Assembly: GCF_007860125.1 (NCBI RefSeq)
Contig: NZ_SJPW01000003.1
Coordinates: 644,764-708,763, forward strand
DNA from: Rubripirellula tenax
GTDB lineage: Bacteria > Planctomycetota > Planctomycetia > Pirellulales > Pirellulaceae
Reading direction: 5' to 3'
Length of the DNA: 64,000 nt
Below, in pieces: positions 1 through 64,000 of this stretch (position 1 is its first letter; each line of letters begins with the position of its first letter). Position numbers and translations under genes: made by a program. A model generated the notes under the pieces. The model searched no databases. It was not told where the DNA came from and saw nothing but the letters and a program-made list of their open reading frames with translations.

Positions 1-2
1 TT

Positions 3-1292
3 CTACTGCTCTTTCTCGCCCTTAGTTCGTCGGCGTATGGTGCTGATGAATCGGTGCTGAATTCGGGCGACACGGCGTGGATTTTGATGGCGACCGGATT
101 GGTCCTCTTTATGACGATTCCTGCGCTGGCCTTGTTTTACGCCGGACTTGTTCGATCGAAGAATGTTCTGTCGATCTTCATGCAGTGCCTTTCGCTAACG
201 GCCGTCATGTCGATCCTTTGGATTGTCTGTGGCTACAGTCTTGCGTTTGATACAACCGGGATGGAGAAGGATGTGGTCAACCTGCACTCGTTCATCGGCG
301 GGTTCGGGAAGGTCATGATGAAGGGAGTCACCGTCGACTCCATGCATGGGACGATTCCAGAGGTTTTGTTTGCCGCGTTTCAAATGACGTTTGCCGTCAT
401 CACTCCTGCGTTGATCGTCGGTGCGTTCGCCGAACGTATGAAGTTTTCGGCGATGCTGGCTTTCTCTGTCCTATGGTTGCTGGTTGTCTATTGTCCCATT
501 TGCCATATGACCTGGGCGGGCGACGGCGGTTTGTACGCCGATTGGGGCGTGAAAGATTTTGCCGGCGGGATTGTGGTTCACGTTACCGCTGGATTCGCTG
601 CGCTGGTGGCCTGTTTGGTCATCGGACCACGATTGGGGTACCCGACACATTTAGAGCCGCCACATAATTTGACGATGACCTTGCTGGGCACTGCCATGCT
701 TTGGTTTGGGTGGTTCGGTTTCAACGGCGGAAGTCAGTTGGCGGCCGATGGGACCGCGGCGATGGCGGTTTTCGTCACGCACATCTCGGCGTCCGTGGCC
801 ACCATCGTCTGGATGGGCATCGAGTGGTTCAAACTTGGCAAGCCAAGCGTCTTGGGTGCCGCGACGGGCGCGATTGCTGGACTGGCCGCGATCACGCCGG
901 CATCGGGAACGGTCGGACCGATTGGCGCGATGGCGATCGGTGCTACATCGGGTGCCGTTTGCTTTTTGTTTGCTACGAAAATCAAGCAGCGGCTGCGTTA
1001 CGACGACACGTTGGACGTGTTCGGCGTTCACGGGGTCGGTGGCTTTCTGGGCACGATCATGTGCGGCGTCTTTGCGGCGAAGCAGTTCGGCGGCAGCGGT
1101 ATCGAGGGCGGCATTTTGAACCAAGTCACGGTCCAGTTGCTCGCGGCTGTGTCGTGTGCGATTTACGCGATTATCGCCACGTATGTCATTCTACGACTGG
1201 TCCAATTCACGATCGGACTTCGCATCGACGCTCAGGGTGAAATTCGCGGGCTCGATCTCACCGAGCACGAAGAACGCGGTTACGTTGGCTAA
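3..1292 (+). CDS. amt: Ammonium transporter (Amt/MEP/Rh family), 5' end outside window
   Basis: Polytopic inner-membrane channel for ammonium. The conserved body begins GDTAWILMATGLVLFMTIP and contains AFAERMKFSA, MTWAGDGG, DFAGGIVVH, WFGWFGFNGGS and DVFGVHGVGG, all classic Amt signatures including pore-region histidines. A GTG at position 54 could serve as a start. However, the frame stays open to the window edge and encodes a hydrophobic leader ending LALSSSAYGADES, which looks like a cleavable signal peptide as found on many bacterial Amt proteins. The true start is therefore very probably upstream of the window. The gene ends two bases from the convergent proB stop. A PII gene (glnB/glnK) is a common partner and, if present, lies outside the window. 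Confidence 0.93.
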   Translation, partial: LLLFLALSSSAYGADESVLNSGDTAWILMATGLVLFMTIPALALFYAGLVRSKNVLSIFMQCLSLTAVMSILWIVCGYSLAFDTTGMEKDVVNLHSFIGGFGKVMMKGVTVDSMHGTIPEVLFAAFQMTFAVITPALIVGAFAERMKFSAMLAFSVLWLLVVYCPICHMTWAGDGGLYADWGVKDFAGGIVVHVTAGFAALVACLVIGPRLGYPTHLEPPHNLTMTLLGTAMLWFGWFGFNGGSQLAADGTAAMAVFVTHISASVATIVWMGIEWFKLGKPSVLGAATGAIAGLAAITPASGTVGPIGAMAIGATSGAVCFLFATKIKQRLRYDDTLDVFGVHGVGGFLGTIMCGVFAAKQFGGSGIEGGILNQVTVQLLAAVSCAIYAIIATYVILRLVQFTIGLRIDAQGEIRGLDLTEHEERGYVG

Positions 1293-1294
1293 GA

Positions 1295-2449
1295 CTACGA
1301 CAGCACCAGATTGTCGCGATGGACGACGTTTTCATACGATGACTTGCCCAGCAGGTCACTGATGCGATCGCTGGGTTGGCCCAAGATTTTTAGCACGTCG
1401 GATGATCGATAGTTGCAAAGCCCACGCGCAATTTCCTTTCCATCGGGGTCCAGCATCGCGACAATGCTGCCGGCGCCAAACGATCCGACGACTCCCGTCA
1501 CGCCGACGGCCAACAGGCTGCTGCCCCGGTTGATCAGTGCATTGGCGGCTCCGGCATCCAGTTGCAGACTTCCACCCAAGTGCGCAGCCGCACCGATCCA
1601 TCGCCGCCGACCTCGGATGTTATTCTCCAGCGGAAGGAACAGCGTACCGATCGGTTCGCCGGCAAAGATTTTGTCCAGCACATCATCGTCACGACCCGGT
1701 GCGATGATGACTGGGTGGCCGTGGCTGGTTGCCAATTCCGCAGCCTTTAACTTGCTGGCCATGCCGCCTTTGCTGCTGTTGCTTTTCTTGTCATCGGCAA
1801 AACCCAAAACGGTTTCATCGATTGAGTCGACCACATCGATCCGCCTGCTGGCCTTGTCGTTGGGGTGGCCGTCAAACAGACCCTCGATATCAGACAGAAT
1901 GATGACAATCGCATCGACCAGCAGTCCGGCGACCTGGGCGGCCAATCGATCGTTGTCGCCGAACGTCGTCTTCAGTTCCGATACCGCCACGGAATCATTT
2001 TCGTTGATGACGGCAATCGCGCCGAACGCGTGAATCTGTCTCAATGCGTTTCGAACGTTCAAATAGCCCTTCCGACGGCGCAAATCGGCCGCCGTCAACA
2101 AGACCTGGGCGGCGTGTCGACCTTGGGCGGATAACGCGGTCTCGTAGGCTTGGATCAAATCGGTTTGCCCGATGGCCGCGATCGCTTGCAGCTGGGACAG
2201 CCCCGTCGGCCGATGTTCAAGCCCCAGTTTTCCCAGCCCTGCGCCGACTGCGCCGCTGCTGACCATCAACACTTGGCGACCCGTATCGGCGATTCGGCAC
2301 AGCGCACCGGAAAGGACATCGATCCGGCGTCGATCCAGTTTTCCGTCGGGGCCCGTCAGTACTCGGGTGCCAACTTTGACGACCACACACTGGGCGCCGT
2401 CGATGGCATCGCGGCGGGCTTGGACAGACGTGGTGGGGCGTTGATTCAT
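1295..2449 (-). CDS. proB: Glutamate 5-kinase
   Basis: Cytosolic first enzyme of proline biosynthesis, phosphorylating L-glutamate to gamma-glutamyl phosphate. The 384-residue product has the amino-acid kinase fold: VVVKVGTRVLTGPDG near the N-terminus, VSSGAVGAGL, AVINENDSVAV, FGDNDRLAAQVAGL and ILSDIEGLFDG, then KGGMASKLKAAELA. A C-terminal PUA domain follows (RGSSLLAVGVTGVVGSFGAG, then the DPDGKEIARGLCNY region). The length matches ProB proteins with PUA. It is convergent with the ammonium transporter and divergent from the purF-type gene. proA is not adjacent. Confidence 0.95.
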   Translation of the reverse strand: MNQRPTTSVQARRDAIDGAQCVVVKVGTRVLTGPDGKLDRRRIDVLSGALCRIADTGRQVLMVSSGAVGAGLGKLGLEHRPTGLSQLQAIAAIGQTDLIQAYETALSAQGRHAAQVLLTAADLRRRKGYLNVRNALRQIHAFGAIAVINENDSVAVSELKTTFGDNDRLAAQVAGLLVDAIVIILSDIEGLFDGHPNDKASRRIDVVDSIDETVLGFADDKKSNSSKGGMASKLKAAELATSHGHPVIIAPGRDDDVLDKIFAGEPIGTLFLPLENNIRGRRRWIGAAAHLGGSLQLDAGAANALINRGSSLLAVGVTGVVGSFGAGSIVAMLDPDGKEIARGLCNYRSSDVLKILGQPSDRISDLLGKSSYENVVHRDNLVLS

Positions 2450-2666
2450 GGCCAGGAACGGGTAGATGCGGTCGGGAATGCGATTTGAGGTATGTTTTTA
2501 CGCGATCGAGCGTATTCTGAATGACTCGAAATTGTCACGGGGAATCGACGTCGCGGGAAGCCCGTTGTAAAAACATCTGCATTGGTGTCGTCTGCGAAGT
2601 CTCGTTCTGCCCGTTTCGATTGAAGTGTCACCGGACACCGCCCGTCATCCAGGAAATTCCGTCGTT

Positions 2667-4277
2667 ATGAGCGAAATCCATCACGAATGTGGTGTTGCGG
2701 CCATTTACCACCTCTCCGGTCGCGGTCGCAGCCCGATGTGTACCGAAGATGGACCTCGCCAAATCAGCCGATTGTTGCCGCGGATGTTGCTGGATATCCA
2801 GAACCGCGGACAGCTTGCAGCCGGCATCACGACGTTTGACCCGGATCAACCGAGGCTCTTGCGAACTCGCAAAGACGTCGGAACCGTGACCGAAGTCTTC
2901 CGGCTGAACCATCGCGCCAAAGCCGAATCGTTGATGAAGTCGTTGGCCGGACGCGCGGCGATCGGCCACGTCCGATATGCCACGTGCGGGCAAGACGATC
3001 GCAGTTACGCGCAACCGTTCGAACGAAAACACATTCACAAACGCAAATGGTTCAGTTTCTGTTTTAACGGGCAATTGTCGAATTACGGTTTGCTGAAAGA
3101 ACGTCTGCTCGCAGACGGCGATCACCATCTGACGCTTGATACGGATACTGAAATCATTCTGCACGAGTTGGCTCGTCAGATGAGCCAGTCTCAATCGCGA
3201 ATCGATTGGATCGATGTTCTGAAGCAAACGACGGCCGGCTTCGACGGCGCATATTCGTTGGCGGTTTTGACGGCTGAAGGCGAGATGATCGTCGCGCGAG
3301 ATCCATTGGGCATCAAGCCGATGTGTTACGTCCATGAAGGCCCCCTGTTTGCCGCAGCAAGCGAGAGCGTCGCGCTGTTGAATTTGGGTTTCAGCAACGA
3401 ACAGATCAAATCGTTACCGCCCGGACACGCGATCATCATCGATCCCGAAGACGGGTTTCGAATGGAACGGTTCGCCGAAACATCGGATCCAAAGCATTGT
3501 TTCTTTGAATGGGTCTACTTCGCCAACGTCGCCAGCACGCTGGACGATCAAAGCGTCTATCTGAGTCGAACTCGTTTGGGCGAAGAGCTGGCCAGAGCCG
3601 AACGCGAACTCGATCGCGTGCCGCTTGATCCGACGGACACCATCATCGTGCCTGTGCCCGACACCAGCAAAGCGGCGGCCGACTCGATGGCTTTCCAGTT
3701 GTCGATTCCGTGTCGCGAGGGGTTGATCCGAAATCGATACGCCGGTCGGACTTTCATCGAAGGCGGCACCGCGCGGAAGGCCAAAGCGGCGGCCAAGTAC
3801 ACGCCGCTGCGAGAAGTCTTGGAAGGAAAACGCGTCATCTTGGTCGAGGACTCGATCGTCCGCAGCACGACCATGAACGCGTTGTTGGATCGGATTCGCC
3901 ACGTCGGTGGTGCCCGAGAGATTCACGTCCGCGTGGCCTGTCCGCCGATCATCGCGCCGTGTTTCTATGGCATCGACATGAGTACGATCGATCAATTGAT
4001 CGCGCCAAAGTACTTTAAGAACGGAGTGTTGACGGACGAATCCCAACAGCGACTGGCCGACGACTTGGGTGCAGACTCGCTGAGGTATTTACCCGTCGAA
4101 GCGATCGCTCGTGCGATCAGCAAACCCGCCAACCACCTTTGCCAAGCGTGCGTGACGGGCAAGTATCCGACCGCGTGCGGCCAACATCTTTATCAAATCG
4201 CGATGGATAATCGCGGCACTAAAATGGACAGCAAGCGAACGTACGAGCAGTTGGCAGCCGCACTGTTGTCCGAATAG
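2667..4277 (+). CDS. purF: Amidophosphoribosyltransferase (PurF-type glutamine PRPP amidotransferase)
   Basis: Transfers glutamine-derived ammonia to PRPP in the first committed step of purine synthesis. I chose the ATG at 2667 because it places the expected catalytic N-terminal Cys at residue 8 ([14 protein letters not shown]) after a short propeptide; an upstream GTG at 2625 is possible but less likely. The Ntn-amidotransferase half shows GHVRYAT and [10 protein letters not shown]; the phosphoribosyltransferase half shows the PRPP loop [14 protein letters not shown]. Cysteines in [18 protein letters not shown] and [11 protein letters not shown] match the 4Fe-4S ligands of the Bacillus-type enzyme. 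The sequence is divergent around the [10 protein letters not shown] insertion, so a PurF paralogue cannot be excluded. Confidence 0.85.
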
Positions 4278-4302
4278 CGTTGCCTCGGAATTGGGAAAAC
4301 AT

Positions 4303-4851
4303 TTATAGCGATAGCAAGTGTTCGATTGCCACGATCACCATGTGGTCAGCGATCGATTCGGCTGACGAACGGTCATGGCGTTCGCCGTCAGTCGCCTTGT
4401 CGATTGATTGAACCCAAGTCTTGCTTTCGTTCGCTGTCTGCAACGCAACAACAACTCGGCAACCGTCTTGGCGAGATGGTTCCGTCGGCAACACCGCCAA
4501 GAGCGCCAATCCCGCCGATCGTTGTTCGTTGCCGTTTCCCAAGCGAATCGCTCGCGATCTGGCGACCGTCGCCGCTTGTTGTGCGGTATCGACGGAAGCA
4601 TAGCCGTCGAATGGTGGCGCGCCCAAATACGATTCCAGAGATGCTCGAGAATAGGGAATGTTGGCTTCGACGAAATTGACCGACGCGCCTGCCCGACGGA
4701 AACATATCCCAACGGCACCGCTGCCACCGCCGCTCAGCACCATAGCGATCTGCCAAGGTGTATCCGCCAAACGAACAAAGAGATCGCCCACCGACGGGCC
4801 TGAACGTGAATGCGAAGTCAATTCCGATGAAGGATCGAACGATGAACTCAC
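4303..4851 (-). CDS. CinA C-terminal-like (nicotinamide-nucleotide amidase-like) protein
   Basis: A single-domain protein resembling the CinA C-terminal/NMN deamidase fold: a glycine-rich stretch MVLSGGGSGAVG, VEANIPYSRASLESYLG, STAQ-like VDTAQQAATVARSRAIRLG and a late VVVALQTA strand. Related domains in planctomycetes and plants use the same SGGGSGA opening. The start is uncertain. GTG at 4851 follows a GGCGAGG stretch and gives 182 residues; GTG at 4791 would give 162. With the longer start, the 5' end lies only about 20 bases from the divergent mechanosensitive channel start, so the two promoters must overlap opposite coding DNA. Enzyme activity is inferred from the fold only. Confidence 0.6.
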   Translation of the reverse strand: MSSSFDPSSELTSHSRSGPSVGDLFVRLADTPWQIAMVLSGGGSGAVGICFRRAGASVNFVEANIPYSRASLESYLGAPPFDGYASVDTAQQAATVARSRAIRLGNGNEQRSAGLALLAVLPTEPSRQDGCRVVVALQTANESKTWVQSIDKATDGERHDRSSAESIADHMVIVAIEHLLSL

Positions 4852-4874
4852 AAAAAATACCTCGCCATAGATCC

Positions 4875-7800
4875 ATGAAGACACTATTGATTTCCACGCG
4901 ATCGATTCACCGAAAGACTGCCTTTGCGGTTGTCTTTCTGTTCGCATGCACCACTTCGATCGCCATCGGTCAGGAAGCATTGGTGTTGCCCAATGATAAC
5001 GAAATTCAAGCAGCGGCTTCCGCCAAGAAGGATGCAGCAACGGATGCGTCGGCGGAAACCGTCGTTCCTGACCAAGTCACACCGGCGAAGATCAAAGAAC
5101 TGCAGACTCAGATCGAATCCGCAACTGATCTAGATGACGCAGCCAAGGCAGCGGTCAGCAGCGTATTGCTGCAAGCAACGGAAGAACTTACGCGGTCGGC
5201 TAAGTTCGAAGCCACCGCCAAACAGGATCGCACGGCCGTCCAGGCGGTGCCGTCGCGGCTTGAAACGCTGGAAGCCGAAATCGAAGCGACCAAAGATAAG
5301 TCTCTGCAGCTTCCACCGCCGACGGCGACGTTGACCGAATTGGAAAGCCGTGTTGCATCCCTGCTGGCTCAAACACAAGAGGCCCGCAACCGGCTAACGA
5401 CCCTGCAATCCGATTTGACACGCCGGGTCGATCGGCGAAAACAAATCGCCCTGCTACAAGCCTCGCATGCCCAACGCGTGACGGAGGCCGAGCAACAATT
5501 GGCGGTGGATTCCCCAAGCGGCGAATCGCCGTGGGCGGCTTCGGCGCGACGGTTGCTGCAACTGGCAAAGCTGCAATCACTTGCTCTTGAATTGCCGGCC
5601 TACCAGTGGGAACTGGCTCGCTACGACGCCGAACAGGCCGTCGATTTGCCAGACATGAAAGTCAAGCAGGCACAAAGCGAAGTCGAATCGGCCGAAGCAG
5701 CGATCGCGGCGTTGAATCAACGAATCGACACTATGCGTAAGAGTCAGGCGCGCAGTCGTGTGAACGACTTGAGCAAATTGGCAGAGTCGATCGAGTCGCC
5801 CGAACTGCGGACACTCGCGCTACGTAATACCGAACTGGCGGAGGAGGATGAAACGGTCGTCAGCAACATCGGGAAAGTTTCCGCCGACGCCGAAACGGCT
5901 CGCAAGCGATTTGATGATCTTCGCATCGTCGAAGAACGTACCCGCGAACGATTCAGTCGGATCGGAATGAGTGGCGCGATCGGATTGGAACTGCGAAAGC
6001 AATTGTCGTTGTTGCCGGACGTACGAGAAATTCACCGCCAGGGTTTGACGCGTCAGGAATTGATGCGTGACGTCGAACTGAAGCGGCTCAATTACGAAGA
6101 CGACGCCGATGCTGCAGAAAGCGAATCGCTTGACCCCAACGCCAGCGGACTCGAGAAACAGATCCAATCCGACTACCTGACGACGTTGCAGTCGCTGTCC
6201 AAAAACTACAATAAGTATTTTCAGCAACTGTCCGAGTTGGATTTCGCCGAGAACCATTTGATTGTGGCTTCGGAGGAGTATCGCACGTTTTTGAACGAAC
6301 ATGTTTTGTGGATTCGTAGCAACGGTTTTTTCGATTGGCAATCGATCACAGATGCCGTGGAAGGCTTCAGTGAAATCGCCCGGCCTGCGTCCTGGGCCGA
6401 CGTCGGCCGATCCATTTGGATCGATGCTTTCACACGACCTTGGTTGTATGGGCTGGGCAGTTTGGCTTTGCTGTTGATGATGCCGGCACGCTACCGCGGT
6501 CGAAAGCAATTGATCGAGTTCGGAAAGATCGCCGAGCGTCCGACGTGTACCGAGTTTTCGGTAACCGTTCGCGCTGCGATGATGACCGTGATCATGGCCA
6601 TCGTCTGGCCCGCCGTGCTGTTGTTTTTGGGTTGGCGGTTGATCGCATCGCCGTTGAGTGTGCACTTCCCCATGTCGGTCGGACGCGGCCTGGTTGCCAC
6701 GGCCGCCGTCTTGATGCTGTTGAACGTGGTTCGACATGCGTGCCGCGAGCACGGGTTGGCGGCGTCGCATTTTGGTTGGCCGGCGCGCGTGACCGATTTG
6801 TTGCGACGAACCATGCGGATGCAACGATTTTTGTTGCTGCCGTTCGTTTTCGTTGTCACAATGCTGCGTGAACTGGGCGGATTGGACACCAACAATGCGC
6901 TCGAACGATTGTGCATGGCATGTTCGTTGGTGATTTTGGCGTGGGCGCTGTACCAGATTCTGCACCCTCGCCACGGAGCGATGGCCGAGTACCTTCGACG
7001 CAATCCCAATGCATGGTTCGCCCGAACCAGCAACCTTTGGACTTGGGCGATCATTCTTTTCCCCTGCATCATGACGCTGCTGATCGTCTCAGGTTTCTAT
7101 TATACGGCGACGGAGTTGACGTGGCGTTTTTGGCACACAATCTGGCTCGCCGTCACGTTGGTCGCGATCCGCGCGTTCGCGATTCGCGCGCTGCAAATCA
7201 ACCATCGTCGCGTTCGCATCCAAAAGATGAAAGAACGACGCGCCGCGCAAGCCCAGTTGCATGCCGCCGCCTTGGCCGCCGGCAATGCACCAGCGGGTTC
7301 GGCCCCCGCCGCGCCGGTCGAACAAGCCGTCACCAGTGAATCGCTGTCACTCGAAAGCGAGCATGACGCGCTGCGAGTCAACAGCGAACAGGTGCTGCGG
7401 ATTCTACATTCGAGTTTGTTGATGAGTGGATTGGTGTTGATGTGGTTGCTGTGGTCTGGGTTGTTTCCCGCGTTTGGCATTCTGGATCAAGTTAAGTTGT
7501 GGGACACCGAACGCGAGGTCGTGGTAGAAACACCCGCGGCCGACGGCGGCATGACCCGAACAACGGAAACGAGGATTGAAAATATCACGTTGATCAACGT
7601 GTTGGCCGCCGTCGTGATCGCCGTGGTCACCTTCACGTTGGTACGAAACGTTCCGGGCCTGATTGAGATTGCGATCTTGCAGCGTTTGCCGCTCGAGGCG
7701 TCGTTCAAGTTTGCGATCGTTACGATGACCCGGTACGCGATCTTGGTCGTCGGTATCCTGTTGTCATCATCCGCGATCGGTGCGAGTTGGGCGAAGTTAC

Positions 7801-8405
7801 AATGGTTGGTCGCGGCGTTGACCGTCGGTTTGGGCTTCGGTTTGCAGGAAATTTTCGGTAACTTCGTTTCGGGAATCATCATCCTGTGGGAACGGCCCAT
7901 TCGGATCGGTGACGTCGTCACGCTCGATGGCGTCAGCGGCACAGTTTCCAGGATTCAGATGAGAGCAACGACGATCTCGGACTGGGACCGCAAAGAGTAC
8001 ATCGTTCCCAACAAAGATTTTGTGACCGGGCGACTACTGAACTGGACGCGGTCCGATCAAGTCAGCCGAATCGTGATCCCGATCGGTGTTGCTTACGGAT
8101 CGGATGTGCGGAAAGCGTTGACGCTATTGCTGCAAGTTGCTGCTGAACACCCGAGAATCCTGAACGAGCCCCCCGCCTCGGCGACGTTCGATAATTTCGG
8201 CGATAGCACGCTCAACCTATCGATGAGGTGCTTCATACCGAATCTTGATGGCCGTTTAGATACGATCAGCGAGCTGAATTTGGCGATCGACGACACGTTT
8301 GCCCAAGCGGGAATCGAAATCGCTTTTCCTCAACAAGATTTACACATCCGATCCGCGCCCGACGGGTGGCAACTCCCCACGCCATCGCAACCAACGGATA
8401 CATAA
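4875..8405 (+). CDS. Large MscS-family mechanosensitive channel (MscK/KefA-like)
   Basis: Predicted osmotic-shock channel of about 1176 residues. The ATG at 4875 is preferred over upstream starts because it is followed by a good signal peptide (FAVVFLFACTTSIAIGQEA). A long periplasmic coiled-coil rich in Glu, Gln and Ala runs to about residue 480. Multiple membrane segments follow from about residue 530, then an Ala-rich cytoplasmic linker. The MscS core starts near residue 975 with the pore helix GLGFGLQEIFGNFVSG, then WERPIRIGDVV, the beta domain SRIQMRATTISDWD and IVPNKDFVTG, and an alpha/beta tail. Size and architecture match MscK rather than small MscS. The 5' end abuts the divergent CinA-C-like gene. 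Confidence 0.9.
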   Translation: MKTLLISTRSIHRKTAFAVVFLFACTTSIAIGQEALVLPNDNEIQAAASAKKDAATDASAETVVPDQVTPAKIKELQTQIESATDLDDAAKAAVSSVLLQATEELTRSAKFEATAKQDRTAVQAVPSRLETLEAEIEATKDKSLQLPPPTATLTELESRVASLLAQTQEARNRLTTLQSDLTRRVDRRKQIALLQASHAQRVTEAEQQLAVDSPSGESPWAASARRLLQLAKLQSLALELPAYQWELARYDAEQAVDLPDMKVKQAQSEVESAEAAIAALNQRIDTMRKSQARSRVNDLSKLAESIESPELRTLALRNTELAEEDETVVSNIGKVSADAETARKRFDDLRIVEERTRERFSRIGMSGAIGLELRKQLSLLPDVREIHRQGLTRQELMRDVELKRLNYEDDADAAESESLDPNASGLEKQIQSDYLTTLQSLSKNYNKYFQQLSELDFAENHLIVASEEYRTFLNEHVLWIRSNGFFDWQSITDAVEGFSEIARPASWADVGRSIWIDAFTRPWLYGLGSLALLLMMPARYRGRKQLIEFGKIAERPTCTEFSVTVRAAMMTVIMAIVWPAVLLFLGWRLIASPLSVHFPMSVGRGLVATAAVLMLLNVVRHACREHGLAASHFGWPARVTDLLRRTMRMQRFLLLPFVFVVTMLRELGGLDTNNALERLCMACSLVILAWALYQILHPRHGAMAEYLRRNPNAWFARTSNLWTWAIILFPCIMTLLIVSGFYYTATELTWRFWHTIWLAVTLVAIRAFAIRALQINHRRVRIQKMKERRAAQAQLHAAALAAGNAPAGSAPAAPVEQAVTSESLSLESEHDALRVNSEQVLRILHSSLLMSGLVLMWLLWSGLFPAFGILDQVKLWDTEREVVVETPAADGGMTRTTETRIENITLINVLAAVVIAVVTFTLVRNVPGLIEIAILQRLPLEASFKFAIVTMTRYAILVVGILLSSSAIGASWAKLQWLVAALTVGLGFGLQEIFGNFVSGIIILWERPIRIGDVVTLDGVSGTVSRIQMRATTISDWDRKEYIVPNKDFVTGRLLNWTRSDQVSRIVIPIGVAYGSDVRKALTLLLQVAAEHPRILNEPPASATFDNFGDSTLNLSMRCFIPNLDGRLDTISELNLAIDDTFAQAGIEIAFPQQDLHIRSAPDGWQLPTPSQPTDT

Positions 8406-8518
8406 ATCGACGATGCGATTTCGCCGACGGCAAGCCACGATGACATCGTTGTAAATCGAACGGCCGATCGTCCGGCTAGACGAAACCATGTTTACGTTGA
8501 TGGCAGGAAACACTTCAA

Positions 8519-10519
8519 ATGCGACGATTCAGCTGCGGCCCGGCGTCTTTCATACCCGTGTTTTGCGAAATAGCGACATTCATCCTGGTGTCTTTCGGTC
8601 TGCTTTCTGTCTTGATCGAATCGGTATCGATGGCCGGCGATCCGGCAACCCAAGCCAACGTTGAAACGATGCTACTTGAGCCGTTCGATATGGTCGATCA
8701 TCGAGGTCGACACTGGACCCAGGATGACTTCCACGATCAATCGATCTTAGTCGTCGCATTTCTGGGAACCGAGTGCCCACTCGCCAAACTGTATTCCGTT
8801 CGATTGAACGAGGTTGTCGAACAGTATGGCGATCGCGGCGTCGCGGTAGTGGGTGTGCTGAGCAACCGCCAAGATTCCTTGGCGGAAATCGGCGCAATGG
8901 TAACTCGCCAATCCATCGAATTCCCGATGGTCAAAGATGGCGGCAATCGATTCGCCGATCAGTTGGGCGCTGAACGCACTCCCGAAATTTTCGTCTTCGA
9001 TGCCAAACGAACACTTCGTTACCGAGGTCGCGTCGATGATCAGTACGGCATCGGCTATGTGCGTGACGAGCCCGGCCGACAAGATCTGAAAATCGCCCTG
9101 GACGAATTGTTGACCGGAAAATCCGTTTCGCTAGCTCGCACCAGCGCGATCGGATGCATCATTGGTCGCACCAAAACCGTCGATGAATCGAACGAGATCA
9201 CCTACGGCAGCCACGTCGCTAAAATTTTGAATCAACACTGTGTCCAGTGTCATCGCGAAGGCGAAATCGCTCCGTTCGGACTGACCGATCCGAACGAAGT
9301 CGTCGGTTGGGCAGACATGATTTCCGAAGTGGTTCAAGACGGACGAATGCCACCTTGGCACGCCGTGGACGCGCACGGCACGTTTGCGAACGACCGTCGA
9401 ATGACGGACGAAGACAAAGCAACCCTTTCCACATGGGCCGAGGCGGGAGCACCGCTGGGGTCCCTCGATGACTTGCCCGCACTGGCACCCAAAGTCGCGG
9501 GTTGGCAATTGCCCCGCGAGCCAGATCGAGTGATCAACATCAGCCCCGAACCGATTCCGATCCCCGCCGAGGGCACCGTACGGTACCAGTATTTTTCAGT
9601 CGACCCCGGATTCGAATCCGATGTTTGGTTGGAAGCCGCTGAATTGCGCCCGGGAAATCGCGAAGTCGTACACCACATCTTGGCGTTCGCAGTCCCCAAG
9701 GGCCAACGGCAAGGCTTGAACGGCGCTCGAGGATTCTTGGTCGGCTACGTGCCCGGCGCAAGGCTTGAACTTGCACCGGAGGGACACGCTAAGCGAATTC
9801 CGGCCGGCAGCGAATTGATTTTTCAAGTTCACTACACGCCGACCGGATCGCCGCAAACCGACCAAAGCCAATTGGGAATTTTGGTCATCGAAGCGGACAA
9901 GGTCACGCACGAAATTGTCACCAACAGCGCGCTGAACACTTCGTTTCGAATCCCGCCGCATGATTCTGATTTCCGCGTGACGGCGTCAAGCCCGCCGCTG
10001 CCCGGCGATGCGACGCTGCTGTCGTTCAGCCCCCACATGCACGTGCGTGGAAAAGCTTATCGCTATGAATTGAAAAGTTCGTCCGACAGTCGTGAAACGA
10101 TTCTGGAGATCCCGGCTTACGATTTCAATTGGCAGACGACGTACGTTTTGAGTCAGCCGCGCAAGGTGAACGCAGGCGATCGACTCTTCTGTACCGCAAC
10201 GTTCGACAACAGCGAAGACAATCTCAATAATCCAGACCCCAAGGCCGAAGTCCGATGGGGTGACCAGACCTGGGACGAGATGATGATCGGTTACTACCAC
10301 TACAGCGTGCCGTTGGCGAAGGAAGCCACGCCGGAGACACCCGAGACGATCGAGCAAAAAATTCGTCGCGCGGTCACGCTGCAGAAGTTCGACGAACTTG
10401 ATACCGACGGCGATGAAAAGTTGACTCGAAGCGAAACACCACGAAAACTGCACGCCGTCTTTGATCAGCTCGATACAAACGTCGACGGCATTCTCACGCG
10501 ATCCGAAGCCAGTCGCTAG
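8519..10519 (+). CDS. Secreted redoxin / c-type haem / PHM-like / EF-hand multidomain protein
   Basis: A 666-residue exported protein with a hydrophobic leader (about residues 15-38). Residues 45-190 form a thioredoxin-fold AhpC/TSA-like redoxin (DFHDQSILVVAFLGTECPLA) with a single Cys in the usual active-site area. A haem-attachment motif CVQCH lies at residues 241-245. Residues 340-600 resemble the copper type II ascorbate-dependent monooxygenase fold, with paired histidines (VVHHIL, His385/386) and SPHMH (His506, His508) in copper-ligand-like positions. Two EF-hand calcium loops close the protein (DTDGDEKLTRSE and DTNVDGILTRSE). Homologous planctomycete proteins are common, but the substrate is unknown. 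It appears to be a single-gene unit. Confidence 0.8.
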   Translation: MRRFSCGPASFIPVFCEIATFILVSFGLLSVLIESVSMAGDPATQANVETMLLEPFDMVDHRGRHWTQDDFHDQSILVVAFLGTECPLAKLYSVRLNEVVEQYGDRGVAVVGVLSNRQDSLAEIGAMVTRQSIEFPMVKDGGNRFADQLGAERTPEIFVFDAKRTLRYRGRVDDQYGIGYVRDEPGRQDLKIALDELLTGKSVSLARTSAIGCIIGRTKTVDESNEITYGSHVAKILNQHCVQCHREGEIAPFGLTDPNEVVGWADMISEVVQDGRMPPWHAVDAHGTFANDRRMTDEDKATLSTWAEAGAPLGSLDDLPALAPKVAGWQLPREPDRVINISPEPIPIPAEGTVRYQYFSVDPGFESDVWLEAAELRPGNREVVHHILAFAVPKGQRQGLNGARGFLVGYVPGARLELAPEGHAKRIPAGSELIFQVHYTPTGSPQTDQSQLGILVIEADKVTHEIVTNSALNTSFRIPPHDSDFRVTASSPPLPGDATLLSFSPHMHVRGKAYRYELKSSSDSRETILEIPAYDFNWQTTYVLSQPRKVNAGDRLFCTATFDNSEDNLNNPDPKAEVRWGDQTWDEMMIGYYHYSVPLAKEATPETPETIEQKIRRAVTLQKFDELDTDGDEKLTRSETPRKLHAVFDQLDTNVDGILTRSEASR

Positions 10520-10554
10520 GACGAGGCATCGACAAACAGATCGGCGGGTGACGG

Positions 10555-10761
10555 CTACTTTGTCAGAATCAATTTGCCCTGGCGAGTGCTTTGAAGTCGA
10601 TACAACTTGCCTTCGTATTCGATCCATACCTCTTCGCCGCAGTGCGCCAGATCGTTGAATCGCAGTATTTTTCGATGCGGTAGCGCGACCGGGGGTGCTG
10701 CCCGCTGGGGAGGCATGGGCCCCTGATTTTCGGCAGGGCCGTCGTCCGTGGATGGGGGCAT
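10555..10761 (-). CDS. hemP: HemP-like haemin uptake family small protein
   Basis: A 68-residue protein using the ATG at 10761. The C-terminal 38 residues match the HemP family core (GEEVWIEYEGKLYRLQSTRQ then GKLILTK at the extreme C-terminus), preceded by a Pro-rich N-terminal tail. HemP genes in proteobacteria are iron-regulated and sit by haem uptake genes; the biochemical role is poorly defined. Here no TonB receptor is adjacent. The gene is divergent from the PEP-CTERM/DUF1559 operon, with a Fur-like imperfect palindrome in between. A longer reading from 10899 lacks any conserved extension. Confidence 0.75.
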   Translation of the reverse strand: MPPSTDDGPAENQGPMPPQRAAPPVALPHRKILRFNDLAHCGEEVWIEYEGKLYRLQSTRQGKLILTK

Positions 10762-11158
10762 GAATGGAACCGGGAAGGGTGAGAGTGAGAAATATTTGCC
10801 TTGTTGCGAACGCGTCTCAATAAGGAAAGCCCGTTTCCGTATTTTTGTCAACATTGCTTGTGAAAAGTTTTTCCCCGCAATTTGCCACACGAAATCCATG
10901 CAAGCGAGCAGAGGCTTGGAAGCGTCGACTCAAAAGGGACTTTTCGACGAAGAAGCTCTCGGCTACCCTGACGCTTGTTGAGACCGATTCTCAACAACTT
11001 TCTCAGGTAGCAAGCCAGGCCGAGCGGGTCGCGGGACGTTTCCAGCGTCTTCGATTTTCACCGCCTTCGGACCCAGCGAGCAAGACGGAAGGACTGCACC
11101 CCGTTGCATTGGGCGACGCGTGGGCGTTTTCAAGACTTGTTTCGCAGAGGTCATCACC
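10762..11158. other. Divergent intergenic region upstream of hemP and the PEP-CTERM/DUF1559 gene
   Basis: About 400 bases with no convincing gene. The hemP-proximal part is AT-richer and holds the Fur-like palindrome; the rest probably carries the rightward promoter. Short open frames here have no recognisable sequence. Confidence 0.5.
10804..10820. promoter_or_regulatory. Possible Fur-like operator between hemP and the 11.2-15.1 kb operon
   Basis: The 17-base stretch TTGCGAACGCGTCTCAA is an imperfect inverted repeat with outer arms TTGnGA and TCnCAA, reminiscent of TTGAGA-type Fur half sites. It lies 43 bases upstream of the hemP start, where an iron repressor would be expected. The match is weak and its function is only inferred. 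Confidence 0.25.
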
Positions 11159-12901
11159 ATGGCTTGGTGTCGTCGTTTGAGTCGACTGTTTTCTGTCGCA
11201 TTTGGATTCGCGGCCTTGGTTGCAAACGCAGCCATCTTTGTGCCGGGGCAGTCCGTTGCGGACGTGTCGGGCCAAGTGTTCCCGTGGTCCACCGGATCCC
11301 CCCACAGCACGTTCGCGTTCTGGGATCGCTTTGACGGTTTTCCAGGTGGGACGGCGCCCGGGTTCCTGCCGGCGGGAACGTCCCCGAGCGCCAACGCTAG
11401 CTTCGCCAATGGCGGAATGCCCAGCTCGTTGACGTTCAATTCCAACCAATCGCTGCCATCCAGTGGGAACGCCTACGGCGGACTGTTTGGACCGGGCGAC
11501 GACTCGACATTCTTGACCGACGCCTTCGCAACGGTACGATCGGGCACGTCGGGTGGTGGGTTCACTCGCATCGTGGCCCAGTTTGAAACGTTGGGTTCCG
11601 AACTGGACTATTCGTCGATCTTGCTTAGCCCGTCCGCGATGACCGCGGGGACGATCGCCCCCGGTTTCGCCAAGGAAACCGGACGCATTGCCTTGGGCGG
11701 AACATTCGGTGGCGAAGGCGTCAGCTATCTGGCGATCTGGGATTTGAACGCTTCGCAAGCCGAATATCGTTTCGACTTTCAAGCACAGTCCGCCAACCTT
11801 TCGTTGGACAAGTTTCGCATCGACACGTTCACCCAAAGCACGCCGTTCATCACGCCATCGGCCATTCCCGAACCGAGCAGTTTGGCAGTGTTGGGCGCGA
11901 TCGCATGCGGCATCGGGTTGCGGCGACGAAAGACGAACCGTCGAACAACTTCAACCAAGGATCATTCACGTCGCGGATTCACTTTGATCGAACTGTCGGT
12001 CGTGATCGCAATCATCGGCATCCTGATCGGTTTGCTGTTGCCCGGTGTCCAATCGGCGCGAGAAGCGGCGCGGCGAATGTCATGCGGCAACAACCTAAAA
12101 CAAATCGGCTTGGCGATGCACAACTACAACGACGTGAACCGTCGGCTACCGCCCAGCGCCATCGGCATTCGAGTCGGCGGAACAAATCGCCAACCGGTTC
12201 AACGGGCAGGTCTGACCGCGTTTGTGTCGATCTTGCCTTTCGTCGAACAGTCATCGTTGTTCGAACAGTTCGACTTCAATGCCGATGCTTGGTCGCCACA
12301 AAACGAAGCGTCGGCCAAGCGTACACCCCCGGTGTACCTGTGTCCGTCGATGTCATTACCCGATAGCGGCGGAACGCCCGATGGCTATTCCAGTTATGCG
12401 TTGTCAACGGGAACCAAAAAGTATCGCAACCAAATCCACGACGGTGCCATCGTCGATGCGATGAATGTTTTTCGTGGCGAGCGAGTCGTCGCGGGGTTGC
12501 CCGATTCGTCGTCTTGGTTGCCGTGGGTCACGGTCGACGACATTTCCAATGCCGACGGGACAACCAACACGTTGTTGGTCGGCGAGTTTGGCGTCCAAAT
12601 TCGCGAAACGTCGTCGCTGCCATTCCCCTTTCCGGGATCGGGCGGTGAAAGTGCCGGCAAGTGGGCCAACAGCTATCCGTACCATTCGACGGCATCGACC
12701 TTCGGCAGGTTCAATGCAAAAGAGATCTCGCTGTTCGACATTCCGTCTTATGAATCGTTTCGTGGTCCTCATGTCGGCGGCGTCCAATTCGTATTGAGCG
12801 ACGGAAGCGTTCGCTTCTTGACCGAGTCCGTCGACGCCGTGATCTTGCAACGATTGACCGCCCGCAACGACGGCGAAGTCATTGATCAGGAGCCGTGGTA
12901 A
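11159..12901 (+). CDS. Fused PEP-CTERM protein and DUF1559 pseudopilin-like protein in one ORF
   Basis: One uninterrupted 580-codon frame starting at ATG 11159 (an upstream GTG at 11120 is less likely, because the signal peptide [16 protein letters not shown] follows the ATG). Residues 40-230 are a small secreted beta-rich domain. At residues 235-262 there is a complete PEP-CTERM signal: [12 protein letters not shown], a hydrophobic stretch and the basic end LRRRKTNRR. Without a stop, the frame continues into a class III-type prepilin motif [20 protein letters not shown] (Gly273 before the cleavage point), the DUF1559 signature [20 protein letters not shown] and the C-terminal [17 protein letters not shown] (H-x9-DG). 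Either a genuine polyprotein or an internal start (a TTG precedes RRRKTN) is possible. The stop overlaps the next start by one base. Confidence 0.85.
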
Positions 12902-13389
12902 TGCACCTGAACGCTCGTTTCAACATGCCGATTTGGATCGCTCTTATCGGTGGAATTGGGATATGCCTGACCGGGTGCAATCCACCGCCAAGCCCGACGT
13001 TGACGGCCAGTGGGACCGTTGTCGTGCGCGGAAAACCATTGTCGGGTGCCGTCATCACGCTGGAACCCATGCGAGAAACCAAGGGCCCCAACGCATCGGT
13101 TCCAATCTTCGATGGTCGCTTCGAAGTTCCCGCCGATGCCGGATTGCATGGCGGAATGTATCGAGTTCGCATCGCCATGATTCCCGCAGAAATCCGTAAG
13201 GCGATTCCGGCCGACCAAGCCAAATCGATGCCGCCCGACGACGCGATGATCGATCCCGCGTTTGACGCAAGCAGCCAACTGACTTGCGAGTTGAAACCCG
13301 ATCATGCAAACGCGTTGGCGTTTGCCGTCGAGTTCCTTTCGTCCGATCAAAACCATTCACCCAATCAAACCCATTCGAGTTCGCTATGA
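12901..13389 (+). CDS. Small lipoprotein with carboxypeptidase-regulatory-like beta domain
   Basis: A 162-residue protein starting at an ATG that overlaps the upstream TAA by one base and sits behind an AGGAG-like stretch, indicating translational coupling. The leader ends in a lipobox (ICLTGC), so the mature protein should be lipid-anchored at Cys. The following ASGTVVVRGKPLSGAVITLEP is typical of Ig-like/carboxypeptidase-regulatory domains of planctomycete lipoproteins that sit next to DUF1559 genes. No catalytic residues are evident. Its stop overlaps the next gene (ATGA). Confidence 0.8.
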   Translation: MHLNARFNMPIWIALIGGIGICLTGCNPPPSPTLTASGTVVVRGKPLSGAVITLEPMRETKGPNASVPIFDGRFEVPADAGLHGGMYRVRIAMIPAEIRKAIPADQAKSMPPDDAMIDPAFDASSQLTCELKPDHANALAFAVEFLSSDQNHSPNQTHSSSL

Positions 13390-15095
13390 AAAACACTTTC
13401 CATCAAATCCGACTTCTGTCATTGGCGGCTTCCATTTCAACGATGTCTTTCGTCGCCTCATCGGCCGCCTTTGCTCACATGCCATGGCTTGCCACCGACG
13501 ACGAAGGGCACGCGGTGATGTGGTTTGGCGAGTCGCCCGAGGATCGAACGTATCACATGCCCGAAAAACTTGCCGCGATCCAATTGACCCATGCCAAGTC
13601 CGCCGTCACCACCGAGCGCGTCGACAACGATTCGTTGGTCGGAATCCGTAGCACCGACCAGATCAACGCCGTCGACGAAATCGCCGGCACCGCAACGTAC
13701 GGAATTTATCACGGAACGAAGTTGACCTATCACGTCGAACATCTGCCGCAAACAGACATCAGCCAATGGCCCACCGAACCACGGGCGGGTGCACCGTTTC
13801 AATCGATCATCACGGCGTCGCCCGCCGGCGGTATCAGCGTCACAATTTTGATCAATGGCAAACCCGCCAAAGACGTCGACGTCAAACTGTATTGCGAAGC
13901 CGGTCACGAAGAAGCTTCGGCCACCACCGACATCGCGGGCATCGTGACGTTCAAAAAATCGGCGGTCGAACCGGGACTAAACGCAATCGCGGTTGGTCTG
14001 ACCGATGACACGGCCAGCGGAACGCTCGATGGCCAGGGCTACGGAAGCACGACGGATTACCTGACCGCAACGTTTCGGGTTCCCGGTGGCGCGCATGACA
14101 AACGAATGGATGATTCCGAACCGGCGAAAAAACCATCGCGTCCCGCTGTCGACCCCAGCAGCGGCGCGTCGATCGTGCCCTCGGGATTGCCAGCGTTGCC
14201 GGAAGAATTGACCAGCTTTGGCGCCGCGATGGTTGGCACGAAAATCTATCTTTACGGCGGCCACACCGGCGACGCTCACTCGTATTCCGTTGACGAACAA
14301 TCCGATCGGTTGTGGTGCTTGGACACCGCAAACGGCGAATCGGGAACTTGGACGAAGCTTTCGAATGGACCGGCGCTCCAGGGTCTCGGCTTGGTCGCCC
14401 ATGGCGACCGAGTCATTCGCATCGGCGGATTCACCGCGGTCAACGCGATCGGTGAAGAACACGATCTACGATCACAGAACGCGGTTGCCGCCTACGACAC
14501 CAACACGCACCTGTGGACAGAACTTCCGTCGTTGCCCGAAGCTCGTTCATCGCTGGACGCAGCCGTCCTTGGCGACACCATTTATGTGGTCGGCGGTTGG
14601 AAACTTAACGGCGAAAGCGACGATAGCGAATGGCACAGTACCGCGTGGTCGCTGGACTTGGGCGACACCGACGCGACCTGGCAACCGATCGCCGCACCCA
14701 CTTTCCAAAGACGCGCGATCAGCGCGGCGGCCCACGACGGGAAATTGTTTGTGATCGGCGGAATGACTTCCGATGGACAACCGACCACGCGAGTCGACGT
14801 CTTCGATCCGACAACCAACGCGTGGACCGAAGGACCATCACTGCCTGGTTCGGGAATGTCAGGCTTTGGTTCGACATCCTTCGCGACCGGTGGCGGACTC
14901 TACGTCAGCACGATGGACGGTTTCGTGCATCGAATCGGCGCCGACGGCCAAGGTTGGTCAACGATCGCCAAGTCTGATCCGCCGAGGTTTTTTCATCGAA
15001 TGTTGCCCACGAACGATCGCCAGTTGTTGATCATGGGCGGCGTTAACATGGAAATCGGCAAGTGCACTCAAATCGACCGAGTTGAGTTGCCTTAG
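13386..15095 (+). CDS. Exported DUF4198-like / kelch beta-propeller protein
   Basis: A 569-residue protein starting at ATG 13386, overlapping the upstream TGA. The signal peptide ends SSAAFA at residue 30, so the mature protein would begin with His31 (HMPWLATDDEGHAVMWFGE). An N-terminal His is characteristic of DUF4198/NikM-like periplasmic domains proposed to bind metals. Residues 31-235 form this domain, including an Ig-like GGISVTILINGKPAKDVDVK segment. From about residue 280 come kelch-type blades marked by IYLYGGHTG, RVIRIGGF, IYVVGGWK, LFVIGGMT and LLIMGGVN. The gene ends the operon. Metal binding and any partner of the propeller are inferred. Confidence 0.75.
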   Translation: MKNTFHQIRLLSLAASISTMSFVASSAAFAHMPWLATDDEGHAVMWFGESPEDRTYHMPEKLAAIQLTHAKSAVTTERVDNDSLVGIRSTDQINAVDEIAGTATYGIYHGTKLTYHVEHLPQTDISQWPTEPRAGAPFQSIITASPAGGISVTILINGKPAKDVDVKLYCEAGHEEASATTDIAGIVTFKKSAVEPGLNAIAVGLTDDTASGTLDGQGYGSTTDYLTATFRVPGGAHDKRMDDSEPAKKPSRPAVDPSSGASIVPSGLPALPEELTSFGAAMVGTKIYLYGGHTGDAHSYSVDEQSDRLWCLDTANGESGTWTKLSNGPALQGLGLVAHGDRVIRIGGFTAVNAIGEEHDLRSQNAVAAYDTNTHLWTELPSLPEARSSLDAAVLGDTIYVVGGWKLNGESDDSEWHSTAWSLDLGDTDATWQPIAAPTFQRRAISAAAHDGKLFVIGGMTSDGQPTTRVDVFDPTTNAWTEGPSLPGSGMSGFGSTSFATGGGLYVSTMDGFVHRIGADGQGWSTIAKSDPPRFFHRMLPTNDRQLLIMGGVNMEIGKCTQIDRVELP

Positions 15096-15248
15096 TGCTG
15101 CATCACACAGCTTGTTTTTGGGGTGGGAGCGGCCGGACGATTCGCGTCCTGCCGCAGAGGACGTCAGCGGAACGTCGTCGGTCGCCGCGACCAAGGTCGC
15201 AGGACCAAAACCTGCGGAGAAGACGTGGATCGATCGTCCTTCATTCGA

Positions 15249-17492
15249 TCAATCCCACCACAGAAACGGCTGGGGAGTTTTGCTTTTCAAGCGTTTACTA
15301 AGCCACTTCGTCGCTGCTTGTTCCTCATCCTCAGGAGGACAGATCGTCAACAGTTCTCGCAATAACGATTCGGGGTCCGCGGGTGCCGCAGTGAACCGAG
15401 GTTCCACCCCATCATGACCAATGCCAATCAGCTCGTAGGGATGCCGATCGTGCAAGTCCATCAGCCAAGCGAGAATCAACTCATGATGGATCCCTGAGTT
15501 GATTCCATCGGTATAAAACGCGACAAAGTTCTCAAACAGATTACTGGTGGGAACAAGGTGGACGGTCACACCATCATCGCCGCGCAGCAGGCCTCGAGTA
15601 AGATAGACGGACTGCGGAAGAAACTCTGTTTGAATTTTCAGTAACCTGGCGTCCGTGATCTTCACGTTTTCACAGCAGAGTATTTGTGGAGTATCGTCCC
15701 AGCGTTGCCATTCCGCTGCCTTCAGTTTCTTACGAATGGCTTCGGCAACCGCAACGAATTCGTCCGTGCCGGCTTGGCGCGCCAAGCGATCAATTGTCTT
15801 CTTGCAGCTAAGTTGTTTGGCGTCTTTACCGAATCGCGTCTTGGCTGCCGCGAGGATCTTCTTGCGTTCGTTGTTGCTTCCAACCAACGACGGCGCAGGA
15901 GGTTTCGAATTGCGTTTCTTTTTTCTCAACTCCTCCGGAGTGTGTGGTTCCAAAGCCCGATACGCCCCTGGTTTCCCGGCCTGTTTCGCCGCGAGATAGG
16001 GACTTTCACCACTCTTGTTCAGCCGCGTCGGATCCGCGCCGAGTGCTAGCAGTTTCTTGACGGAGGCAATCGCATTGACCTGGGCCGCCACATGCAGCGG
16101 CGTCATTTTGTCGAATGCCTCGGCATGCAGGTCGAGCCCTGCGTCGACAAGATACGATATGACTTTTGGCTGGTCCCCCAGGGCTGCGGTGTGCAGCGCC
16201 GTCATCGACAAAGCATCCAAACGTACCCGATCAGCACCCAAATCGAGTAAGTGCTTGACCACATCGACGTGTCCGTGCATTGCCGCCCAGGCGAGAGCCG
16301 TTCGATCAATCGGAGCGGCCGGTTCAGCAAATGTTTCTAAGCCACCATTGTTGTACAAATAGCGAATCCCCTTCATCTCGGGCCGCTTGCGATCCGTCCA
16401 ATCCGAACGATCGATGTCGGCTCCGGAATCGATCAGGGTTTGCACGACCGCCAAGTGACCGTGAAGCGCAGCGAACGTCAGCGGCGTCCACACCACGCCG
16501 TAAGACGTTCTGATTGGCGTAGAAACCTCAAAACCATGGTCGATCGCCTTCTTCACCGCGTCGGCGTCACCGTCGTGAAGCCCTCGGGTCATCAAATCAA
16601 GCACCGCCTTCGGATCTTTGAGGTCCGGTTCAGGCAGCAACGTCAAAACCGCGGCCGTGTGCTTTCCACCGATGGCTGCCAACATCGTCGGTGTTCGTCC
16701 TTCACTATCGACCAGCTGCGGTACCAACCCTGCTTCCAACAACAAAGCCGCACACTTCGGGCTGCCCGCAACCGCAGCCACATGCAAGAGACCGCCTTCG
16801 TGGAAGACTTCAAACTTCTCGTTCTTTGGGAAGTCTCTCACGTGGCGAAGTCGCGAGTACAACTTGGGAATGCACGTGAAGACCGTTTGATGACCGCTCA
16901 CTTTCAGATCGATTGACTGCCCCTTCTCGATCAATCGTTTCAGCACGCTTGGTTCGTCCGCGACGATCGCATAGACGACGGGCGGCTTCTCATTGGCGAG
17001 ATGGCTTTGCGGACCGAATCCAACGTCGATCAGCCACAACGCGATCTCTGTCTGCTGCGAACAGATCGCTTGTCCAAGGGGACAGCGACGAAACGTAAAC
17101 TCGGCGGGCGGCGGGCAGACCGCCAAAATCTTTTCAGCAATCTCACGTTTGCCTTCCTCGCAGGCATGCACGAACGCTTCTTGGAAACTCTCGCTCAAGT
17201 CAGGGCTGGCATCCGCAATGATGCGATCAATCCATTCACCAAATTCCAAGTTGTCAATGCAATCCCGCAGCGCATCGACTCCTGTGCTGGGACTCGCACC
17301 TTGGGCCACCAAAAGCTCGGCGATCTCGAGATGACCGCTGCTGATCGCTAAAGCTAAAGGCCGGGCAAAAGCAGGGCACACCGGTGGTCCGTTGGGGGAA
17401 ACACCTTTGTCTAACCACTGCGCGACCTCTTCCAATTTCCCGTCACAAATCGCTTCCACCAACATTTCGTGATCCGGATTGGGCATCTTCAT
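15249..17492 (-). CDS. Ankyrin-repeat protein with C-terminal DUF4253-like domain
   Basis: A 747-residue cytosolic protein without a signal peptide. From the N-terminus to about residue 515 there are numerous ankyrin repeats, for example RPLALAISSGHLEIAELLV, LTFAALHGHLAVVQTLIDSG, LAWAAMHGHVDVVKHLLDLG and TPLHVAAQVNAIASVKKLL. A basic linker follows. The C-terminal 130 residues (VHLVPTSNLFENFV, ILAWLMDLHDRHPYELIGIG, LLRELLTICPP) resemble DUF4253, a domain of unknown function. Ankyrin arrays act as protein-binding scaffolds; the target is unknown. It is convergent with the kelch gene across a 150-base spacer that contains only small inverted repeats. Confidence 0.8.
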   Translation of the reverse strand: MKMPNPDHEMLVEAICDGKLEEVAQWLDKGVSPNGPPVCPAFARPLALAISSGHLEIAELLVAQGASPSTGVDALRDCIDNLEFGEWIDRIIADASPDLSESFQEAFVHACEEGKREIAEKILAVCPPPAEFTFRRCPLGQAICSQQTEIALWLIDVGFGPQSHLANEKPPVVYAIVADEPSVLKRLIEKGQSIDLKVSGHQTVFTCIPKLYSRLRHVRDFPKNEKFEVFHEGGLLHVAAVAGSPKCAALLLEAGLVPQLVDSEGRTPTMLAAIGGKHTAAVLTLLPEPDLKDPKAVLDLMTRGLHDGDADAVKKAIDHGFEVSTPIRTSYGVVWTPLTFAALHGHLAVVQTLIDSGADIDRSDWTDRKRPEMKGIRYLYNNGGLETFAEPAAPIDRTALAWAAMHGHVDVVKHLLDLGADRVRLDALSMTALHTAALGDQPKVISYLVDAGLDLHAEAFDKMTPLHVAAQVNAIASVKKLLALGADPTRLNKSGESPYLAAKQAGKPGAYRALEPHTPEELRKKKRNSKPPAPSLVGSNNERKKILAAAKTRFGKDAKQLSCKKTIDRLARQAGTDEFVAVAEAIRKKLKAAEWQRWDDTPQILCCENVKITDARLLKIQTEFLPQSVYLTRGLLRGDDGVTVHLVPTSNLFENFVAFYTDGINSGIHHELILAWLMDLHDRHPYELIGIGHDGVEPRFTAAPADPESLLRELLTICPPEDEEQAATKWLSKRLKSKTPQPFLWWD

Positions 17493-17821
17493 TGTCTTCT
17501 CTCCGTTGAACAGCTGAGATCAATCGCTTGCGGAAAATTTGACCACCTCGCTCGTAATTCCGAAGCATCCGCAACGATCGGCTTATGCTTGGTTTCGACG
17601 AGATTATGATAATTGAATCGCTGGCGAATGACCCAGTCGAGAGAACATTGGATTGGACATTCCATGAAGACGCCGTCGGGTAAGTCCGAACGAAAGTATC
17701 GCAGCCATCGAAACGACGAATCGACTCAAAACCAGCCGGACGCATGGCCGCGCAAGAAAAATGGCCACGATGGAATTCCAACGCGGCCGCTGAGTCAGTG
17801 ACGATTGCGATTCGAGAATGG
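17493..17821. other. Intergenic stretch, no gene seen
   Basis: About 330 bases between the ankyrin gene and the CIA30-like gene. Open frames here lack recognisable sequence and mostly run into the neighbours in shadow frames. An AT-rich patch near 17602-17620 has short GATT/AATC arms but no clear function. Confidence 0.4.
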
Positions 17822-18382
17822 TTACTCGACGCGAATCCAGTCGACCAGAATTTCAAAGCCGCCGGGATTTTTGTCGCCCAGCAAAATGCCGATCGACTGC
17901 ACGCGGGTGGCGTCGAGCGGCATGTTGGCGACTCGGCGGCCAAACGAATGGGCAACGAACTCGTTGACTGGTAAACGAACTTCAGTCCACTCGCCGGCGG
18001 TGGTCTGAAAATCTTTCTGGTACGAAAACGCTGTTCTTCGATCGGGCGTGTAGAGGTTGAACGTGTACTTGCGGCCGTCTCCCTTCACACGCATCACAAT
18101 GGTCTCGCCGGCATCCAGCCCCATCGATTGCGGCAGCGATCGCACCGACGCGAAACCGCCGTTGTTCTCTAGCGACAGGTTGCCCGAGAACCGCATCTGG
18201 CCTTCGCCCGTGATCGTCGCTTGGCTGCTCGATCGTCCACCCATCACGCCATCGTTGACGATTTGCCATCGCGATGCATCGTGCTGGTCAGTGAATTCAA
18301 ACAAGGCTTGAGCCGTTTGGGCCGACGCGGGTGGAACGTAGAATCCGACCATCATGCCACAAACCAACAGTAACCGAACCAT
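17822..18382 (-). CDS. Exported CIA30-family (complex I intermediate-associated protein 30-like) protein
   Basis: A 186-residue protein with a signal peptide (LLLVCGMMVGFYVPPASAQ). The mature part follows the CIA30 galactose-binding-like jelly-roll pattern: WQIVNDGVMGGRSSSQ, FSGNLSLENNGGFASVRS, RVKGDGRKYTFNLYT, WTEVRLPVNEF and a late SIGILLGDKNPGGFEILVDWI. In eukaryotes the family assists complex I assembly; exported bacterial members are uncharacterised, so no enzymatic role is assigned. Confidence 0.85.
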   Translation of the reverse strand: MVRLLLVCGMMVGFYVPPASAQTAQALFEFTDQHDASRWQIVNDGVMGGRSSSQATITGEGQMRFSGNLSLENNGGFASVRSLPQSMGLDAGETIVMRVKGDGRKYTFNLYTPDRRTAFSYQKDFQTTAGEWTEVRLPVNEFVAHSFGRRVANMPLDATRVQSIGILLGDKNPGGFEILVDWIRVE

Positions 18383-18692
18383 GCGAACACCAACGAAAAA
18401 AGGAGGAAGCGGACCGGTTATCTTAGGGCATCGTCACCTCCCTCCCCGGGTCTTGGTATCGACACATCAATTTCACCCTCCCTGGGCAGGGAATGCGAGG
18501 CGTTACGGCGCTGGGCTCATTCTAGGTTTTGGATGGGGAAGTAAATCAACGGCCGGTTAGCCGCGATCGACCTTCGGGCTTTGCGGCAGAGAGTTCGCGA
18601 AATGACGCACCTTGGCCGCGCTCCGTCGCTTTACCATCGACCGCGCGGCGGCCTTGCCTTGTCGATAACCTATAGGCGTGATCCACCAAGCT
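18383..18692. other. Intergenic stretch, probable divergent promoter region
   Basis: About 310 bases between the leftward CIA30-like gene and the rightward DUF2256/SDR operon. It contains C-rich and T-rich tracts and short GC-rich arms, but no gene, RNA motif or clear operator that I can identify. Confidence 0.4.
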
Positions 18693-19076
18693 ATGCCCAT
18701 CCCGATGAAAATTACCGCCGAAGAGATCCAACTCGCCTCGCAACTTCGCCTGGGCGGAATCCCTTGGGTTCCGTCGGTGGGGAATTATGTGCTGGATGAA
18801 TCGGACTTGATCCAGCGGGGTTCGCCGTTCCAACCGGGCGTCTACTTCGTATTGAACTACGACCACTTCATGTCGCTAGCTGGCGGTCTGGATCATTTCC
18901 GCGAAGTGATGCTGTGGTTGCCCACGTGGGAGGATTGCCGCGAAGTCTTGCGAGAATTGGGCGTTGGCGATGCTGACGTGGCCGACCATCTTGCCAAGGA
19001 AGATGCGATCACCAACGGCCGGGAACGAGTCTCGCTGTACCAGTTGATCCTGGCTCGCCTCGGCGAACGACCATGA
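18693..19076 (+). CDS. Conserved hypothetical protein, first gene of the DUF2256-SDR operon
   Basis: About 127 residues, not recognised as a named family. It is acidic and has no signal peptide or membrane segment. Motifs such as PWVPSVGNYVLDE, GVYFVLNYDHF and LWLPTWEDCREVL suggest a compact globular cytosolic fold. The start is uncertain: GTG 18678, ATG 18693 or ATG 18705 are all in frame and none has a strong ribosome-binding site. Its TGA overlaps the ATG of the DUF2256 gene, so the two are translationally coupled. Confidence 0.65.
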   Translation: MPIPMKITAEEIQLASQLRLGGIPWVPSVGNYVLDESDLIQRGSPFQPGVYFVLNYDHFMSLAGGLDHFREVMLWLPTWEDCREVLRELGVGDADVADHLAKEDAITNGRERVSLYQLILARLGERP

Positions 19077-19243
19077 GCCCAAACACCGAACCGAAAGTCT
19101 GCTGCGTCTGCAATCGGCCTTTCCAGTGGCGTCGAAAGTGGGCCAAATGCTGGAACGAAGTGAAGTACTGCAGCGAGCGATGCCGACGCAGTCGTCCGGC
19201 GAAACCCACCGAATCTAAACTCGAAAAAACAGAACCAAGATGA
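19073..19243 (+). CDS. DUF2256 small zinc-binding protein
   Basis: A 56-residue ORF between two overlapping ATGA junctions. The sequence has the full DUF2256 signature: VCCVCNRPFQWRRKW (Cys10 and Cys13) followed by WNEVKYCSERCRR (Cys33 and Cys37), a four-cysteine zinc-ribbon-like arrangement, and a Lys/Glu-rich tail. DUF2256 genes elsewhere tend to occur near SDR and cryptochrome/photolyase-type genes (recalled, not checked); here the SDR follows directly and no photolyase is in the window. The function is unknown, possibly a small metal-binding accessory protein. Confidence 0.85.
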   Translation: MSPNTEPKVCCVCNRPFQWRRKWAKCWNEVKYCSERCRRSRPAKPTESKLEKTEPR

Positions 19244-19947
19244 GCCAAAAGAATTACGTCGTCGTCGGTGGCAGCCACGGAATCGGTTTGGGAATTGTGC
19301 AACGATTGGTCGCGAAAGGCGCCAGCGTCACGGTGCTGTCGCGGACCAGCGATCACTTGACGGAATTAGCGGGCGTGACTCACATCGCGGTCGATGTCAC
19401 GACCGATGACATCACCGGGTCGATGATGCCCGATTCGATCCACGGTTTGGCGTACTGTCCCGGTTCGATCAATCTGGGGCCGATTCGCGGGGTGAAGCCC
19501 GAAACCATGATCGCCGATTTCAACATCAATGTGGTTGGCGCGGTCAAGTGCGTGCAAGCAGCGATGGCGGCGATGAAGAACGCCGGCCACAGTTCGATCG
19601 TCACGTTCAGCACCGTTGCCGTCGGCCAAGGATTGCCGATGCACGCTTCTGTTGCGGCGGCCAAGGGCGCCGTAGAGGGATTGTCGCGCTCGCTAGCCGC
19701 GGAACTTGCCCCAACGGTTCGCGTCAACTGCATCGCACCGTCGCTGACCGATACTCCGTTGGCGGCAAGACTGCTTTCGAGTGATGAAAAGAAAGCGGCG
19801 ATGGGCAAGCGGCATCCGTTGGGCCGAGTCGGGATGGCCGACGACATCGCGGCGATGGCCGAATTTTTGCTTTGCGACCAGTCACCGTGGATCACCGGCC
19901 AAGTGTTCGCCGTCGACGGTGGCATGTCGACGCTGCGAGTTTCTTAG
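19240..19947 (+). CDS. Short-chain dehydrogenase/reductase family protein lacking the catalytic Tyr
   Basis: A 235-residue Rossmann protein, translationally coupled (ATGA) to the DUF2256 gene. The nucleotide-binding motif GGSHGIG lies at residues 10-16, and INVVGAVKCVQAA and VRVNCIAPSLTDTPLAARLL are standard SDR strands. In place of the usual YxxxK the sequence reads HASVAAAKGAVEGL: Lys is kept but Tyr is Val, and the catalytic Ser position appears to be Thr in TFSTVAV. The protein may therefore bind NAD(P) without being a normal dehydrogenase. I recall the same substitution in a cyanobacterial and proteobacterial subfamily, which would make it a subfamily trait rather than decay. Confidence 0.85.
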   Translation: MSQKNYVVVGGSHGIGLGIVQRLVAKGASVTVLSRTSDHLTELAGVTHIAVDVTTDDITGSMMPDSIHGLAYCPGSINLGPIRGVKPETMIADFNINVVGAVKCVQAAMAAMKNAGHSSIVTFSTVAVGQGLPMHASVAAAKGAVEGLSRSLAAELAPTVRVNCIAPSLTDTPLAARLLSSDEKKAAMGKRHPLGRVGMADDIAAMAEFLLCDQSPWITGQVFAVDGGMSTLRVS

Positions 19948-19985
19948 CCGCGGCGAGCTCTCCCGCGAACGACCGCCGACGGACG

Positions 19986-20906
19986 CTAAATTTCCGTTTC
20001 GGCCATGTCGCGTGCGTGATAGCTACTTCGAACAAAGGGACCGCTGGCGACTTTCTTGAAGCCCATCGATTTGGCGATCTCGCCGATTTCGTCGAACTCT
20101 TCCGGCGGCACGAATCGAACGACGGGCAAGTATTTCTCGCCCGGCTGTAAGTATTGGCCGAGTGTCAAAAAATCGACGTCATACTCGCGAAGATCCGCCA
20201 ACGCGTCCAGCAGTTCGCCACGTTCTTCGCCCAAGCCAAGCATCAAGCCACTCTTCGTCTTGACCTTCGGGTCGTACTGTTTGACTTGTTTCATCATTCC
20301 GAGCGTCCATCGATAGTCGCTCTTGGGACCGCGAACGCGACGGTACAGTCGCGGGACGGTTTCCATGTTGTGGTTGAAAACATCGGGCTTCGCGTCGATG
20401 ACAATTTTCAGCGCGTCTTTGCAGTGCACGAAGTCCGGCGTCAGCACTTCCGTCGATGCCCCCGTTCGCTCGCGGACTGCAACGATACAGTCGGCAAAGT
20501 GCTGGGCACCCCCATCGGGCAAATCGTCACGCGTCACGCTGGTGATGACGACGTGCTTGAGCCCCAAACGGGCGGCTGCCTCGGCGACGCGGGCCGGCTC
20601 GTCGACTTCGGGCAATTGGGGTGGCCGGCCGCGGTGCACCGAACAGAACCCACAGGGGCGGGTACACACATTGCCAAGAATCATGAACGTGGCGGTTTGC
20701 TGGCTGTAGCATTCCATCCGATTGGGGCATTTGGCGTTCTCGCAAACTGTTTCCAAACGCAATTCGGTCAGTAGTTCTGACGTCATGTGGTTGGCGTTAC
20801 TTTTGGGAATTGGCCGTTTCAACCAGCGGGGCAACCGCCCGGTTGCACTGGTTTCAGCGCCTTCGGGCATTTCGGGTTCGGCAATGACGGGTAAGCGGAA
20901 AGCCAT
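19986..20906 (-). CDS. lipA: Lipoyl synthase
   Basis: Radical SAM enzyme inserting two sulfurs into octanoyl-ACP or octanoylated proteins to make the lipoyl cofactor. Using ATG 20906 gives 306 residues, the family length; the longer reading from 20987 has a non-conserved extension. The auxiliary cluster motif is CENAKCPNRMEC (Cys55, Cys60, Cys66) and the radical SAM cluster is CTRPCGFC (Cys81, Cys85, Cys88). TLGQYLQPGEKYLPVVRFV and VASGPFVRSSYHA are conserved C-terminal motifs. lipB is not adjacent. Confidence 0.97.
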   Translation of the reverse strand: MAFRLPVIAEPEMPEGAETSATGRLPRWLKRPIPKSNANHMTSELLTELRLETVCENAKCPNRMECYSQQTATFMILGNVCTRPCGFCSVHRGRPPQLPEVDEPARVAEAAARLGLKHVVITSVTRDDLPDGGAQHFADCIVAVRERTGASTEVLTPDFVHCKDALKIVIDAKPDVFNHNMETVPRLYRRVRGPKSDYRWTLGMMKQVKQYDPKVKTKSGLMLGLGEERGELLDALADLREYDVDFLTLGQYLQPGEKYLPVVRFVPPEEFDEIGEIAKSMGFKKVASGPFVRSSYHARDMAETEI

Positions 20907-21063
20907 GGAAACGCGACAAATGGTGAAATCGGGCGGGCGAGAGTGAACCAAAACGGTTCCGGGAACGCATTGTAGTGCGGAAACCAAATCGAAAAGAGGC
21001 GACGGCAGACTTTCGCACTAGAGTTGTGGCTAAACGCACTCGACCTCTACAATCGCCCCCGTC

Positions 21064-21579
21064 ATGCCTAAGAAAAACAAAACCACAGCAACCACCAAAG
21101 CGGCCGGCGGCAAAAAGAAAGCCGATCCGGGCATCAAGCTCGTTTCGGACAATCGAAAAGCCAAGCACAAGTACGAAATCATCGACTCGGTCGAATGCGG
21201 CATGATGCTGATGGGCAGCGAAGTCAAGGCGATGCGGGAGGGCAAATTGTCGATCGACGAAGCCTATATCCGCGTCCGCAATAACGAGCTTTGGTTGATC
21301 GGCGCAGACATTTCGCACTACAAGAACGCCGGGATGTGGAACCACGATCCCCGCCGCCCTCGCAAGTTGCTGGTCCACGCCCGCGAGTACGACAACTTTG
21401 CGGGGAAGGCCCATGAACGTGGCCTAACGCTGATCCCGCTGCGAGTGCACTTCAACGAACGTGGCATCGCCAAATGCGTGATGGGTTTGGTCAAAGGTAA
21501 AAAATTGCACGACAAACGTGAAACGATCAAGAAACGAGAAACCGACCGCGGCCTGCAACGTGCGATGAGGAGACGATGA
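21064..21579 (+). CDS. smpB: SsrA (tmRNA)-binding protein
   Basis: Trans-translation factor that delivers tmRNA to stalled ribosomes. It has 171 residues with a Lys/Ala-rich N-terminal extension of about 25 residues, then the OB-fold core: NRKAKHKYEIIDSVECGMML, GSEVKAMREGK, LDEAY-like SIDEAYIRV, RRPRKLLVH and PLRVHFNERGIAKCVMGLVKGKK. The basic tail GKKLHDKRETIKKRETDR is typical. Its stop overlaps the ATG of an ABC transporter ATPase gene, an unusual pairing. Confidence 0.96.
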   Translation: MPKKNKTTATTKAAGGKKKADPGIKLVSDNRKAKHKYEIIDSVECGMMLMGSEVKAMREGKLSIDEAYIRVRNNELWLIGADISHYKNAGMWNHDPRRPRKLLVHAREYDNFAGKAHERGLTLIPLRVHFNERGIAKCVMGLVKGKKLHDKRETIKKRETDRGLQRAMRRR

Positions 21580-22259
21580 GCAACCTGTTACAGATCACCG
21601 ATGTCGTGAAATCGTTTCCGCAACCTGGCGGAGGACGATTGAACGTGCTGGACGTCCAGCGGCTGAGCATTGCCGAAGGCGAGCAGGTAGCGCTGGTCGG
21701 TACCAGCGGTGGCGGCAAGACGACGCTGCTACATCTGATTGCTGGCTTGCTGACACCCGATTCGGGTTCGATCAAATTAGCCGGTACCGAATTGACGCGA
21801 CTTAGCGAACAAGGTCGCGATCGTTTTCGCGCCTCGACAATTGGTTACGTCTTTCAAACCTTTAATTTGTTGCCTGCGTTCACGGCGCTCGAGAACGTCA
21901 AATTGGGAATGACGTTCGGACGAGGCGGACACGACGCGGGGCGAGCGAAAGAGTTGCTCGGCAAAGTCGGCTTGGCCGACCGCGCCAACTATCGCCCCAG
22001 CCAGCTGAGCGTCGGACAACAACAGCGTGTCGCGATCGCCCGATCCCTTGCCGGCAAGCCACGGTTGCTGTTGGCGGACGAGCCGACCGCGAATGTGGAT
22101 CCGGTCAGCGCCGAGAGTGTGCTGGAACTGATTCGATCATCCTGTCGCGAAGAAAATGTGGCGATGCTGATGGTCACGCACGACATGGACGTTGCGTCCA
22201 AGTTCGACCGGATCGAACGACTCGAAAACATCAACCGCGCATTCGCACCCACTGCCTGA
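21576..22259 (+). CDS. ABC transporter ATP-binding protein (LolD/MacB type)
   Basis: A 227-residue ATPase of the MacB/LolD/FtsE-like class. Walker A is GTSGGGKTT (residues 42-50), the Q-loop region reads YVFQTFNLLPAFTALENV, the signature is LSVGQQQR, Walker B is LLLADEPT, and MVTHD contains the H-loop. It starts within the smpB stop codon (ATGA) and is followed after three bases by its membrane partner. Such pairs extract lipoproteins or export peptides or lipids; the substrate here is unknown. Confidence 0.92.
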   Translation: MSNLLQITDVVKSFPQPGGGRLNVLDVQRLSIAEGEQVALVGTSGGGKTTLLHLIAGLLTPDSGSIKLAGTELTRLSEQGRDRFRASTIGYVFQTFNLLPAFTALENVKLGMTFGRGGHDAGRAKELLGKVGLADRANYRPSQLSVGQQQRVAIARSLAGKPRLLLADEPTANVDPVSAESVLELIRSSCREENVAMLMVTHDMDVASKFDRIERLENINRAFAPTA

Positions 22260-22262
22260 TTC

Positions 22263-23642
22263 ATGTCACTTATTCAAATCGCGTGGCGAAATTTTTGGCA
22301 TCGTTCGCTTTCCAGCGTATTGACGACGATGTCGCTTGCGCTGGGCGTCGGGTTGGTCGTCTTGGTGCTGTCAATCTATGGCGTGATCCACGAAGCGTTC
22401 ACTCGCAATTCGTACGTCGGTTACAATCTGGTCGTTGGCCCCAAGGGCAGCCCGCTGCAATTGACGCTCAACAGTGTCTTCTACTTGAGCCAACCGATCG
22501 AGAACTTGCCGTACACCGAGTACATGGAGTTTTTCGACAAAGACGGCCGCGCCGCGATGGTCAAGAAGTTCGGCGGTGACCCGGCACTGGGAGAGCGAGG
22601 CGGTCGTTACGCGCCGTTCGTTTCCGGTGGATTTGTGATTCCGCTTGCCCTAGGTGATTACTTCGGCGAATTTCGAGTCGTCGGAACAACGCCTGATTTC
22701 TTTGAGAAACTTCGTCACGGCGAGGAACTGGATCAAGAATTCACGTTTCGCGAAGGACGGGCGCTAAAAAACTATTCCGACGAATATGGTTACTTCGAAG
22801 CCGTCGTCGGAGCTCGCGTTGCCAAAGAGATGAACGTTGGCGTTGGCGATACGTTCAATCCGACTCACGGCGATCCGACCGGACACGGGCATGATTTGGG
22901 ATTCACGATCGTCGGCGTGATGGATTCGACGGGCACGCCCAACGACCGCGCGGCCTTCGTGAACTTGGAAGGCTTCTATTTGATGGACGGTCACGCCAAG
23001 CCGATCGAAAAGAATGAAGACGGCACCGAACCGGCCGAAGTCGAACAGCCCACGCCGCCGACCAACCCCGGCGAGTTCAAGCTGCTTTCGATCCCCCAGC
23101 GCGAAGTCACGTCGATCCTGGTTCGCAACGGCAACGTCATGTTTGCACCCGGGATGCAGAACGCGATCAACGAAGGCATCCGCAGCCAGGCGGCCGCGCC
23201 GGTGGGCGAGATCAATAAACTGATGAGCCTGATCGTTGGGCCGTTGATGTCGGCGATGTTGGCGATCACGTTGATCACGTGTTTCGTTGCCGCCATCGGT
23301 GTGTTGGTTGCAATCTACAACTCGATGAACGATCGTCGCCGAGACATCGCTGTGATGCGAGCACTTGGTGCCCGGCGAGAAACGGTGACGGCGATCATCA
23401 TTGCCGAAAGTCTGATCATCGCGGTCATCGGCGGCGTTTTGGGTTGGATACTTGCTCACGCGGCAATTGCCCTTTACAGCGGTCGCATCGAAGACCAAAC
23501 CGGTATCCAAGTGGGCTTTCTTAGCACCAGTGGGTACGAGCTCTACATCTTGCCGGTGGTGATCGGCTTGGCGTTGTTCGCGGCACTGTTACCGGCATGG
23601 TCGGCCTATCGAACCGATGTGGGAAGCAACCTAGCGGCCTAG
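22263..23642 (+). CDS. ABC transporter permease (FtsX/MacB-type)
   Basis: A 459-residue membrane partner of the preceding ATPase. One N-terminal membrane helix (SVLTTMSLALGVGLVVLVLSI) is followed by a large periplasmic domain of about 280 residues and three C-terminal helices. The last helices carry the FtsX signature: YNSMNDRRRDIAVMRALGAR and an alanine-rich final helix ending LLPAWSAYR. A DGTEPAEVEQPTPPTNPGE insertion is a low-complexity periplasmic loop. The stop overlaps the convergent GGDEF gene by four bases. Confidence 0.92.
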   Translation: MSLIQIAWRNFWHRSLSSVLTTMSLALGVGLVVLVLSIYGVIHEAFTRNSYVGYNLVVGPKGSPLQLTLNSVFYLSQPIENLPYTEYMEFFDKDGRAAMVKKFGGDPALGERGGRYAPFVSGGFVIPLALGDYFGEFRVVGTTPDFFEKLRHGEELDQEFTFREGRALKNYSDEYGYFEAVVGARVAKEMNVGVGDTFNPTHGDPTGHGHDLGFTIVGVMDSTGTPNDRAAFVNLEGFYLMDGHAKPIEKNEDGTEPAEVEQPTPPTNPGEFKLLSIPQREVTSILVRNGNVMFAPGMQNAINEGIRSQAAAPVGEINKLMSLIVGPLMSAMLAITLITCFVAAIGVLVAIYNSMNDRRRDIAVMRALGARRETVTAIIIAESLIIAVIGGVLGWILAHAAIALYSGRIEDQTGIQVGFLSTSGYELYILPVVIGLALFAALLPAWSAYRTDVGSNLAA

Positions 23643-24790
23643 GTTGGTTTCGAGCGGTAACGAATCACTCGGTTGCGGCCGCTGCCCTTGGCGACGTACA
23701 GGCATTCGTCCGCTTCCGCGATCAGAGCGCTGGGCGATGCAGCCCCGAATCCGGTTTCGGAGACACCGATGCTGGCCGTCAACTTCAGGTCGGGTACCGC
23801 TGCCACGTGAACCGCTTCGATGGCTTGTCGAATCTGCTCTGCTTGTTCCACCGCCGAATCAATCGGTGTGCCGGGCAAAACCACACAGAATTCTTCGCCG
23901 CCATAGCGACACACCAGCGCAGGGGGCGGAAACGACTCGATCAAAATCTTTGAAACTCGCCGGAGCACTTCGTCGCCAACGGGGTGCCCGAAGTTATCGT
24001 TGACGTTCTTGAAGTGGTCGTTATCCACCATCAAACAAGCGATGGGATGCCCCGTCGTCGGATCGGACGTCCAAAGTCGGTCGAACTGATCGGCCAGCGA
24101 ACGTCGGTTCAAACATCCGGTCAGCGAGTCCTGAGACGCCAGGATTGTCAGCTCGCGATTTTGGGTGCTGATCTCATCTCGGCTGCTGCGAAGCATCGCT
24201 AGCGTTTGTTCGCGATGAGCCCGATATTCTTCCGACACGGTCACGTCGCGGAACGTCGCCAAAACGCCACGAGTGGCGCGGTCGTCGCCGGTGACGGATG
24301 AAGCATTGATCGAAAAAAATCTCAATTTGCCATCGGCCAATCGATAACGCATCAATTGGTCAGTCTGTTGACGTTGTTCACGCACCGCGCGAAGCCATGG
24401 AAAATCGTCACCATCGGAAACTTCGCTACAAACCCACGCCAGCCTGCCGGGCCGACGACCCAAAAGCGATTCGCGGCTGATCCCTACCATTCGGCTGAAC
24501 GCTTCGTTGGCGAGAACGATTCGGTCGCGTTCGTCCATCACCAGCAGGCCTTCCGAAAGCGTGTCGAGTGCTTCACGAACACGGTCGGGTACGACCTGGC
24601 TGACTTCGAAGCTTCGCATCACGCAAAGAACGAATGCCCAGTACACCGCAATGCCGGCGATGGTGAAGAAGGCCATCATCCGCAGCGGATGTTCAAACAG
24701 ATCCAGCCAAAGTCCCGCCAGCACCAGGCTAAGTCCGATGCAGACGATTGCGATGGCCAATCGAAGCGAGGCGAACAGTGCATTGAACAA
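23639..24790 (-). CDS. Membrane PAS-GGDEF diguanylate cyclase
   Basis: Predicted cyclic-di-GMP synthase of 383 residues. Two N-terminal membrane helices (LAIAIVCIGLSLVLAGL and MMAFFTIAGIAVYWAF) precede a PAS domain (LLVMDERDRIVLANEAFSRM) with a PAC-like segment, a short coiled linker, and a GGDEF domain opening ASQDSLTGCLNRRS. The active-site loop is GGEEF (residues 297-301). The RxxD inhibitory site expected just upstream of it is absent (FPPPALVCRY), so product inhibition through the I-site is unlikely. The only start in frame is a TTG. It is transcribed away from the pilus operon that follows. Confidence 0.9.
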   Translation of the reverse strand: MFNALFASLRLAIAIVCIGLSLVLAGLWLDLFEHPLRMMAFFTIAGIAVYWAFVLCVMRSFEVSQVVPDRVREALDTLSEGLLVMDERDRIVLANEAFSRMVGISRESLLGRRPGRLAWVCSEVSDGDDFPWLRAVREQRQQTDQLMRYRLADGKLRFFSINASSVTGDDRATRGVLATFRDVTVSEEYRAHREQTLAMLRSSRDEISTQNRELTILASQDSLTGCLNRRSLADQFDRLWTSDPTTGHPIACLMVDNDHFKNVNDNFGHPVGDEVLRRVSKILIESFPPPALVCRYGGEEFCVVLPGTPIDSAVEQAEQIRQAIEAVHVAAVPDLKLTASIGVSETGFGAASPSALIAEADECLYVAKGSGRNRVIRYRSKPT

Positions 24791-25020
24791 GGGCGAAATC
24801 CGACTCGTCGGCGATTGTGGCTTTTGTATCGAAAACTCTACGCACTGAAGTGTGCGTTATCCGCGAAGACGAGTCGTCCGATCTAACCAACAAGGTCCCG
24901 CGATGATAGCGATTCGGATCGATGCTTCCGATTGTCGCGATCATGCGGGCGATAACGACAAAGGGAGACGTCGATGGTTCAATCGTGACCTAGAGTTCGT
25001 TGCCGAAGCTATCGAAGTCG

Positions 25021-25497
25021 ATGCCGCTGCCCGTTGAAGGTAAATCAATTGTGTTCAATTCGTCCGGTGTAAAACTGCTATTGGTTCTGTCTGAACCTGT
25101 ATTGGCCGATCTGACGTCGTTTCGACTTGAACTGCTTGGGTACCAAGTGGAAACGGTAGCCAGTGGAAATGAAGCGAGCGCGTCGATCAGCAAATCTGCG
25201 CCGGCCTTGATCATTGTCGACACAATGTTGGCCGACGGCGACGGGTTGGAATGGGTTGCACGAACTCGCGCGGACCAGTCGACGTCTGAAATCCCCGTCC
25301 TGATCTTCTCGATCGATACCAGCCTAGAAACGGTGGAACGGGCTTTCCACGCCGGTGCGCAAGACTACTTGATCAGCCCCTTTGATCCGATGGTGATGGA
25401 AGAAAAGGTTGAACGGCGACTTGCCGTGTCGTTGTCATCGGCGGGGCGTAAACGTCCGTCTGCACAACGCACGACTGCACAAGGAGCCACTCGATGA
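25021..25497 (+). CDS. Degenerate response-regulator receiver protein
   Basis: A 158-residue stand-alone CheY-like domain. The phospho-acceptor position is kept (LIIVDTMLADGDGLEW, Asp67). The acidic pair after strand 1 is reduced to one residue (LLLVLSEP), and the conserved Lys after strand 5 is Ser (QDYLISPFDP), so normal phosphorylation chemistry is doubtful. A basic, Ser/Ala-rich tail (AGRKRPSAQR) follows. The last codons overlap the PilB start, so it is likely a regulator or structural accessory of that ATPase. The start was chosen at ATG 25021; a TTG at 25000 is also open. Confidence 0.8.
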   Translation: MPLPVEGKSIVFNSSGVKLLLVLSEPVLADLTSFRLELLGYQVETVASGNEASASISKSAPALIIVDTMLADGDGLEWVARTRADQSTSEIPVLIFSIDTSLETVERAFHAGAQDYLISPFDPMVMEEKVERRLAVSLSSAGRKRPSAQRTTAQGATR

Positions 25498-27242
25498 GAC
25501 GACTGGGCGATATTCTGATCGAGCAAGGAACGCTTTCCGCAGACCAAATGGAATCCGCGTTCGCTTCCAAACCGCGCGGCGAAATGATTGGCGATTGGTT
25601 GGTAAGCCAGCAACTGCTCTCAACGGCACAACTTGGCCATGCGCTGGCAGAGCAGTTCGAAGTTCCCTACATCGACATCGATCCGGCGCACGTCAATCCA
25701 CAGATTGCCCGATTGATCCCCGAAGACTTTGCTCGTTCGCAACAGGCCGGTGCGATCGACATCTCGGGAAAGACCATGACGCTGGCGATGGTTGCACCCG
25801 ACGATATCGAAACGATCGCCGAAGTCGAATTGATGACCGGCTATCAAATCCATCCAACCGTTGCGATGGCCGACGACATCGTGGCACTGATCAGCCGAGT
25901 CTATGACGACCGCAGTGTTGCAAGGCAAACGATCGTTGACCTAAAGCTGACAGAGTTGCTTGAATCGTCGCTTGAAGATGGCGACAGCAATTCGATGATT
26001 TCGGTGGAACAAGAAGATGCACCCGTGGTGCGTTTGGTCCAAGCAATTCTGTCGGGTGCGGTCACCGCCGGTGCCAGCGACGTTCACTTGGAACCATATA
26101 AACCTGAGATGCGCGTTCGATACCGCGTCGATGGCGAACTTCAGCAAGTGATGACGATCCCCAACCACATTGAAGACTCCGTTATCAGTCGTATCAAAGT
26201 CATGGCCGACATGGACACGACGGAGAATCGGCGTCCCCAAGACGGTCACTTGAACGTCTACGAAAACGGCAAACGCGTGGGCTTTCGCGTCAGCGGCATC
26301 CCCACGGTCGATGGTCAAAAGTTGGTGCTTCGACTGCTGGATGAAGGCGGGAAGACGTTCCAGCTTGAAAGCATCGGAATGATGCCGCGCGACCACGAAA
26401 TGCTGCGCCAGATTCTGGACAAGCCGCACGGCATGTTCGTCGTGACCGGTCCGACGGGCAGCGGTAAGAGCACCACGTTGTATGCGGCGCTACAGTATTT
26501 GAATCGGGTCGACCGCAACATCGTGACGGTGGAAGACCCCGTCGAGTTTCGCTTGGCTGGAATCAATCAGGTTCAAAGCGATAACGAATTCGGAATGGGC
26601 TTTGCCAACGCGTTGAAATTCATCATGCGTCAGGATCCCGACGTGATCATGGTCGGGGAAATTCGGGACTCCGAAACCGCGACGACCGCGATCCAGGCCG
26701 CGTTGACCGGGCACTTGATGATCAGCACGCTGCACACCAACGATGCCGTTGGCGCTGTTCAACGTCTCAGCGATCTTGGTGTCGACAATTTCAAAATTGC
26801 CGGTTCACTCTTGGGTAGCGTCGCCCAGCGATTGCTTCGCTGCGTTTGTGACAACTGCAAACTTGCCGTTCCAGCCAACGTGAAACTGCTGGACGCGATC
26901 GATCCCGATCGAAAGGTGCCTCGTGACGCCAAATTTTATCGTGGCGAAGGATGCAAGAAGTGCTTGGGCACGGGGTTCTCGGGGCGGATTCCGATTTTCG
27001 AAATCATGCCGATGACGCCCGAAATCACGATGGCTATCGAAGCAGGTGTTCCCCACTCAAAACTCCAACAATTGGCAATCGACGCAGGAATGGTCGAACT
27101 GCCTCATGCAGGATTGGAACAAGCACTCGCCGGTCGAACATCGATCGAAGAGGTTTACTTTAAGACCAGCGGTGATCGCCGCAAGACGGAATCGACAACA
27201 GTTGCCAACGGACGGCGTGACACGGAAACCACGACGACTTGA
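25494..27242 (+). CDS. Type IV pilus / type II secretion assembly ATPase (PilB/GspE)
   Basis: A 582-residue cytosolic motor ATPase. The N-terminal MshEN-like domain (RRLGDILIEQGTLSADQM, then FEVPYIDIDPAHVNPQIARLIP) can bind cyclic-di-GMP in some homologues. The core has Walker A GPTGSGKST (residues 319-327), the Asp box VTVEDPVEFRL, Walker B IMVGEIRDSETATTAIQAAL and the His box GHLMISTLHTNDA. Near the C-terminus, CVCDNC and CKKCLGTGF form the zinc-binding tetracysteine site of GspE. The nearby membrane GGDEF gene fits possible c-di-GMP control (inference). Confidence 0.94.
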   Translation: MRRLGDILIEQGTLSADQMESAFASKPRGEMIGDWLVSQQLLSTAQLGHALAEQFEVPYIDIDPAHVNPQIARLIPEDFARSQQAGAIDISGKTMTLAMVAPDDIETIAEVELMTGYQIHPTVAMADDIVALISRVYDDRSVARQTIVDLKLTELLESSLEDGDSNSMISVEQEDAPVVRLVQAILSGAVTAGASDVHLEPYKPEMRVRYRVDGELQQVMTIPNHIEDSVISRIKVMADMDTTENRRPQDGHLNVYENGKRVGFRVSGIPTVDGQKLVLRLLDEGGKTFQLESIGMMPRDHEMLRQILDKPHGMFVVTGPTGSGKSTTLYAALQYLNRVDRNIVTVEDPVEFRLAGINQVQSDNEFGMGFANALKFIMRQDPDVIMVGEIRDSETATTAIQAALTGHLMISTLHTNDAVGAVQRLSDLGVDNFKIAGSLLGSVAQRLLRCVCDNCKLAVPANVKLLDAIDPDRKVPRDAKFYRGEGCKKCLGTGFSGRIPIFEIMPMTPEITMAIEAGVPHSKLQQLAIDAGMVELPHAGLEQALAGRTSIEEVYFKTSGDRRKTESTTVANGRRDTETTTT

Positions 27243-27292
27243 TCGTCGGTACGCCACCGCAGATTCGCAACTTTTTTCGCAAGACGTTCACC

Positions 27293-28456
27293 ATGTACGC
27301 AAACACCAATTCGTATCCTTCGCAAACTGGAAAATCGGCCAATGCCGGCGGTTTGATGGCATGGATACGAAAGTTGAATTCGATCGAAATCGGACCCAAG
27401 CGAAAGGGTGATTCAACGAAGATCCCGCCGGCGGCGCTAGCGGGTCTGCTTCGGATGATCCTGATGCTGTTGGAGAACGGATTGTCGTTGCCAAAGGCGC
27501 TGTCGTCGCTGGCGGCCGATCGCAGCAGTCGCAAGTACCGTCACGTCTTGCTGCGATTGAGGTCGACGATTGAAGCAGGTGACCTACTAAGCACGGGCAT
27601 GGAACGGTATCCGCGCACGTTCGAGAAGATGCAGATTCAACAAATACGCATCGGCGAACGAAGTGGATCGTTGGAAATGGCGCTCGCTCGCGTGTGCGAA
27701 CAGATGGAACGCCGCGTTGCGTTGAAGAAGCGGATCATCAAGAAAATCAGCTATCCAATTTTGATCACGATGGCTGGGGCGGGCTTGATGATCTTCATGT
27801 GCGTCGTCGTCGTGCCCGAATTCGAAACCGTATACAGCGGCGCTGGCGTGGACTTGCCAGCGGTCACGCAAGTTGTGACGGGCATGAGCCGTGTGGTTCT
27901 GAACTACTATTGGACCGTCATTCCCTTCTTTGGGACGATCGCGGTGGTTTGGTGCTTCATGCGGTCGAAGCCAAAATTATCAAGACTGATGGACAATGCA
28001 CTTTTATGCATTCCGTTGGTCGGGCCTTGGCTTCGCGACATCGCGGTGTTGCAGTTTGCCGAAAGCGTTTCGTCGATGGTCGAATGTGGTTACACACCCG
28101 TCGACGCCGTCCAAGTCGCCGTCGATTGCATCGGCAACCGCGAAGTCAGAGCGGCTGGCGAGAGCATTCGTCGCAGCGTTCAACGGGGCGAGAAACTCAG
28201 TGCCGAACTTGCCAAACACGAACGGTTCTTTCCAGCTACCCTTTGCCAGTTGATCGGCGTTGGGGAGCAGTCGGGCAACTTTCCGAAAGCCATGCGAGGC
28301 ACCTGCAAACACTTGCAGGAACGATTGGAGTCTCGCATCGATGCGACGGTGGGGATGCTTGAACCCATGCTAACGATCGGACTGGCGATCGCGATTGGCG
28401 GCATCGTGCTGTCGATTTATACTCCCATGTTCCACATGTTCGAGGTGCTCGAGTGA
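27293..28456 (+). CDS. Type IV pilus / type II secretion inner-membrane platform protein (PilC/GspF)
   Basis: A 387-residue platform protein with two repeated GspF domains. Domain one (LAGLLRMILMLLENGLSLPKAL, IRIGERSGSLEMALARV) precedes a membrane helix (PILITMAGAGLMIFMCVVVV). Domain two (LQFAESVSSMVECGYTPVDAV, LIGVGEQSGNFPKAM) precedes the final helix (MLTIGLAIAIGGIVLSIYTPM). ATG 27293 is preferred; a TTG at 27239 overlapping the PilB stop would add 18 unconserved residues. It is coupled to the downstream pilin by a TGATG overlap. Confidence 0.92.
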   Translation: MYANTNSYPSQTGKSANAGGLMAWIRKLNSIEIGPKRKGDSTKIPPAALAGLLRMILMLLENGLSLPKALSSLAADRSSRKYRHVLLRLRSTIEAGDLLSTGMERYPRTFEKMQIQQIRIGERSGSLEMALARVCEQMERRVALKKRIIKKISYPILITMAGAGLMIFMCVVVVPEFETVYSGAGVDLPAVTQVVTGMSRVVLNYYWTVIPFFGTIAVVWCFMRSKPKLSRLMDNALLCIPLVGPWLRDIAVLQFAESVSSMVECGYTPVDAVQVAVDCIGNREVRAAGESIRRSVQRGEKLSAELAKHERFFPATLCQLIGVGEQSGNFPKAMRGTCKHLQERLESRIDATVGMLEPMLTIGLAIAIGGIVLSIYTPMFHMFEVLE

Positions 28457-28785
28457 TGCCAGTTTCAAGAAGCCCACGTCGTGCGTTTTCGTTGGTCGAA
28501 TTACTTGCCGCGGTCATGATCGCGGCAATCGTTGCCACGATCGCTATCTCGCAGTACCGAACACCGGGCGACACGGCGCACTCGCGCAGTTGCGAACTGT
28601 GTCGCGAAACGGTTCAAACCGAAGTTCGACGTTTCACCGATACCACGAGTTCATCGCCCAGCAGCGACCTTCGTCAATTGACGAGCACCGAGTATTGGGG
28701 TGGTCCGTTGCCGACATGCCCGGTCACTGGCAATGCATTCCAGTTGGACCGATCCGGCACGGTGGTCTGTTCAACGCATAAGTAG
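28456..28785 (+). CDS. Type IV pilin-like protein with unusual Ala at the cleavage site
   Basis: A 109-residue pseudopilin. The N-terminal motif is RRAFSLVELLAAVMIAAI: a prepilin helix with Phe+1 and Glu+5, but Ala instead of the usual Gly at -1. Four cysteines follow (SCELC, then PTCPVTGNAF and VVCSTHK), a C-terminal layout seen in small disulfide- or zinc-stabilised pilins with the CPxxG motif. The start is either GTG 28453 or ATG 28456, overlapping the PilC stop. It is the likely substrate or minor component of the adjacent PilB/PilC machine. A prepilin peptidase is not in the window. Confidence 0.85.
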   Translation: MPVSRSPRRAFSLVELLAAVMIAAIVATIAISQYRTPGDTAHSRSCELCRETVQTEVRRFTDTTSSSPSSDLRQLTSTEYWGGPLPTCPVTGNAFQLDRSGTVVCSTHK

Positions 28786-28805
28786 GCCCCAAAAATGGGT
28801 GCCCG

Positions 28806-29843
28806 TTAACGCGATGCGCGGGGCGTTAGCGTCCAGCATCCGGCCCCCTTCTCGATCCCCAACGTGACGGCGTCTTTCGCCAACACGTCGATTCGCTCTT
28901 CACGGATCGTCGCACGGGTAAGCACGCTGGTGAATCCGTCGTGTTTGCTGGCCAGAATCACGTCTTGAACTGCCGTGTCGTCGGGCGGTTTGCCAGCGTC
29001 GACAATGTCGCCGACGATCGTTTCACGGCATCTGGCGACCGCGCCAATACGGTTGGTGTCACACTCGACGACCGGACCGGCATCGAAGATGTCAATCAAG
29101 TCGGTTTTGCGAAAGCCTTCGGATTTCAATAGACCCAATGCCGGTTGCGTTTCGTCGTGGACTTCGCCCAAACCCTGCCGGATCTCGGCGGGCAACAAAT
29201 CTAAATAAATCGGGTGCTGGGGCATCATCGATTCGATGAAGTCTTTGGAAACCGTCGACATCGCATCCGCCTTTGCAAATTCGACGGGAATGAATCGGCC
29301 CGTCACTGCGTCCCAAAACGGAACGCTTCCGTCGGGCATCGCGCGGCCGCGCATTTCGGCGATCACGGTTTCGGAAAAGCGATGGGGCCGCATCGCGATC
29401 AGCATGAACCGGGCAAGCGACAACCAACGCCCGCGTCCGCCACCACGGTACTTGCCTCGCAAGAACAAGCTGCCGATTTCCGTGGGACCGTCATGCGTCC
29501 GATAGATTTCTAATCGCTTACGATGTTGGCTGATGTCCAGTTGATCGCAGTGATGATCGGAGGCCCGGATCTGGTAGGCATAAAACGGTTGATGGCCGCC
29601 GGTCTTTGCATAAATGGTTGATGTGCCGACGATCTCGCCGGCGGTGTCGTCGATCATCACCAACACGTACGGTTCGTCGCGAAGGGAGATACCGGTTCGG
29701 CTCAACGCGAACACGGACTGTTCGATTCGGTCGAGCAGTTGTTCGCGGTTGAGTTGCAGTGATGTCAGTCCGCGTGTCGCTGATCGGACCAACTTCAACA
29801 GATCGTCTAAGTCGTCGATGCGCACGGCACGTACGGAAATCAT
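28806..29843 (-). CDS. astA: Arginine N-succinyltransferase
   Basis: Acetyltransferase-fold enzyme that succinylates arginine in the AST catabolic pathway. ATG 29843 gives 345 residues, close to the E. coli AstA length; the upstream in-frame extension overlaps the preceding gene and is not conserved. Motifs include ISVRAVRIDDLDDLLKLV at the start, EIGSLFLRGKYRGGGRGRWL, ARFMLIAMRPHRF, VIAEMRGR and FWDAVTGRFIPVEFAKAD. It starts five bases after the stop of the class III aminotransferase gene, forming an operon. astB and astE are absent here. Confidence 0.9.
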   Translation of the reverse strand: MISVRAVRIDDLDDLLKLVRSATRGLTSLQLNREQLLDRIEQSVFALSRTGISLRDEPYVLVMIDDTAGEIVGTSTIYAKTGGHQPFYAYQIRASDHHCDQLDISQHRKRLEIYRTHDGPTEIGSLFLRGKYRGGGRGRWLSLARFMLIAMRPHRFSETVIAEMRGRAMPDGSVPFWDAVTGRFIPVEFAKADAMSTVSKDFIESMMPQHPIYLDLLPAEIRQGLGEVHDETQPALGLLKSEGFRKTDLIDIFDAGPVVECDTNRIGAVARCRETIVGDIVDAGKPPDDTAVQDVILASKHDGFTSVLTRATIREERIDVLAKDAVTLGIEKGAGCWTLTPRASR

Positions 29844-29848
29844 CGTGG

Positions 29849-31264
29849 TCACGACCCCAGTTTCTTGGCGAATACTTGCAGCGACTTGTCCAGTAAATCG
29901 ATGGCGGCGTCGATGTGCTGGTGAGTCGTCGTGACGGGTGGGGGCAGGAACCGAACTCGGGTCGGATCGGCGCCACACACAAAGCCCATCAATCCAGTAT
30001 CGAACATCGTATCCATCATCAACTTGGCTTGATCATAGCTTCCATCGCCGGGCGTGAACGCGATCATCATCCCTTCGCCGTAGGGGCCTCGAATCAATTC
30101 GGGATACTTCTTGTGAAGTCGCTCGAGATGACCCGCCATGTATTCGTGGCGGGTCATGTTCTTGCCATCTTTGCCAAAACAGTTTTCCGACAACAACAGA
30201 TCCAACATCCTCATTCCCGTCGCAATCGACGACGAGGATCCCGTGAACGTCTGGCTGAGGATGGGGCCTTTGGGGACGAAGTCCTTGCCATAAATTGTCG
30301 CGCACACTTGCGTGATCTTTCCGATCGTGACGATGTCACAGAACTCGTCCAGCCCATAGTGTTGAAATGCAAACGGCATCGACGTTCGCGAGAAGGATTG
30401 GATTTCATCAAAGATGATCGGGATACCGGCATCGCGAAGTGGTTTACATAGGGCGGCAAAGAACTCGTGGCTGCCGGGATAGTAGCCGCCTTCGCCGGCG
30501 ATCGGTTCGGCCCAAAATGCGGCGTAACGACCCGGATGTCGCTTGAGCAATCGATGCAGTTCGTCGACGGCCCATCGCTGGCTTCGTTTCGGTTCGCCTT
30601 GGTCACGAAACGGCAAGTAATCGACCTGCACGGCCAACGGCAATCCCATTCGGTACTTCGCCTTGTCGGTCAACGCGGCCATCGCCAGCGAACGGCCCGC
30701 GAACGCATTGTCAAACGCGATCACGCGATCGGCCGGCGACTTGTGGTGCATCGCAATCTTCAACGCGTTTTCGTTCGCCATCGCGCCGCTGGTCGACAAG
30801 AGGCAATGATCCATTCGAGCGCCGTTCTGCTTGGCCAAATCGATCAGTCGTTCGCTCATGCGGATGCTGGGCGGGTGTTGTTGCAGGTTCCCTTGCATCA
30901 CGGTGTCTTCGAGAGCACCATCGATCGAACCGTCGATCATCGCCGGATGGCTGTGCCCGCAACCGTGTACGCCGATACCGCCGATGAAGTCCAACTTGAC
31001 GCTGCCGTCGGCCAATTCGACAAACGGTCCGTTGCCCAATCCGGACGACAAGTAGGGCCAAAACGGAGGCCCGCCACGCGTCGCACCGAGTTTTTCGAGC
31101 AGCGTTTGGAAAGCGGCTTGTCGCGCCGGATCGGATGGCTTCGGCCCGGTCAATTGGCTGCCGTGGTCGGCAACGGCTTCCTGAATCAGGCGACGGGCCT
31201 CAGCGATTCGCGGATCGGCTCGCAGTGCTTCTGCTTTGAGTGGTTGATTGACCGATGATTCCAC
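29849..31264 (-). CDS. Class III aminotransferase (AstC/ornithine- or lysine-type)
   Basis: A 471-residue PLP enzyme of the acetylornithine/lysine aminotransferase group. Recognisable parts are the GGIGVHGCGHSHP substrate loop, LLSTSGAMANENALKIA (phosphate binding), AAFWAEPIAGEGGYYPG, IIFDEIQSFSRTSM with the PLP-N1 Asp, and TIGKITQVCATIYGKDF, where a Lys should form the Schiff base. It is divergent from canonical AstC. The partner astA suggests N-succinylornithine or a related omega-amino substrate, but lysine 6-aminotransferase activity is also possible. Confidence 0.82.
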   Translation of the reverse strand: MESSVNQPLKAEALRADPRIAEARRLIQEAVADHGSQLTGPKPSDPARQAAFQTLLEKLGATRGGPPFWPYLSSGLGNGPFVELADGSVKLDFIGGIGVHGCGHSHPAMIDGSIDGALEDTVMQGNLQQHPPSIRMSERLIDLAKQNGARMDHCLLSTSGAMANENALKIAMHHKSPADRVIAFDNAFAGRSLAMAALTDKAKYRMGLPLAVQVDYLPFRDQGEPKRSQRWAVDELHRLLKRHPGRYAAFWAEPIAGEGGYYPGSHEFFAALCKPLRDAGIPIIFDEIQSFSRTSMPFAFQHYGLDEFCDIVTIGKITQVCATIYGKDFVPKGPILSQTFTGSSSSIATGMRMLDLLLSENCFGKDGKNMTRHEYMAGHLERLHKKYPELIRGPYGEGMMIAFTPGDGSYDQAKLMMDTMFDTGLMGFVCGADPTRVRFLPPPVTTTHQHIDAAIDLLDKSLQVFAKKLGS

Positions 31265-31361
31265 GACGACAAACTCCGGGCCGACTGCAAAAGAGAAAAA
31301 AAACGATGGTGACTCGATTCCAAAGAGTCACCGATATAGTAACGCTTGGACGCGGAAAGGT

Positions 31362-32639
31362 TCAGCCGCCAACGGGATCGCCCGTGGAATCATCTTCGGC
31401 AAAGCCGGCAAGGAACGCGGCAACCGTGGCGGCGGCCGGCACGATCGCGTCGAGGTCACAGAACTCGTCGGGGCTGTGCAGACCGCCACCTGCAACGCCC
31501 ATCGTATCGACGTTGGGAAGTCCCCAGTCGGCCAATTTCGATCCGTCGCACGCGCCGCCCGTGTCGGCCCATCGCACGGTTCGCCCCGAAAACGCGGCCG
31601 CCCGTTCGACCGCCCGCTGGACCCGTTGTATGGCACCGTCGACCCGCTTGGGTGGCGAATGAAACTCGCCTTGCAAGGTGACTTGGTATTCATCGCGACA
31701 GAATCGCCGGGCGATGTCCGCCAAAGCATGCTCGGCCCGATGCCGCGCCGCTTGGTCGTTGACGCGAATGTTCAGTTGAACCGCCGCATGATCGGGTACT
31801 TGATTGAGCGGTCCGCCGCCGACGATTCGCCCGACGTTGACGGTGACGCCAGCGGTGGGATCGTGCATCTGGGTCAGGTCGGGGATCAGGCTTGCCAAAT
31901 GCACGATCGCATTGCGTCCCTGTTCGGGATTGCGACCGGCGTGGGCCGATCGTCCTCGAACGACGAACACAAAGTTGCCCGATCCTTTTCGGTTGGCGAC
32001 TAGAGATCCATCGGGCAACGTCGGCTCGAACACGAGCGCCTGCTCGTAGGAACCTGCCATCGCACGAAGGGTTTCGCCGGACGCCGTCGTGCCGATTTCC
32101 TCATCAGGATTCAGCACGATCGATATCCCGATGTCGTTCACCAATCCCGACGACAAAATTGCCTCGGTTGCCAACTTGATGACGGCGATGCCTCCCTTCG
32201 CGTCGGCGGTTCCGGGACCGATCAGCGCGTCGATTGGCGAGTCGACCTCGCCGCCAGACGGGTTCATCCGCATCGACGATCGAACGCATCGATTCGGTCC
32301 AGCCGATGCCGGGTAGACGGTGTCGTAGTGAATCATCAACAGGACGCGTCGTCGGGCGTTCGGGTTGTGATGCCACTGCAAAAGCGGCCCCGTCGGTTGG
32401 CGACGCCAAGCTTCGGTGTCATCCAAGAGCTTCAATTCGGGCAAGTCGGTGCGTTCGAGCCGGATACCTGCGGCACCGAAGTCGTCGACCAACATCGTCG
32501 CCATCTCGCGCAGGGCCACTACATCGAGCGACCAAGAATTCTGGTCGCACCACCGGATCAATTCGTTGACGGCAGCCACTTTTTGGTTGCGGATCCGTGC
32601 GAAAACAGGTTCTAAACTCGCTGCCAGACCGTCGCTCAT
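31362..32639 (-). CDS. M20 family metallohydrolase (carboxypeptidase G2-like)
   Basis: A 425-residue zinc hydrolase. Metal ligands are visible in MIHYDTVYP, GPGTADAKGG, NPDEEIG and GLHSPDEFCD. The dimerisation or lid domain carries the diagnostic RGRSAHAGRNPEQGRNAI. Carboxypeptidase G2 relatives remove glutamate from N-acyl-glutamates. Standing directly upstream of an aminotransferase and astA, it may replace AstE as a desuccinylase acting on N-succinylglutamate or an earlier intermediate (inference). A gap of 97 bases separates it from the aminotransferase gene. Confidence 0.85.
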   Translation of the reverse strand: MSDGLAASLEPVFARIRNQKVAAVNELIRWCDQNSWSLDVVALREMATMLVDDFGAAGIRLERTDLPELKLLDDTEAWRRQPTGPLLQWHHNPNARRRVLLMIHYDTVYPASAGPNRCVRSSMRMNPSGGEVDSPIDALIGPGTADAKGGIAVIKLATEAILSSGLVNDIGISIVLNPDEEIGTTASGETLRAMAGSYEQALVFEPTLPDGSLVANRKGSGNFVFVVRGRSAHAGRNPEQGRNAIVHLASLIPDLTQMHDPTAGVTVNVGRIVGGGPLNQVPDHAAVQLNIRVNDQAARHRAEHALADIARRFCRDEYQVTLQGEFHSPPKRVDGAIQRVQRAVERAAAFSGRTVRWADTGGACDGSKLADWGLPNVDTMGVAGGGLHSPDEFCDLDAIVPAAATVAAFLAGFAEDDSTGDPVGG

Positions 32640-32811
32640 TTAAATCTCGCCATGGTTCTCAGGTCCGCCCGATCGGTTATTCTGATAGACTTCTTGTTTC
32701 TGCTAGACTTCACGGCTTCGGTTCGACTTTTATCACGGGGTTGGACTTCGATCCGCCGGAAGAAGGCCGAAGGTTTGTTCGGCGATAGCGGCGGCGAAAG
32801 CCAAAGAATTT

Positions 32812-34323
32812 ATGGGCGAGATCCTTCTCTACTACAGACGGCCCGACCCGACGACTTGGGTTTACTTGTCGTCGTTCTTGACCATTGGATTGTACTTTGT
32901 TTTCCACCGGTTCTGGAGCATCCGCAATCTCGACATTCTGCTGTTGATCTTGCTGGCACCCGGGTTGTTGATCGTACACGAAGGTTACCGTCGTCAATTG
33001 ATCCAGTCCGAAACGATGGCATCCAGCAATCAGAGTTCTACGACTTCTGCCGAATCAACCGATCCACCTTTCTCTGACATCGACATGATCAAGGCGTACG
33101 CGTCGACCTTGCCGGCGCTGGCGCTGATGCAAGCGGAGCGCAACGGAGCGACCGTTGAAGAAGAGGCGGCGGAAGCGACCAAACTCGGTCCGCGCGACAT
33201 CCAACGCTGGGGATTTATCTACCTGTTCATCGTCGAAGCGTTCTTGCTTGTGCGGTTGATGTTGGATCCGCTGATGGTTCGTCGGCCACTATTGGACCCG
33301 AACCTGACCAGCGGCGGATTGACCTTCATTGGCATTTCGTTGTTCATCTTCATGATGGCGAACGTCGTCACCAGCGATTCGCGGATCCAGATCACGCAAG
33401 GCCCCGCGCTGGGACCTGGATACCCAATGATCAACATGTTGCCGGCGATCCCGACCCGACCGGTCAGCGAGGCGCCGGGGGGCGCATCGGATTATGAGAT
33501 GCTGGCGGCATCCGAATTGACGCCGTCGCAAACTCGTCTGGCGACCATCGCAAAGGCGTTGGCGATCGCGGCTCACTTGGCCATCGTTACGGGCATCGTG
33601 TTGATCGGCAATCGGCATTTCGCCAACATTCGCGCCGGCGTCGGTTGTGCAACGCTGTACTTGATGCTGCCTTACACGGCGCAGATGACGGGTCGTGTCG
33701 ATCATGCGTTGCCCGCGGCACTGTTATTGTGGGCGGTGCTGTCGTACCGCCGTCCTTTGATCGCAGGGATATTCTTGGGGCTGGCCGGCGGACTGGTTTA
33801 CTATCCGCTGTTCCTGTTGCCGCTTTGGTTCAGTTTCTATTGGCAACGGGGTGCGAAGCAATTTGGGATCAGCGTCATCGCCGTGCTCGCCCTGTTGATG
33901 GTGGCGCTTTCGTTCGATGATACCGCTTCCCTGACGGAACATTTGCGGCGAATGTTTGGGTTGCTCAATCCGAATCGCGATTCGATCGGGCTGCAAGGTT
34001 TTTGGAGCCTTGGTTGGGAACCCATCTGGCGACTGCCGGTGATCGTTGCGTTCGTGATCTTGAGCGTCTTTTTCGCGATTTGGCCGGCACAAAAAAATCT
34101 CGGAACATTGATCAGTGGTTCGGCGGCACTGATGGTGGCGGCCCAGTTTTGGCATGGATATGGCGGTGGACTGTACATCGCTTGGTTCTTGCCGTTGTTG
34201 CTTTTGGCGGTGTTTCGTCCAAACCTGCAAGACCGTATCGCAACCAAAGTCGTGATGACCGGCGGGCGACGGCTTGGCGGTAAAACCACTTCGACGGTCG
34301 CGGGCTTTGCAGCCGGAACATAG
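32812..34323 (+). CDS. Polytopic membrane protein of unknown function
   Basis: A 503-residue protein not assigned to a family. It has about ten hydrophobic helices, including TWVYLSSFLTIGLYFVFHRF, LDILLLILLAPGLLIV and IIYLFIVEAFLLV-like segments, then IAAHLAIVTGIVLIG, AALLLWAVLSYRRPLIAG and LYIAWFLPLLLLAVF. A soluble Ala/Glu-rich loop (ERNGATVEEEAAEATKL) separates the first two helices from the rest. The overall look recalls glycosyltransferase-type or O-antigen-type polytopic proteins, but no catalytic motif is visible. It is followed after 12 bases by the MutS-like gene and probably co-transcribed with it. Confidence 0.75.
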   Translation: MGEILLYYRRPDPTTWVYLSSFLTIGLYFVFHRFWSIRNLDILLLILLAPGLLIVHEGYRRQLIQSETMASSNQSSTTSAESTDPPFSDIDMIKAYASTLPALALMQAERNGATVEEEAAEATKLGPRDIQRWGFIYLFIVEAFLLVRLMLDPLMVRRPLLDPNLTSGGLTFIGISLFIFMMANVVTSDSRIQITQGPALGPGYPMINMLPAIPTRPVSEAPGGASDYEMLAASELTPSQTRLATIAKALAIAAHLAIVTGIVLIGNRHFANIRAGVGCATLYLMLPYTAQMTGRVDHALPAALLLWAVLSYRRPLIAGIFLGLAGGLVYYPLFLLPLWFSFYWQRGAKQFGISVIAVLALLMVALSFDDTASLTEHLRRMFGLLNPNRDSIGLQGFWSLGWEPIWRLPVIVAFVILSVFFAIWPAQKNLGTLISGSAALMVAAQFWHGYGGGLYIAWFLPLLLLAVFRPNLQDRIATKVVMTGGRRLGGKTTSTVAGFAAGT

Positions 34324-34335
34324 GAACGGAATCTC

Positions 34336-36270
34336 GTGAACGAGCCAACCATCGATTCGCACGGGGCCGAAGAAGCCGTCGCGCGGTACCAATCGCAGCT
34401 GGAAACCATCACGGCAAAGTCGGATGCGTTGGTTGCAAAGGACCGGTTGCTGGGAAAGTTTCGCGTCGTGCTTTTCCTAGGTGCGATCGTCTTCTGGATT
34501 GTCGGTTACACCAGCGACGGCATCGCCGGTGCGGGATGGATCGGTTGGTTGATGTTGGCGGCGTTCTTTGTCGTCGCCACAATGAACGAACCGATCCGTG
34601 ACTCGATCGATGAACTGAAACGACATCGCAGTGTGTTCGAACGGCTGATCGCGAGACTGCAGCGGAATTGGGAAGCGTTGGCGACGAAACGATTGACTCA
34701 TCAATTGAGCCTTGTTGAATTGGCCGGTCACCGACGCGAGGTCGCCGGCGACCTGGACCTGCTGGGGCGGGCGTCGTTGTTTCATTTGGTTTCGATGGCG
34801 GCGACAACGCCGGGCATTCGCACGTTGGCCGATTGGTTGTCGGGACCCGCGGTAGCCGAGGTTGCCCAAGAGAGGGCCGAAGCGGTCGACGCGCTCGCGC
34901 CGATGCGCGAACAACGTCTTCGTTTCTATACGCTGGCACGCGAGGTCGGCGACAGCACCGGCGATCCCGAACACTTCACCGATTGGGCGACCGGCGACAC
35001 ATGGCTGACCCATCGTGGTTGGCTGAAAGCGTGGGCCAAGGCTTCCACCGTGATCACGATCCTGTTGATCCTGGGTCTGGTGCTGGGCAGCGCGTTGTCG
35101 GTGCCGGCCGTGATTTTCAAAGCATCCTTAGTGGCGCTGATTGCACTGATCGCAATCAACTTGTTGATCACCACAACTGTCTTAGGACCGGCACACGGGA
35201 TCTTTTCCATTGCGATGGCGAACCGACGCATGGTCGGTGATTACGAAGAAATTTTTTCGGCCGCTGATTGGCTACCAAAATCGAATGCGTCCGATGCCAG
35301 CGTGCTGTCACGCATCCGAAATCAAATGGTGGATGGCGATCGATGCGCGGTCGAGGGAATGCGGTCGTTGCAACGTGTCGCCAAAGCGGGCGGATTGCGC
35401 CAGTCGGCAGGAACGTTCTTGCTCTACTTGCCACTGCAGGCGTTCGGATTGTGGGACGTATGGGTCCTCGATCGTTTGGAACAATGGCAGTCGCATTATC
35501 GTGATCAAGTGGCGAGTTGGTTTGCCGCGCTCGGCGAATTGGAAGCTCTTGTTTCGATCGCAGCACTCCGCGACGACTATCCCGGTTGGGGCCACGCAAC
35601 ATGGCACCGTGACGCGTCCACGGCAGTCGTGAAGGCGAAAGCGATCGGCCATCCGCTGCTCAAAGACGGTGATCGCGTTCGCAACGATGTTCAAGTCGGT
35701 CCGCCGGGCACATTGCTGTTGGTCACCGGCAGCAACATGTCAGGGAAGAGCACGATGTTGCGAAGCATCGGGTTGAACGTCGCGCTGGCGGGCATCGGCG
35801 CACCGGTTTGCGCCGGCGCATTGGAAACGGCTTCTGTCGAGTTGGCCACCAGCATTCGTGTCAGCGATGACGTCAGCCAAGGCGTTTCGTTTTACATGGC
35901 CGAACTGAAACGACTCAAAAGCGTCGTCGACCAGGCTCGCCGGATGGCCCAGATCAACGATCGTGTGTGTCTGTTTTTGCTCGACGAGATTCTGCAAGGA
36001 ACGAACAGCCGCGAGCGTCAAATTGCCGTCGTCCAAGTGCTACGACATTTGATGGATTCACGATCCATTGGTGCAATCACGACGCACGATCTAGAATTGG
36101 CCGACGAACCCGAATTGCAATCCATCGCGACGACCGTCCACTTCCGCGAAACCATCCGACCGGATGCTGAGGGCAACGAACAGATGACGTTCGATTATCA
36201 GATGCGAGAAGGCGTCTCGCCGACGACAAATGCACTGCGGCTGCTGGAAATGGTGGGACTCGGGAAGTAG
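34336..36270 (+). CDS. Membrane-anchored MutS-family ATPase
   Basis: A 644-residue protein starting at GTG. It lacks the MutS mismatch-recognition domain. The N-terminal third has two membrane helices (VVLFLGAIVFWIVGY and WLMLAAFFVVAT), then a MutS-core-like segment (LDLLGRASLFHLVSMAATTPG), two more helices (VITILLILGLVLGSAL and SLVALIALIAINLLI), and a full MutS ATPase domain. The latter has the P-loop GSNMSGKST (residues 465-473), ASIRVSDD-like TSIRVSDDVSQGVSFYMAE, Walker B CLFLLDEILQGTNSRER and the switch ITTHDLELA. Membrane MutS-like proteins are known but uncharacterised; a mismatch repair role is doubtful. Confidence 0.88.
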   Translation: MNEPTIDSHGAEEAVARYQSQLETITAKSDALVAKDRLLGKFRVVLFLGAIVFWIVGYTSDGIAGAGWIGWLMLAAFFVVATMNEPIRDSIDELKRHRSVFERLIARLQRNWEALATKRLTHQLSLVELAGHRREVAGDLDLLGRASLFHLVSMAATTPGIRTLADWLSGPAVAEVAQERAEAVDALAPMREQRLRFYTLAREVGDSTGDPEHFTDWATGDTWLTHRGWLKAWAKASTVITILLILGLVLGSALSVPAVIFKASLVALIALIAINLLITTTVLGPAHGIFSIAMANRRMVGDYEEIFSAADWLPKSNASDASVLSRIRNQMVDGDRCAVEGMRSLQRVAKAGGLRQSAGTFLLYLPLQAFGLWDVWVLDRLEQWQSHYRDQVASWFAALGELEALVSIAALRDDYPGWGHATWHRDASTAVVKAKAIGHPLLKDGDRVRNDVQVGPPGTLLLVTGSNMSGKSTMLRSIGLNVALAGIGAPVCAGALETASVELATSIRVSDDVSQGVSFYMAELKRLKSVVDQARRMAQINDRVCLFLLDEILQGTNSRERQIAVVQVLRHLMDSRSIGAITTHDLELADEPELQSIATTVHFRETIRPDAEGNEQMTFDYQMREGVSPTTNALRLLEMVGLGK

Positions 36271-36417
36271 CCATTGCCGCGTCACAACTCAACTGAATGC
36301 GTCATCGTCCTGAGGATGTTGTGAATTAATTCGTCAAAAGTATCGGCACGAATCGCAAGCGAGTAGAATTCTCAATCGCATCATTTGTTTCCAAGCTCAT
36401 TTTTTGGAGTCACTTCC

Positions 36418-37710
36418 GTGTCACAAACCACTCGTCGCTCGTTCTTACAAACTTCACTTGCCGGCGGGCTGTTCATGGGAATCACTGCCAAGAGTTACCG
36501 GGCAACGTTCGCCGCCGAATCGCCCAACGAGCGCGTCCGGGTGGGAATGATCGGCGTTGGAAATCAAGGCGGACCCAAGAACAACATGAAGTACTTCCTC
36601 GGAAACATCGAGGCACTTTGTGATCTGGATCAAACCTATCTCGCCGAAGCCGGCGCGTTTCTTCAGAAGGAAGCGAATCGTTCGGCAGTGATGACTGACG
36701 ACTATCGCCGATTGTTGGATTCGAAGGACATCGATGCCGTTGTGGTAACGACGCCCGATCAATGGCATGCACTGATGACGATCGAAGCATGCCAAGCGGG
36801 AAAAGACGTCTATTGTGAAAAGCCTTTGACGTTGGCGATCGGCGAGGGAAAGCCAATGATCGATGCCGCTCGAAAACACGGTCGCGTTGTTCAAACGGGA
36901 ACGATGCAACGCAGCGGAAAAGAATTCAATCTGGCCGTCAAACTGGTCCGCGACGGTTTGCTCGGAAAAGCAAGCGAAGTCAACGTGACACTGCCCGGTC
37001 CGAATTGGATCGATCGAGCCAAGAAACCAGTTCCCGATAGTGCGCCGCCGGAAGGCTTTGATTTTGATCGTTGGTTGGGCCCGGCGCCGGCACGAGCCTA
37101 CAACGCGAATCGCGTTCACTACCTGTTTCGATTCTTCTGGGACTACAGCGGCGGTCAACAAACGAATTTCGGCGCCCACTATCTCGACATCGCCCAGTGG
37201 GGGCTGGGGATGGACGGTAGCGGTCCCGTTAGCGTCGAAGGCAAGGCTGTATTCAATCCCGATGGCTGGTACGAGACTCCGGATTCTGCCGACATCACCT
37301 ACAAGTATGCCGACGGGGTCGTGTTGAATTGCCGCCAGGTACCGGGCACCCCAGGCAAAGAACAAGGAACCGAGTTTGTTGGCGAAAAGGGAAGCCTGTT
37401 CGTTTATCGGGGAGGCATCGTTGCCAATCCACCTGAGTTATTGAAAGGCATCGAAGTCCCCAAGATCGGTTCGTCCGAAGCGAACGTGGATCACGTCAAC
37501 AACTTTTTGACCTGCGTCAAAACGCGAAACAAGCCGGTTGCCGACATCAGCATCGGGCATCGCAGCGCCACGGTTTGCCATCTCGGCAACATCGCCGTCC
37601 GGACCGGAAAGACGATCCAGTGGAATCCTGAAACTGAAACGATCGTGGACGATCCCGAAGCCGCAGCGTGGCTGACCAAAGAATATCGAGCCCCCTACAG
37701 CCTCGGCTAA
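36418..37710 (+). CDS. Gfo/Idh/MocA family oxidoreductase with Tat signal
   Basis: A 430-residue exported NAD(P)-dependent dehydrogenase-like protein. GTG 36418 is chosen because it follows GGAG at good spacing and starts a Tat signal (TTRRSFLQTSLAGG). The Rossmann domain reads VRVGMIGVGNQGGPKNN, with DIDAVVVTTPDQWHALM and CEKPLTLAIGEG, the EKP motif of the family. The C-terminal half has the family's beta-sheet domain with GGQQTNFGAHYLDIAQWGLG. Planctomycetes encode many such proteins, generally linked to sugar or polyol oxidation; the substrate is unknown. Confidence 0.93.
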   Translation: MSQTTRRSFLQTSLAGGLFMGITAKSYRATFAAESPNERVRVGMIGVGNQGGPKNNMKYFLGNIEALCDLDQTYLAEAGAFLQKEANRSAVMTDDYRRLLDSKDIDAVVVTTPDQWHALMTIEACQAGKDVYCEKPLTLAIGEGKPMIDAARKHGRVVQTGTMQRSGKEFNLAVKLVRDGLLGKASEVNVTLPGPNWIDRAKKPVPDSAPPEGFDFDRWLGPAPARAYNANRVHYLFRFFWDYSGGQQTNFGAHYLDIAQWGLGMDGSGPVSVEGKAVFNPDGWYETPDSADITYKYADGVVLNCRQVPGTPGKEQGTEFVGEKGSLFVYRGGIVANPPELLKGIEVPKIGSSEANVDHVNNFLTCVKTRNKPVADISIGHRSATVCHLGNIAVRTGKTIQWNPETETIVDDPEAAAWLTKEYRAPYSLG

Positions 37711-37807
37711 AATTTAAGCAACTTTTACCGGGCGTGTTTGCGGGAACCGATTTGTCGCGTTCGCGGGATCAATTGTTCCGCCACGCCGGGTCAACTAAAA
37801 TGCGGGT

Positions 37808-38143
37808 ATGTCAGACGCCGTTTCTTCCAACCTGCCCGTCCTGAACGAGCCCCTGACGATTCCGATCATGACCGAGCAATATGAAACGCTCGTCGAAGCC
37901 GGTGGTTTCAATCAGACACACGGGCAGATCGAGTTGATTCACGGAAGGATCGTTTCGATGAATCGTCACCGTCCATCGCCAACCTCAAAAAAGCAAAAAG
38001 GGACAGGCAAAAATGGCGATGTCAAGCGAATGGAGGCAAACGAATGGGCAACGCTGGGTCTTGTGCTAAGGATTCAGGAAACAACTCACATTCCTCAATC
38101 GCGGCGTCGAGTTGCTTCGCATGAGTTACCGGTCCCATCATGA
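37808..38143 (+). pseudogene. Truncated Uma2-family (DUF820) nuclease remnant
   Basis: The first 60 codons resemble the N-terminus of Uma2/PD-(D/E)XK-like proteins: IMTEQYETLVEAGGFN then QIELIHGRIVSMN, matching the usual pattern of a YxxMxxxG region plus VELIxGxIVxM. After that the reading frame turns into a basic, non-conserved sequence and stops, so the catalytic two-thirds are missing. Uma2 genes are abundant and often decayed in planctomycetes. Annotated as a remnant. Confidence 0.6.
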
Positions 38144-38219
38144 CATTCAGCCTGCTATTCGTTTGACCACATTCGTTTGACAAGCAATCAGTCGCCTCTC
38201 GGTTGTACCGATCGCTAAG

Positions 38220-38440
38220 TCACTTACCCAGACAGTACAGATATTCCTGACGGCGGCCGGATTCGGAATGCGCTACTCGGGTGAAGATCTGGTTTCCGCA
38301 GATCGCGGGTGACGCGAAGACGCTTTCGCCTAACTGGTTCTCGGCGACTTTTTCGAATCGTTCCGTGTTGGCTTTAAAGACGAATGACGTGCCATCTTCA
38401 TTGGCTGTGTAGATCAGATTACCGACGAGAACCGACGGGC
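38220..38440 (-). pseudogene. C-terminal fragment of a PQQ-like beta-propeller protein
   Basis: Reading the minus strand to a TGA at 38220-38222 gives about 73 codons with no start: SPSVLVGNLIYTANEDGTSF, then FKANTERFEKVAENQLGESV, FASPAICGNQIFTRVAH and a final QEYLYCLGK. These are typical last blades of planctomycete PQQ-binding-like propeller proteins. The fragment begins exactly where the glycine-rich PEP-CTERM gene ends, in a different frame; homology may extend a few codons into that gene. The rest of the protein is missing. Confidence 0.75.
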
Positions 38441-41371
38441 TTAGGCTCGCTGGCGTCTGACCCGGAACAGAGTGACAAACGCAATCAGGATCGCCAGGAA
38501 TTGGCCTGGTTCTGGCACCGCGGTGATCGCGAAGCTTGCCGAGAATCCATCGGATGCTCGACTCGATGACCAGTCCACTTGCATTTGTAGTTTCTCACCA
38601 TTGCCCGCAAGCGAACCGAGCGACAATGGATTGTCCGTGAAGAATGACTCGGCTGTGGTGAGATCCGTGAACGTCCACGTCTCATTGAACTGAAGGGCGC
38701 TAATGGAAAGCATCAGGCTTTCGAAGCCGTTTCCGGTGGACGAGAAATCGTAAAAACCGATCAGTGCGTCTCGCCCGGTAAAGGTTCCGTCAGTCAATTC
38801 AAGCTCGAGAAGCGTTGAGAATGTGTGAACTCCAGAACCGTCCGTCGGATAGCCGCCACCAAATTCACCGATCCCAAGAACGTCATTGACATTGATTGCG
38901 TTTTGGATGTTGGGTTGGGTTGCCAGCTCTGCCGTGACATCAAAGGTTGATGGTGAAAACGTTAACAGCGAGAACGCATTTGCACCGGCCACGTCGGCGG
39001 CGGACCACGGGGTGCCATCGACCGCGGAATAGCTTTCGACGCGGCTTTGGCTGCCCACGTTTGCCGTCACAGTGTTGGTCACGCGAACCGAATCCAGTGT
39101 TGGGATACCGAATGTGGTTCCGGCCGAACCGCTGGTGGCGGTCGCGTCGCCATTGATGCCGTCGGCAATCGAAACAGCACGCGACACCCTGCCTTCGGCG
39201 ACGGCGATCGACGTGGCCGTCCCGCCCGTCGAAATACTGGTTGCAAATGCGTCGGCGGCACCTGAGCGACTGGACAGAACGTCGCCGGATTCGGAAACGG
39301 AATAGCCGGCGATGGATTGTGCGTTGGACGATGCGACTTGAGTGGCTCCGTCGGTCTGTGCAAACGAGGTTGCGCTCGCGTTGCCTCCCAAACCACCTGC
39401 TTGCGGTTGGCCGTCGGTCGATCCACCGTCACCGCCATAAGCCTGTGTCAAGGAAGTCGCGTTCATCGTCTGCGAGGTGCTTGAGCCAATCGCTTGCGAA
39501 TCGGCACCATTCGAACCGGAGGCACCGCCCATGCCGTCACCGCCGTAGCCCGCCACCGAGTAGACTTCCACCGATGCCGTGCCGACGTTTCGCAACGTCG
39601 CCTCGGAGCTTGCACTCCCGGCGCTGCCGCCCTGACCGATCAAGCCATCTCGATCACCTCCGTAACCGCCGTACGATTCGCTAATCAGCGCCGAGTTGAG
39701 ATTTGTGTTGTTTGCATTCAGCCTGGACAGCGCCGCTCCACCATTGCCAGCGGCACCGTCTTGCGAACTGCCTCCCGTCCCGGCTTCAACGACTTGAAGA
39801 ACCGTACTGTCCCCCAAGGCTTGATTGCTAATCGCGGTCGCCGCATTGTCGATTGAAATCGATGCGCCGTTTCCGCCGGTACCAGATCCTTGAGCCGAGC
39901 CACCTGATCCGGCGAGATAAAACGCTTCGACGCTCGCGGTTCCGCTGGTCGTCGTCGCGGAAATGAGACCTTCCGCCGTTCCGCCGTCGCCTCCCGAACC
40001 TTCCGCTGCCCCAAAGACTTCCCCACCGCCTCCGGCTTGGATGTTGGAAAACGCGAAGGCGCCCGTCGCGCCGGTGACCGTCACATGGGACGAGATGTTT
40101 CCGCCGTCGCCACCGCGACCGGTGCCCGAATTTTTGTACCCTCCGTCGCCAGCCTGCGCGGAAACGAATGCGTCGACGTCATTGGTCGACGACATCAGTG
40201 TCAAATCGCCAACCGCATTGCCACCATCACCGGACGACGCGCCCCCATATCCGAAACCACCATCCCCACCGCGAAATTCATTGTCAGCCACAATTTCACC
40301 GGAGTTCGAAAAACTGCCGATCGATACCACGTCACCGCCCGAACCTGCGACTCCTGTTGCATTGTCTCGATTGCCGCCTCCGCCAGCTTCGGTCCGCAAC
40401 GTGGCGCGAAGGAATGCGTTGTCGCTGGTTGCGGTCAGCTGGTTGGTCGCATCGCCGGCAATGCCCATCGTTCCGGATTCTGCCGAACCAGAGAATCCAC
40501 CGTTGGCTCCTTGGTAGAGGGACGTGTTGCCCGTGACCGCCGAAGTTGCAACGATCGCGTCGATCACCGTGGCGTCACCACCGCTTCCCGAGGCCCCGTT
40601 CCCTAATGCGTTGCCACCGTCGCCTCCGCTGACGACGACCGATGCATCGGCTTCGGTGACACCCGTCGCGATGGTGTTGGCAACGGTCGCGGAGGCACTG
40701 CCGCCATTGCCGCCGGACGCTCCGGCGGCGATTGCATCGCCTCCGTTCCCACCCGTCAACAACGCATCGGCATTTGCCTCATTGTTAGTTGACGTGGCGT
40801 TGATGCCAGGGGCCAAGATCGCTGCTGACGCGCCGTCACCGCCATTTCCGGGATTCCCGTCGGTCGATGCTGAACCACCCGTTCCGCCGACTCCACCGAG
40901 GCCCCCATCGCCGCCGAAGGCGTTCAAGAAGGAGGTCACCACACCGGGGCCGCTCGTATCAACGGAACCCTCCGCGTTCCCGCCATCGCCTCCGCGCCCC
41001 CCGTTTCCCCCAGCAAAATTGCTGGACACAGCATTGCCGCCGGCGCCGCCGGTCCCGCCCGTGCCACCCGTCACCGCCAATCGATTTTCGCTATCCGCTG
41101 TCGCAAGTGTGCTGCTAATTGTTTCTCCGGTAGCACCGTCTTCGCCGGCTTGGCCAGGATCTTGGTTGGCGCCCGCAGCACCATTGATTCCCGTCGTCCC
41201 GAGCTCGATCACGACGGCCGCCGGGGATCGCTCCGCCAACCCGAAGCACGTCGCGGTCAGGACGACCAATGTCAAAGGACACCGGTTCCATGACCAAACA
41301 GTCCGACGGAGGCCGCGTTTCTTTCCGGAGGACAGGGGTGAAAACACACTTGGAATGATTGATGGATGCAC
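38441..41371 (-). CDS. Glycine-rich repetitive PEP-CTERM surface protein
   Basis: A 976-residue secreted protein. A long basic n-region and hydrophobic core (LTLVVLTATCFGLAERSPAA) form the signal peptide. Residues 55-720 are low-complexity, with dozens of imperfect GGxGG/GGDGG blocks such as GGTGGTGGAGGNAVSS, GGNGGRGGDGGNAEG and ASGGNGGSASATV, alternating with Ser/Ala/Thr-rich, Asn-containing strands. The last 250 residues form a conventional beta domain ending in AITAVPEPGQFLAILIAFVT and RVRRQRA, a complete PEP-CTERM sorting signal. This implies export, exosortase processing and probably a cell-surface or matrix location. The antisense strand has long Pro-rich open frames purely because of the glycine codons. 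Confidence 0.88.
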   Translation of the reverse strand: MHPSIIPSVFSPLSSGKKRGLRRTVWSWNRCPLTLVVLTATCFGLAERSPAAVVIELGTTGINGAAGANQDPGQAGEDGATGETISSTLATADSENRLAVTGGTGGTGGAGGNAVSSNFAGGNGGRGGDGGNAEGSVDTSGPGVVTSFLNAFGGDGGLGGVGGTGGSASTDGNPGNGGDGASAAILAPGINATSTNNEANADALLTGGNGGDAIAAGASGGNGGSASATVANTIATGVTEADASVVVSGGDGGNALGNGASGSGGDATVIDAIVATSAVTGNTSLYQGANGGFSGSAESGTMGIAGDATNQLTATSDNAFLRATLRTEAGGGGNRDNATGVAGSGGDVVSIGSFSNSGEIVADNEFRGGDGGFGYGGASSGDGGNAVGDLTLMSSTNDVDAFVSAQAGDGGYKNSGTGRGGDGGNISSHVTVTGATGAFAFSNIQAGGGGEVFGAAEGSGGDGGTAEGLISATTTSGTASVEAFYLAGSGGSAQGSGTGGNGASISIDNAATAISNQALGDSTVLQVVEAGTGGSSQDGAAGNGGAALSRLNANNTNLNSALISESYGGYGGDRDGLIGQGGSAGSASSEATLRNVGTASVEVYSVAGYGGDGMGGASGSNGADSQAIGSSTSQTMNATSLTQAYGGDGGSTDGQPQAGGLGGNASATSFAQTDGATQVASSNAQSIAGYSVSESGDVLSSRSGAADAFATSISTGGTATSIAVAEGRVSRAVSIADGINGDATATSGSAGTTFGIPTLDSVRVTNTVTANVGSQSRVESYSAVDGTPWSAADVAGANAFSLLTFSPSTFDVTAELATQPNIQNAINVNDVLGIGEFGGGYPTDGSGVHTFSTLLELELTDGTFTGRDALIGFYDFSSTGNGFESLMLSISALQFNETWTFTDLTTAESFFTDNPLSLGSLAGNGEKLQMQVDWSSSRASDGFSASFAITAVPEPGQFLAILIAFVTLFRVRRQRA

Positions 41372-42029
41372 AAATCACCTGGAGGATGAAAGAACCGGGA
41401 TGATTGGGTAGCTTAGCCGGAACCGTAGGCAAGTGCGAGCAATTGCCGGTGCCACTCTTCTTGCACCGCCAACTGCGTTCCCAATCATGAGTACTCATTC
41501 GTGTGCGGTTCTCTGCTCCGGTGTAACGGATTGTATCGGAAGTCTCGGCGATCGCTGCTCAAGTCGCTCTATCTTGCTCGTCGGATGAAAGGAATGACCC
41601 GTGATCGGTCATCCTTCGAAGGAAAAGCCCATCGAACACGGCGTTGAACGCACTCAACGTTTGCGGGGTCGATGAATTCACAACAATCAGGCCCGGGAAG
41701 GAAACGGTATTCTGTGTGCGTGCAACTGTGCTGTTTGGGCAAAACTGGCGGCAAACTTAGCCGTGGAAAAAACGGCGAGTGACCATCCTCTGTTTAAGAA
41801 AGATAGGTGGCCCATATTCCATCGAGCGCGCTCAATCGGCCGTCAATGCTGGTTTCGACGACCTCGGCCTCGATTCTTCTTGGACGCTCTTGTGGCATGT
41901 GGCAATCGCATGGGTTAATCTAGCCACCACGTTCGGGGGCCTTTCTCGGATCCTAGTATTCAGGCCGTCTACCCAAACCAAAGCAATCAAGCGCTACACG
42001 CGTTTCCAGAATTTTTTGAGATCTGCACG
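41372..42029. other. 658-base intergenic region, no gene recognised
   Basis: The region lies between the divergent glycine-rich PEP-CTERM gene and the ECF sigma gene. A leftward open frame at 41569-41754 and a rightward one from 41779 have no recognisable motif and poor start context. It must contain the promoters for both neighbours, but I see no clear consensus elements. Confidence 0.45.
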
Positions 42030-42620
42030 ATGGCGACCTTCGCTACTTCCGATTCGACGTCCCAAAGTCTCGTTCGTGGTTTGCAAAATCGGTGTCCAGT
42101 TGCTTGGTCGCGGATCGCGACGATTTACAGCCCGCTGATCCTTCACTGGACCGCTCAAATGCAGGTTCCCGCAGCGGATCGGGAAGACGTTTGCCAGGAA
42201 GTGCTGACCGCAGTGATCCAGTACGGGGCACGTTTTCGGCAACTCAAACCGACGTCAAGTTTTCGCAGTTGGCTCTGGACCATCACCCACCGCTGCGTCC
42301 AACACATCCGCCGCGATCCGCACCGATTGACGACGCTCGATGCACAGCAATTGGCGGATTTTGTCAATTCGCCTCTGGAAGACGAACCGGAACATTCACC
42401 GGAGATCGCCAACCGAATGTTGTTCGCGGCGAAAACGATCGTCCAGAACTCGGTCAATCCAAGGACTTGGGACATTTTTCAAGACGCCATCGCCGAAGAA
42501 TTGTCGTTCGAGGCGATCGCGGATCGTTATGAGACAACGACCGCGAACGTTCGCCAAATCAAGTTTCGCCTGACCGCACGAATCCGCGATTTGTTGGAGC
42601 TGACCGACGACGCCTCGTAG
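42030..42620 (+). CDS. ECF-type RNA polymerase sigma factor (planctomycete group)
   Basis: A 196-residue sigma-70 family protein. Region 2 reads WTAQMQVPAADREDVCQEVL, then SSFRSWLWTITHRCVQHIRR. Region 4 reads IAEELSFEAIADRYETTTAN, then VRQIKFRLTARIRDLL, a helix-turn-helix ending. The linker is acidic (PLEDEPEHSPE). It is followed after about 165 bases by a giant Ser/Thr kinase gene; sigma-kinase pairing of this kind is a planctomycete trait and suggests phosphorylation-linked control. No anti-sigma factor is seen. Confidence 0.88.
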   Translation: MATFATSDSTSQSLVRGLQNRCPVAWSRIATIYSPLILHWTAQMQVPAADREDVCQEVLTAVIQYGARFRQLKPTSSFRSWLWTITHRCVQHIRRDPHRLTTLDAQQLADFVNSPLEDEPEHSPEIANRMLFAAKTIVQNSVNPRTWDIFQDAIAEELSFEAIADRYETTTANVRQIKFRLTARIRDLLELTDDAS

Positions 42621-42786
42621 CGCCGAGTCACGGGTATTTGGAGTTGGTGTGTGGGCTTCAGCCGATCAGGACCGTTGAAGATCGCTTAAAGGCTACACAC
42701 CGGCATCCTGCGAGGCTAATCGTGTAACGCCCTCTCCCTTTAACTCACTCGAACACCATCTCTTCCGCCTGGCGTCGTCCCATCGC

Positions 42787-45700
42787 ATGTCTCCACCGAC
42801 CACCCCATCCGACGAATCCCCGATGAGCCGCATCCTTTCGGGGGTGGCGTCGAACACGGACGACGACGAGGTTGTGGGATTGTTGGACCCACCGTCACAG
42901 AAGCTGTTCGGTCAGCTGCGCGAATTCGCGAAACGACTGCAAACCGTTGGTGAGGCTCCTCCAGTCGTTGATGGTTTCAATGTTGATCGATTCCTTCAAA
43001 ACCTTAAAAAAGCCGACCCGGCCGTCGAACCGACATTGATGGCCGGCAACGATGAGACCGATGGGTCAGCGTTCTCGTCATCGATTGTCAGTTTGTCCGC
43101 CCAAACCGATTTCCTGCAGCCGCCCGAAGCGGAAGATGAGATCGGACGCTTGGGGGGTTATCGCATTTTGGAAGTTTTGGGGGTTGGTGGGATGGGGATC
43201 GTATTTAAAGCCGAAGACACACAATTAAAACGGCTGGTGGCTCTCAAAGCGATCAAGCCAGCGATCGCGTCGAACTCGATCGCCAAGCAGCGGTTCCTGC
43301 GCGAGGCTCAATCGACGGCATCGATCGAACATCACAACATCGTTCCGATCTATCAAGTCGGTGAAGACGGCGGCGTACCGTTCATCGCGATGCAATTCTT
43401 GCACGGCGAATCGTTGCAATCGCATTTGCAACACCACCCCAAGCTCGATCAAACCGAGGTCTTGAAAATCGGTAGGGAAGTCGCCGCCGGTCTACAGGCC
43501 GCCCATGAGCATGGTTTGATCCATCGCGACATCAAGCCCGACAACATCTGGCTCGATGCCAAATCAGGATGGGCACGAATCCTTGATTTCGGATTGGTGC
43601 GAGCGGCCAGCGACGATCTGCTGTTGACGCAAACCGATGCGATCGTTGGCACGCCGCGCTACATGGCACCCGAACAAGCGCAAGGCCAGGCGGTCGATCA
43701 TCGCAGCGATCTTTTCAGCCTCGGCAGTGTGCTCTACCAACTCGCCACCGGCGTGCCGTCGTTCACCGGCGGCAACATGGTCGCGACCCTGCTCGCCGTC
43801 GTTAACGCAGAGTCGAAGCCGATCGCAGAGATTGCGCCGGAGATTCATCCCGACCTCGCCGCGCTCATCACGCGACTGCTTTCCAAAGACCCGCAAGCTC
43901 GCCCCCAAGCAGCCGCGGAGGTTGTCGCGGAGATTACTCGGATTGAACGATTGATCCAAACTGAGCCGACGGCGCTAGCCGCGGGTTCGTCGAGTGCGAC
44001 GGCTCAATCGATCATGCCCGAGGCTGGTGCCTACGGTTCACAAACATCCTCCGGTTCCAACGGAACCCAAATTCGCAACTGGCTTCTCGCCGGTGGTTTC
44101 GCGGCGTTCTTCATTCTCGCCGCGATCCTGCTTCGATTTAAAACCAACGATGGCACCGTGGTCGTCCAGCTTGATGGTCCCATCGAGCTAGCGACGATCG
44201 AAATCGACGATCAATCGGTCACCTATCAGTCCGATGAAACGGGACAGATCCGTTTTCGTGTCGCCCCCGGCACCCATCGTTTTACTCTGAAGAATAGCGC
44301 TGGACTCGAGTTAGAGACGACGCTGGGCGACAGTCCGCTGGAGATCAAAACCGGTGCGACGACGTCACTGAAAGCCTGGTTGGAGCGAAAGCCAGATCCA
44401 TCGGGTGCAGTCGTTTCGAGTGCGAAAGAAAAGAAAGCAGCCGCACTACCAACAAAAATCCCCACCGGGCCATTGCCGAAACTCGGAACGTGGGAGCCGA
44501 CAACGGAGGCGGATGTTGACGACTGGTATTGGCTGAGCCACTCACTCGCCGAAATGGAGTCCTTACCGGGTTTGGCGTTGCGACCTGCCAAACTCAAGGG
44601 CATTCGGCGATGGAATGTCGATACACGGCTGCCTCGTGCCGGTTGCGGTAGTGTCAAGTTCAGTCCCGATGGCAGGCACTTTGCCGTCTTGACAAACGAT
44701 TGCCAAGTAAGAATCTACGATGCGAAAAATTTGGAACTGATCCAAATGTTACCCAGTCGAGGAGGAGGATCGTTTCGGCCAATGCTGGATTGGCACTCCA
44801 GTGGGCGTCACCTCGTCGTTGCCAACCCCAACGCATCGGCGACAACACTCTGGACACTGGTCGGGGAATCGCTTCAACCCACGATTCCGATCGCACTGGA
44901 CCAATGCAATGCCGCCGGATTCAGTTCAGATGGAAAGATTTTAGCGACCGCCACCGCCGGATTGGTTTGTCTCTACCAAGTCGACGGAAAGATCCTGCAT
45001 ACTGTCGTCCATCCCGACTTGAACCCGTTCGCGCAGGGCAAGATAGTATGGTCCCCCGACGGACAAATTTTCGCCTCTCAAAACGAAGATGGATCGTTAT
45101 GGTTGTTTGATCGCGAGGGGGAACTGATTCGCAAAATTGATGCCCAGACGGTCGGAGCCAAGGCTGGGGAAGGTGCGATCCACTGGAGTCCGTCGGGTGA
45201 GTTTCTGTGTGCGATTGATGGTGACACTCAAGTCAGCATTCGCTGTATCACGCCCGATGGTAAACGCCAAAAAACGGTCCAGGTCGCTCGTGGCGGTAGG
45301 CTAACACAGTTTTGCTGGTCACCCGATGGTAAAAGAATCTACGCGATCGGACACAGCATTTGGAGCGTCACTGACGTGGACTCGGGGGAGATTCACGACC
45401 TGCCGCAAAATCCAGGTGCAACCGATATCGACGTTAGCCCGGATGGCGAATGGGTGGTTGCGATCCCTGATCGGAGTTTCCATTTGACCGACCGGGACCT
45501 CAACCCAAAAGAGAATAGCGAGACATTCACTGGATCATTCGGCTTGGTCCGGTGGGATGCAAGCGGCGAGCGTTTGGTGGTTGGGGAATTGCAACCGACT
45601 CTTTGGACCCTTGACGGGCGACATTCGCCGATTGATGGTGTCGAAAACCTGTGGAGTTATCATGCGGAATGGTATCCCGATGGTCAGCGGTTAGCGATCG

Positions 45701-46551
45701 AAGACGCCAATAGACGATCGCTATGGATCGGAGATCCGAATGAAGAAATGGTGCCGGATCAGCTACCAGGATTAAGTGGCTTCTGCTGGAGCGGCACTGG
45801 AAACTACGCTGCCGGAATTATCGCTGCGAAGAAGCAGATCGAAATCTTTGATGACCAGGTGATGCTCTTGAAGCAAATCCCTTGCGACGACGTCCCAAGT
45901 ATCACCTTTCGCCCTTACACCGACCAAATGGCGGTCCGCGTCGGGAAAACACTCTACTCCTGCTCACCAGAAGGTGACTGGCGTCTTCACTACGAACTGG
46001 ACCTACCCAACATTCAAGATTGGGAGCGAAACGAGCTGAAGTGGAGCCCCGATGGCAGTCACCTTTACCTTCAGGGCGGCTATGTACTCCGATTTCAAGA
46101 TAATCATTTTTCGATTGTACGTGAGTTTGTCCGTGGAGGCACATGTGCGGACACGTGGAATTCCGATGGAACCCGAAACGTCGCTGCGGATGGTCTGAAC
46201 ATTTATCTCTTCGATGCGTTCACGGGATACTTACTGAAGAAGCACAGCCATCCCTCCGTCATGGGCCGATGCGCCGATCGGCATCCGATTCGTCCGATCT
46301 TCACGATGGGATTTGATGATTCGACGTTTGCCCACTACGACGAAGACACGCTCCAGCCGTATTGGCGAGGCGTTCAACTGCCGGGCAACCAATCGATCGC
46401 CATCACACCGGCGGGTCAAATTTTGAATGGTGATCGCGAGGCGATCGACAAACACTTGGTCTATTACATCGAAACCGACGAAGGCTTGATAAAAATGCTC
46501 ACGCCGACCGAATTTGAACGGCTCATCGGCGAGTCAATCTACACGCCTTAA
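42787..46551 (+). CDS. Transmembrane Ser/Thr protein kinase with C-terminal WD40-like propeller
   Basis: A 1254-residue protein. The cytosolic kinase domain starts near residue 122: GYRILEVLGVGGMGIVFKAE (Gly loop), LVALKAIKP (catalytic Lys), HRDIKPDNIWL at residue 246, the DFG motif in ARILDFGLVRA, and GTPRYMAPEQA. A single membrane helix lies around residues 430-450 (WLLAGGFAAFFILAAILLRF). A short beta domain (VVVQLDGPIELATIEIDDQ) and a long beta-propeller with many SPDGK/WSPDG repeats follow, probably sensing or binding partners on the other side of the membrane. The upstream ECF sigma factor is a likely functional partner. Confidence 0.92.
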   Translation: MSPPTTPSDESPMSRILSGVASNTDDDEVVGLLDPPSQKLFGQLREFAKRLQTVGEAPPVVDGFNVDRFLQNLKKADPAVEPTLMAGNDETDGSAFSSSIVSLSAQTDFLQPPEAEDEIGRLGGYRILEVLGVGGMGIVFKAEDTQLKRLVALKAIKPAIASNSIAKQRFLREAQSTASIEHHNIVPIYQVGEDGGVPFIAMQFLHGESLQSHLQHHPKLDQTEVLKIGREVAAGLQAAHEHGLIHRDIKPDNIWLDAKSGWARILDFGLVRAASDDLLLTQTDAIVGTPRYMAPEQAQGQAVDHRSDLFSLGSVLYQLATGVPSFTGGNMVATLLAVVNAESKPIAEIAPEIHPDLAALITRLLSKDPQARPQAAAEVVAEITRIERLIQTEPTALAAGSSSATAQSIMPEAGAYGSQTSSGSNGTQIRNWLLAGGFAAFFILAAILLRFKTNDGTVVVQLDGPIELATIEIDDQSVTYQSDETGQIRFRVAPGTHRFTLKNSAGLELETTLGDSPLEIKTGATTSLKAWLERKPDPSGAVVSSAKEKKAAALPTKIPTGPLPKLGTWEPTTEADVDDWYWLSHSLAEMESLPGLALRPAKLKGIRRWNVDTRLPRAGCGSVKFSPDGRHFAVLTNDCQVRIYDAKNLELIQMLPSRGGGSFRPMLDWHSSGRHLVVANPNASATTLWTLVGESLQPTIPIALDQCNAAGFSSDGKILATATAGLVCLYQVDGKILHTVVHPDLNPFAQGKIVWSPDGQIFASQNEDGSLWLFDREGELIRKIDAQTVGAKAGEGAIHWSPSGEFLCAIDGDTQVSIRCITPDGKRQKTVQVARGGRLTQFCWSPDGKRIYAIGHSIWSVTDVDSGEIHDLPQNPGATDIDVSPDGEWVVAIPDRSFHLTDRDLNPKENSETFTGSFGLVRWDASGERLVVGELQPTLWTLDGRHSPIDGVENLWSYHAEWYPDGQRLAIEDANRRSLWIGDPNEEMVPDQLPGLSGFCWSGTGNYAAGIIAAKKQIEIFDDQVMLLKQIPCDDVPSITFRPYTDQMAVRVGKTLYSCSPEGDWRLHYELDLPNIQDWERNELKWSPDGSHLYLQGGYVLRFQDNHFSIVREFVRGGTCADTWNSDGTRNVAADGLNIYLFDAFTGYLLKKHSHPSVMGRCADRHPIRPIFTMGFDDSTFAHYDEDTLQPYWRGVQLPGNQSIAITPAGQILNGDREAIDKHLVYYIETDEGLIKMLTPTEFERLIGESIYTP

Positions 46552-46568
46552 GTGCATCGCAACAAGCT

Positions 46569-46955
46569 TCAATACTTCGGCGCGTGCTGGCCCTCGCAGG
46601 TGAACCCGTATCGGTCGGCCTGGCGCAAAACGTCCTTCGTCAAATAGCCAGCCTCGGGTTCATCTCGGAGTTCTCCTTTTTCGATTCGCTGGCTGCGATC
46701 TGTATCGTGCCGGGCCATCGAAATCAGGATCAAACGGCGGCAATAAGCCACGGGCCATCAGTAAATCCTTCGGCGTTAGCCCGAGCTTCATCCGGTACTT
46801 TGCGAGCAACGTGGATAGCTCCCATGTTGACAACGCGTCGTCATCATTCTCGTCGAACGATTCAGCATCCGAAGGTAAATTCGCCTTCGACCACTGGTCC
46901 GGATCAAGTGTTCCACTTTGATTGGCGTCGAACTTTGCGCGAAGTTTGATCGCTC
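46569..46955 (-). pseudogene. Frameshifted EF-hand protein remnant
   Basis: The minus strand encodes KFDANQSGTLDPDQWSKANL and SFDENDDDALSTWELSTLL, two calcium-loop-like EF-hands. A third EF-like stretch, MARHDTDRSQRIEKGELRD, lies in another frame, ending HAPKY and a stop at 46569. No start codon or signal peptide precedes the first segment, which is cut by an in-frame TGA near 46955. This is best read as a decayed C-terminal piece of a planctomycete EF-hand protein. Confidence 0.55.
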
Positions 46956-47247
46956 AACGTTGATCAACGCCAAGTATGCCTGATCACGCCATGGCAAGCG
47001 GGCCTGCTCCGAAGCATGCTCGCTGTCGTCTCGACCGAGATTTAGTCGACTTTTTTGCGACACGGATGATCGCCGTCAAATCGGCCGGATTTGCTGGGAT
47101 TCCGAGCCGATCGATGCGTCCTTTGAAGGGCCGTGACGACATTTTGGACGAGTCTGTCAAAGATGTCCCTCGACGTTTCCGTACAATCGATCACAATGGC
47201 GGGTCCCGCCAAGTCCCCGCCCCGCCACTTCTCGGCGCCGTTTCGAT

Positions 47248-48462
47248 ATGAAGTTTCTGGCTACCGCCTTCGTCCGACTTTTGATTCCCATCGGCATCCT
47301 GGTTGCCGGTGCTTACGGATATACACGTCTGTCGATCGAGCCAGCGGAGGAAATGAGCGAGCCGGCTGAGGAGCAGGTACTGCGCAGTCGTATCGTGTCT
47401 TTGGCTTCCAGCGATTTCGTAGTAAAAATTCAGACCAACGGCGTTGTCGGTCCGCACAACCGCGTGACGTTGAGCGCCGAAGTCACCGGAACCATTCGCG
47501 CCACCGAGGTTGCCTTCGAAGTCGGTTCGTTCTTCCAAGCCGGCGACCTGTTGCTGGACATCGACGACCGTGATTATCAAACCGCGCTGCAGGTCGCGCG
47601 CGAGCAAAACAAGCTCGCCAAAGCGACCTTGACGTTGACCCAATCCGCTCACGAGCGGAACCAAGAACTCGCCCGCCGGAACAGCGCATCCGGCGCCGAA
47701 CTCGACAGCACATTGTCGGCGCTGGTTGCAGCCCAATCGCAAGTCGAGATCACCGCCTCGGCGATTGACCAAGCCCAGCGCGACTTGGAACGCACGAAGA
47801 TCTATGCACCCTTTGACGGCCGTGTCGCAACGAAGTCGGTCGGCGTGGGACAATTGGTCAGTCCGGGTACGATGCTGGGTGATGTGTTCGCGATTGATTA
47901 CGCCGAGGTTCGTTTGCCGATCGCAAGCCGCGAACTGAGACACTTGAAGTTGCCTGAAAGGGAAGGCGACCCGCCCGTCGACGTTGAACTGCGCGACGCG
48001 ATCGATGCATCGTCGGGTTCCCGCTGGCGTGCGAAAATCGTTCGAACCGAAGGAACGCTCGACGCGGATTCGTTGGAGCTGTTCGCGATCGCACGGATCG
48101 ACGATCCCTTTTCGTTTCATTCTGACCATGCGATTTTGCGGATCGGTCAACCGGTTGTCGCGATCGTTCGCGGTGAGATCCTTCGTGATGTGATGGTGAT
48201 TCCACGCGGTGCCGTGCGACGACTCGATCAGGTGTATTTGATTGACCGCGACAAGCTGACCCTGCGATCATTGACGATCGATCCGCTCTGGTCGGATGCT
48301 GATAACGTGATTGTTCGCGACGGTTCGATTCAGGACGGTGAAATGCTGGCGACGTCGATGCTGGTCTATGCACCGGAGGGCAGTTTGGTGCAGATCATTC
48401 CGGACGATAGTGCCGCGGTGTCGCTGGCCGGCGAGCCGCCCGAGTTGGAAGCCACACCGTGA
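47248..48462 (+). CDS. RND efflux periplasmic adaptor (membrane fusion protein)
   Basis: A 404-residue adaptor with an N-terminal membrane anchor (FVRLLIPIGILVAGAYGY). Order of domains: lipoyl/barrel-sandwich halves (VTLSAEVTGTIRATEVAFEV, then DLERTKIYAPFDGRVATKSV) flanking an alpha-helical hairpin (QVAREQNKLAKATLTLTQ to ASAIDQAQ), then a beta-barrel and a membrane-proximal domain (VMVIPRGAVRRLDQVYLI). It is coupled to the pump by a GTGA overlap. No TolC-type outer-membrane gene is present. Confidence 0.92.
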   Translation: MKFLATAFVRLLIPIGILVAGAYGYTRLSIEPAEEMSEPAEEQVLRSRIVSLASSDFVVKIQTNGVVGPHNRVTLSAEVTGTIRATEVAFEVGSFFQAGDLLLDIDDRDYQTALQVAREQNKLAKATLTLTQSAHERNQELARRNSASGAELDSTLSALVAAQSQVEITASAIDQAQRDLERTKIYAPFDGRVATKSVGVGQLVSPGTMLGDVFAIDYAEVRLPIASRELRHLKLPEREGDPPVDVELRDAIDASSGSRWRAKIVRTEGTLDADSLELFAIARIDDPFSFHSDHAILRIGQPVVAIVRGEILRDVMVIPRGAVRRLDQVYLIDRDKLTLRSLTIDPLWSDADNVIVRDGSIQDGEMLATSMLVYAPEGSLVQIIPDDSAAVSLAGEPPELEATP

Positions 48463-51400
48463 TTCGTTGGTTCACGATCAACGGCATCGCCGCCAACTTT
48501 TTGATGGTCGCGATCATTGTTGCCGGTGGCTATGTCGCGGTGAATCATGTGCCGCTAGAAGTCACGCCGGCGCTGAGCTGGAACACGGTCATGATCGACA
48601 TGGAGTATCGCGGTGCGACCGCGAAAGATGTCGAGCGTGCGATCCTTGTTCCCGTCGAGGCGGCGCTGGAAGGTGTCGACGGAATCGATTCGCTGAATGC
48701 CGACGGTTTTCGTGGCGGCGCGAAATTCTTTCTGCGAGCAAGTCGCGGCAAAGATCTTCGCGATTTGATGGATGACGTCAAAGCGAGAATCGACACGATC
48801 ACGACGTTCCCCGCGGAAACCGAACCGCCTCGTGTGCTGATCCCTGAATCGGCAAACTATTTCGATATCCTGCAAATCGCGGTGATGGGCGATTTGTCGC
48901 CGCACGACATGCGACGCGTCGCCCGTAGAGTACAGCAGGACTTGCTGGAGATGCCGGGTATCAGTCGCGTTGATATTCGTGGTGAAAAGGAATCGGAAGT
49001 CGCGATCGAAGCGAATGTCGACAAACTGCTGGCATACAACTTGAGCTTCCAAGATTTGACGGACGCGATTCGCGGGTTCTCGTTAGACCTTCCTGCCGGT
49101 GCGATCGACAGCAACAGTGGTACGTTCATCGTGCGCACGCGAGGCCAGGCATATTCAGAAGAAGAATTCGAAAACATTCCGATACGATCGACCGCCGGCG
49201 CCGAAGTTCGACTGGGCGAAGTCGCAACGATCCGCGACGGATTCGTCGAAGGCGACCAGAAATTGTTCTTCAATGGAAAGCCAGCCGTCTTTGTGCCGGT
49301 GATGCGTGTGGGCGGCGAAAGTGCGCTCGGAATTTCGAACGAGGTTCGCGAGTATGTCCGTACCGCCCGCACGCGTTTTCCCGACGGTATCGAACTTGAA
49401 ATTTGGGACGACGAATCCTTGGCGATTCGACATCGGCTCAGCACGCTTGCGTGGTCGCTGCTTCAGGGTGGTTTTTTCGTGCTGTTGATACTCGGCCTGT
49501 TCATCCGGCCCGCGCTGGCGTTTTGGATCGTGATCGGTATTCCGGTCAGCTTTGCCGGCGCGGCGTTGTTCATGCCATGGTTCGATTTGACCGCGAATGT
49601 GATGAGTTTATTCGGGTTCATCATCGTGACAGGCATCGTCGTGGATGACGCCATCGTCACGGGCGAGAACGTGTACTCCAAAATCATGGAAGGCGTCGAT
49701 CCGTTGGAAGCCGCCGTCGAAGGAACCCGCGAAGTCGCGACGCCGGTCACGTTTGGTGCGCTGACCACGGTCGTCGCGTTCTTGCCGTTGATGTTCTTTG
49801 ATGGAACGTGGGGCGACTACGCACGGCAGGTGCCGCCGGTGGTTGCGCCGGTGCTGTTGTTTTCGCTGATCGAGTCGAAGTTGATTCTGCCCGCTCACTT
49901 GAAACACTTACGCCGCAGAACGGGGAAAGGGATCTTTGCGCGTTTTCAATCCGCGATCGCAACCGGTTTGGAACGGTTCATTGCTTCCGTCTATCAACCG
50001 ACGCTGCGATTGGCCGTCGGGAATCGATTTGCCGTGATTGCGGCGTTCATCGCGATGGCGATGTTGATGGCCGGTTATTGCGCGGGTGGGCGGATGGGAT
50101 TCGTCGCGTTCCCGTCGGTGGACAGCACTCGGATTTCCGCGAAGTTGGATTTGCCGGCCGATACGCCCCTCGAAGTGACCGAGCGTTATGTCCTTCGGAT
50201 TTCTGAAGCGCTCGATCAATTGAAGGCGGAGTTCGTCGATCCAGGAAACGGCCGATCCTTGGTCCAGCACGTCGTTCGATTGACGGGCTCGCGTCGTCCC
50301 GGTTCCGAATTTGACAAAGCACGCGGCTACATGGCCTTTGAAGTCATGCCACCGGAGGATCGCAGCGTCCCGGGCCCGAAGAACAGCGTACTGGCGCAAC
50401 GATGGAGCGAGTTGGTGGGTGAAATCCCCGAAGCGCGACGGTTCGAGACGCGTTCAGAATCGTCCATCGTTCGCGATAGCGAATACGACGACGAAGATTT
50501 AAACATCGAACTGCGAGGTCCATCTTCGCCAGAAAAACGCGACGTCGCTCGCCAGATCAAAGCGATGCTCGACGGCTATACCGAACTGAAGGATCAATGG
50601 GCCAACATCAACGAAGGGCAAGACGAATTGGAGATCAGCCTGAAACCACGGGCTGCTGAATTGGGGCTGACACAGTCGGTCTTGGCCAGCCAGATTCGAC
50701 AGGCGTTCTTCGGCGAAGAAGCCCAGAGGATTCAACGTGGTGTCGATGACATTCGTGTCATGGTGCGATTGCCGCTGGAAGCAAGACAGTCACTGCATAC
50801 GCTTGATCGCCTCAAAATCCGGACACCGCGAGGCGCCGAAGTCCCTCTCGAAACGGTCGCGACGATCAGCCTGGTCAAGGCACCGTCCCATGTCGAACGC
50901 AACGATCGAGCGGAAATCATTCGCTTGGGTGCTCAGCCTGTTGATGAAGCGGTGGATGTCGTCGGGATCTCAAAAGAGTTGGCGCCGAAGCTGGATGCTT
51001 TGTGCATCCGACACGGACTGTCCTACCAGTTTCTCGGCTATGTCGCCGAAGCAGAAAAAACAAAGCGCCAGACGATCATCGGTTCGGTTTTGCTGTTCTT
51101 GACGCTGTATGGATTGCTGGCGATCGCATTGAAGTCACTGGTCCAACCGATCTATGTGCTGTTGGCCGTTCCTTTTGCAATCATCGGGGCTTTGGTCGGG
51201 CACATTTTGCTGGACCTGACCCCTTCGTATCTTTCGATTTTTGGAATGTTGGCGTTGGCCGGCATCGCAGTCAACGACACGTTGGTGATGGTGGACTTCA
51301 TCAATCGCCGCACTGCATCGGGTATGACATTGATCGACGCGGCGCTCGAAGCCGGCGGAAAGCGATTCCGGCCGATCTTCTTAACGTCGATCACGACCTT

Positions 51401-51614
51401 TGTCGGATTGTTGCCGTTGATGTTGGATGAATCGATCCAGGCCCAGTTCTTGATTCCGATGGCCGTGTCCTTGGCCTTCGGCGTTTTGTTCGCGACGGCG
51501 ATCACGCTGTACATGGTACCCTGTGCCGTATTGGCCGGTGCCGACATCGCACGACTGACCAAAACGGCTGCAAGATGGTACTGGTTTCCTTTGGGCAACC
51601 GCACTCAGGCCTAA
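48459..51614 (+). CDS. RND-family efflux permease (AcrB/HAE1-like)
   Basis: A 1051-residue inner-membrane pump starting at GTG within the adaptor stop codon. The N-terminal helix IAANFLMVAIIVAGGYVAV is followed by a porter loop, helices 2-6, a second porter loop and helices 8-12. The proton-relay motif in helix 4 is intact: TGIVVDDAIVTGENVY with Asp396 and Asp397. A second conserved stretch, GIAVNDTLVMVDFINRR, lies in helix 10, and GGKRFRPIFLTSITTFVGLL is the conserved amphipathic loop. Substrates (drugs, metals, lipids) cannot be told from sequence. Confidence 0.94.
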   Translation: MIRWFTINGIAANFLMVAIIVAGGYVAVNHVPLEVTPALSWNTVMIDMEYRGATAKDVERAILVPVEAALEGVDGIDSLNADGFRGGAKFFLRASRGKDLRDLMDDVKARIDTITTFPAETEPPRVLIPESANYFDILQIAVMGDLSPHDMRRVARRVQQDLLEMPGISRVDIRGEKESEVAIEANVDKLLAYNLSFQDLTDAIRGFSLDLPAGAIDSNSGTFIVRTRGQAYSEEEFENIPIRSTAGAEVRLGEVATIRDGFVEGDQKLFFNGKPAVFVPVMRVGGESALGISNEVREYVRTARTRFPDGIELEIWDDESLAIRHRLSTLAWSLLQGGFFVLLILGLFIRPALAFWIVIGIPVSFAGAALFMPWFDLTANVMSLFGFIIVTGIVVDDAIVTGENVYSKIMEGVDPLEAAVEGTREVATPVTFGALTTVVAFLPLMFFDGTWGDYARQVPPVVAPVLLFSLIESKLILPAHLKHLRRRTGKGIFARFQSAIATGLERFIASVYQPTLRLAVGNRFAVIAAFIAMAMLMAGYCAGGRMGFVAFPSVDSTRISAKLDLPADTPLEVTERYVLRISEALDQLKAEFVDPGNGRSLVQHVVRLTGSRRPGSEFDKARGYMAFEVMPPEDRSVPGPKNSVLAQRWSELVGEIPEARRFETRSESSIVRDSEYDDEDLNIELRGPSSPEKRDVARQIKAMLDGYTELKDQWANINEGQDELEISLKPRAAELGLTQSVLASQIRQAFFGEEAQRIQRGVDDIRVMVRLPLEARQSLHTLDRLKIRTPRGAEVPLETVATISLVKAPSHVERNDRAEIIRLGAQPVDEAVDVVGISKELAPKLDALCIRHGLSYQFLGYVAEAEKTKRQTIIGSVLLFLTLYGLLAIALKSLVQPIYVLLAVPFAIIGALVGHILLDLTPSYLSIFGMLALAGIAVNDTLVMVDFINRRTASGMTLIDAALEAGGKRFRPIFLTSITTFVGLLPLMLDESIQAQFLIPMAVSLAFGVLFATAITLYMVPCAVLAGADIARLTKTAARWYWFPLGNRTQA

Positions 51615-51668
51615 GAACTTGTTTCGAAACAGGTTTCGAATTCGCCGATAGCCCGCGAACCGTCGCCA

Positions 51669-52514
51669 CTATTGATAGACGTGGACAAAATCGACGAGCA
51701 TCTTCTGCGGGAACTGTGTCGTTTCGTCCGGATTGCCAAGGAAGTTACCGCCGACCGACAGGTTCAACAGCAGGTGGAATTTTTGGTCAAAGGGAGCTGG
51801 AAACTCGCCGCCGTCGGACGTCCATTTGGTCTGCGTTTGATAGGGCTTTCCGTCGATCGACCAAACGATTTTCCCTTCCGTCCAATCCACCGAAAACGTG
51901 TGAAAATCTTCCGCAAAGTTTCCTTCTGGCTTCACGAACGTTTCGCCTGAGTATTTGTTCTTTGGCCATACACCGCCGTAGTGCAGCGTTCCAAGGACTT
52001 CGTTCGGCTTTTGACCGCGGTATTCCATGATGTCGATCTCGCCGCTTGCCGCCCAGGTCCCGTACTTGTTGTCGGTGGGCAGCATCCAGATCGCGGGCCA
52101 CATTCCTTGGCCGATGGGCAGCTTCGCACGCACTTCGATTCGTCCGTACTTCCAGTCACCACGGTGTTTGGTTCGGATCCGAGCGGACGAGTATTCGCGT
52201 TCCGTGCCACTGATGTTGGCATTGTCGCGATGTGCTTCCAATACCAAGTATCCATCTTCGACGCGAACATTTTTCTCTCGGTCAGTGAACAACTGCAATT
52301 CGTTGTTGCCGCCACCAAACGCATTTTCTTCAACGCCCCATTTGGAATAGTCCAACGAGTCGCCGTCGAACTCGTCACTCCAAACCAATTTCAACGCTTT
52401 GTTCGCAGTCACTTGTGGCTCGAGCACCGCTTCTTGTGCGGTCAGCGACTGTGACGACAAGCCTAAAAAAACAAAAACAGAAACAATCAAGAAGCACTTC
52501 ATTTTCAGACTCAT
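51669..52514 (-). CDS. Secreted glycoside hydrolase family 16 (probable beta-1,3-glucanase/laminarinase)
   Basis: A 281-residue enzyme with signal peptide (FLIVSVFVFLGLSSQSLTAQ). GH16 jelly-roll motifs: LVWSDEFDGDSLDYSKW, RIRTKHRGDWKYGRIEVRAK, and the catalytic GEIDIMEYRG with nucleophile Glu159 and acid/base Glu164. LHYGGVWP and FHTFSVDWTEGKIVWSIDG are typical of laminarinase-like members. ATG 52514 is chosen over the earlier in-frame start because the signal peptide follows it. It is the last gene of the leftward glucan operon and would depolymerise the glucan outside the cytoplasm. Confidence 0.92.
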   Translation of the reverse strand: MSLKMKCFLIVSVFVFLGLSSQSLTAQEAVLEPQVTANKALKLVWSDEFDGDSLDYSKWGVEENAFGGGNNELQLFTDREKNVRVEDGYLVLEAHRDNANISGTEREYSSARIRTKHRGDWKYGRIEVRAKLPIGQGMWPAIWMLPTDNKYGTWAASGEIDIMEYRGQKPNEVLGTLHYGGVWPKNKYSGETFVKPEGNFAEDFHTFSVDWTEGKIVWSIDGKPYQTQTKWTSDGGEFPAPFDQKFHLLLNLSVGGNFLGNPDETTQFPQKMLVDFVHVYQ

Positions 52515-52565
52515 AAATTTCGATGGATGGGTGACAAAGGGGCAAACACAGCACACGGCTGAACG

Positions 52566-55500
52566 TCAAACACGGTTGGGATCAAAGCTGACTTCAAGGA
52601 AGGTGACTTCACCCTTGCGAGCGAATAACGATTCGCTTTCACTTGCCGTCAAGCTAAGGTCAGCGCGTCGCAGTGATGGTGCCCCGTTCCGGGCAATCAC
52701 CAGTCCACTCGTTCCGTCGGTCGTGCGTCGATAGACAACGGGAACTTGGCAAAGGGTCATCGCGAAGCAACCCGCCGGAACCGGCAACCGTTCTCGGTTA
52801 CCGTGCAGGTTGAAGAACTCAAGTTCGGAATCGGTTTCCGAAAACTCGGTGGCTTCGAAAAAGGCGGGATCGAAGGACAGCTTTCCGTCGTCCATACGAA
52901 TTCCAACCTCGACCCAACGCGACAGGATATCTTCCTTGACTTGACCAGTCATACCGGGCTGCTGCACGCCGGCATCTCGCGGGGTGTGCGAGTACGGATC
53001 GGTGGGAAATGCACCATACTGTGGCGGCGTCTTGGTCAAGCCGATTCCGTCGCGGATTTCGCGATAGTGATGGTGCAGTCGTTGCAAAATGTCGCTGTCC
53101 GGTTCGATCCCCGATTGTCGTGTTTGGACGCACTGGTCCAAAACCGCAAGTGCCAATTTCGACACCATGTGCCAATAGATGGACCCGAGTCCTTCATAAG
53201 CAAAAAAGGTTCCCGAACGTCCCGTGAAATTCCGATGGCCAAACGTATCCTCAAAAATTTGATCGACGAGTTCTCGCTCCCGATCAATCAAAGTTTCGTA
53301 TTGGGAATGGGTTCGCAGTCGATCGATCGCAACACGCAGGTCAGCGACGTTGCGAAAATCGCTGTGGAAACGAAGGTTGCCGTCGGCATCGGGGCGGACG
53401 ATCGATAGATCAGAATCCGCAACCAACTTTCTTAGCAACTGTGACTGATACGCGTGGTCTGGCGGCAGGCAGTTTTTCTCTAAAAACGTGGGCAGGTCGC
53501 GATCGGGGTACAGCATGTAACTGTTCTGGTCTTCGCGATACATCCTGCTGTGACGCAGTGCATCGAGCACCTCGACGGACTGCGCCGCAGACAAAATCCC
53601 ACTGCTGAGTACAGCAACTTGACCTTCGAGCATTTCATGCAAATGCGATACGGAGGCCGTTTCGTTGTTCAGACTCAACAGATTGTAAGCGTGATACATT
53701 CCGTCATCGCGACGGTTTTGTTCGATCGTATGATCGATCATCTTCCTCGCATTTCGAAAGAACTCGACCAGAGACGGAAGGGTCGTGCTTTCCTGATCGC
53801 CACTGAGTGCGTTGTCGTACAAATTGGTTCGATAGTTGGACCCTGCGATCGACAGTCGATCCAAAATCCGTTTTCTCGCTTGGTCGTCGATGGGCCCGTC
53901 GAATGATGCAGCGTTCCCGACGATCGCCGCGTTCACTTCGTTCGCGAGACTCCAAACCTCCCGCGACATTATCACCGTCGAAGGAAGCGATTCGCGACTG
54001 CTGGAAAACCAATCGATCAAGAACGTCAGGTAGCGGCGCAGATGGCAGGCCGTCACGACCGACAAACCGTGGCCCACCAACGCATTGTTGGCATCATTCC
54101 ATTCGGGACGCTGAGTGTTGAGCCACACGCCACCGCCGGGAACAAAGTTGGTCAACTTGGCGAGTAGCGGCACAAGCAATTTTTCGACAAGGCCAACACC
54201 ATACGGGACGCCGCTTTGGGTCGTTAGGAGTTTGCCGTCTGCGCCCATCGAAGCGACAAGCTGTTCGATTTTGTCAGCATGCTTCCGATCGAAATCGATG
54301 GTCTCACTCGGATCACGCCGAATGTCTTCATAAGATCGAATTCGGTACGGAATATTGGCATACGTGCAGATCTGCTTCGACAGACAATCATCCAATACGC
54401 CGGGCATCATCGACCGCCCGATCTCTAACAACTTAAGCAGATAGATGATTTGGTGATCGCCCCAATAGCCGATGTTGGACCACGGATCGTCATCGTCGGG
54501 GACCTCCCATTCGAAGCCGTCTTTGCTGATCCGGTAGGGGTTGTAACCGTCTGCCGACGACGCATTGACGAACCGAAAAATCATAGGGCCGATCCATCGC
54601 GGATAGGCGACTGCAAGTGCTTCCCAGTTTTGAAAGATGTCTCGCCAATTCCCTTCGTAACTTAGATTCGCGTCGCCACTGGAGTCCCAGACATCGATCG
54701 AAAATTCATTCCAAGGGCGCGTGGGGTCACCGTGGCGGCGACTGAAGCACAGCGGCAAATACTCGCATGTGATCCGGATCAAGTCTGCATCGCCCGACTG
54801 GGCAACTCGCGATTGCAATTCGTCAAAGTGGATCGTCGACGGCAGAGTTGATATCAGGCCGTCACTGCGATTTCGGACGTGTCGGTTGGCGTTGCGAACG
54901 TGTTTTTCGAAGTCTGCCACGTTGACCGTGTATCCGTTCGCCGGAATTCCGCCCCTCATCACATTGAACAGCACATTGGACTGGTGCCGTTGCGCGCGGC
55001 GCTGGTCCGCTCCGACTTGACGACCATCGGCGGCCGAAATGATCTGCAGCAGACGGTCCTCGTTGGCTTGCACATCACGCTCAAGTTCCGCCGACATGTC
55101 GCCGCCCAACTCGAGTTGTCGGTGCAATTGGACAACGTCTCCGTGATCGCAATTGACGTCGGCAACAATATTCCATGTGCGTGAGTCCCCGGGCTCACAG
55201 ACGAACGATTTCGATGCAAAGTACGCGCCGCGGCGGCCCCGAACATCGGGTTGACTCGTCAATCCGTCGCCTCGGGCGAAAGCATCCAGCGACTCGCTGC
55301 TTAACGCGATGCATTGGTTTCCCAATCCTGTTTGCCACGCAACCGTCGCTTGCATGCCCTCGCTAGCCTCGGCGCGGTCCGTGGGAATGGAACTGAGGTA
55401 GTACACCGCTAGCCCGGATTCGCTGAGCAACTCGTTCTTCTTGTAAGCGTCAGCCAAGTTGCTGTACCGAAGCTGGAAGTCTTTTCCCAAACCGCTGGGG

Positions 55501-56114
55501 ACGATGTTCTCAATCCCGTCGCACAGTTCGACTTCGATGCGCCCTTCGCCCTGGTTCAGGATTTCACAGCGGCGCACGAATCCGTACTGATGCCCCGTGG
55601 CCCACGAATACCGAAACACGACCCCCAAGGCATGATTGAATTCCTCGAACAAGATTCGAGTGCCGAGTGAGTTTTTGTAGAGATTACGAGTTCGCTGACC
55701 GGTGCGAATCGGGGCGGTCGCGAACGGTTCCCACAAACACCAAGGGCCACCTTCGTGGCGAATCCGCAGCAGTGTTCTGGGACCCGTGTTGGTCGCCGCA
55801 TCGCTGATTTTGTCGCTGCAATAGTAGGGGAACAACGACGAATCGGCATTTCGTCGACCCGCGGTCAAGGCGCCGCTGCTGGAAACAAACATCCAGTGGT
55901 TGCTAGAACTGACAATGCTGATGAAGAAGTCCGCCATCCGGTGGCTGTTCGAAATCTTGTACCAGTCTTTTCCATCGATCTGCACATACTCGCCATGCGC
56001 TTCGCCGGTATCATTCTGGGCAGTCATAAAACGACGCTCCGGTGCGTTGTCCAGCAATGCTTGGGGCGAATCGGGACCAACGGATTCGGGTAAGTTTGTG
56101 TTGGGATAGTTCAT
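52566..56114 (-). CDS. Giant GH94-like (GH149/GH161-type) beta-glucan phosphorylase candidate
   Basis: A 1182-residue cytosolic protein without a signal peptide. An N-terminal beta-sandwich (HWMFVSSSGALTAGRRNADS, VFRYSWATGHQYGFVRRCEI) is followed by an alpha/alpha-barrel. FSIDVWDSSGDANLSYEGNW and QRPEWNDANNALVG are the most diagnostic stretches; the latter parallels the DWND catalytic-acid motif of GH94 phosphorylases (Asp near residue 674). Size and context with a GH16 enzyme and an oligosaccharide importer fit the large beta-1,3-glucan phosphorylases of GH149/GH161. The exact family needs an alignment; an unassigned glycosidase is the alternative. Confidence 0.65.
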   Translation of the reverse strand: MNYPNTNLPESVGPDSPQALLDNAPERRFMTAQNDTGEAHGEYVQIDGKDWYKISNSHRMADFFISIVSSSNHWMFVSSSGALTAGRRNADSSLFPYYCSDKISDAATNTGPRTLLRIRHEGGPWCLWEPFATAPIRTGQRTRNLYKNSLGTRILFEEFNHALGVVFRYSWATGHQYGFVRRCEILNQGEGRIEVELCDGIENIVPSGLGKDFQLRYSNLADAYKKNELLSESGLAVYYLSSIPTDRAEASEGMQATVAWQTGLGNQCIALSSESLDAFARGDGLTSQPDVRGRRGAYFASKSFVCEPGDSRTWNIVADVNCDHGDVVQLHRQLELGGDMSAELERDVQANEDRLLQIISAADGRQVGADQRRAQRHQSNVLFNVMRGGIPANGYTVNVADFEKHVRNANRHVRNRSDGLISTLPSTIHFDELQSRVAQSGDADLIRITCEYLPLCFSRRHGDPTRPWNEFSIDVWDSSGDANLSYEGNWRDIFQNWEALAVAYPRWIGPMIFRFVNASSADGYNPYRISKDGFEWEVPDDDDPWSNIGYWGDHQIIYLLKLLEIGRSMMPGVLDDCLSKQICTYANIPYRIRSYEDIRRDPSETIDFDRKHADKIEQLVASMGADGKLLTTQSGVPYGVGLVEKLLVPLLAKLTNFVPGGGVWLNTQRPEWNDANNALVGHGLSVVTACHLRRYLTFLIDWFSSSRESLPSTVIMSREVWSLANEVNAAIVGNAASFDGPIDDQARKRILDRLSIAGSNYRTNLYDNALSGDQESTTLPSLVEFFRNARKMIDHTIEQNRRDDGMYHAYNLLSLNNETASVSHLHEMLEGQVAVLSSGILSAAQSVEVLDALRHSRMYREDQNSYMLYPDRDLPTFLEKNCLPPDHAYQSQLLRKLVADSDLSIVRPDADGNLRFHSDFRNVADLRVAIDRLRTHSQYETLIDRERELVDQIFEDTFGHRNFTGRSGTFFAYEGLGSIYWHMVSKLALAVLDQCVQTRQSGIEPDSDILQRLHHHYREIRDGIGLTKTPPQYGAFPTDPYSHTPRDAGVQQPGMTGQVKEDILSRWVEVGIRMDDGKLSFDPAFFEATEFSETDSELEFFNLHGNRERLPVPAGCFAMTLCQVPVVYRRTTDGTSGLVIARNGAPSLRRADLSLTASESESLFARKGEVTFLEVSFDPNRV

Positions 56115-56155
56115 GGTTGTCGTCGTGATATAAGTTCAGATTCACCTACAGTCGT

Positions 56156-57787
56156 CTACGCTGATTGTGGGTCGCCCGCCTTTCGAATACGCAGATCGGT
56201 TTCGATTTGTTGTTCGAGTGTGACGTTGATGTTGTAAAACACCAGACAAATAGCCGCCGCGAATAAAAATGCCGCGGGAATCACGCTCATCATCATTCGC
56301 AGTCCGCCGAGGGTGAATTCTGTTTGCGATTGTTCGATGCCTTCAATCGGTTGTGCGTAGTTGTAGTAGGCAAGTGTGAAGCCGGTCATCGCGGCGCCGA
56401 CCGCGCAACCCATCTTCTGCGAGAACGTTGCCGCGGCGAAAACGAGGCCCGTCGCGCGTCGATTGTTCTTCCATTCCGAGTAGTCAGCGGTATCCGCATA
56501 CATCGCCCACAACAAGACAGGGACCGGTCCGCCGACGAACGCCGTTACGATTTGCAGAGCGTACATTGCGGTGACCTGCTCCGGCTTCAAGAACAAAAAA
56601 CCGAAGCAAAGGGCAGCGACAGCGGCATTCATTCCGACCATCAACCACTTCTTTCCGAATCGCTTTGTCAACGGTTTCGTCAACAGCATTCCCGCGATCG
56701 CGGCAAAGCTTCCCATCACCCAAAAAGCGGTCGCCAACTCGGCATCGCCACAGTAGTACTTGAAGTAGTACAAGACCGCGCCGCCGCGTATGAACAGACC
56801 GGACAATTGAAACAGCCCAAATGCAAACAACACCATCCACGGCCGGTTGGTCAGCAAGTCGTTGAAGTCCGCCTCGAATGTTGAAGGGCCCGTGACGGAT
56901 GCGAAACGCCGCATACCGAAACTGCGCGCAGCGAGCGAAAGCAAACTCAACACGACGTAGCCCATCAGGATTGGCAACAGCGTCGACGGCGAAAACGCAG
57001 TCGCAAGACACGCCAACAAGGCAATGCCGACCAAGAGCGACTGATGCAATCGAATACTCGTCAATACGAACCGCATGTCGGCGCGAAACGTTGATTGCTC
57101 GGACTTGGCCGGTTGGACTCGCTCCTTCGTTGTCGCAAACGTGATCAAAAACAAGACGACCGCCGCCGCCGAAAAGACCACCATCGTCCAAAAGAATCCG
57201 ACCTGTTCGTTGACGACGGCTTCGGCATTGATATCAGCGCCGGCGCCATCGGTACTTCCAAAGTAACGCACCATTCCGAGCGTGCAGTACTGGACCACGA
57301 TGCCGCCACAGAAAGCTGCGACGAATCGATAGGTCGAAACGCTGGTCCGCTCGATCGAGTTCGGCGTGATCACGCCCATCAACGCGCCGTAGGGAATGTT
57401 GATCGCCGTGTAGGCCATCATCACCAACGTGTAGGTGATGTAGGCATAGATCAGCTTGCCACTTGGCCCCAGATCGGGCGTGTAAAACGTCAGCACGCCG
57501 GTGATTGCGAAAGGCAACGACATCCAAACCAAGTAGGGGCGAAATCGTCCCCAGCTCGTGCGAGTCCGATCGGCAAGATAACCCACCAACGGGTCGTTGA
57601 TCGCGTCCCAGATCCGGGTCACCAACAGCAGTGTCCCGGTCGACTTAGCCGTCAGCCCGAAAACGTCGGTGTAGAAGTAAACCAAAAAAGATTCGAAGGT
57701 CTTCCAAAACAGGTTGGACGCGGCGTCGCCGAGGCCGTATCCGACCTTTTCGCCAACACTGAGCCTTTCCTGCGATTGACTGTTCAT
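56156..57787 (-). CDS. GPH-type sugar:cation symporter (MFS, MelB-like)
   Basis: A 543-residue inner-membrane transporter of twelve or so helices, first gene of the leftward operon. N-terminal motifs EKVGYGLGDAASNLFWKTF, LLLVTRIWDAINDPLVGYLA and DRTRTSWGRFRPYLVW are hallmarks of the glycoside-pentoside-hexuronide family. A central insertion of about 60 residues adds extra helices. It probably imports the oligosaccharides released by the GH16 enzyme, using a Na+ or H+ gradient. The intergenic space contains three LacI-type operators. Confidence 0.92.
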   Translation of the reverse strand: MNSQSQERLSVGEKVGYGLGDAASNLFWKTFESFLVYFYTDVFGLTAKSTGTLLLVTRIWDAINDPLVGYLADRTRTSWGRFRPYLVWMSLPFAITGVLTFYTPDLGPSGKLIYAYITYTLVMMAYTAINIPYGALMGVITPNSIERTSVSTYRFVAAFCGGIVVQYCTLGMVRYFGSTDGAGADINAEAVVNEQVGFFWTMVVFSAAAVVLFLITFATTKERVQPAKSEQSTFRADMRFVLTSIRLHQSLLVGIALLACLATAFSPSTLLPILMGYVVLSLLSLAARSFGMRRFASVTGPSTFEADFNDLLTNRPWMVLFAFGLFQLSGLFIRGGAVLYYFKYYCGDAELATAFWVMGSFAAIAGMLLTKPLTKRFGKKWLMVGMNAAVAALCFGFLFLKPEQVTAMYALQIVTAFVGGPVPVLLWAMYADTADYSEWKNNRRATGLVFAAATFSQKMGCAVGAAMTGFTLAYYNYAQPIEGIEQSQTEFTLGGLRMMMSVIPAAFLFAAAICLVFYNINVTLEQQIETDLRIRKAGDPQSA

Positions 57788-57845
57788 AACTTGTCTTCTG
57801 TAAACGACTTATGCACCACCATAGGGCAGGACGCGACCCCCACCC

Positions 57846-57859
57846 TGCAACCGATTGCA
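57846..57859. promoter_or_regulatory. LacI-family operator O1 (TGCAACCGATTGCA)
   Basis: A near-palindromic 14-mer with one central mismatch to the symmetrical TGCAACCGGTTGCA. It lies 58 bases upstream of the transporter start, in a position to block the leftward operon. The centre-to-centre distance to the next site is 62 bases. Confidence 0.75.
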
Positions 57860-57907
57860 GCCTAACGCCCGGCCTGACACCACTATCTGAGCCTAAAGAA
57901 ACGATAC

Positions 57908-57921
57908 TGCAACCGGTTTCA
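57908..57921. promoter_or_regulatory. LacI-family operator O2 (TGCAACCGGTTTCA)
   Basis: The left half site is perfect and the right half has one change (TTTCA for TTGCA). It is 62 bases from O1 and 65 from O3, close to whole numbers of helical turns, which would favour looping by a tetrameric or cooperating LacI-type repressor. Confidence 0.7.
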
Positions 57922-57972
57922 TAAGCAAATCGGTGTTTTTAGAGAAAAAAAGAAAATACAAAAGAATTTTAC

Positions 57973-57986
57973 TGCAACCGGTTGCA
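57973..57986. promoter_or_regulatory. LacI-family operator O3 (perfect palindrome TGCAACCGGTTGCA)
   Basis: A perfect 14-base palindrome with central CG, the classic LacI/GalR-class operator layout. It overlaps the -35 element of the predicted lacI-gene promoter, so autoregulation is likely. Confidence 0.85.
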
Positions 57987-58010
57987 ATGACCTTTGCGGG
58001 TTGGTAAGAT
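57982..58010 (+). promoter_or_regulatory. Predicted sigma-70-type promoter of the LacI regulator gene
   Basis: A -35-like TTGCAA at 57982-57987 and a -10-like TAAGAT at 58005-58010 are separated by 17 bases, each matching four of six consensus positions. The -35 box lies inside operator O3. The regulator start codon is 49 bases downstream of the -10 box. Confidence 0.5.
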
Positions 58011-58058
58011 ACCATTAAGTCGAATCTACGGCGTGCCCGAAAAGCCAACCAAGCAGCC

Positions 58059-59066
58059 ATGCAACTCAACACCAGCACCACCATCAGCGATATCGCCAAA
58101 CGCGCTAACGTGTCCAAGAGCACGGTGTCGCGGGTGATCAATGACAAGTCGGTCGTCAACCAACAGACGAGATCGACGGTGTTGCAGGCGATGGCTTCCC
58201 TTGGTTACGAACCCAACGTGTTCGCCCGCAGCTTAGCCAGCGGCCGGTCGATGACCGTCGGCGTGGTCACTCAAAAGATCGGCAGCCCGTTCTACGACAC
58301 GATCATGCAGGGTGTGATCCAAGGATTTTCGGGAACCGGCTATTCGCCGTTGTTCGTCGACGGTCAGTGGGAAGAAGGCACCGAGCTTGAAGTCATCCAG
58401 ACCGTTTTGGGACGCAAGGTTGACGGCTTGTTGTTGTTGGGCGGCGACGTTTCCATCGGTGACCTAAACAATTTGAAGGCTCGTCTGCCCTTGATCGTGG
58501 TCGGAAAGCAAATTGCCGGCTGGAACGATCAATGCGTTTACGTCGACAACGCCGCGGCCGCCTACGATGCAACGAAGCACCTGATTGATTTCGGCCATCG
58601 CGACATCGCGATGATCTGCGGCATTAAACATCATCAAGACGCGGTTCGGCGGTACGACGGCTACGTCAAAGCACTGAATGATTCCGGAATCGAACTGGAT
58701 CCCGAATTGGTGCTCGATGGGAACTTCTCCGCTCAATCAGGCATCCTAGGAGTCAATTCGCTCCTGATGCGTAGCAAACAATTCACTGCGATTTTTTGCG
58801 CCAATGACATGGTCGCCTATGGCGCCCGACTGGCATTGCAGCGGCAGGGAATTCGCGTCCCCCATGACGTGTCGATCATCGGCTTCGACGATCAAGCCGA
58901 GTCGGCCTACGTCTCACCCCCGCTCACGACAGTTCGACAACCCGGCGCGGAAATGGGTGCGGCAGCCGCCGCAGCGCTGGTGAAGTTGATGCAGGGCGAG
59001 TCGTGTCATTTGCCAGTCATGCACGCTGAGTTACAGCAGCGTGAGTCAGTGGCGAGGGTCTTCTGA
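58059..59066 (+). CDS. LacI/GalR-family transcriptional regulator
   Basis: A 335-residue repressor, divergent from the transporter-phosphorylase-GH16 operon. The N-terminal helix-turn-helix reads TISDIAKRANVSKSTVSRVI, with the hinge helix region QAMASLGYEPNVFARSLASG. The periplasmic-binding-protein-like ligand domain has MTVGVVTQKIGSPFYDTIMQ, FCANDMVAYGARLALQ and SIIGFDDQAESAYVSPPLTT. It should bind the three TGCAACCGGTTGCA-type sites and respond to a sugar or oligosaccharide from the glucan. Confidence 0.95.
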   Translation: MQLNTSTTISDIAKRANVSKSTVSRVINDKSVVNQQTRSTVLQAMASLGYEPNVFARSLASGRSMTVGVVTQKIGSPFYDTIMQGVIQGFSGTGYSPLFVDGQWEEGTELEVIQTVLGRKVDGLLLLGGDVSIGDLNNLKARLPLIVVGKQIAGWNDQCVYVDNAAAAYDATKHLIDFGHRDIAMICGIKHHQDAVRRYDGYVKALNDSGIELDPELVLDGNFSAQSGILGVNSLLMRSKQFTAIFCANDMVAYGARLALQRQGIRVPHDVSIIGFDDQAESAYVSPPLTTVRQPGAEMGAAAAAALVKLMQGESCHLPVMHAELQQRESVARVF

Positions 59067-59160
59067 TCTTCGTTGACAGAGGGTGGGTTTTGTAAGGCCC
59101 GTATTCTGTCCCCCTACCGTCAGTTTCTTTCTTTCTGTTCTCTCAGTTTAGGTGTTCGTG

Positions 59161-60384
59161 ATGAATCGATCTCAACAATCTCGGACGGGCTTCACGCTCG
59201 TCGAACTCCTGGTGGTTATCGCCATCATCGGAGTCCTCGTTGGTCTGCTACTGCCAGCGGTACAAGCCGCTCGCGAAGCAGCTCGTCGCATGAGTTGCAG
59301 CAACAACTTCAAGCAAATCGGCCTCGGTATCCATAACTACCACTCGGCCTACAAGCAAATGCCGATCCAGAAAAGCGGCACCGGGCTGTCGATGGGTGCC
59401 GGAAACTGGTGGGACGGATCCAACGTCACCAACCAAGGTCAATTGAGCTGGTTGGTCGGCCTGACCCCATTCATCGAGCAGCAAGCACTTTGGGAGCAAA
59501 TTTCGAACCCGAACGGTTATGAATTGGTCGGTGGCGTTCAGCAGCTTCGCACTCCTCCGTGGCCAGCCATGGGACCCAAGCCAGAGAATACCGCTTACAT
59601 CCCAGCGATGACCGAAGTGCCTAGCTTCCGATGCCCTTCGGATCCAGGAACCGGACTGCCAGCGATGGGCCGAACTAACTACGGCTGCTGCCTCGGTGAC
59701 TCGTTCTCGAAGGCTGAAGCCGGTGCACGAAACGCTCAGTTGGTTGTCAACAACGGCGATGCCGAATGGACTCGCGCCGGTCAACGCGGTGCCTTCGTTG
59801 TGCATCAAAAGATGGCTTTCCGTGACATCCTTGACGGTCTGTCCAATACCATCATCGCCGGTGAAATGAACACCGACTTGGGTGACCGTGACATCACGAC
59901 GACAGCCACTTACAACAAGAACGACGCCACAACAGGTGTCAAGGCCGTGCCTTCGGTGTGCCGAACGGACGGTTCCGTCGATCCGCTCCGACCTCGTTTC
60001 TGGGGTCCAACAACACCGACCTTCACCGCCGACCGTGGTGCAAACACAGGTCGCGGATATCGTTGGATGTCGGGCGAGCACATCTACACGGCGATGATGA
60101 CTATCCTGCCGCCTAACACGACACTTTGTTATCAAGGCGATTGGCCCGGACAAGAAGGTATCGTACCACCGAGCAGCCGGCACCAAGGTGGCTGTCACGT
60201 CCTGATGGGCGACGGTGCGATCAAGTTTGTTACCGATTCGATCGAAGCTGGTGATCAAAACCGCAAAATGGTCGAGTTCAACAATGTTGCACCCGCGCCA
60301 GTTCCTGGTGCCGCAAGCCCCTACGGGCTTTGGGGTTCACTCGGAACTCGTGCTAATAAAGAGGTCATCCAAGAAGAACTCTAA
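59161..60384 (+). CDS. DUF1559 pseudopilin-like protein
   Basis: A 407-residue planctomycete-specific protein. ATG 59161 is preferred over GTG 59152 because the typical short leader MNRSQQSRTGFTLVELLVVI follows it. The prepilin Gly-Phe cleavage site, the helix and the DUF1559 signature [20 protein letters not shown] are intact, as is the terminal H-x9-DG motif (HQGGCHVLMGDGAIKF). The paralogue at 11-13 kb is fused to a PEP-CTERM domain; this one is of standard design. A strong terminator lies 18 bases after its stop, before a tiny lipoprotein gene. Confidence 0.93.
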   Translation: MNRSQQSRTGFTLVELLVVIAIIGVLVGLLLPAVQAAREAARRMSCSNNFKQIGLGIHNYHSAYKQMPIQKSGTGLSMGAGNWWDGSNVTNQGQLSWLVGLTPFIEQQALWEQISNPNGYELVGGVQQLRTPPWPAMGPKPENTAYIPAMTEVPSFRCPSDPGTGLPAMGRTNYGCCLGDSFSKAEAGARNAQLVVNNGDAEWTRAGQRGAFVVHQKMAFRDILDGLSNTIIAGEMNTDLGDRDITTTATYNKNDATTGVKAVPSVCRTDGSVDPLRPRFWGPTTPTFTADRGANTGRGYRWMSGEHIYTAMMTILPPNTTLCYQGDWPGQEGIVPPSSRHQGGCHVLMGDGAIKFVTDSIEAGDQNRKMVEFNNVAPAPVPGAASPYGLWGSLGTRANKEVIQEEL

Positions 60385-60402
60385 TTTTTGATATCCCCCT
60401 AT

Positions 60403-60441
60403 GCCCTCCCATGCACTTGACTGCGTGGGGGGGCTTTTTTT
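60403..60441 (+). terminator. Strong rho-independent terminator after the DUF1559 gene
   Basis: A 13-base-pair stem (GCCCTCCCATGCA pairing with TGCGTGGGGGGGC, two G-U pairs) closes a six-base loop and is followed by seven T residues. The small lipoprotein gene starts only 17 bases after the T-run, so it would be expressed by read-through or by its own promoter. Confidence 0.9.
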
Positions 60442-60457
60442 GAAAGGCACACCTCTC

Positions 60458-60655
60458 ATGAGATTCTCGGTCAAGTCACTCTTATTGTTTACGATGCTGT
60501 TCGGCGCGGTTCTCATGTTCACCGGATGTGGTGGCAGCGATGAGCCAACCGTGATTCAAGGCGACAACACAGCGATTCAAAAAGAGCAAGAAGCACGCCA
60601 ACAGTCTTACTCTGAAGCAATGAGCAAGGCCGACAAAGCCGGGCCTGGCAACTAG
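60458..60655 (+). CDS. Small lipoprotein downstream of the DUF1559 gene
   Basis: A 65-residue protein. ATG 60458 begins a good lipoprotein signal (SLLLFTMLFGAVLMFTGCGG) with the lipobox FTGC. The mature part is a short charged helix (TAIQKEQEARQQSYSEAMSK). Small lipoproteins of this kind frequently follow DUF1559 genes in planctomycetes and may be structural partners. No other domain is seen. Confidence 0.8.
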   Translation: MRFSVKSLLLFTMLFGAVLMFTGCGGSDEPTVIQGDNTAIQKEQEARQQSYSEAMSKADKAGPGN

Positions 60656-60754
60656 CGTTCCAGAGCTGGCCAAGACTGAGCCTAGATTTTAAGCCTGCTT
60701 TCGATTGATTGGCCGACTCGCTCGCGCGAGCCGGCCAATTTCTTGGACATCCGC

Positions 60755-63700
60755 TCACCGTACGAATGCGAACGGTTCGCTATCACCTTCGACGATCAGA
60801 ATCGAGTGATCGATGGGTGGTGCCATGAACGACTGGGGCGTTCCGTTGGGCCAAGTCACGGTCAATCGCGAAATCGCACTCTCGCGCCCTAAGCCTATGT
60901 GGACGATCGCCTCGTTCTTGCAAAGGAATCCGTCACCTGTGGTGACCCATCCCGACCAACGTTCGTCACCCGCTTGCACTTCTATTTTTGCACCAATGGC
61001 ATCACGTTCGCTCGATACGCCGACGAGCCGTAGCGACAACCAATGATTGTTCGATGTCGATTGATTGATCCATAGCTGTGCCGGTTCAAGCAAGTCTGTT
61101 ACCACGAAGTCGGTGTTGCCGTCTTGATTGAAGTCCAAGCGGGCGAGTGCTCGCCCCAGCCTGGGTTTCGACCAAGAATCGGCCGAGTTTGCGGTGGCCA
61201 ATTCGAATCGTTCACCCAAATTGACGAATAACTGCATCGGTTGACGAAATGCTTGGTTGCCTCGACGTTCCAAGTCTTCGATGTGTCCGTTCGCAACGAC
61301 AAGATCCGGCCAACCGTCATTCGAAAAATCAATCGCTTGCGTGCCAAACCCGACCATGGGAACGCTGGGTAAGTCCAGATGGTACTTCACGTTCGAGTCG
61401 CGAAAGAGGCTTTCGCGATTGAGAAACAAACTGATCGGTTCATTGATGTAGTTCGTAACGTGAAGGTCAATCGATCCGCTACGATCGAGGTCAGCCGACG
61501 CAATTCCCATCGCGCCCGTTGCCGAACCGATCGAACCATAGGCGCAACCGCTGGCGACCGCTACATCGGACAGGATGCCATCGTCGGATTGTGCCCAAAG
61601 TTGATTGTTTCGAACGTCATTGGCTACATAGACTTCGTTGCCAGAGCGATCCGCTTGCAGGTCGGTCATCACGATCCCTAGTCCAGTGCAAGCGTTTGAT
61701 GCGTCCGGACCGACCCAATCGGAATGCCAGTGGCCGTCTTCGCTATTGATGTATAGGCGATCTCGCGATGGCTTCACGCTGAGCGGTGCGATCGCGTCGA
61801 CGACGTCGCCCGATTCGTCCAGTGTCGGCAGCTTTGCGATATTGGGATCACCCAAATAGTTCAGCACGAATAGATCCGGCAGGTGATCGCCCGTGACATC
61901 ACCCATCGCCAGCGATGTGCTGAGCAGTGTCAGGTCCGCCTCGTCATCCAACATCGCTGCCCGATACGTGCCATCGCCTTGGTTGATCAAGATTTGATTC
62001 ACACCGATATTCGCGATCGCTAAGTCGGCGAACCCGTCTTGATTCCAGTCGCCCGACGTGACGCCAAGGGTATAGCTGTTTTCCTGCACTCCGGACGCAA
62101 ATGTGACATCTACCAAGCGTTGAATCCCAGATGTTTCGATGTTGCGGTAGAGCCGATCCGAGCGACGAGCGACAAAGTCATCCGCATCGGCATCCCCTTG
62201 CGCAAAGTAGAGATCGGGGCACCCATCCAAATCGATATCTGTGACCGCAACGCCACCACCCATCGATTGATAGATTGCGAAGCCCTTCGCCAATGGTTGT
62301 TTCGCGATGTGATAGGCGTGATCCAATCCGATTGCCATGGAGACGTCTTGAAAATCGATTCGATCTTGCGCCTGAGGAGCCGCAAATTGGGTCGTTTTCG
62401 GTGACGAATCGCTCGCCAGTTGGGCTATGCGATTCGGAAACGGAGGTAACTTTCCGTCGCCAAGGTTCATCCCACACCAAACTTGGATTGGCTTTGGAAA
62501 CGATTTTTGAGTAGCGAGCGTCTGGCTGATTTCGGTATTCAGTTCTGCGATTCGTTGTTGCGAATTGCCGGCTTTGGTGGCGTCGACCGATTGCCAAAGC
62601 AGCGATTCCAGTTTGCGACCAACGGTATCCAAGTCTTCCGCGATGATCCGAAAGGAATCACTTGCCGGTGCGGTTGACAGGGCAATCGTATTGCTTTGGG
62701 TCAAAATACGATTGAGTAACGCGTATCGATCGATCCAGATGTCTGCCTTTTCCTGTTCGTCCAGCGATCTCAGGCCTTGGAACATTCGTCGTGTCGATCG
62801 AAGGTCGGTCGGATCCAAACGCACCGCTTCGGCAAGCGCGCGGACAGCACCGGAGTATTCCGCCTCGGCGATCAATTGGGTACCGATCGCGGCCCAATAT
62901 TCGGGGTACTTTTTAACCGCATCATTCAAGTGGCCATACCACCACGCCATCATGTCGTCGTCCTGGGCCTCGACGGCGGCACGGCCGTAAAAGGCAATCA
63001 TTGAATCCGGTGCGCTGCCTGATTCAATGATGGGACGCACGAGTTCGGCCGCTTCACGGTATTTCTTCTCGGTAAATAAGTAGCGTGCTTGCCCCATTTC
63101 CCCGATCGGCCAATACGGACGATTGCCGCCTGCGGGAGGCGAGCCAGGTGCGTCGTACATGGCATCTGATTCGACAATCAATGCGTGCAGTTCGTCCTGC
63201 ATGATGTCGCCTGACAGGCACAGTTCGCGAATCAGAATGTTCGCTTCGTGACGGCGTCCTTGGCAATTGAGTTGATGGGCCAGCGTTCGACGGACCAGAT
63301 TGATCGACGGATCCAATTCCAGAATTTTTCGGTATCGTTGTGCGGCATCATCGTATCGATTGAGCTTAACGCACCACCCAGCCGAAACTCCTAACGCGGG
63401 TAATCCGGCTTCGGGATGATCGGGTGGAATCTCACTCAATAGCTCGATCCCCTGATCCAAATCTCCCTGCAACACGACCGTATTGGCCAGATGGAAAAGG
63501 ACTTCGTAGTCCAGGGGGTTTGCAACCAACAGTGATCGAAAAGCCGCAGCAGCTTTATCAAGATCACCCTGGCCTTGGTCGGCGACCGCTTTGGCCAACA
63601 GAGCCTCGCGAGTCAAAGCAGGCTCCGGTGCTTGCGCAACGTCCGCGGCCGGTTCGATCGGCATCTCTCGTTTTGGAAGACTGGAAGTATTGGCGGTGCT

Positions 63701-63841
63701 TGGTTCCGATTTCGGTTGGCACCCGGCTAAGAAGACGGCCATCGCAAGTGCACACCGAAACCGGCTTGCGAACGATTCCCGAATCCGTTCGTCACTATCG
63801 GAGTACCGTCGAAGATATCGTCGAGTTATCATAAAGACCAT
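60755..63841 (-). CDS. TPR / FG-GAP / ASPIC-UnbV (CRTAC1-like) lipoprotein
   Basis: About 1028 residues using ATG 63841 (63832 is also possible). A basic n-region leads to a lipobox (MAVFLAGCQ). TPR repeats occupy about residues 60-350 (AFRSLLVANPLDYEVLFHLA, YRKILELDPSINLV). A propeller of FG-GAP/VCBS blades follows (VTDIDLDGCPDLYFAQGD, SGDWNQDGFADLAIANIG, DFSNDGWPDLVVANGH), with Asp-rich calcium-like loops. The C-terminal ASPIC/UnbV domain reads NHWLSLRLVG and LTVTWPNGTPQSFMAPP. The family is abundant in planctomycetes; its role in surface binding or adhesion is inferred. Confidence 0.9.
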   Translation of the reverse strand: MVFMITRRYLRRYSDSDERIRESFASRFRCALAMAVFLAGCQPKSEPSTANTSSLPKREMPIEPAADVAQAPEPALTREALLAKAVADQGQGDLDKAAAAFRSLLVANPLDYEVLFHLANTVVLQGDLDQGIELLSEIPPDHPEAGLPALGVSAGWCVKLNRYDDAAQRYRKILELDPSINLVRRTLAHQLNCQGRRHEANILIRELCLSGDIMQDELHALIVESDAMYDAPGSPPAGGNRPYWPIGEMGQARYLFTEKKYREAAELVRPIIESGSAPDSMIAFYGRAAVEAQDDDMMAWWYGHLNDAVKKYPEYWAAIGTQLIAEAEYSGAVRALAEAVRLDPTDLRSTRRMFQGLRSLDEQEKADIWIDRYALLNRILTQSNTIALSTAPASDSFRIIAEDLDTVGRKLESLLWQSVDATKAGNSQQRIAELNTEISQTLATQKSFPKPIQVWCGMNLGDGKLPPFPNRIAQLASDSSPKTTQFAAPQAQDRIDFQDVSMAIGLDHAYHIAKQPLAKGFAIYQSMGGGVAVTDIDLDGCPDLYFAQGDADADDFVARRSDRLYRNIETSGIQRLVDVTFASGVQENSYTLGVTSGDWNQDGFADLAIANIGVNQILINQGDGTYRAAMLDDEADLTLLSTSLAMGDVTGDHLPDLFVLNYLGDPNIAKLPTLDESGDVVDAIAPLSVKPSRDRLYINSEDGHWHSDWVGPDASNACTGLGIVMTDLQADRSGNEVYVANDVRNNQLWAQSDDGILSDVAVASGCAYGSIGSATGAMGIASADLDRSGSIDLHVTNYINEPISLFLNRESLFRDSNVKYHLDLPSVPMVGFGTQAIDFSNDGWPDLVVANGHIEDLERRGNQAFRQPMQLFVNLGERFELATANSADSWSKPRLGRALARLDFNQDGNTDFVVTDLLEPAQLWINQSTSNNHWLSLRLVGVSSERDAIGAKIEVQAGDERWSGWVTTGDGFLCKNEAIVHIGLGRESAISRLTVTWPNGTPQSFMAPPIDHSILIVEGDSEPFAFVR

Positions 63842-63891
63842 CGAAACATATGTATTGAAAGTGTAGTGAATTGTAGCCTGAGGGAGCACAC

Positions 63892-64000
63892 GTGCGGTCG
63901 GTCATTGATGCTCATTCTGTCCGTTTTACGATCACGCTGTGTTGCGTTAGTTTCGTGATGGGTTGTCGATCCGAAAGCGAAAACATTCCATCAGAAACGG
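63892..64000 (+). CDS. Start of a putative lipoprotein, cut by the window edge
   Basis: A GTG at 63892 preceded by an AGGGAG ribosome-binding-like stretch opens a frame to the window end. It encodes a lipoprotein-type leader (TITLCCVSFVMGCRSE) with the lipobox FVMGC. The gene is divergent from the CRTAC1-like gene, with only about 50 bases between the starts. No domain can be assigned from the 36 visible codons. Confidence 0.6.
   Translation, partial: MRSVIDAHSVRFTITLCCVSFVMGCRSESENIPSET

Follow-up and report, generated by a model that had tools for sequence, protein, structure and literature searches.

Introduction

By the accepted view, PEP-CTERM signals lie at the C-terminus of a protein and prepilin signals at the N-terminus. 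Proteins sorted by exosortases (EpsH, XrtU) begin with a signal peptide and carry a PEP triad, a hydrophobic stretch and a basic end. Passages of the founding study of PEP-CTERM give a median of three extra residues after the signal; in the same passages, matches with long tails are suspected to be non-functional and may vary more (Haft et al. 2006, PMC1569441). The prepilin-type proteins of planctomycetes combine a prepilin motif at their start with a DUF1559 domain and an H-X9-DG end. Rhodopirellula baltica has 74 DUF1559 genes (PMC2754498).

We analyzed a stretch of 64,000 nucleotides from Rubripirellula tenax (NCBI RefSeq assembly GCF_007860125.1, contig NZ_SJPW01000003.1, positions 644,764 to 708,763 of the forward strand), called the window below. 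One of its reading frames has the parts of both kinds of protein. It resembles the exosortase-sorted proteins in its signal-peptide-like start, PEP triad, hydrophobic stretch and basic end, and exosortases are present in the genome, but the signal is internal, with 322 residues beyond it. It also resembles the planctomycete prepilin-type proteins in having a complete prepilin motif, a DUF1559 domain, an H-X9-DG end and a G or A at position -1 as in its paralogues, but here the prepilin leader comes only after a secreted domain and a second membrane helix instead of opening the protein. A literature search found no paper joining PEP-CTERM with DUF1559, nor one combining prepilin, PEP-CTERM, exosortase and fusion.

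Results

The frame is a single open reading frame of 580 amino acids and a stop on the plus strand of the window, at 11159-12901. Its main start has a Shine-Dalgarno (SD) energy of -6.5. By eye, the first 24 residues form a probable Sec signal peptide (11159-11230). They are followed by a secreted domain that could not be assigned to a known family (residues 25-235; 11231-11863) and by the PEP-CTERM signal (residues 236-258; 11864-11932). The signal was detected with TIGR02595 at 18.3 bits in the whole protein and 22.7 bits as a fragment (cut-off 16), and Pfam PF07589 scored it at 18.0 bits, below its cut-off of 20.7. A basic linker, with 9 K/R and 1 D/E counted from residue 255, takes up the remaining residues 259-273 (11933-11977) before the predicted prepilin cut between G273 and F274. 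The prepilin cleavage/methylation motif (11966-12040) was matched by PF07963 (32.4 bits, residues 270-294) and TIGR02532 (30 bits, residues 271-293). The DUF1559 domain (PF07596, 155.4 bits, residues 298-560; 12050-12838) is full length, spanning positions 1-267 of the 268 in the profile, and contains the H-X9-DG end (TIGR04294, 28.8 bits against a cut-off of 19, residues 534-555; 12758-12823).

The preliminary description of this DNA had reported a PEP-CTERM signal, a prepilin motif and a complete DUF1559 protein without a stop between them, and the profile matches bear this out. It had placed the two signals about 30 codons apart. This does not hold for the gap between the end of the PEP-CTERM match and the start of the prepilin match, which is about 12 residues; it comes nearer to the 37 codons that separate the PEP motif from the residue at the prepilin cut. 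Neither signal is where it is expected. The PEP-CTERM signal is not at the C-terminus, and the prepilin motif begins only at residue 270, although internal initiation of translation could give it an N-terminal position.

The secreted domain had no Pfam match at E up to 1 and no NCBIfam family above cut-off. A six-row profile of this domain searched against the sequences of solved structures in the PDB also gave no match at E up to 1. A structure prediction from three rows (the window, L038 and L039) had a mean pLDDT of 29.4 and was set aside.

To place the internal signal among the others in this genome, tail lengths were read for 66 of the 69 PEP-CTERM places that score above cut-off on their own; the remaining three were left out. 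The median tail is 5.5 residues, and in 64 of the 66 a stop lies at most 17 residues away. The two exceptions are the fused frame and a place at C2:222325. Since eight other genomes share the frame and nearly all PEP-CTERM tails here end so soon, the arrangement is more than chance. The frame at C2:222325 (L177 1683-3461; G000:C2:221182-222960) lacks a stop after its motif and extends into an overlapping long frame of another register, which is BatA-like by eye; no domain was noticed in its own frame beyond PEP-CTERM. Another PEP-CTERM signal lies on the minus strand of the window, at 38447-38518.

Searching the genome with the query protein returned 64 matching stretches, nearly all to the DUF1559 half; one of them lies elsewhere in the window, at 59170-59559 (L008). 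Thirty of these loci were taken, and at the 29 others no PEP-CTERM frame ending within 1500 nt upstream was found with a simple motif scan, which is blind to fused frames and misses the window's own.

Both enzyme families are present. Four places matched the exosortase family (PF09721) above the Pfam cut-off, and three were scanned further: two have an XrtU domain above cut-off and the third exceeds the general exosortase cut-off. Two loci of the prepilin-peptidase family (Peptidase_A24) are above the Pfam cut-off, and neither protein had an NCBIfam match at E 0.001. Alanine at position -1 of the prepilin motif is usual in this genome (8 of 30 distinct motifs read) and also occurs in some of the fused relatives.

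The stop codon was then followed through close relatives. A profile of the first domain (E 1e-12, 10 candidates scored per genome) was searched against 241 genomes of the family and matched 19, all of whose loci were read. The fusion is unbroken in nine. Another nine have adjacent separate genes (G216, G003, G002, G215, G214, G203, G069, G070 and G096), with the first half divided between two frames in G215. In the last, G205, no DUF1559 gene adjoins the first-domain gene. The fused copies come from two genera, g1 (the genome of the window, G000, with G004 and G001) and g60 (G206, G207, G208, G209, G211 and G212), and their first halves are as little as 48% identical. Their PEP and prepilin motifs are 35-47 codons (105-141 nt) apart, without a stop. 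The separate pairs encode the same proteins in the same order, with the lipoprotein and kelch motifs of the fused locus downstream too where scanned, but their motifs are 163-253 nt apart, with a stop between and in mixed frames. In the close pair G069 and G070, this spacing differs by one base. In G003, another PEP-CTERM gene lies directly upstream of a prepilin-type gene, with stops between them (L098; G003:C306:9328-9558). Gene pairs of this kind may have arisen more than once.

A junction profile matched the same nine of the 241 family genomes, each time over its full length and without a stop (E 1e-16, 23 candidates scored per genome). Across the phylum, the genome of the window was the only match among 392 sampled (E 1e-18, 14 candidates scored per genome), a sample that evidently lacks the other eight fused genomes. 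The recent loss of a stop codon considered in the preliminary description is ruled out by an unbroken frame in nine genomes of two genera. Relatives also do not consistently show a stop between the domains, although nine other genomes have separate frames. The proposed link between exosortase and pseudopilin routes in planctomycetes would apply to a small clade and not across the planctomycetes.

Conservation differs sharply between the signals and the linker. P-E-P and F-T-L-x-E-L show no variation among the nine fused copies, and both motifs exceed their cut-offs in all nine fragments (TIGR02595, 22.7-32.5; TIGR02532, 24.4-34.3), the PEP-CTERM of the window being the weakest of the nine. The C-terminal PEP-CTERM signals of seven of the nine unfused relatives scored 14.9-28.6, one falling below cut-off, and these values are to be read against fused scores from short fragments, which score higher (18.3 whole against 22.7 as a fragment in the window). 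Because of this, we claim only that the internal signal appears not to have decayed, and not that it has improved. The nine fused signals do not look like the long-tailed matches suspected of being non-functional.

Among the six g60 genomes, differences per site at codon positions 1, 2 and 3 are 0.06, 0.04 and 0.34 in the secreted domain and 0.08, 0.03 and 0.31 in the DUF1559 domain; in the linker they are 0.36, 0.33 and 0.42, and 53% of its residues differ. The linker is nevertheless 29 codons long and stop-free in all six, despite base differences of 17-46%. It has 8-14 K/R and 0-1 D/E in the nine fused proteins, and 9-14 K/R in the six from g60. Judged from these comparisons, two constrained signals flank a nearly freely drifting linker that stays in frame and strongly basic. 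The absence of stops was rejected as proof of selection on the linker, as it arose by chance in 25% of cases in a substitution-only simulation.

We infer that the fusion is the derived state, since the most distant orthologues (G096, G069 and G070) are separate; the trees were rooted for drawing only. In the tree of the DUF1559 half (19 rows, including L039), the nine fused copies and the unfused G216 form one group (94/91), with G216 nested inside it beside G000, G004 and G001 (92/83), a pattern that either a single fusion and a subsequent split or two fusions would give. The trees of the first half and of the joined halves disagree with this, mainly over G001. They contain 15 of the 19 genomes, G070, G096, G205 and G215 being left out for reasons of extraction or broken frames. 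G001 groups with the unfused G214 and G203 in the first-half tree (88/73), and a clade of the nine is rejected on the joined halves (p-AU 0.021). Identity along the protein suggests that part of the first half of G001 (L078) is closer to G214 and G203 than to the remaining fused proteins, which hints that the secreted domain has recombined internally. Taken together, the trees fit either a single fusion, followed by a split in G216 and by recombination in G001, or more than one fusion.

The fused frame is followed by two genes on the same strand. The first encodes a small putative lipoprotein (12901-13389), whose start codon, ATG, shares a base with the stop codon before it (TAATG) and which had no Pfam or NCBIfam match. 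The second encodes a kelch-repeat protein (13386-15095; PF01344, 105.1 bits). The lipoprotein motif was found downstream in 10 of the 13 orthologous loci scanned and the kelch motif in all 13.

Upstream, at 10978-10994, is the palindrome TTGAGA-N5-TCTCAA, a possible operator. It is exact in 10 of the 16 orthologous upstream regions read (the nine fused genomes and G216), where it sits about 154-192 nt before the start, and its five-base arms are present in 11. It is one base off in G003 and looser in G002, G214 and G203, and was not seen in G069 and G070. The palindrome occurs at one place in this genome; by our estimate chance alone would supply about half a copy in 8 Mb, so its weight rests on its conservation. 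It seems to resemble Fur-family boxes, and a metal-linked surface function for the operon is our guess. As a possible model for the operon we considered ZepA of Anabaena, a PEP-CTERM protein that handles zinc (PMC10957091). Further upstream, one frame at 8519-10519 contains AhpC-TSA and copper type II monooxygenase C-terminal domains above the Pfam cut-offs, with weaker haem-binding and EF-hand matches below them.

Discussion

Two neighboring genes, one for a secreted PEP-CTERM protein and the next for a DUF1559 pseudopilin-like protein, appear to have merged into one frame in some genomes of two Pirellulaceae genera. We hold with moderate confidence that the best reading of the product is a natural polyprotein with predicted cuts by exosortase and prepilin peptidase. 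Topology rules place the domain after a signal peptide outside, make the PEP helix and its basic end a stop to transfer, and have the prepilin helix begin inside. By these rules, the chain would be exported by Sec until the PEP-CTERM helix halted export and left the basic linker in the cytoplasm, and the prepilin helix would lead the chain out again. The PEP motif would then lie outside, on the side of the exosortase, and the G273-F274 bond inside, on the side of the prepilin peptidase. Both cuts together would yield a surface protein and a DUF1559 pseudopilin and discard a short piece of helix and linker. More tentatively, we propose that one chain is in this way split on opposite faces of the inner membrane by two unrelated sorting proteases, releasing the two products together in equal amounts.

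The double cut suggested in the preliminary description fits the anatomy of the protein, and cutting stays a prediction. It is favored by the unbroken fusion in nine genomes, by the retention of both signals in every one of them while the linker drifts, and by the presence of exosortase and Peptidase_A24 families in the genome. Several points weigh against it. Long-tailed PEP-CTERM matches are suspected to be non-functional in the passages of Haft et al. (2006; PMC1569441), and the signal in the window is the weakest of the nine and below the Pfam cut-off. The prepilin-peptidase-like proteins did not match NCBIfam, the stop-free linker alone is weak support in view of the simulation, and candidate internal starts are present.

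Alternatively, the chain may remain a membrane hairpin without any cut, or be cut by one enzyme and not by the other; in either case the secreted domain would keep its tie to the pseudopilin, and the two would be displayed together. The persistence of the fused state in nine genomes is what would be expected if the tie itself were useful. However, nothing would then preserve a full PEP-CTERM signal, yet the triad is invariant and the score above cut-off in all nine; a membrane anchor alone explains the hydrophobic and basic parts but not the PEP triad. We consider this reading unlikely, though it is the strongest of the alternatives.

Less likely again is additional translation from a start close to where the PEP-CTERM helix ends, which would yield a DUF1559 protein with a basic leader and leave the long chain as a by-product or second form. 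Such starts could coexist with polyprotein cutting or with a hairpin. In eight of the nine fused genes, G207 being the one without, an ATG, GTG or TTG lies no more than two codons from the arginine run. It is a GTG with an SD energy of -5.0 to -5.6 in G206, G212, G209, G211 and G208, and an ATG at -5.0 in G004, near the -5.4 of the true-looking start in the unfused G002; other candidates higher in the helix reach -5.9. The start codon varies, however, and is weaker elsewhere, with a TTG at -1.7 in the window and a GTG at -3.0 in G001. Helices of this kind often contain valine, leucine and methionine, and an ATG occurs at that spot in the unfused G203 and G216 as well, so the internal start codons may be no more than a result of helix composition. 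No stop terminates the long chain, whose main start has an SD energy of -5.8 to -6.5 in all nine fused genes. Of the nine unfused DUF1559 genes, eight have starts at -5.4 to -11.2 (five at -8.2 to -9.3 and one at -11.2), and G215 is at -0.7. A single chain is the simplest product.

It is very improbable that the frame is an artefact without any role, due to a stop codon lost recently or to faulty assembly of this genome. The frame at C2:222325 also overruns its PEP-CTERM motif, into an overlapping out-of-frame gene, but relatives refute the idea: nine distinct genome records contain the same fusion, with first halves as little as 48% identical, and the linker is of equal length in six genomes despite their base differences.

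The fusion suggests that DUF1559 proteins can work together with exosortase-sorted surface proteins. With both signals back to back in one frame, it is a natural reporter for exosortase and prepilin peptidase processing in planctomycetes, and because related species have this gene pair in fused and in separate form, processing could be tested on one protein. If the polyprotein is indeed split by both proteases, the exosortase and type IV filament routes would be directly coupled.
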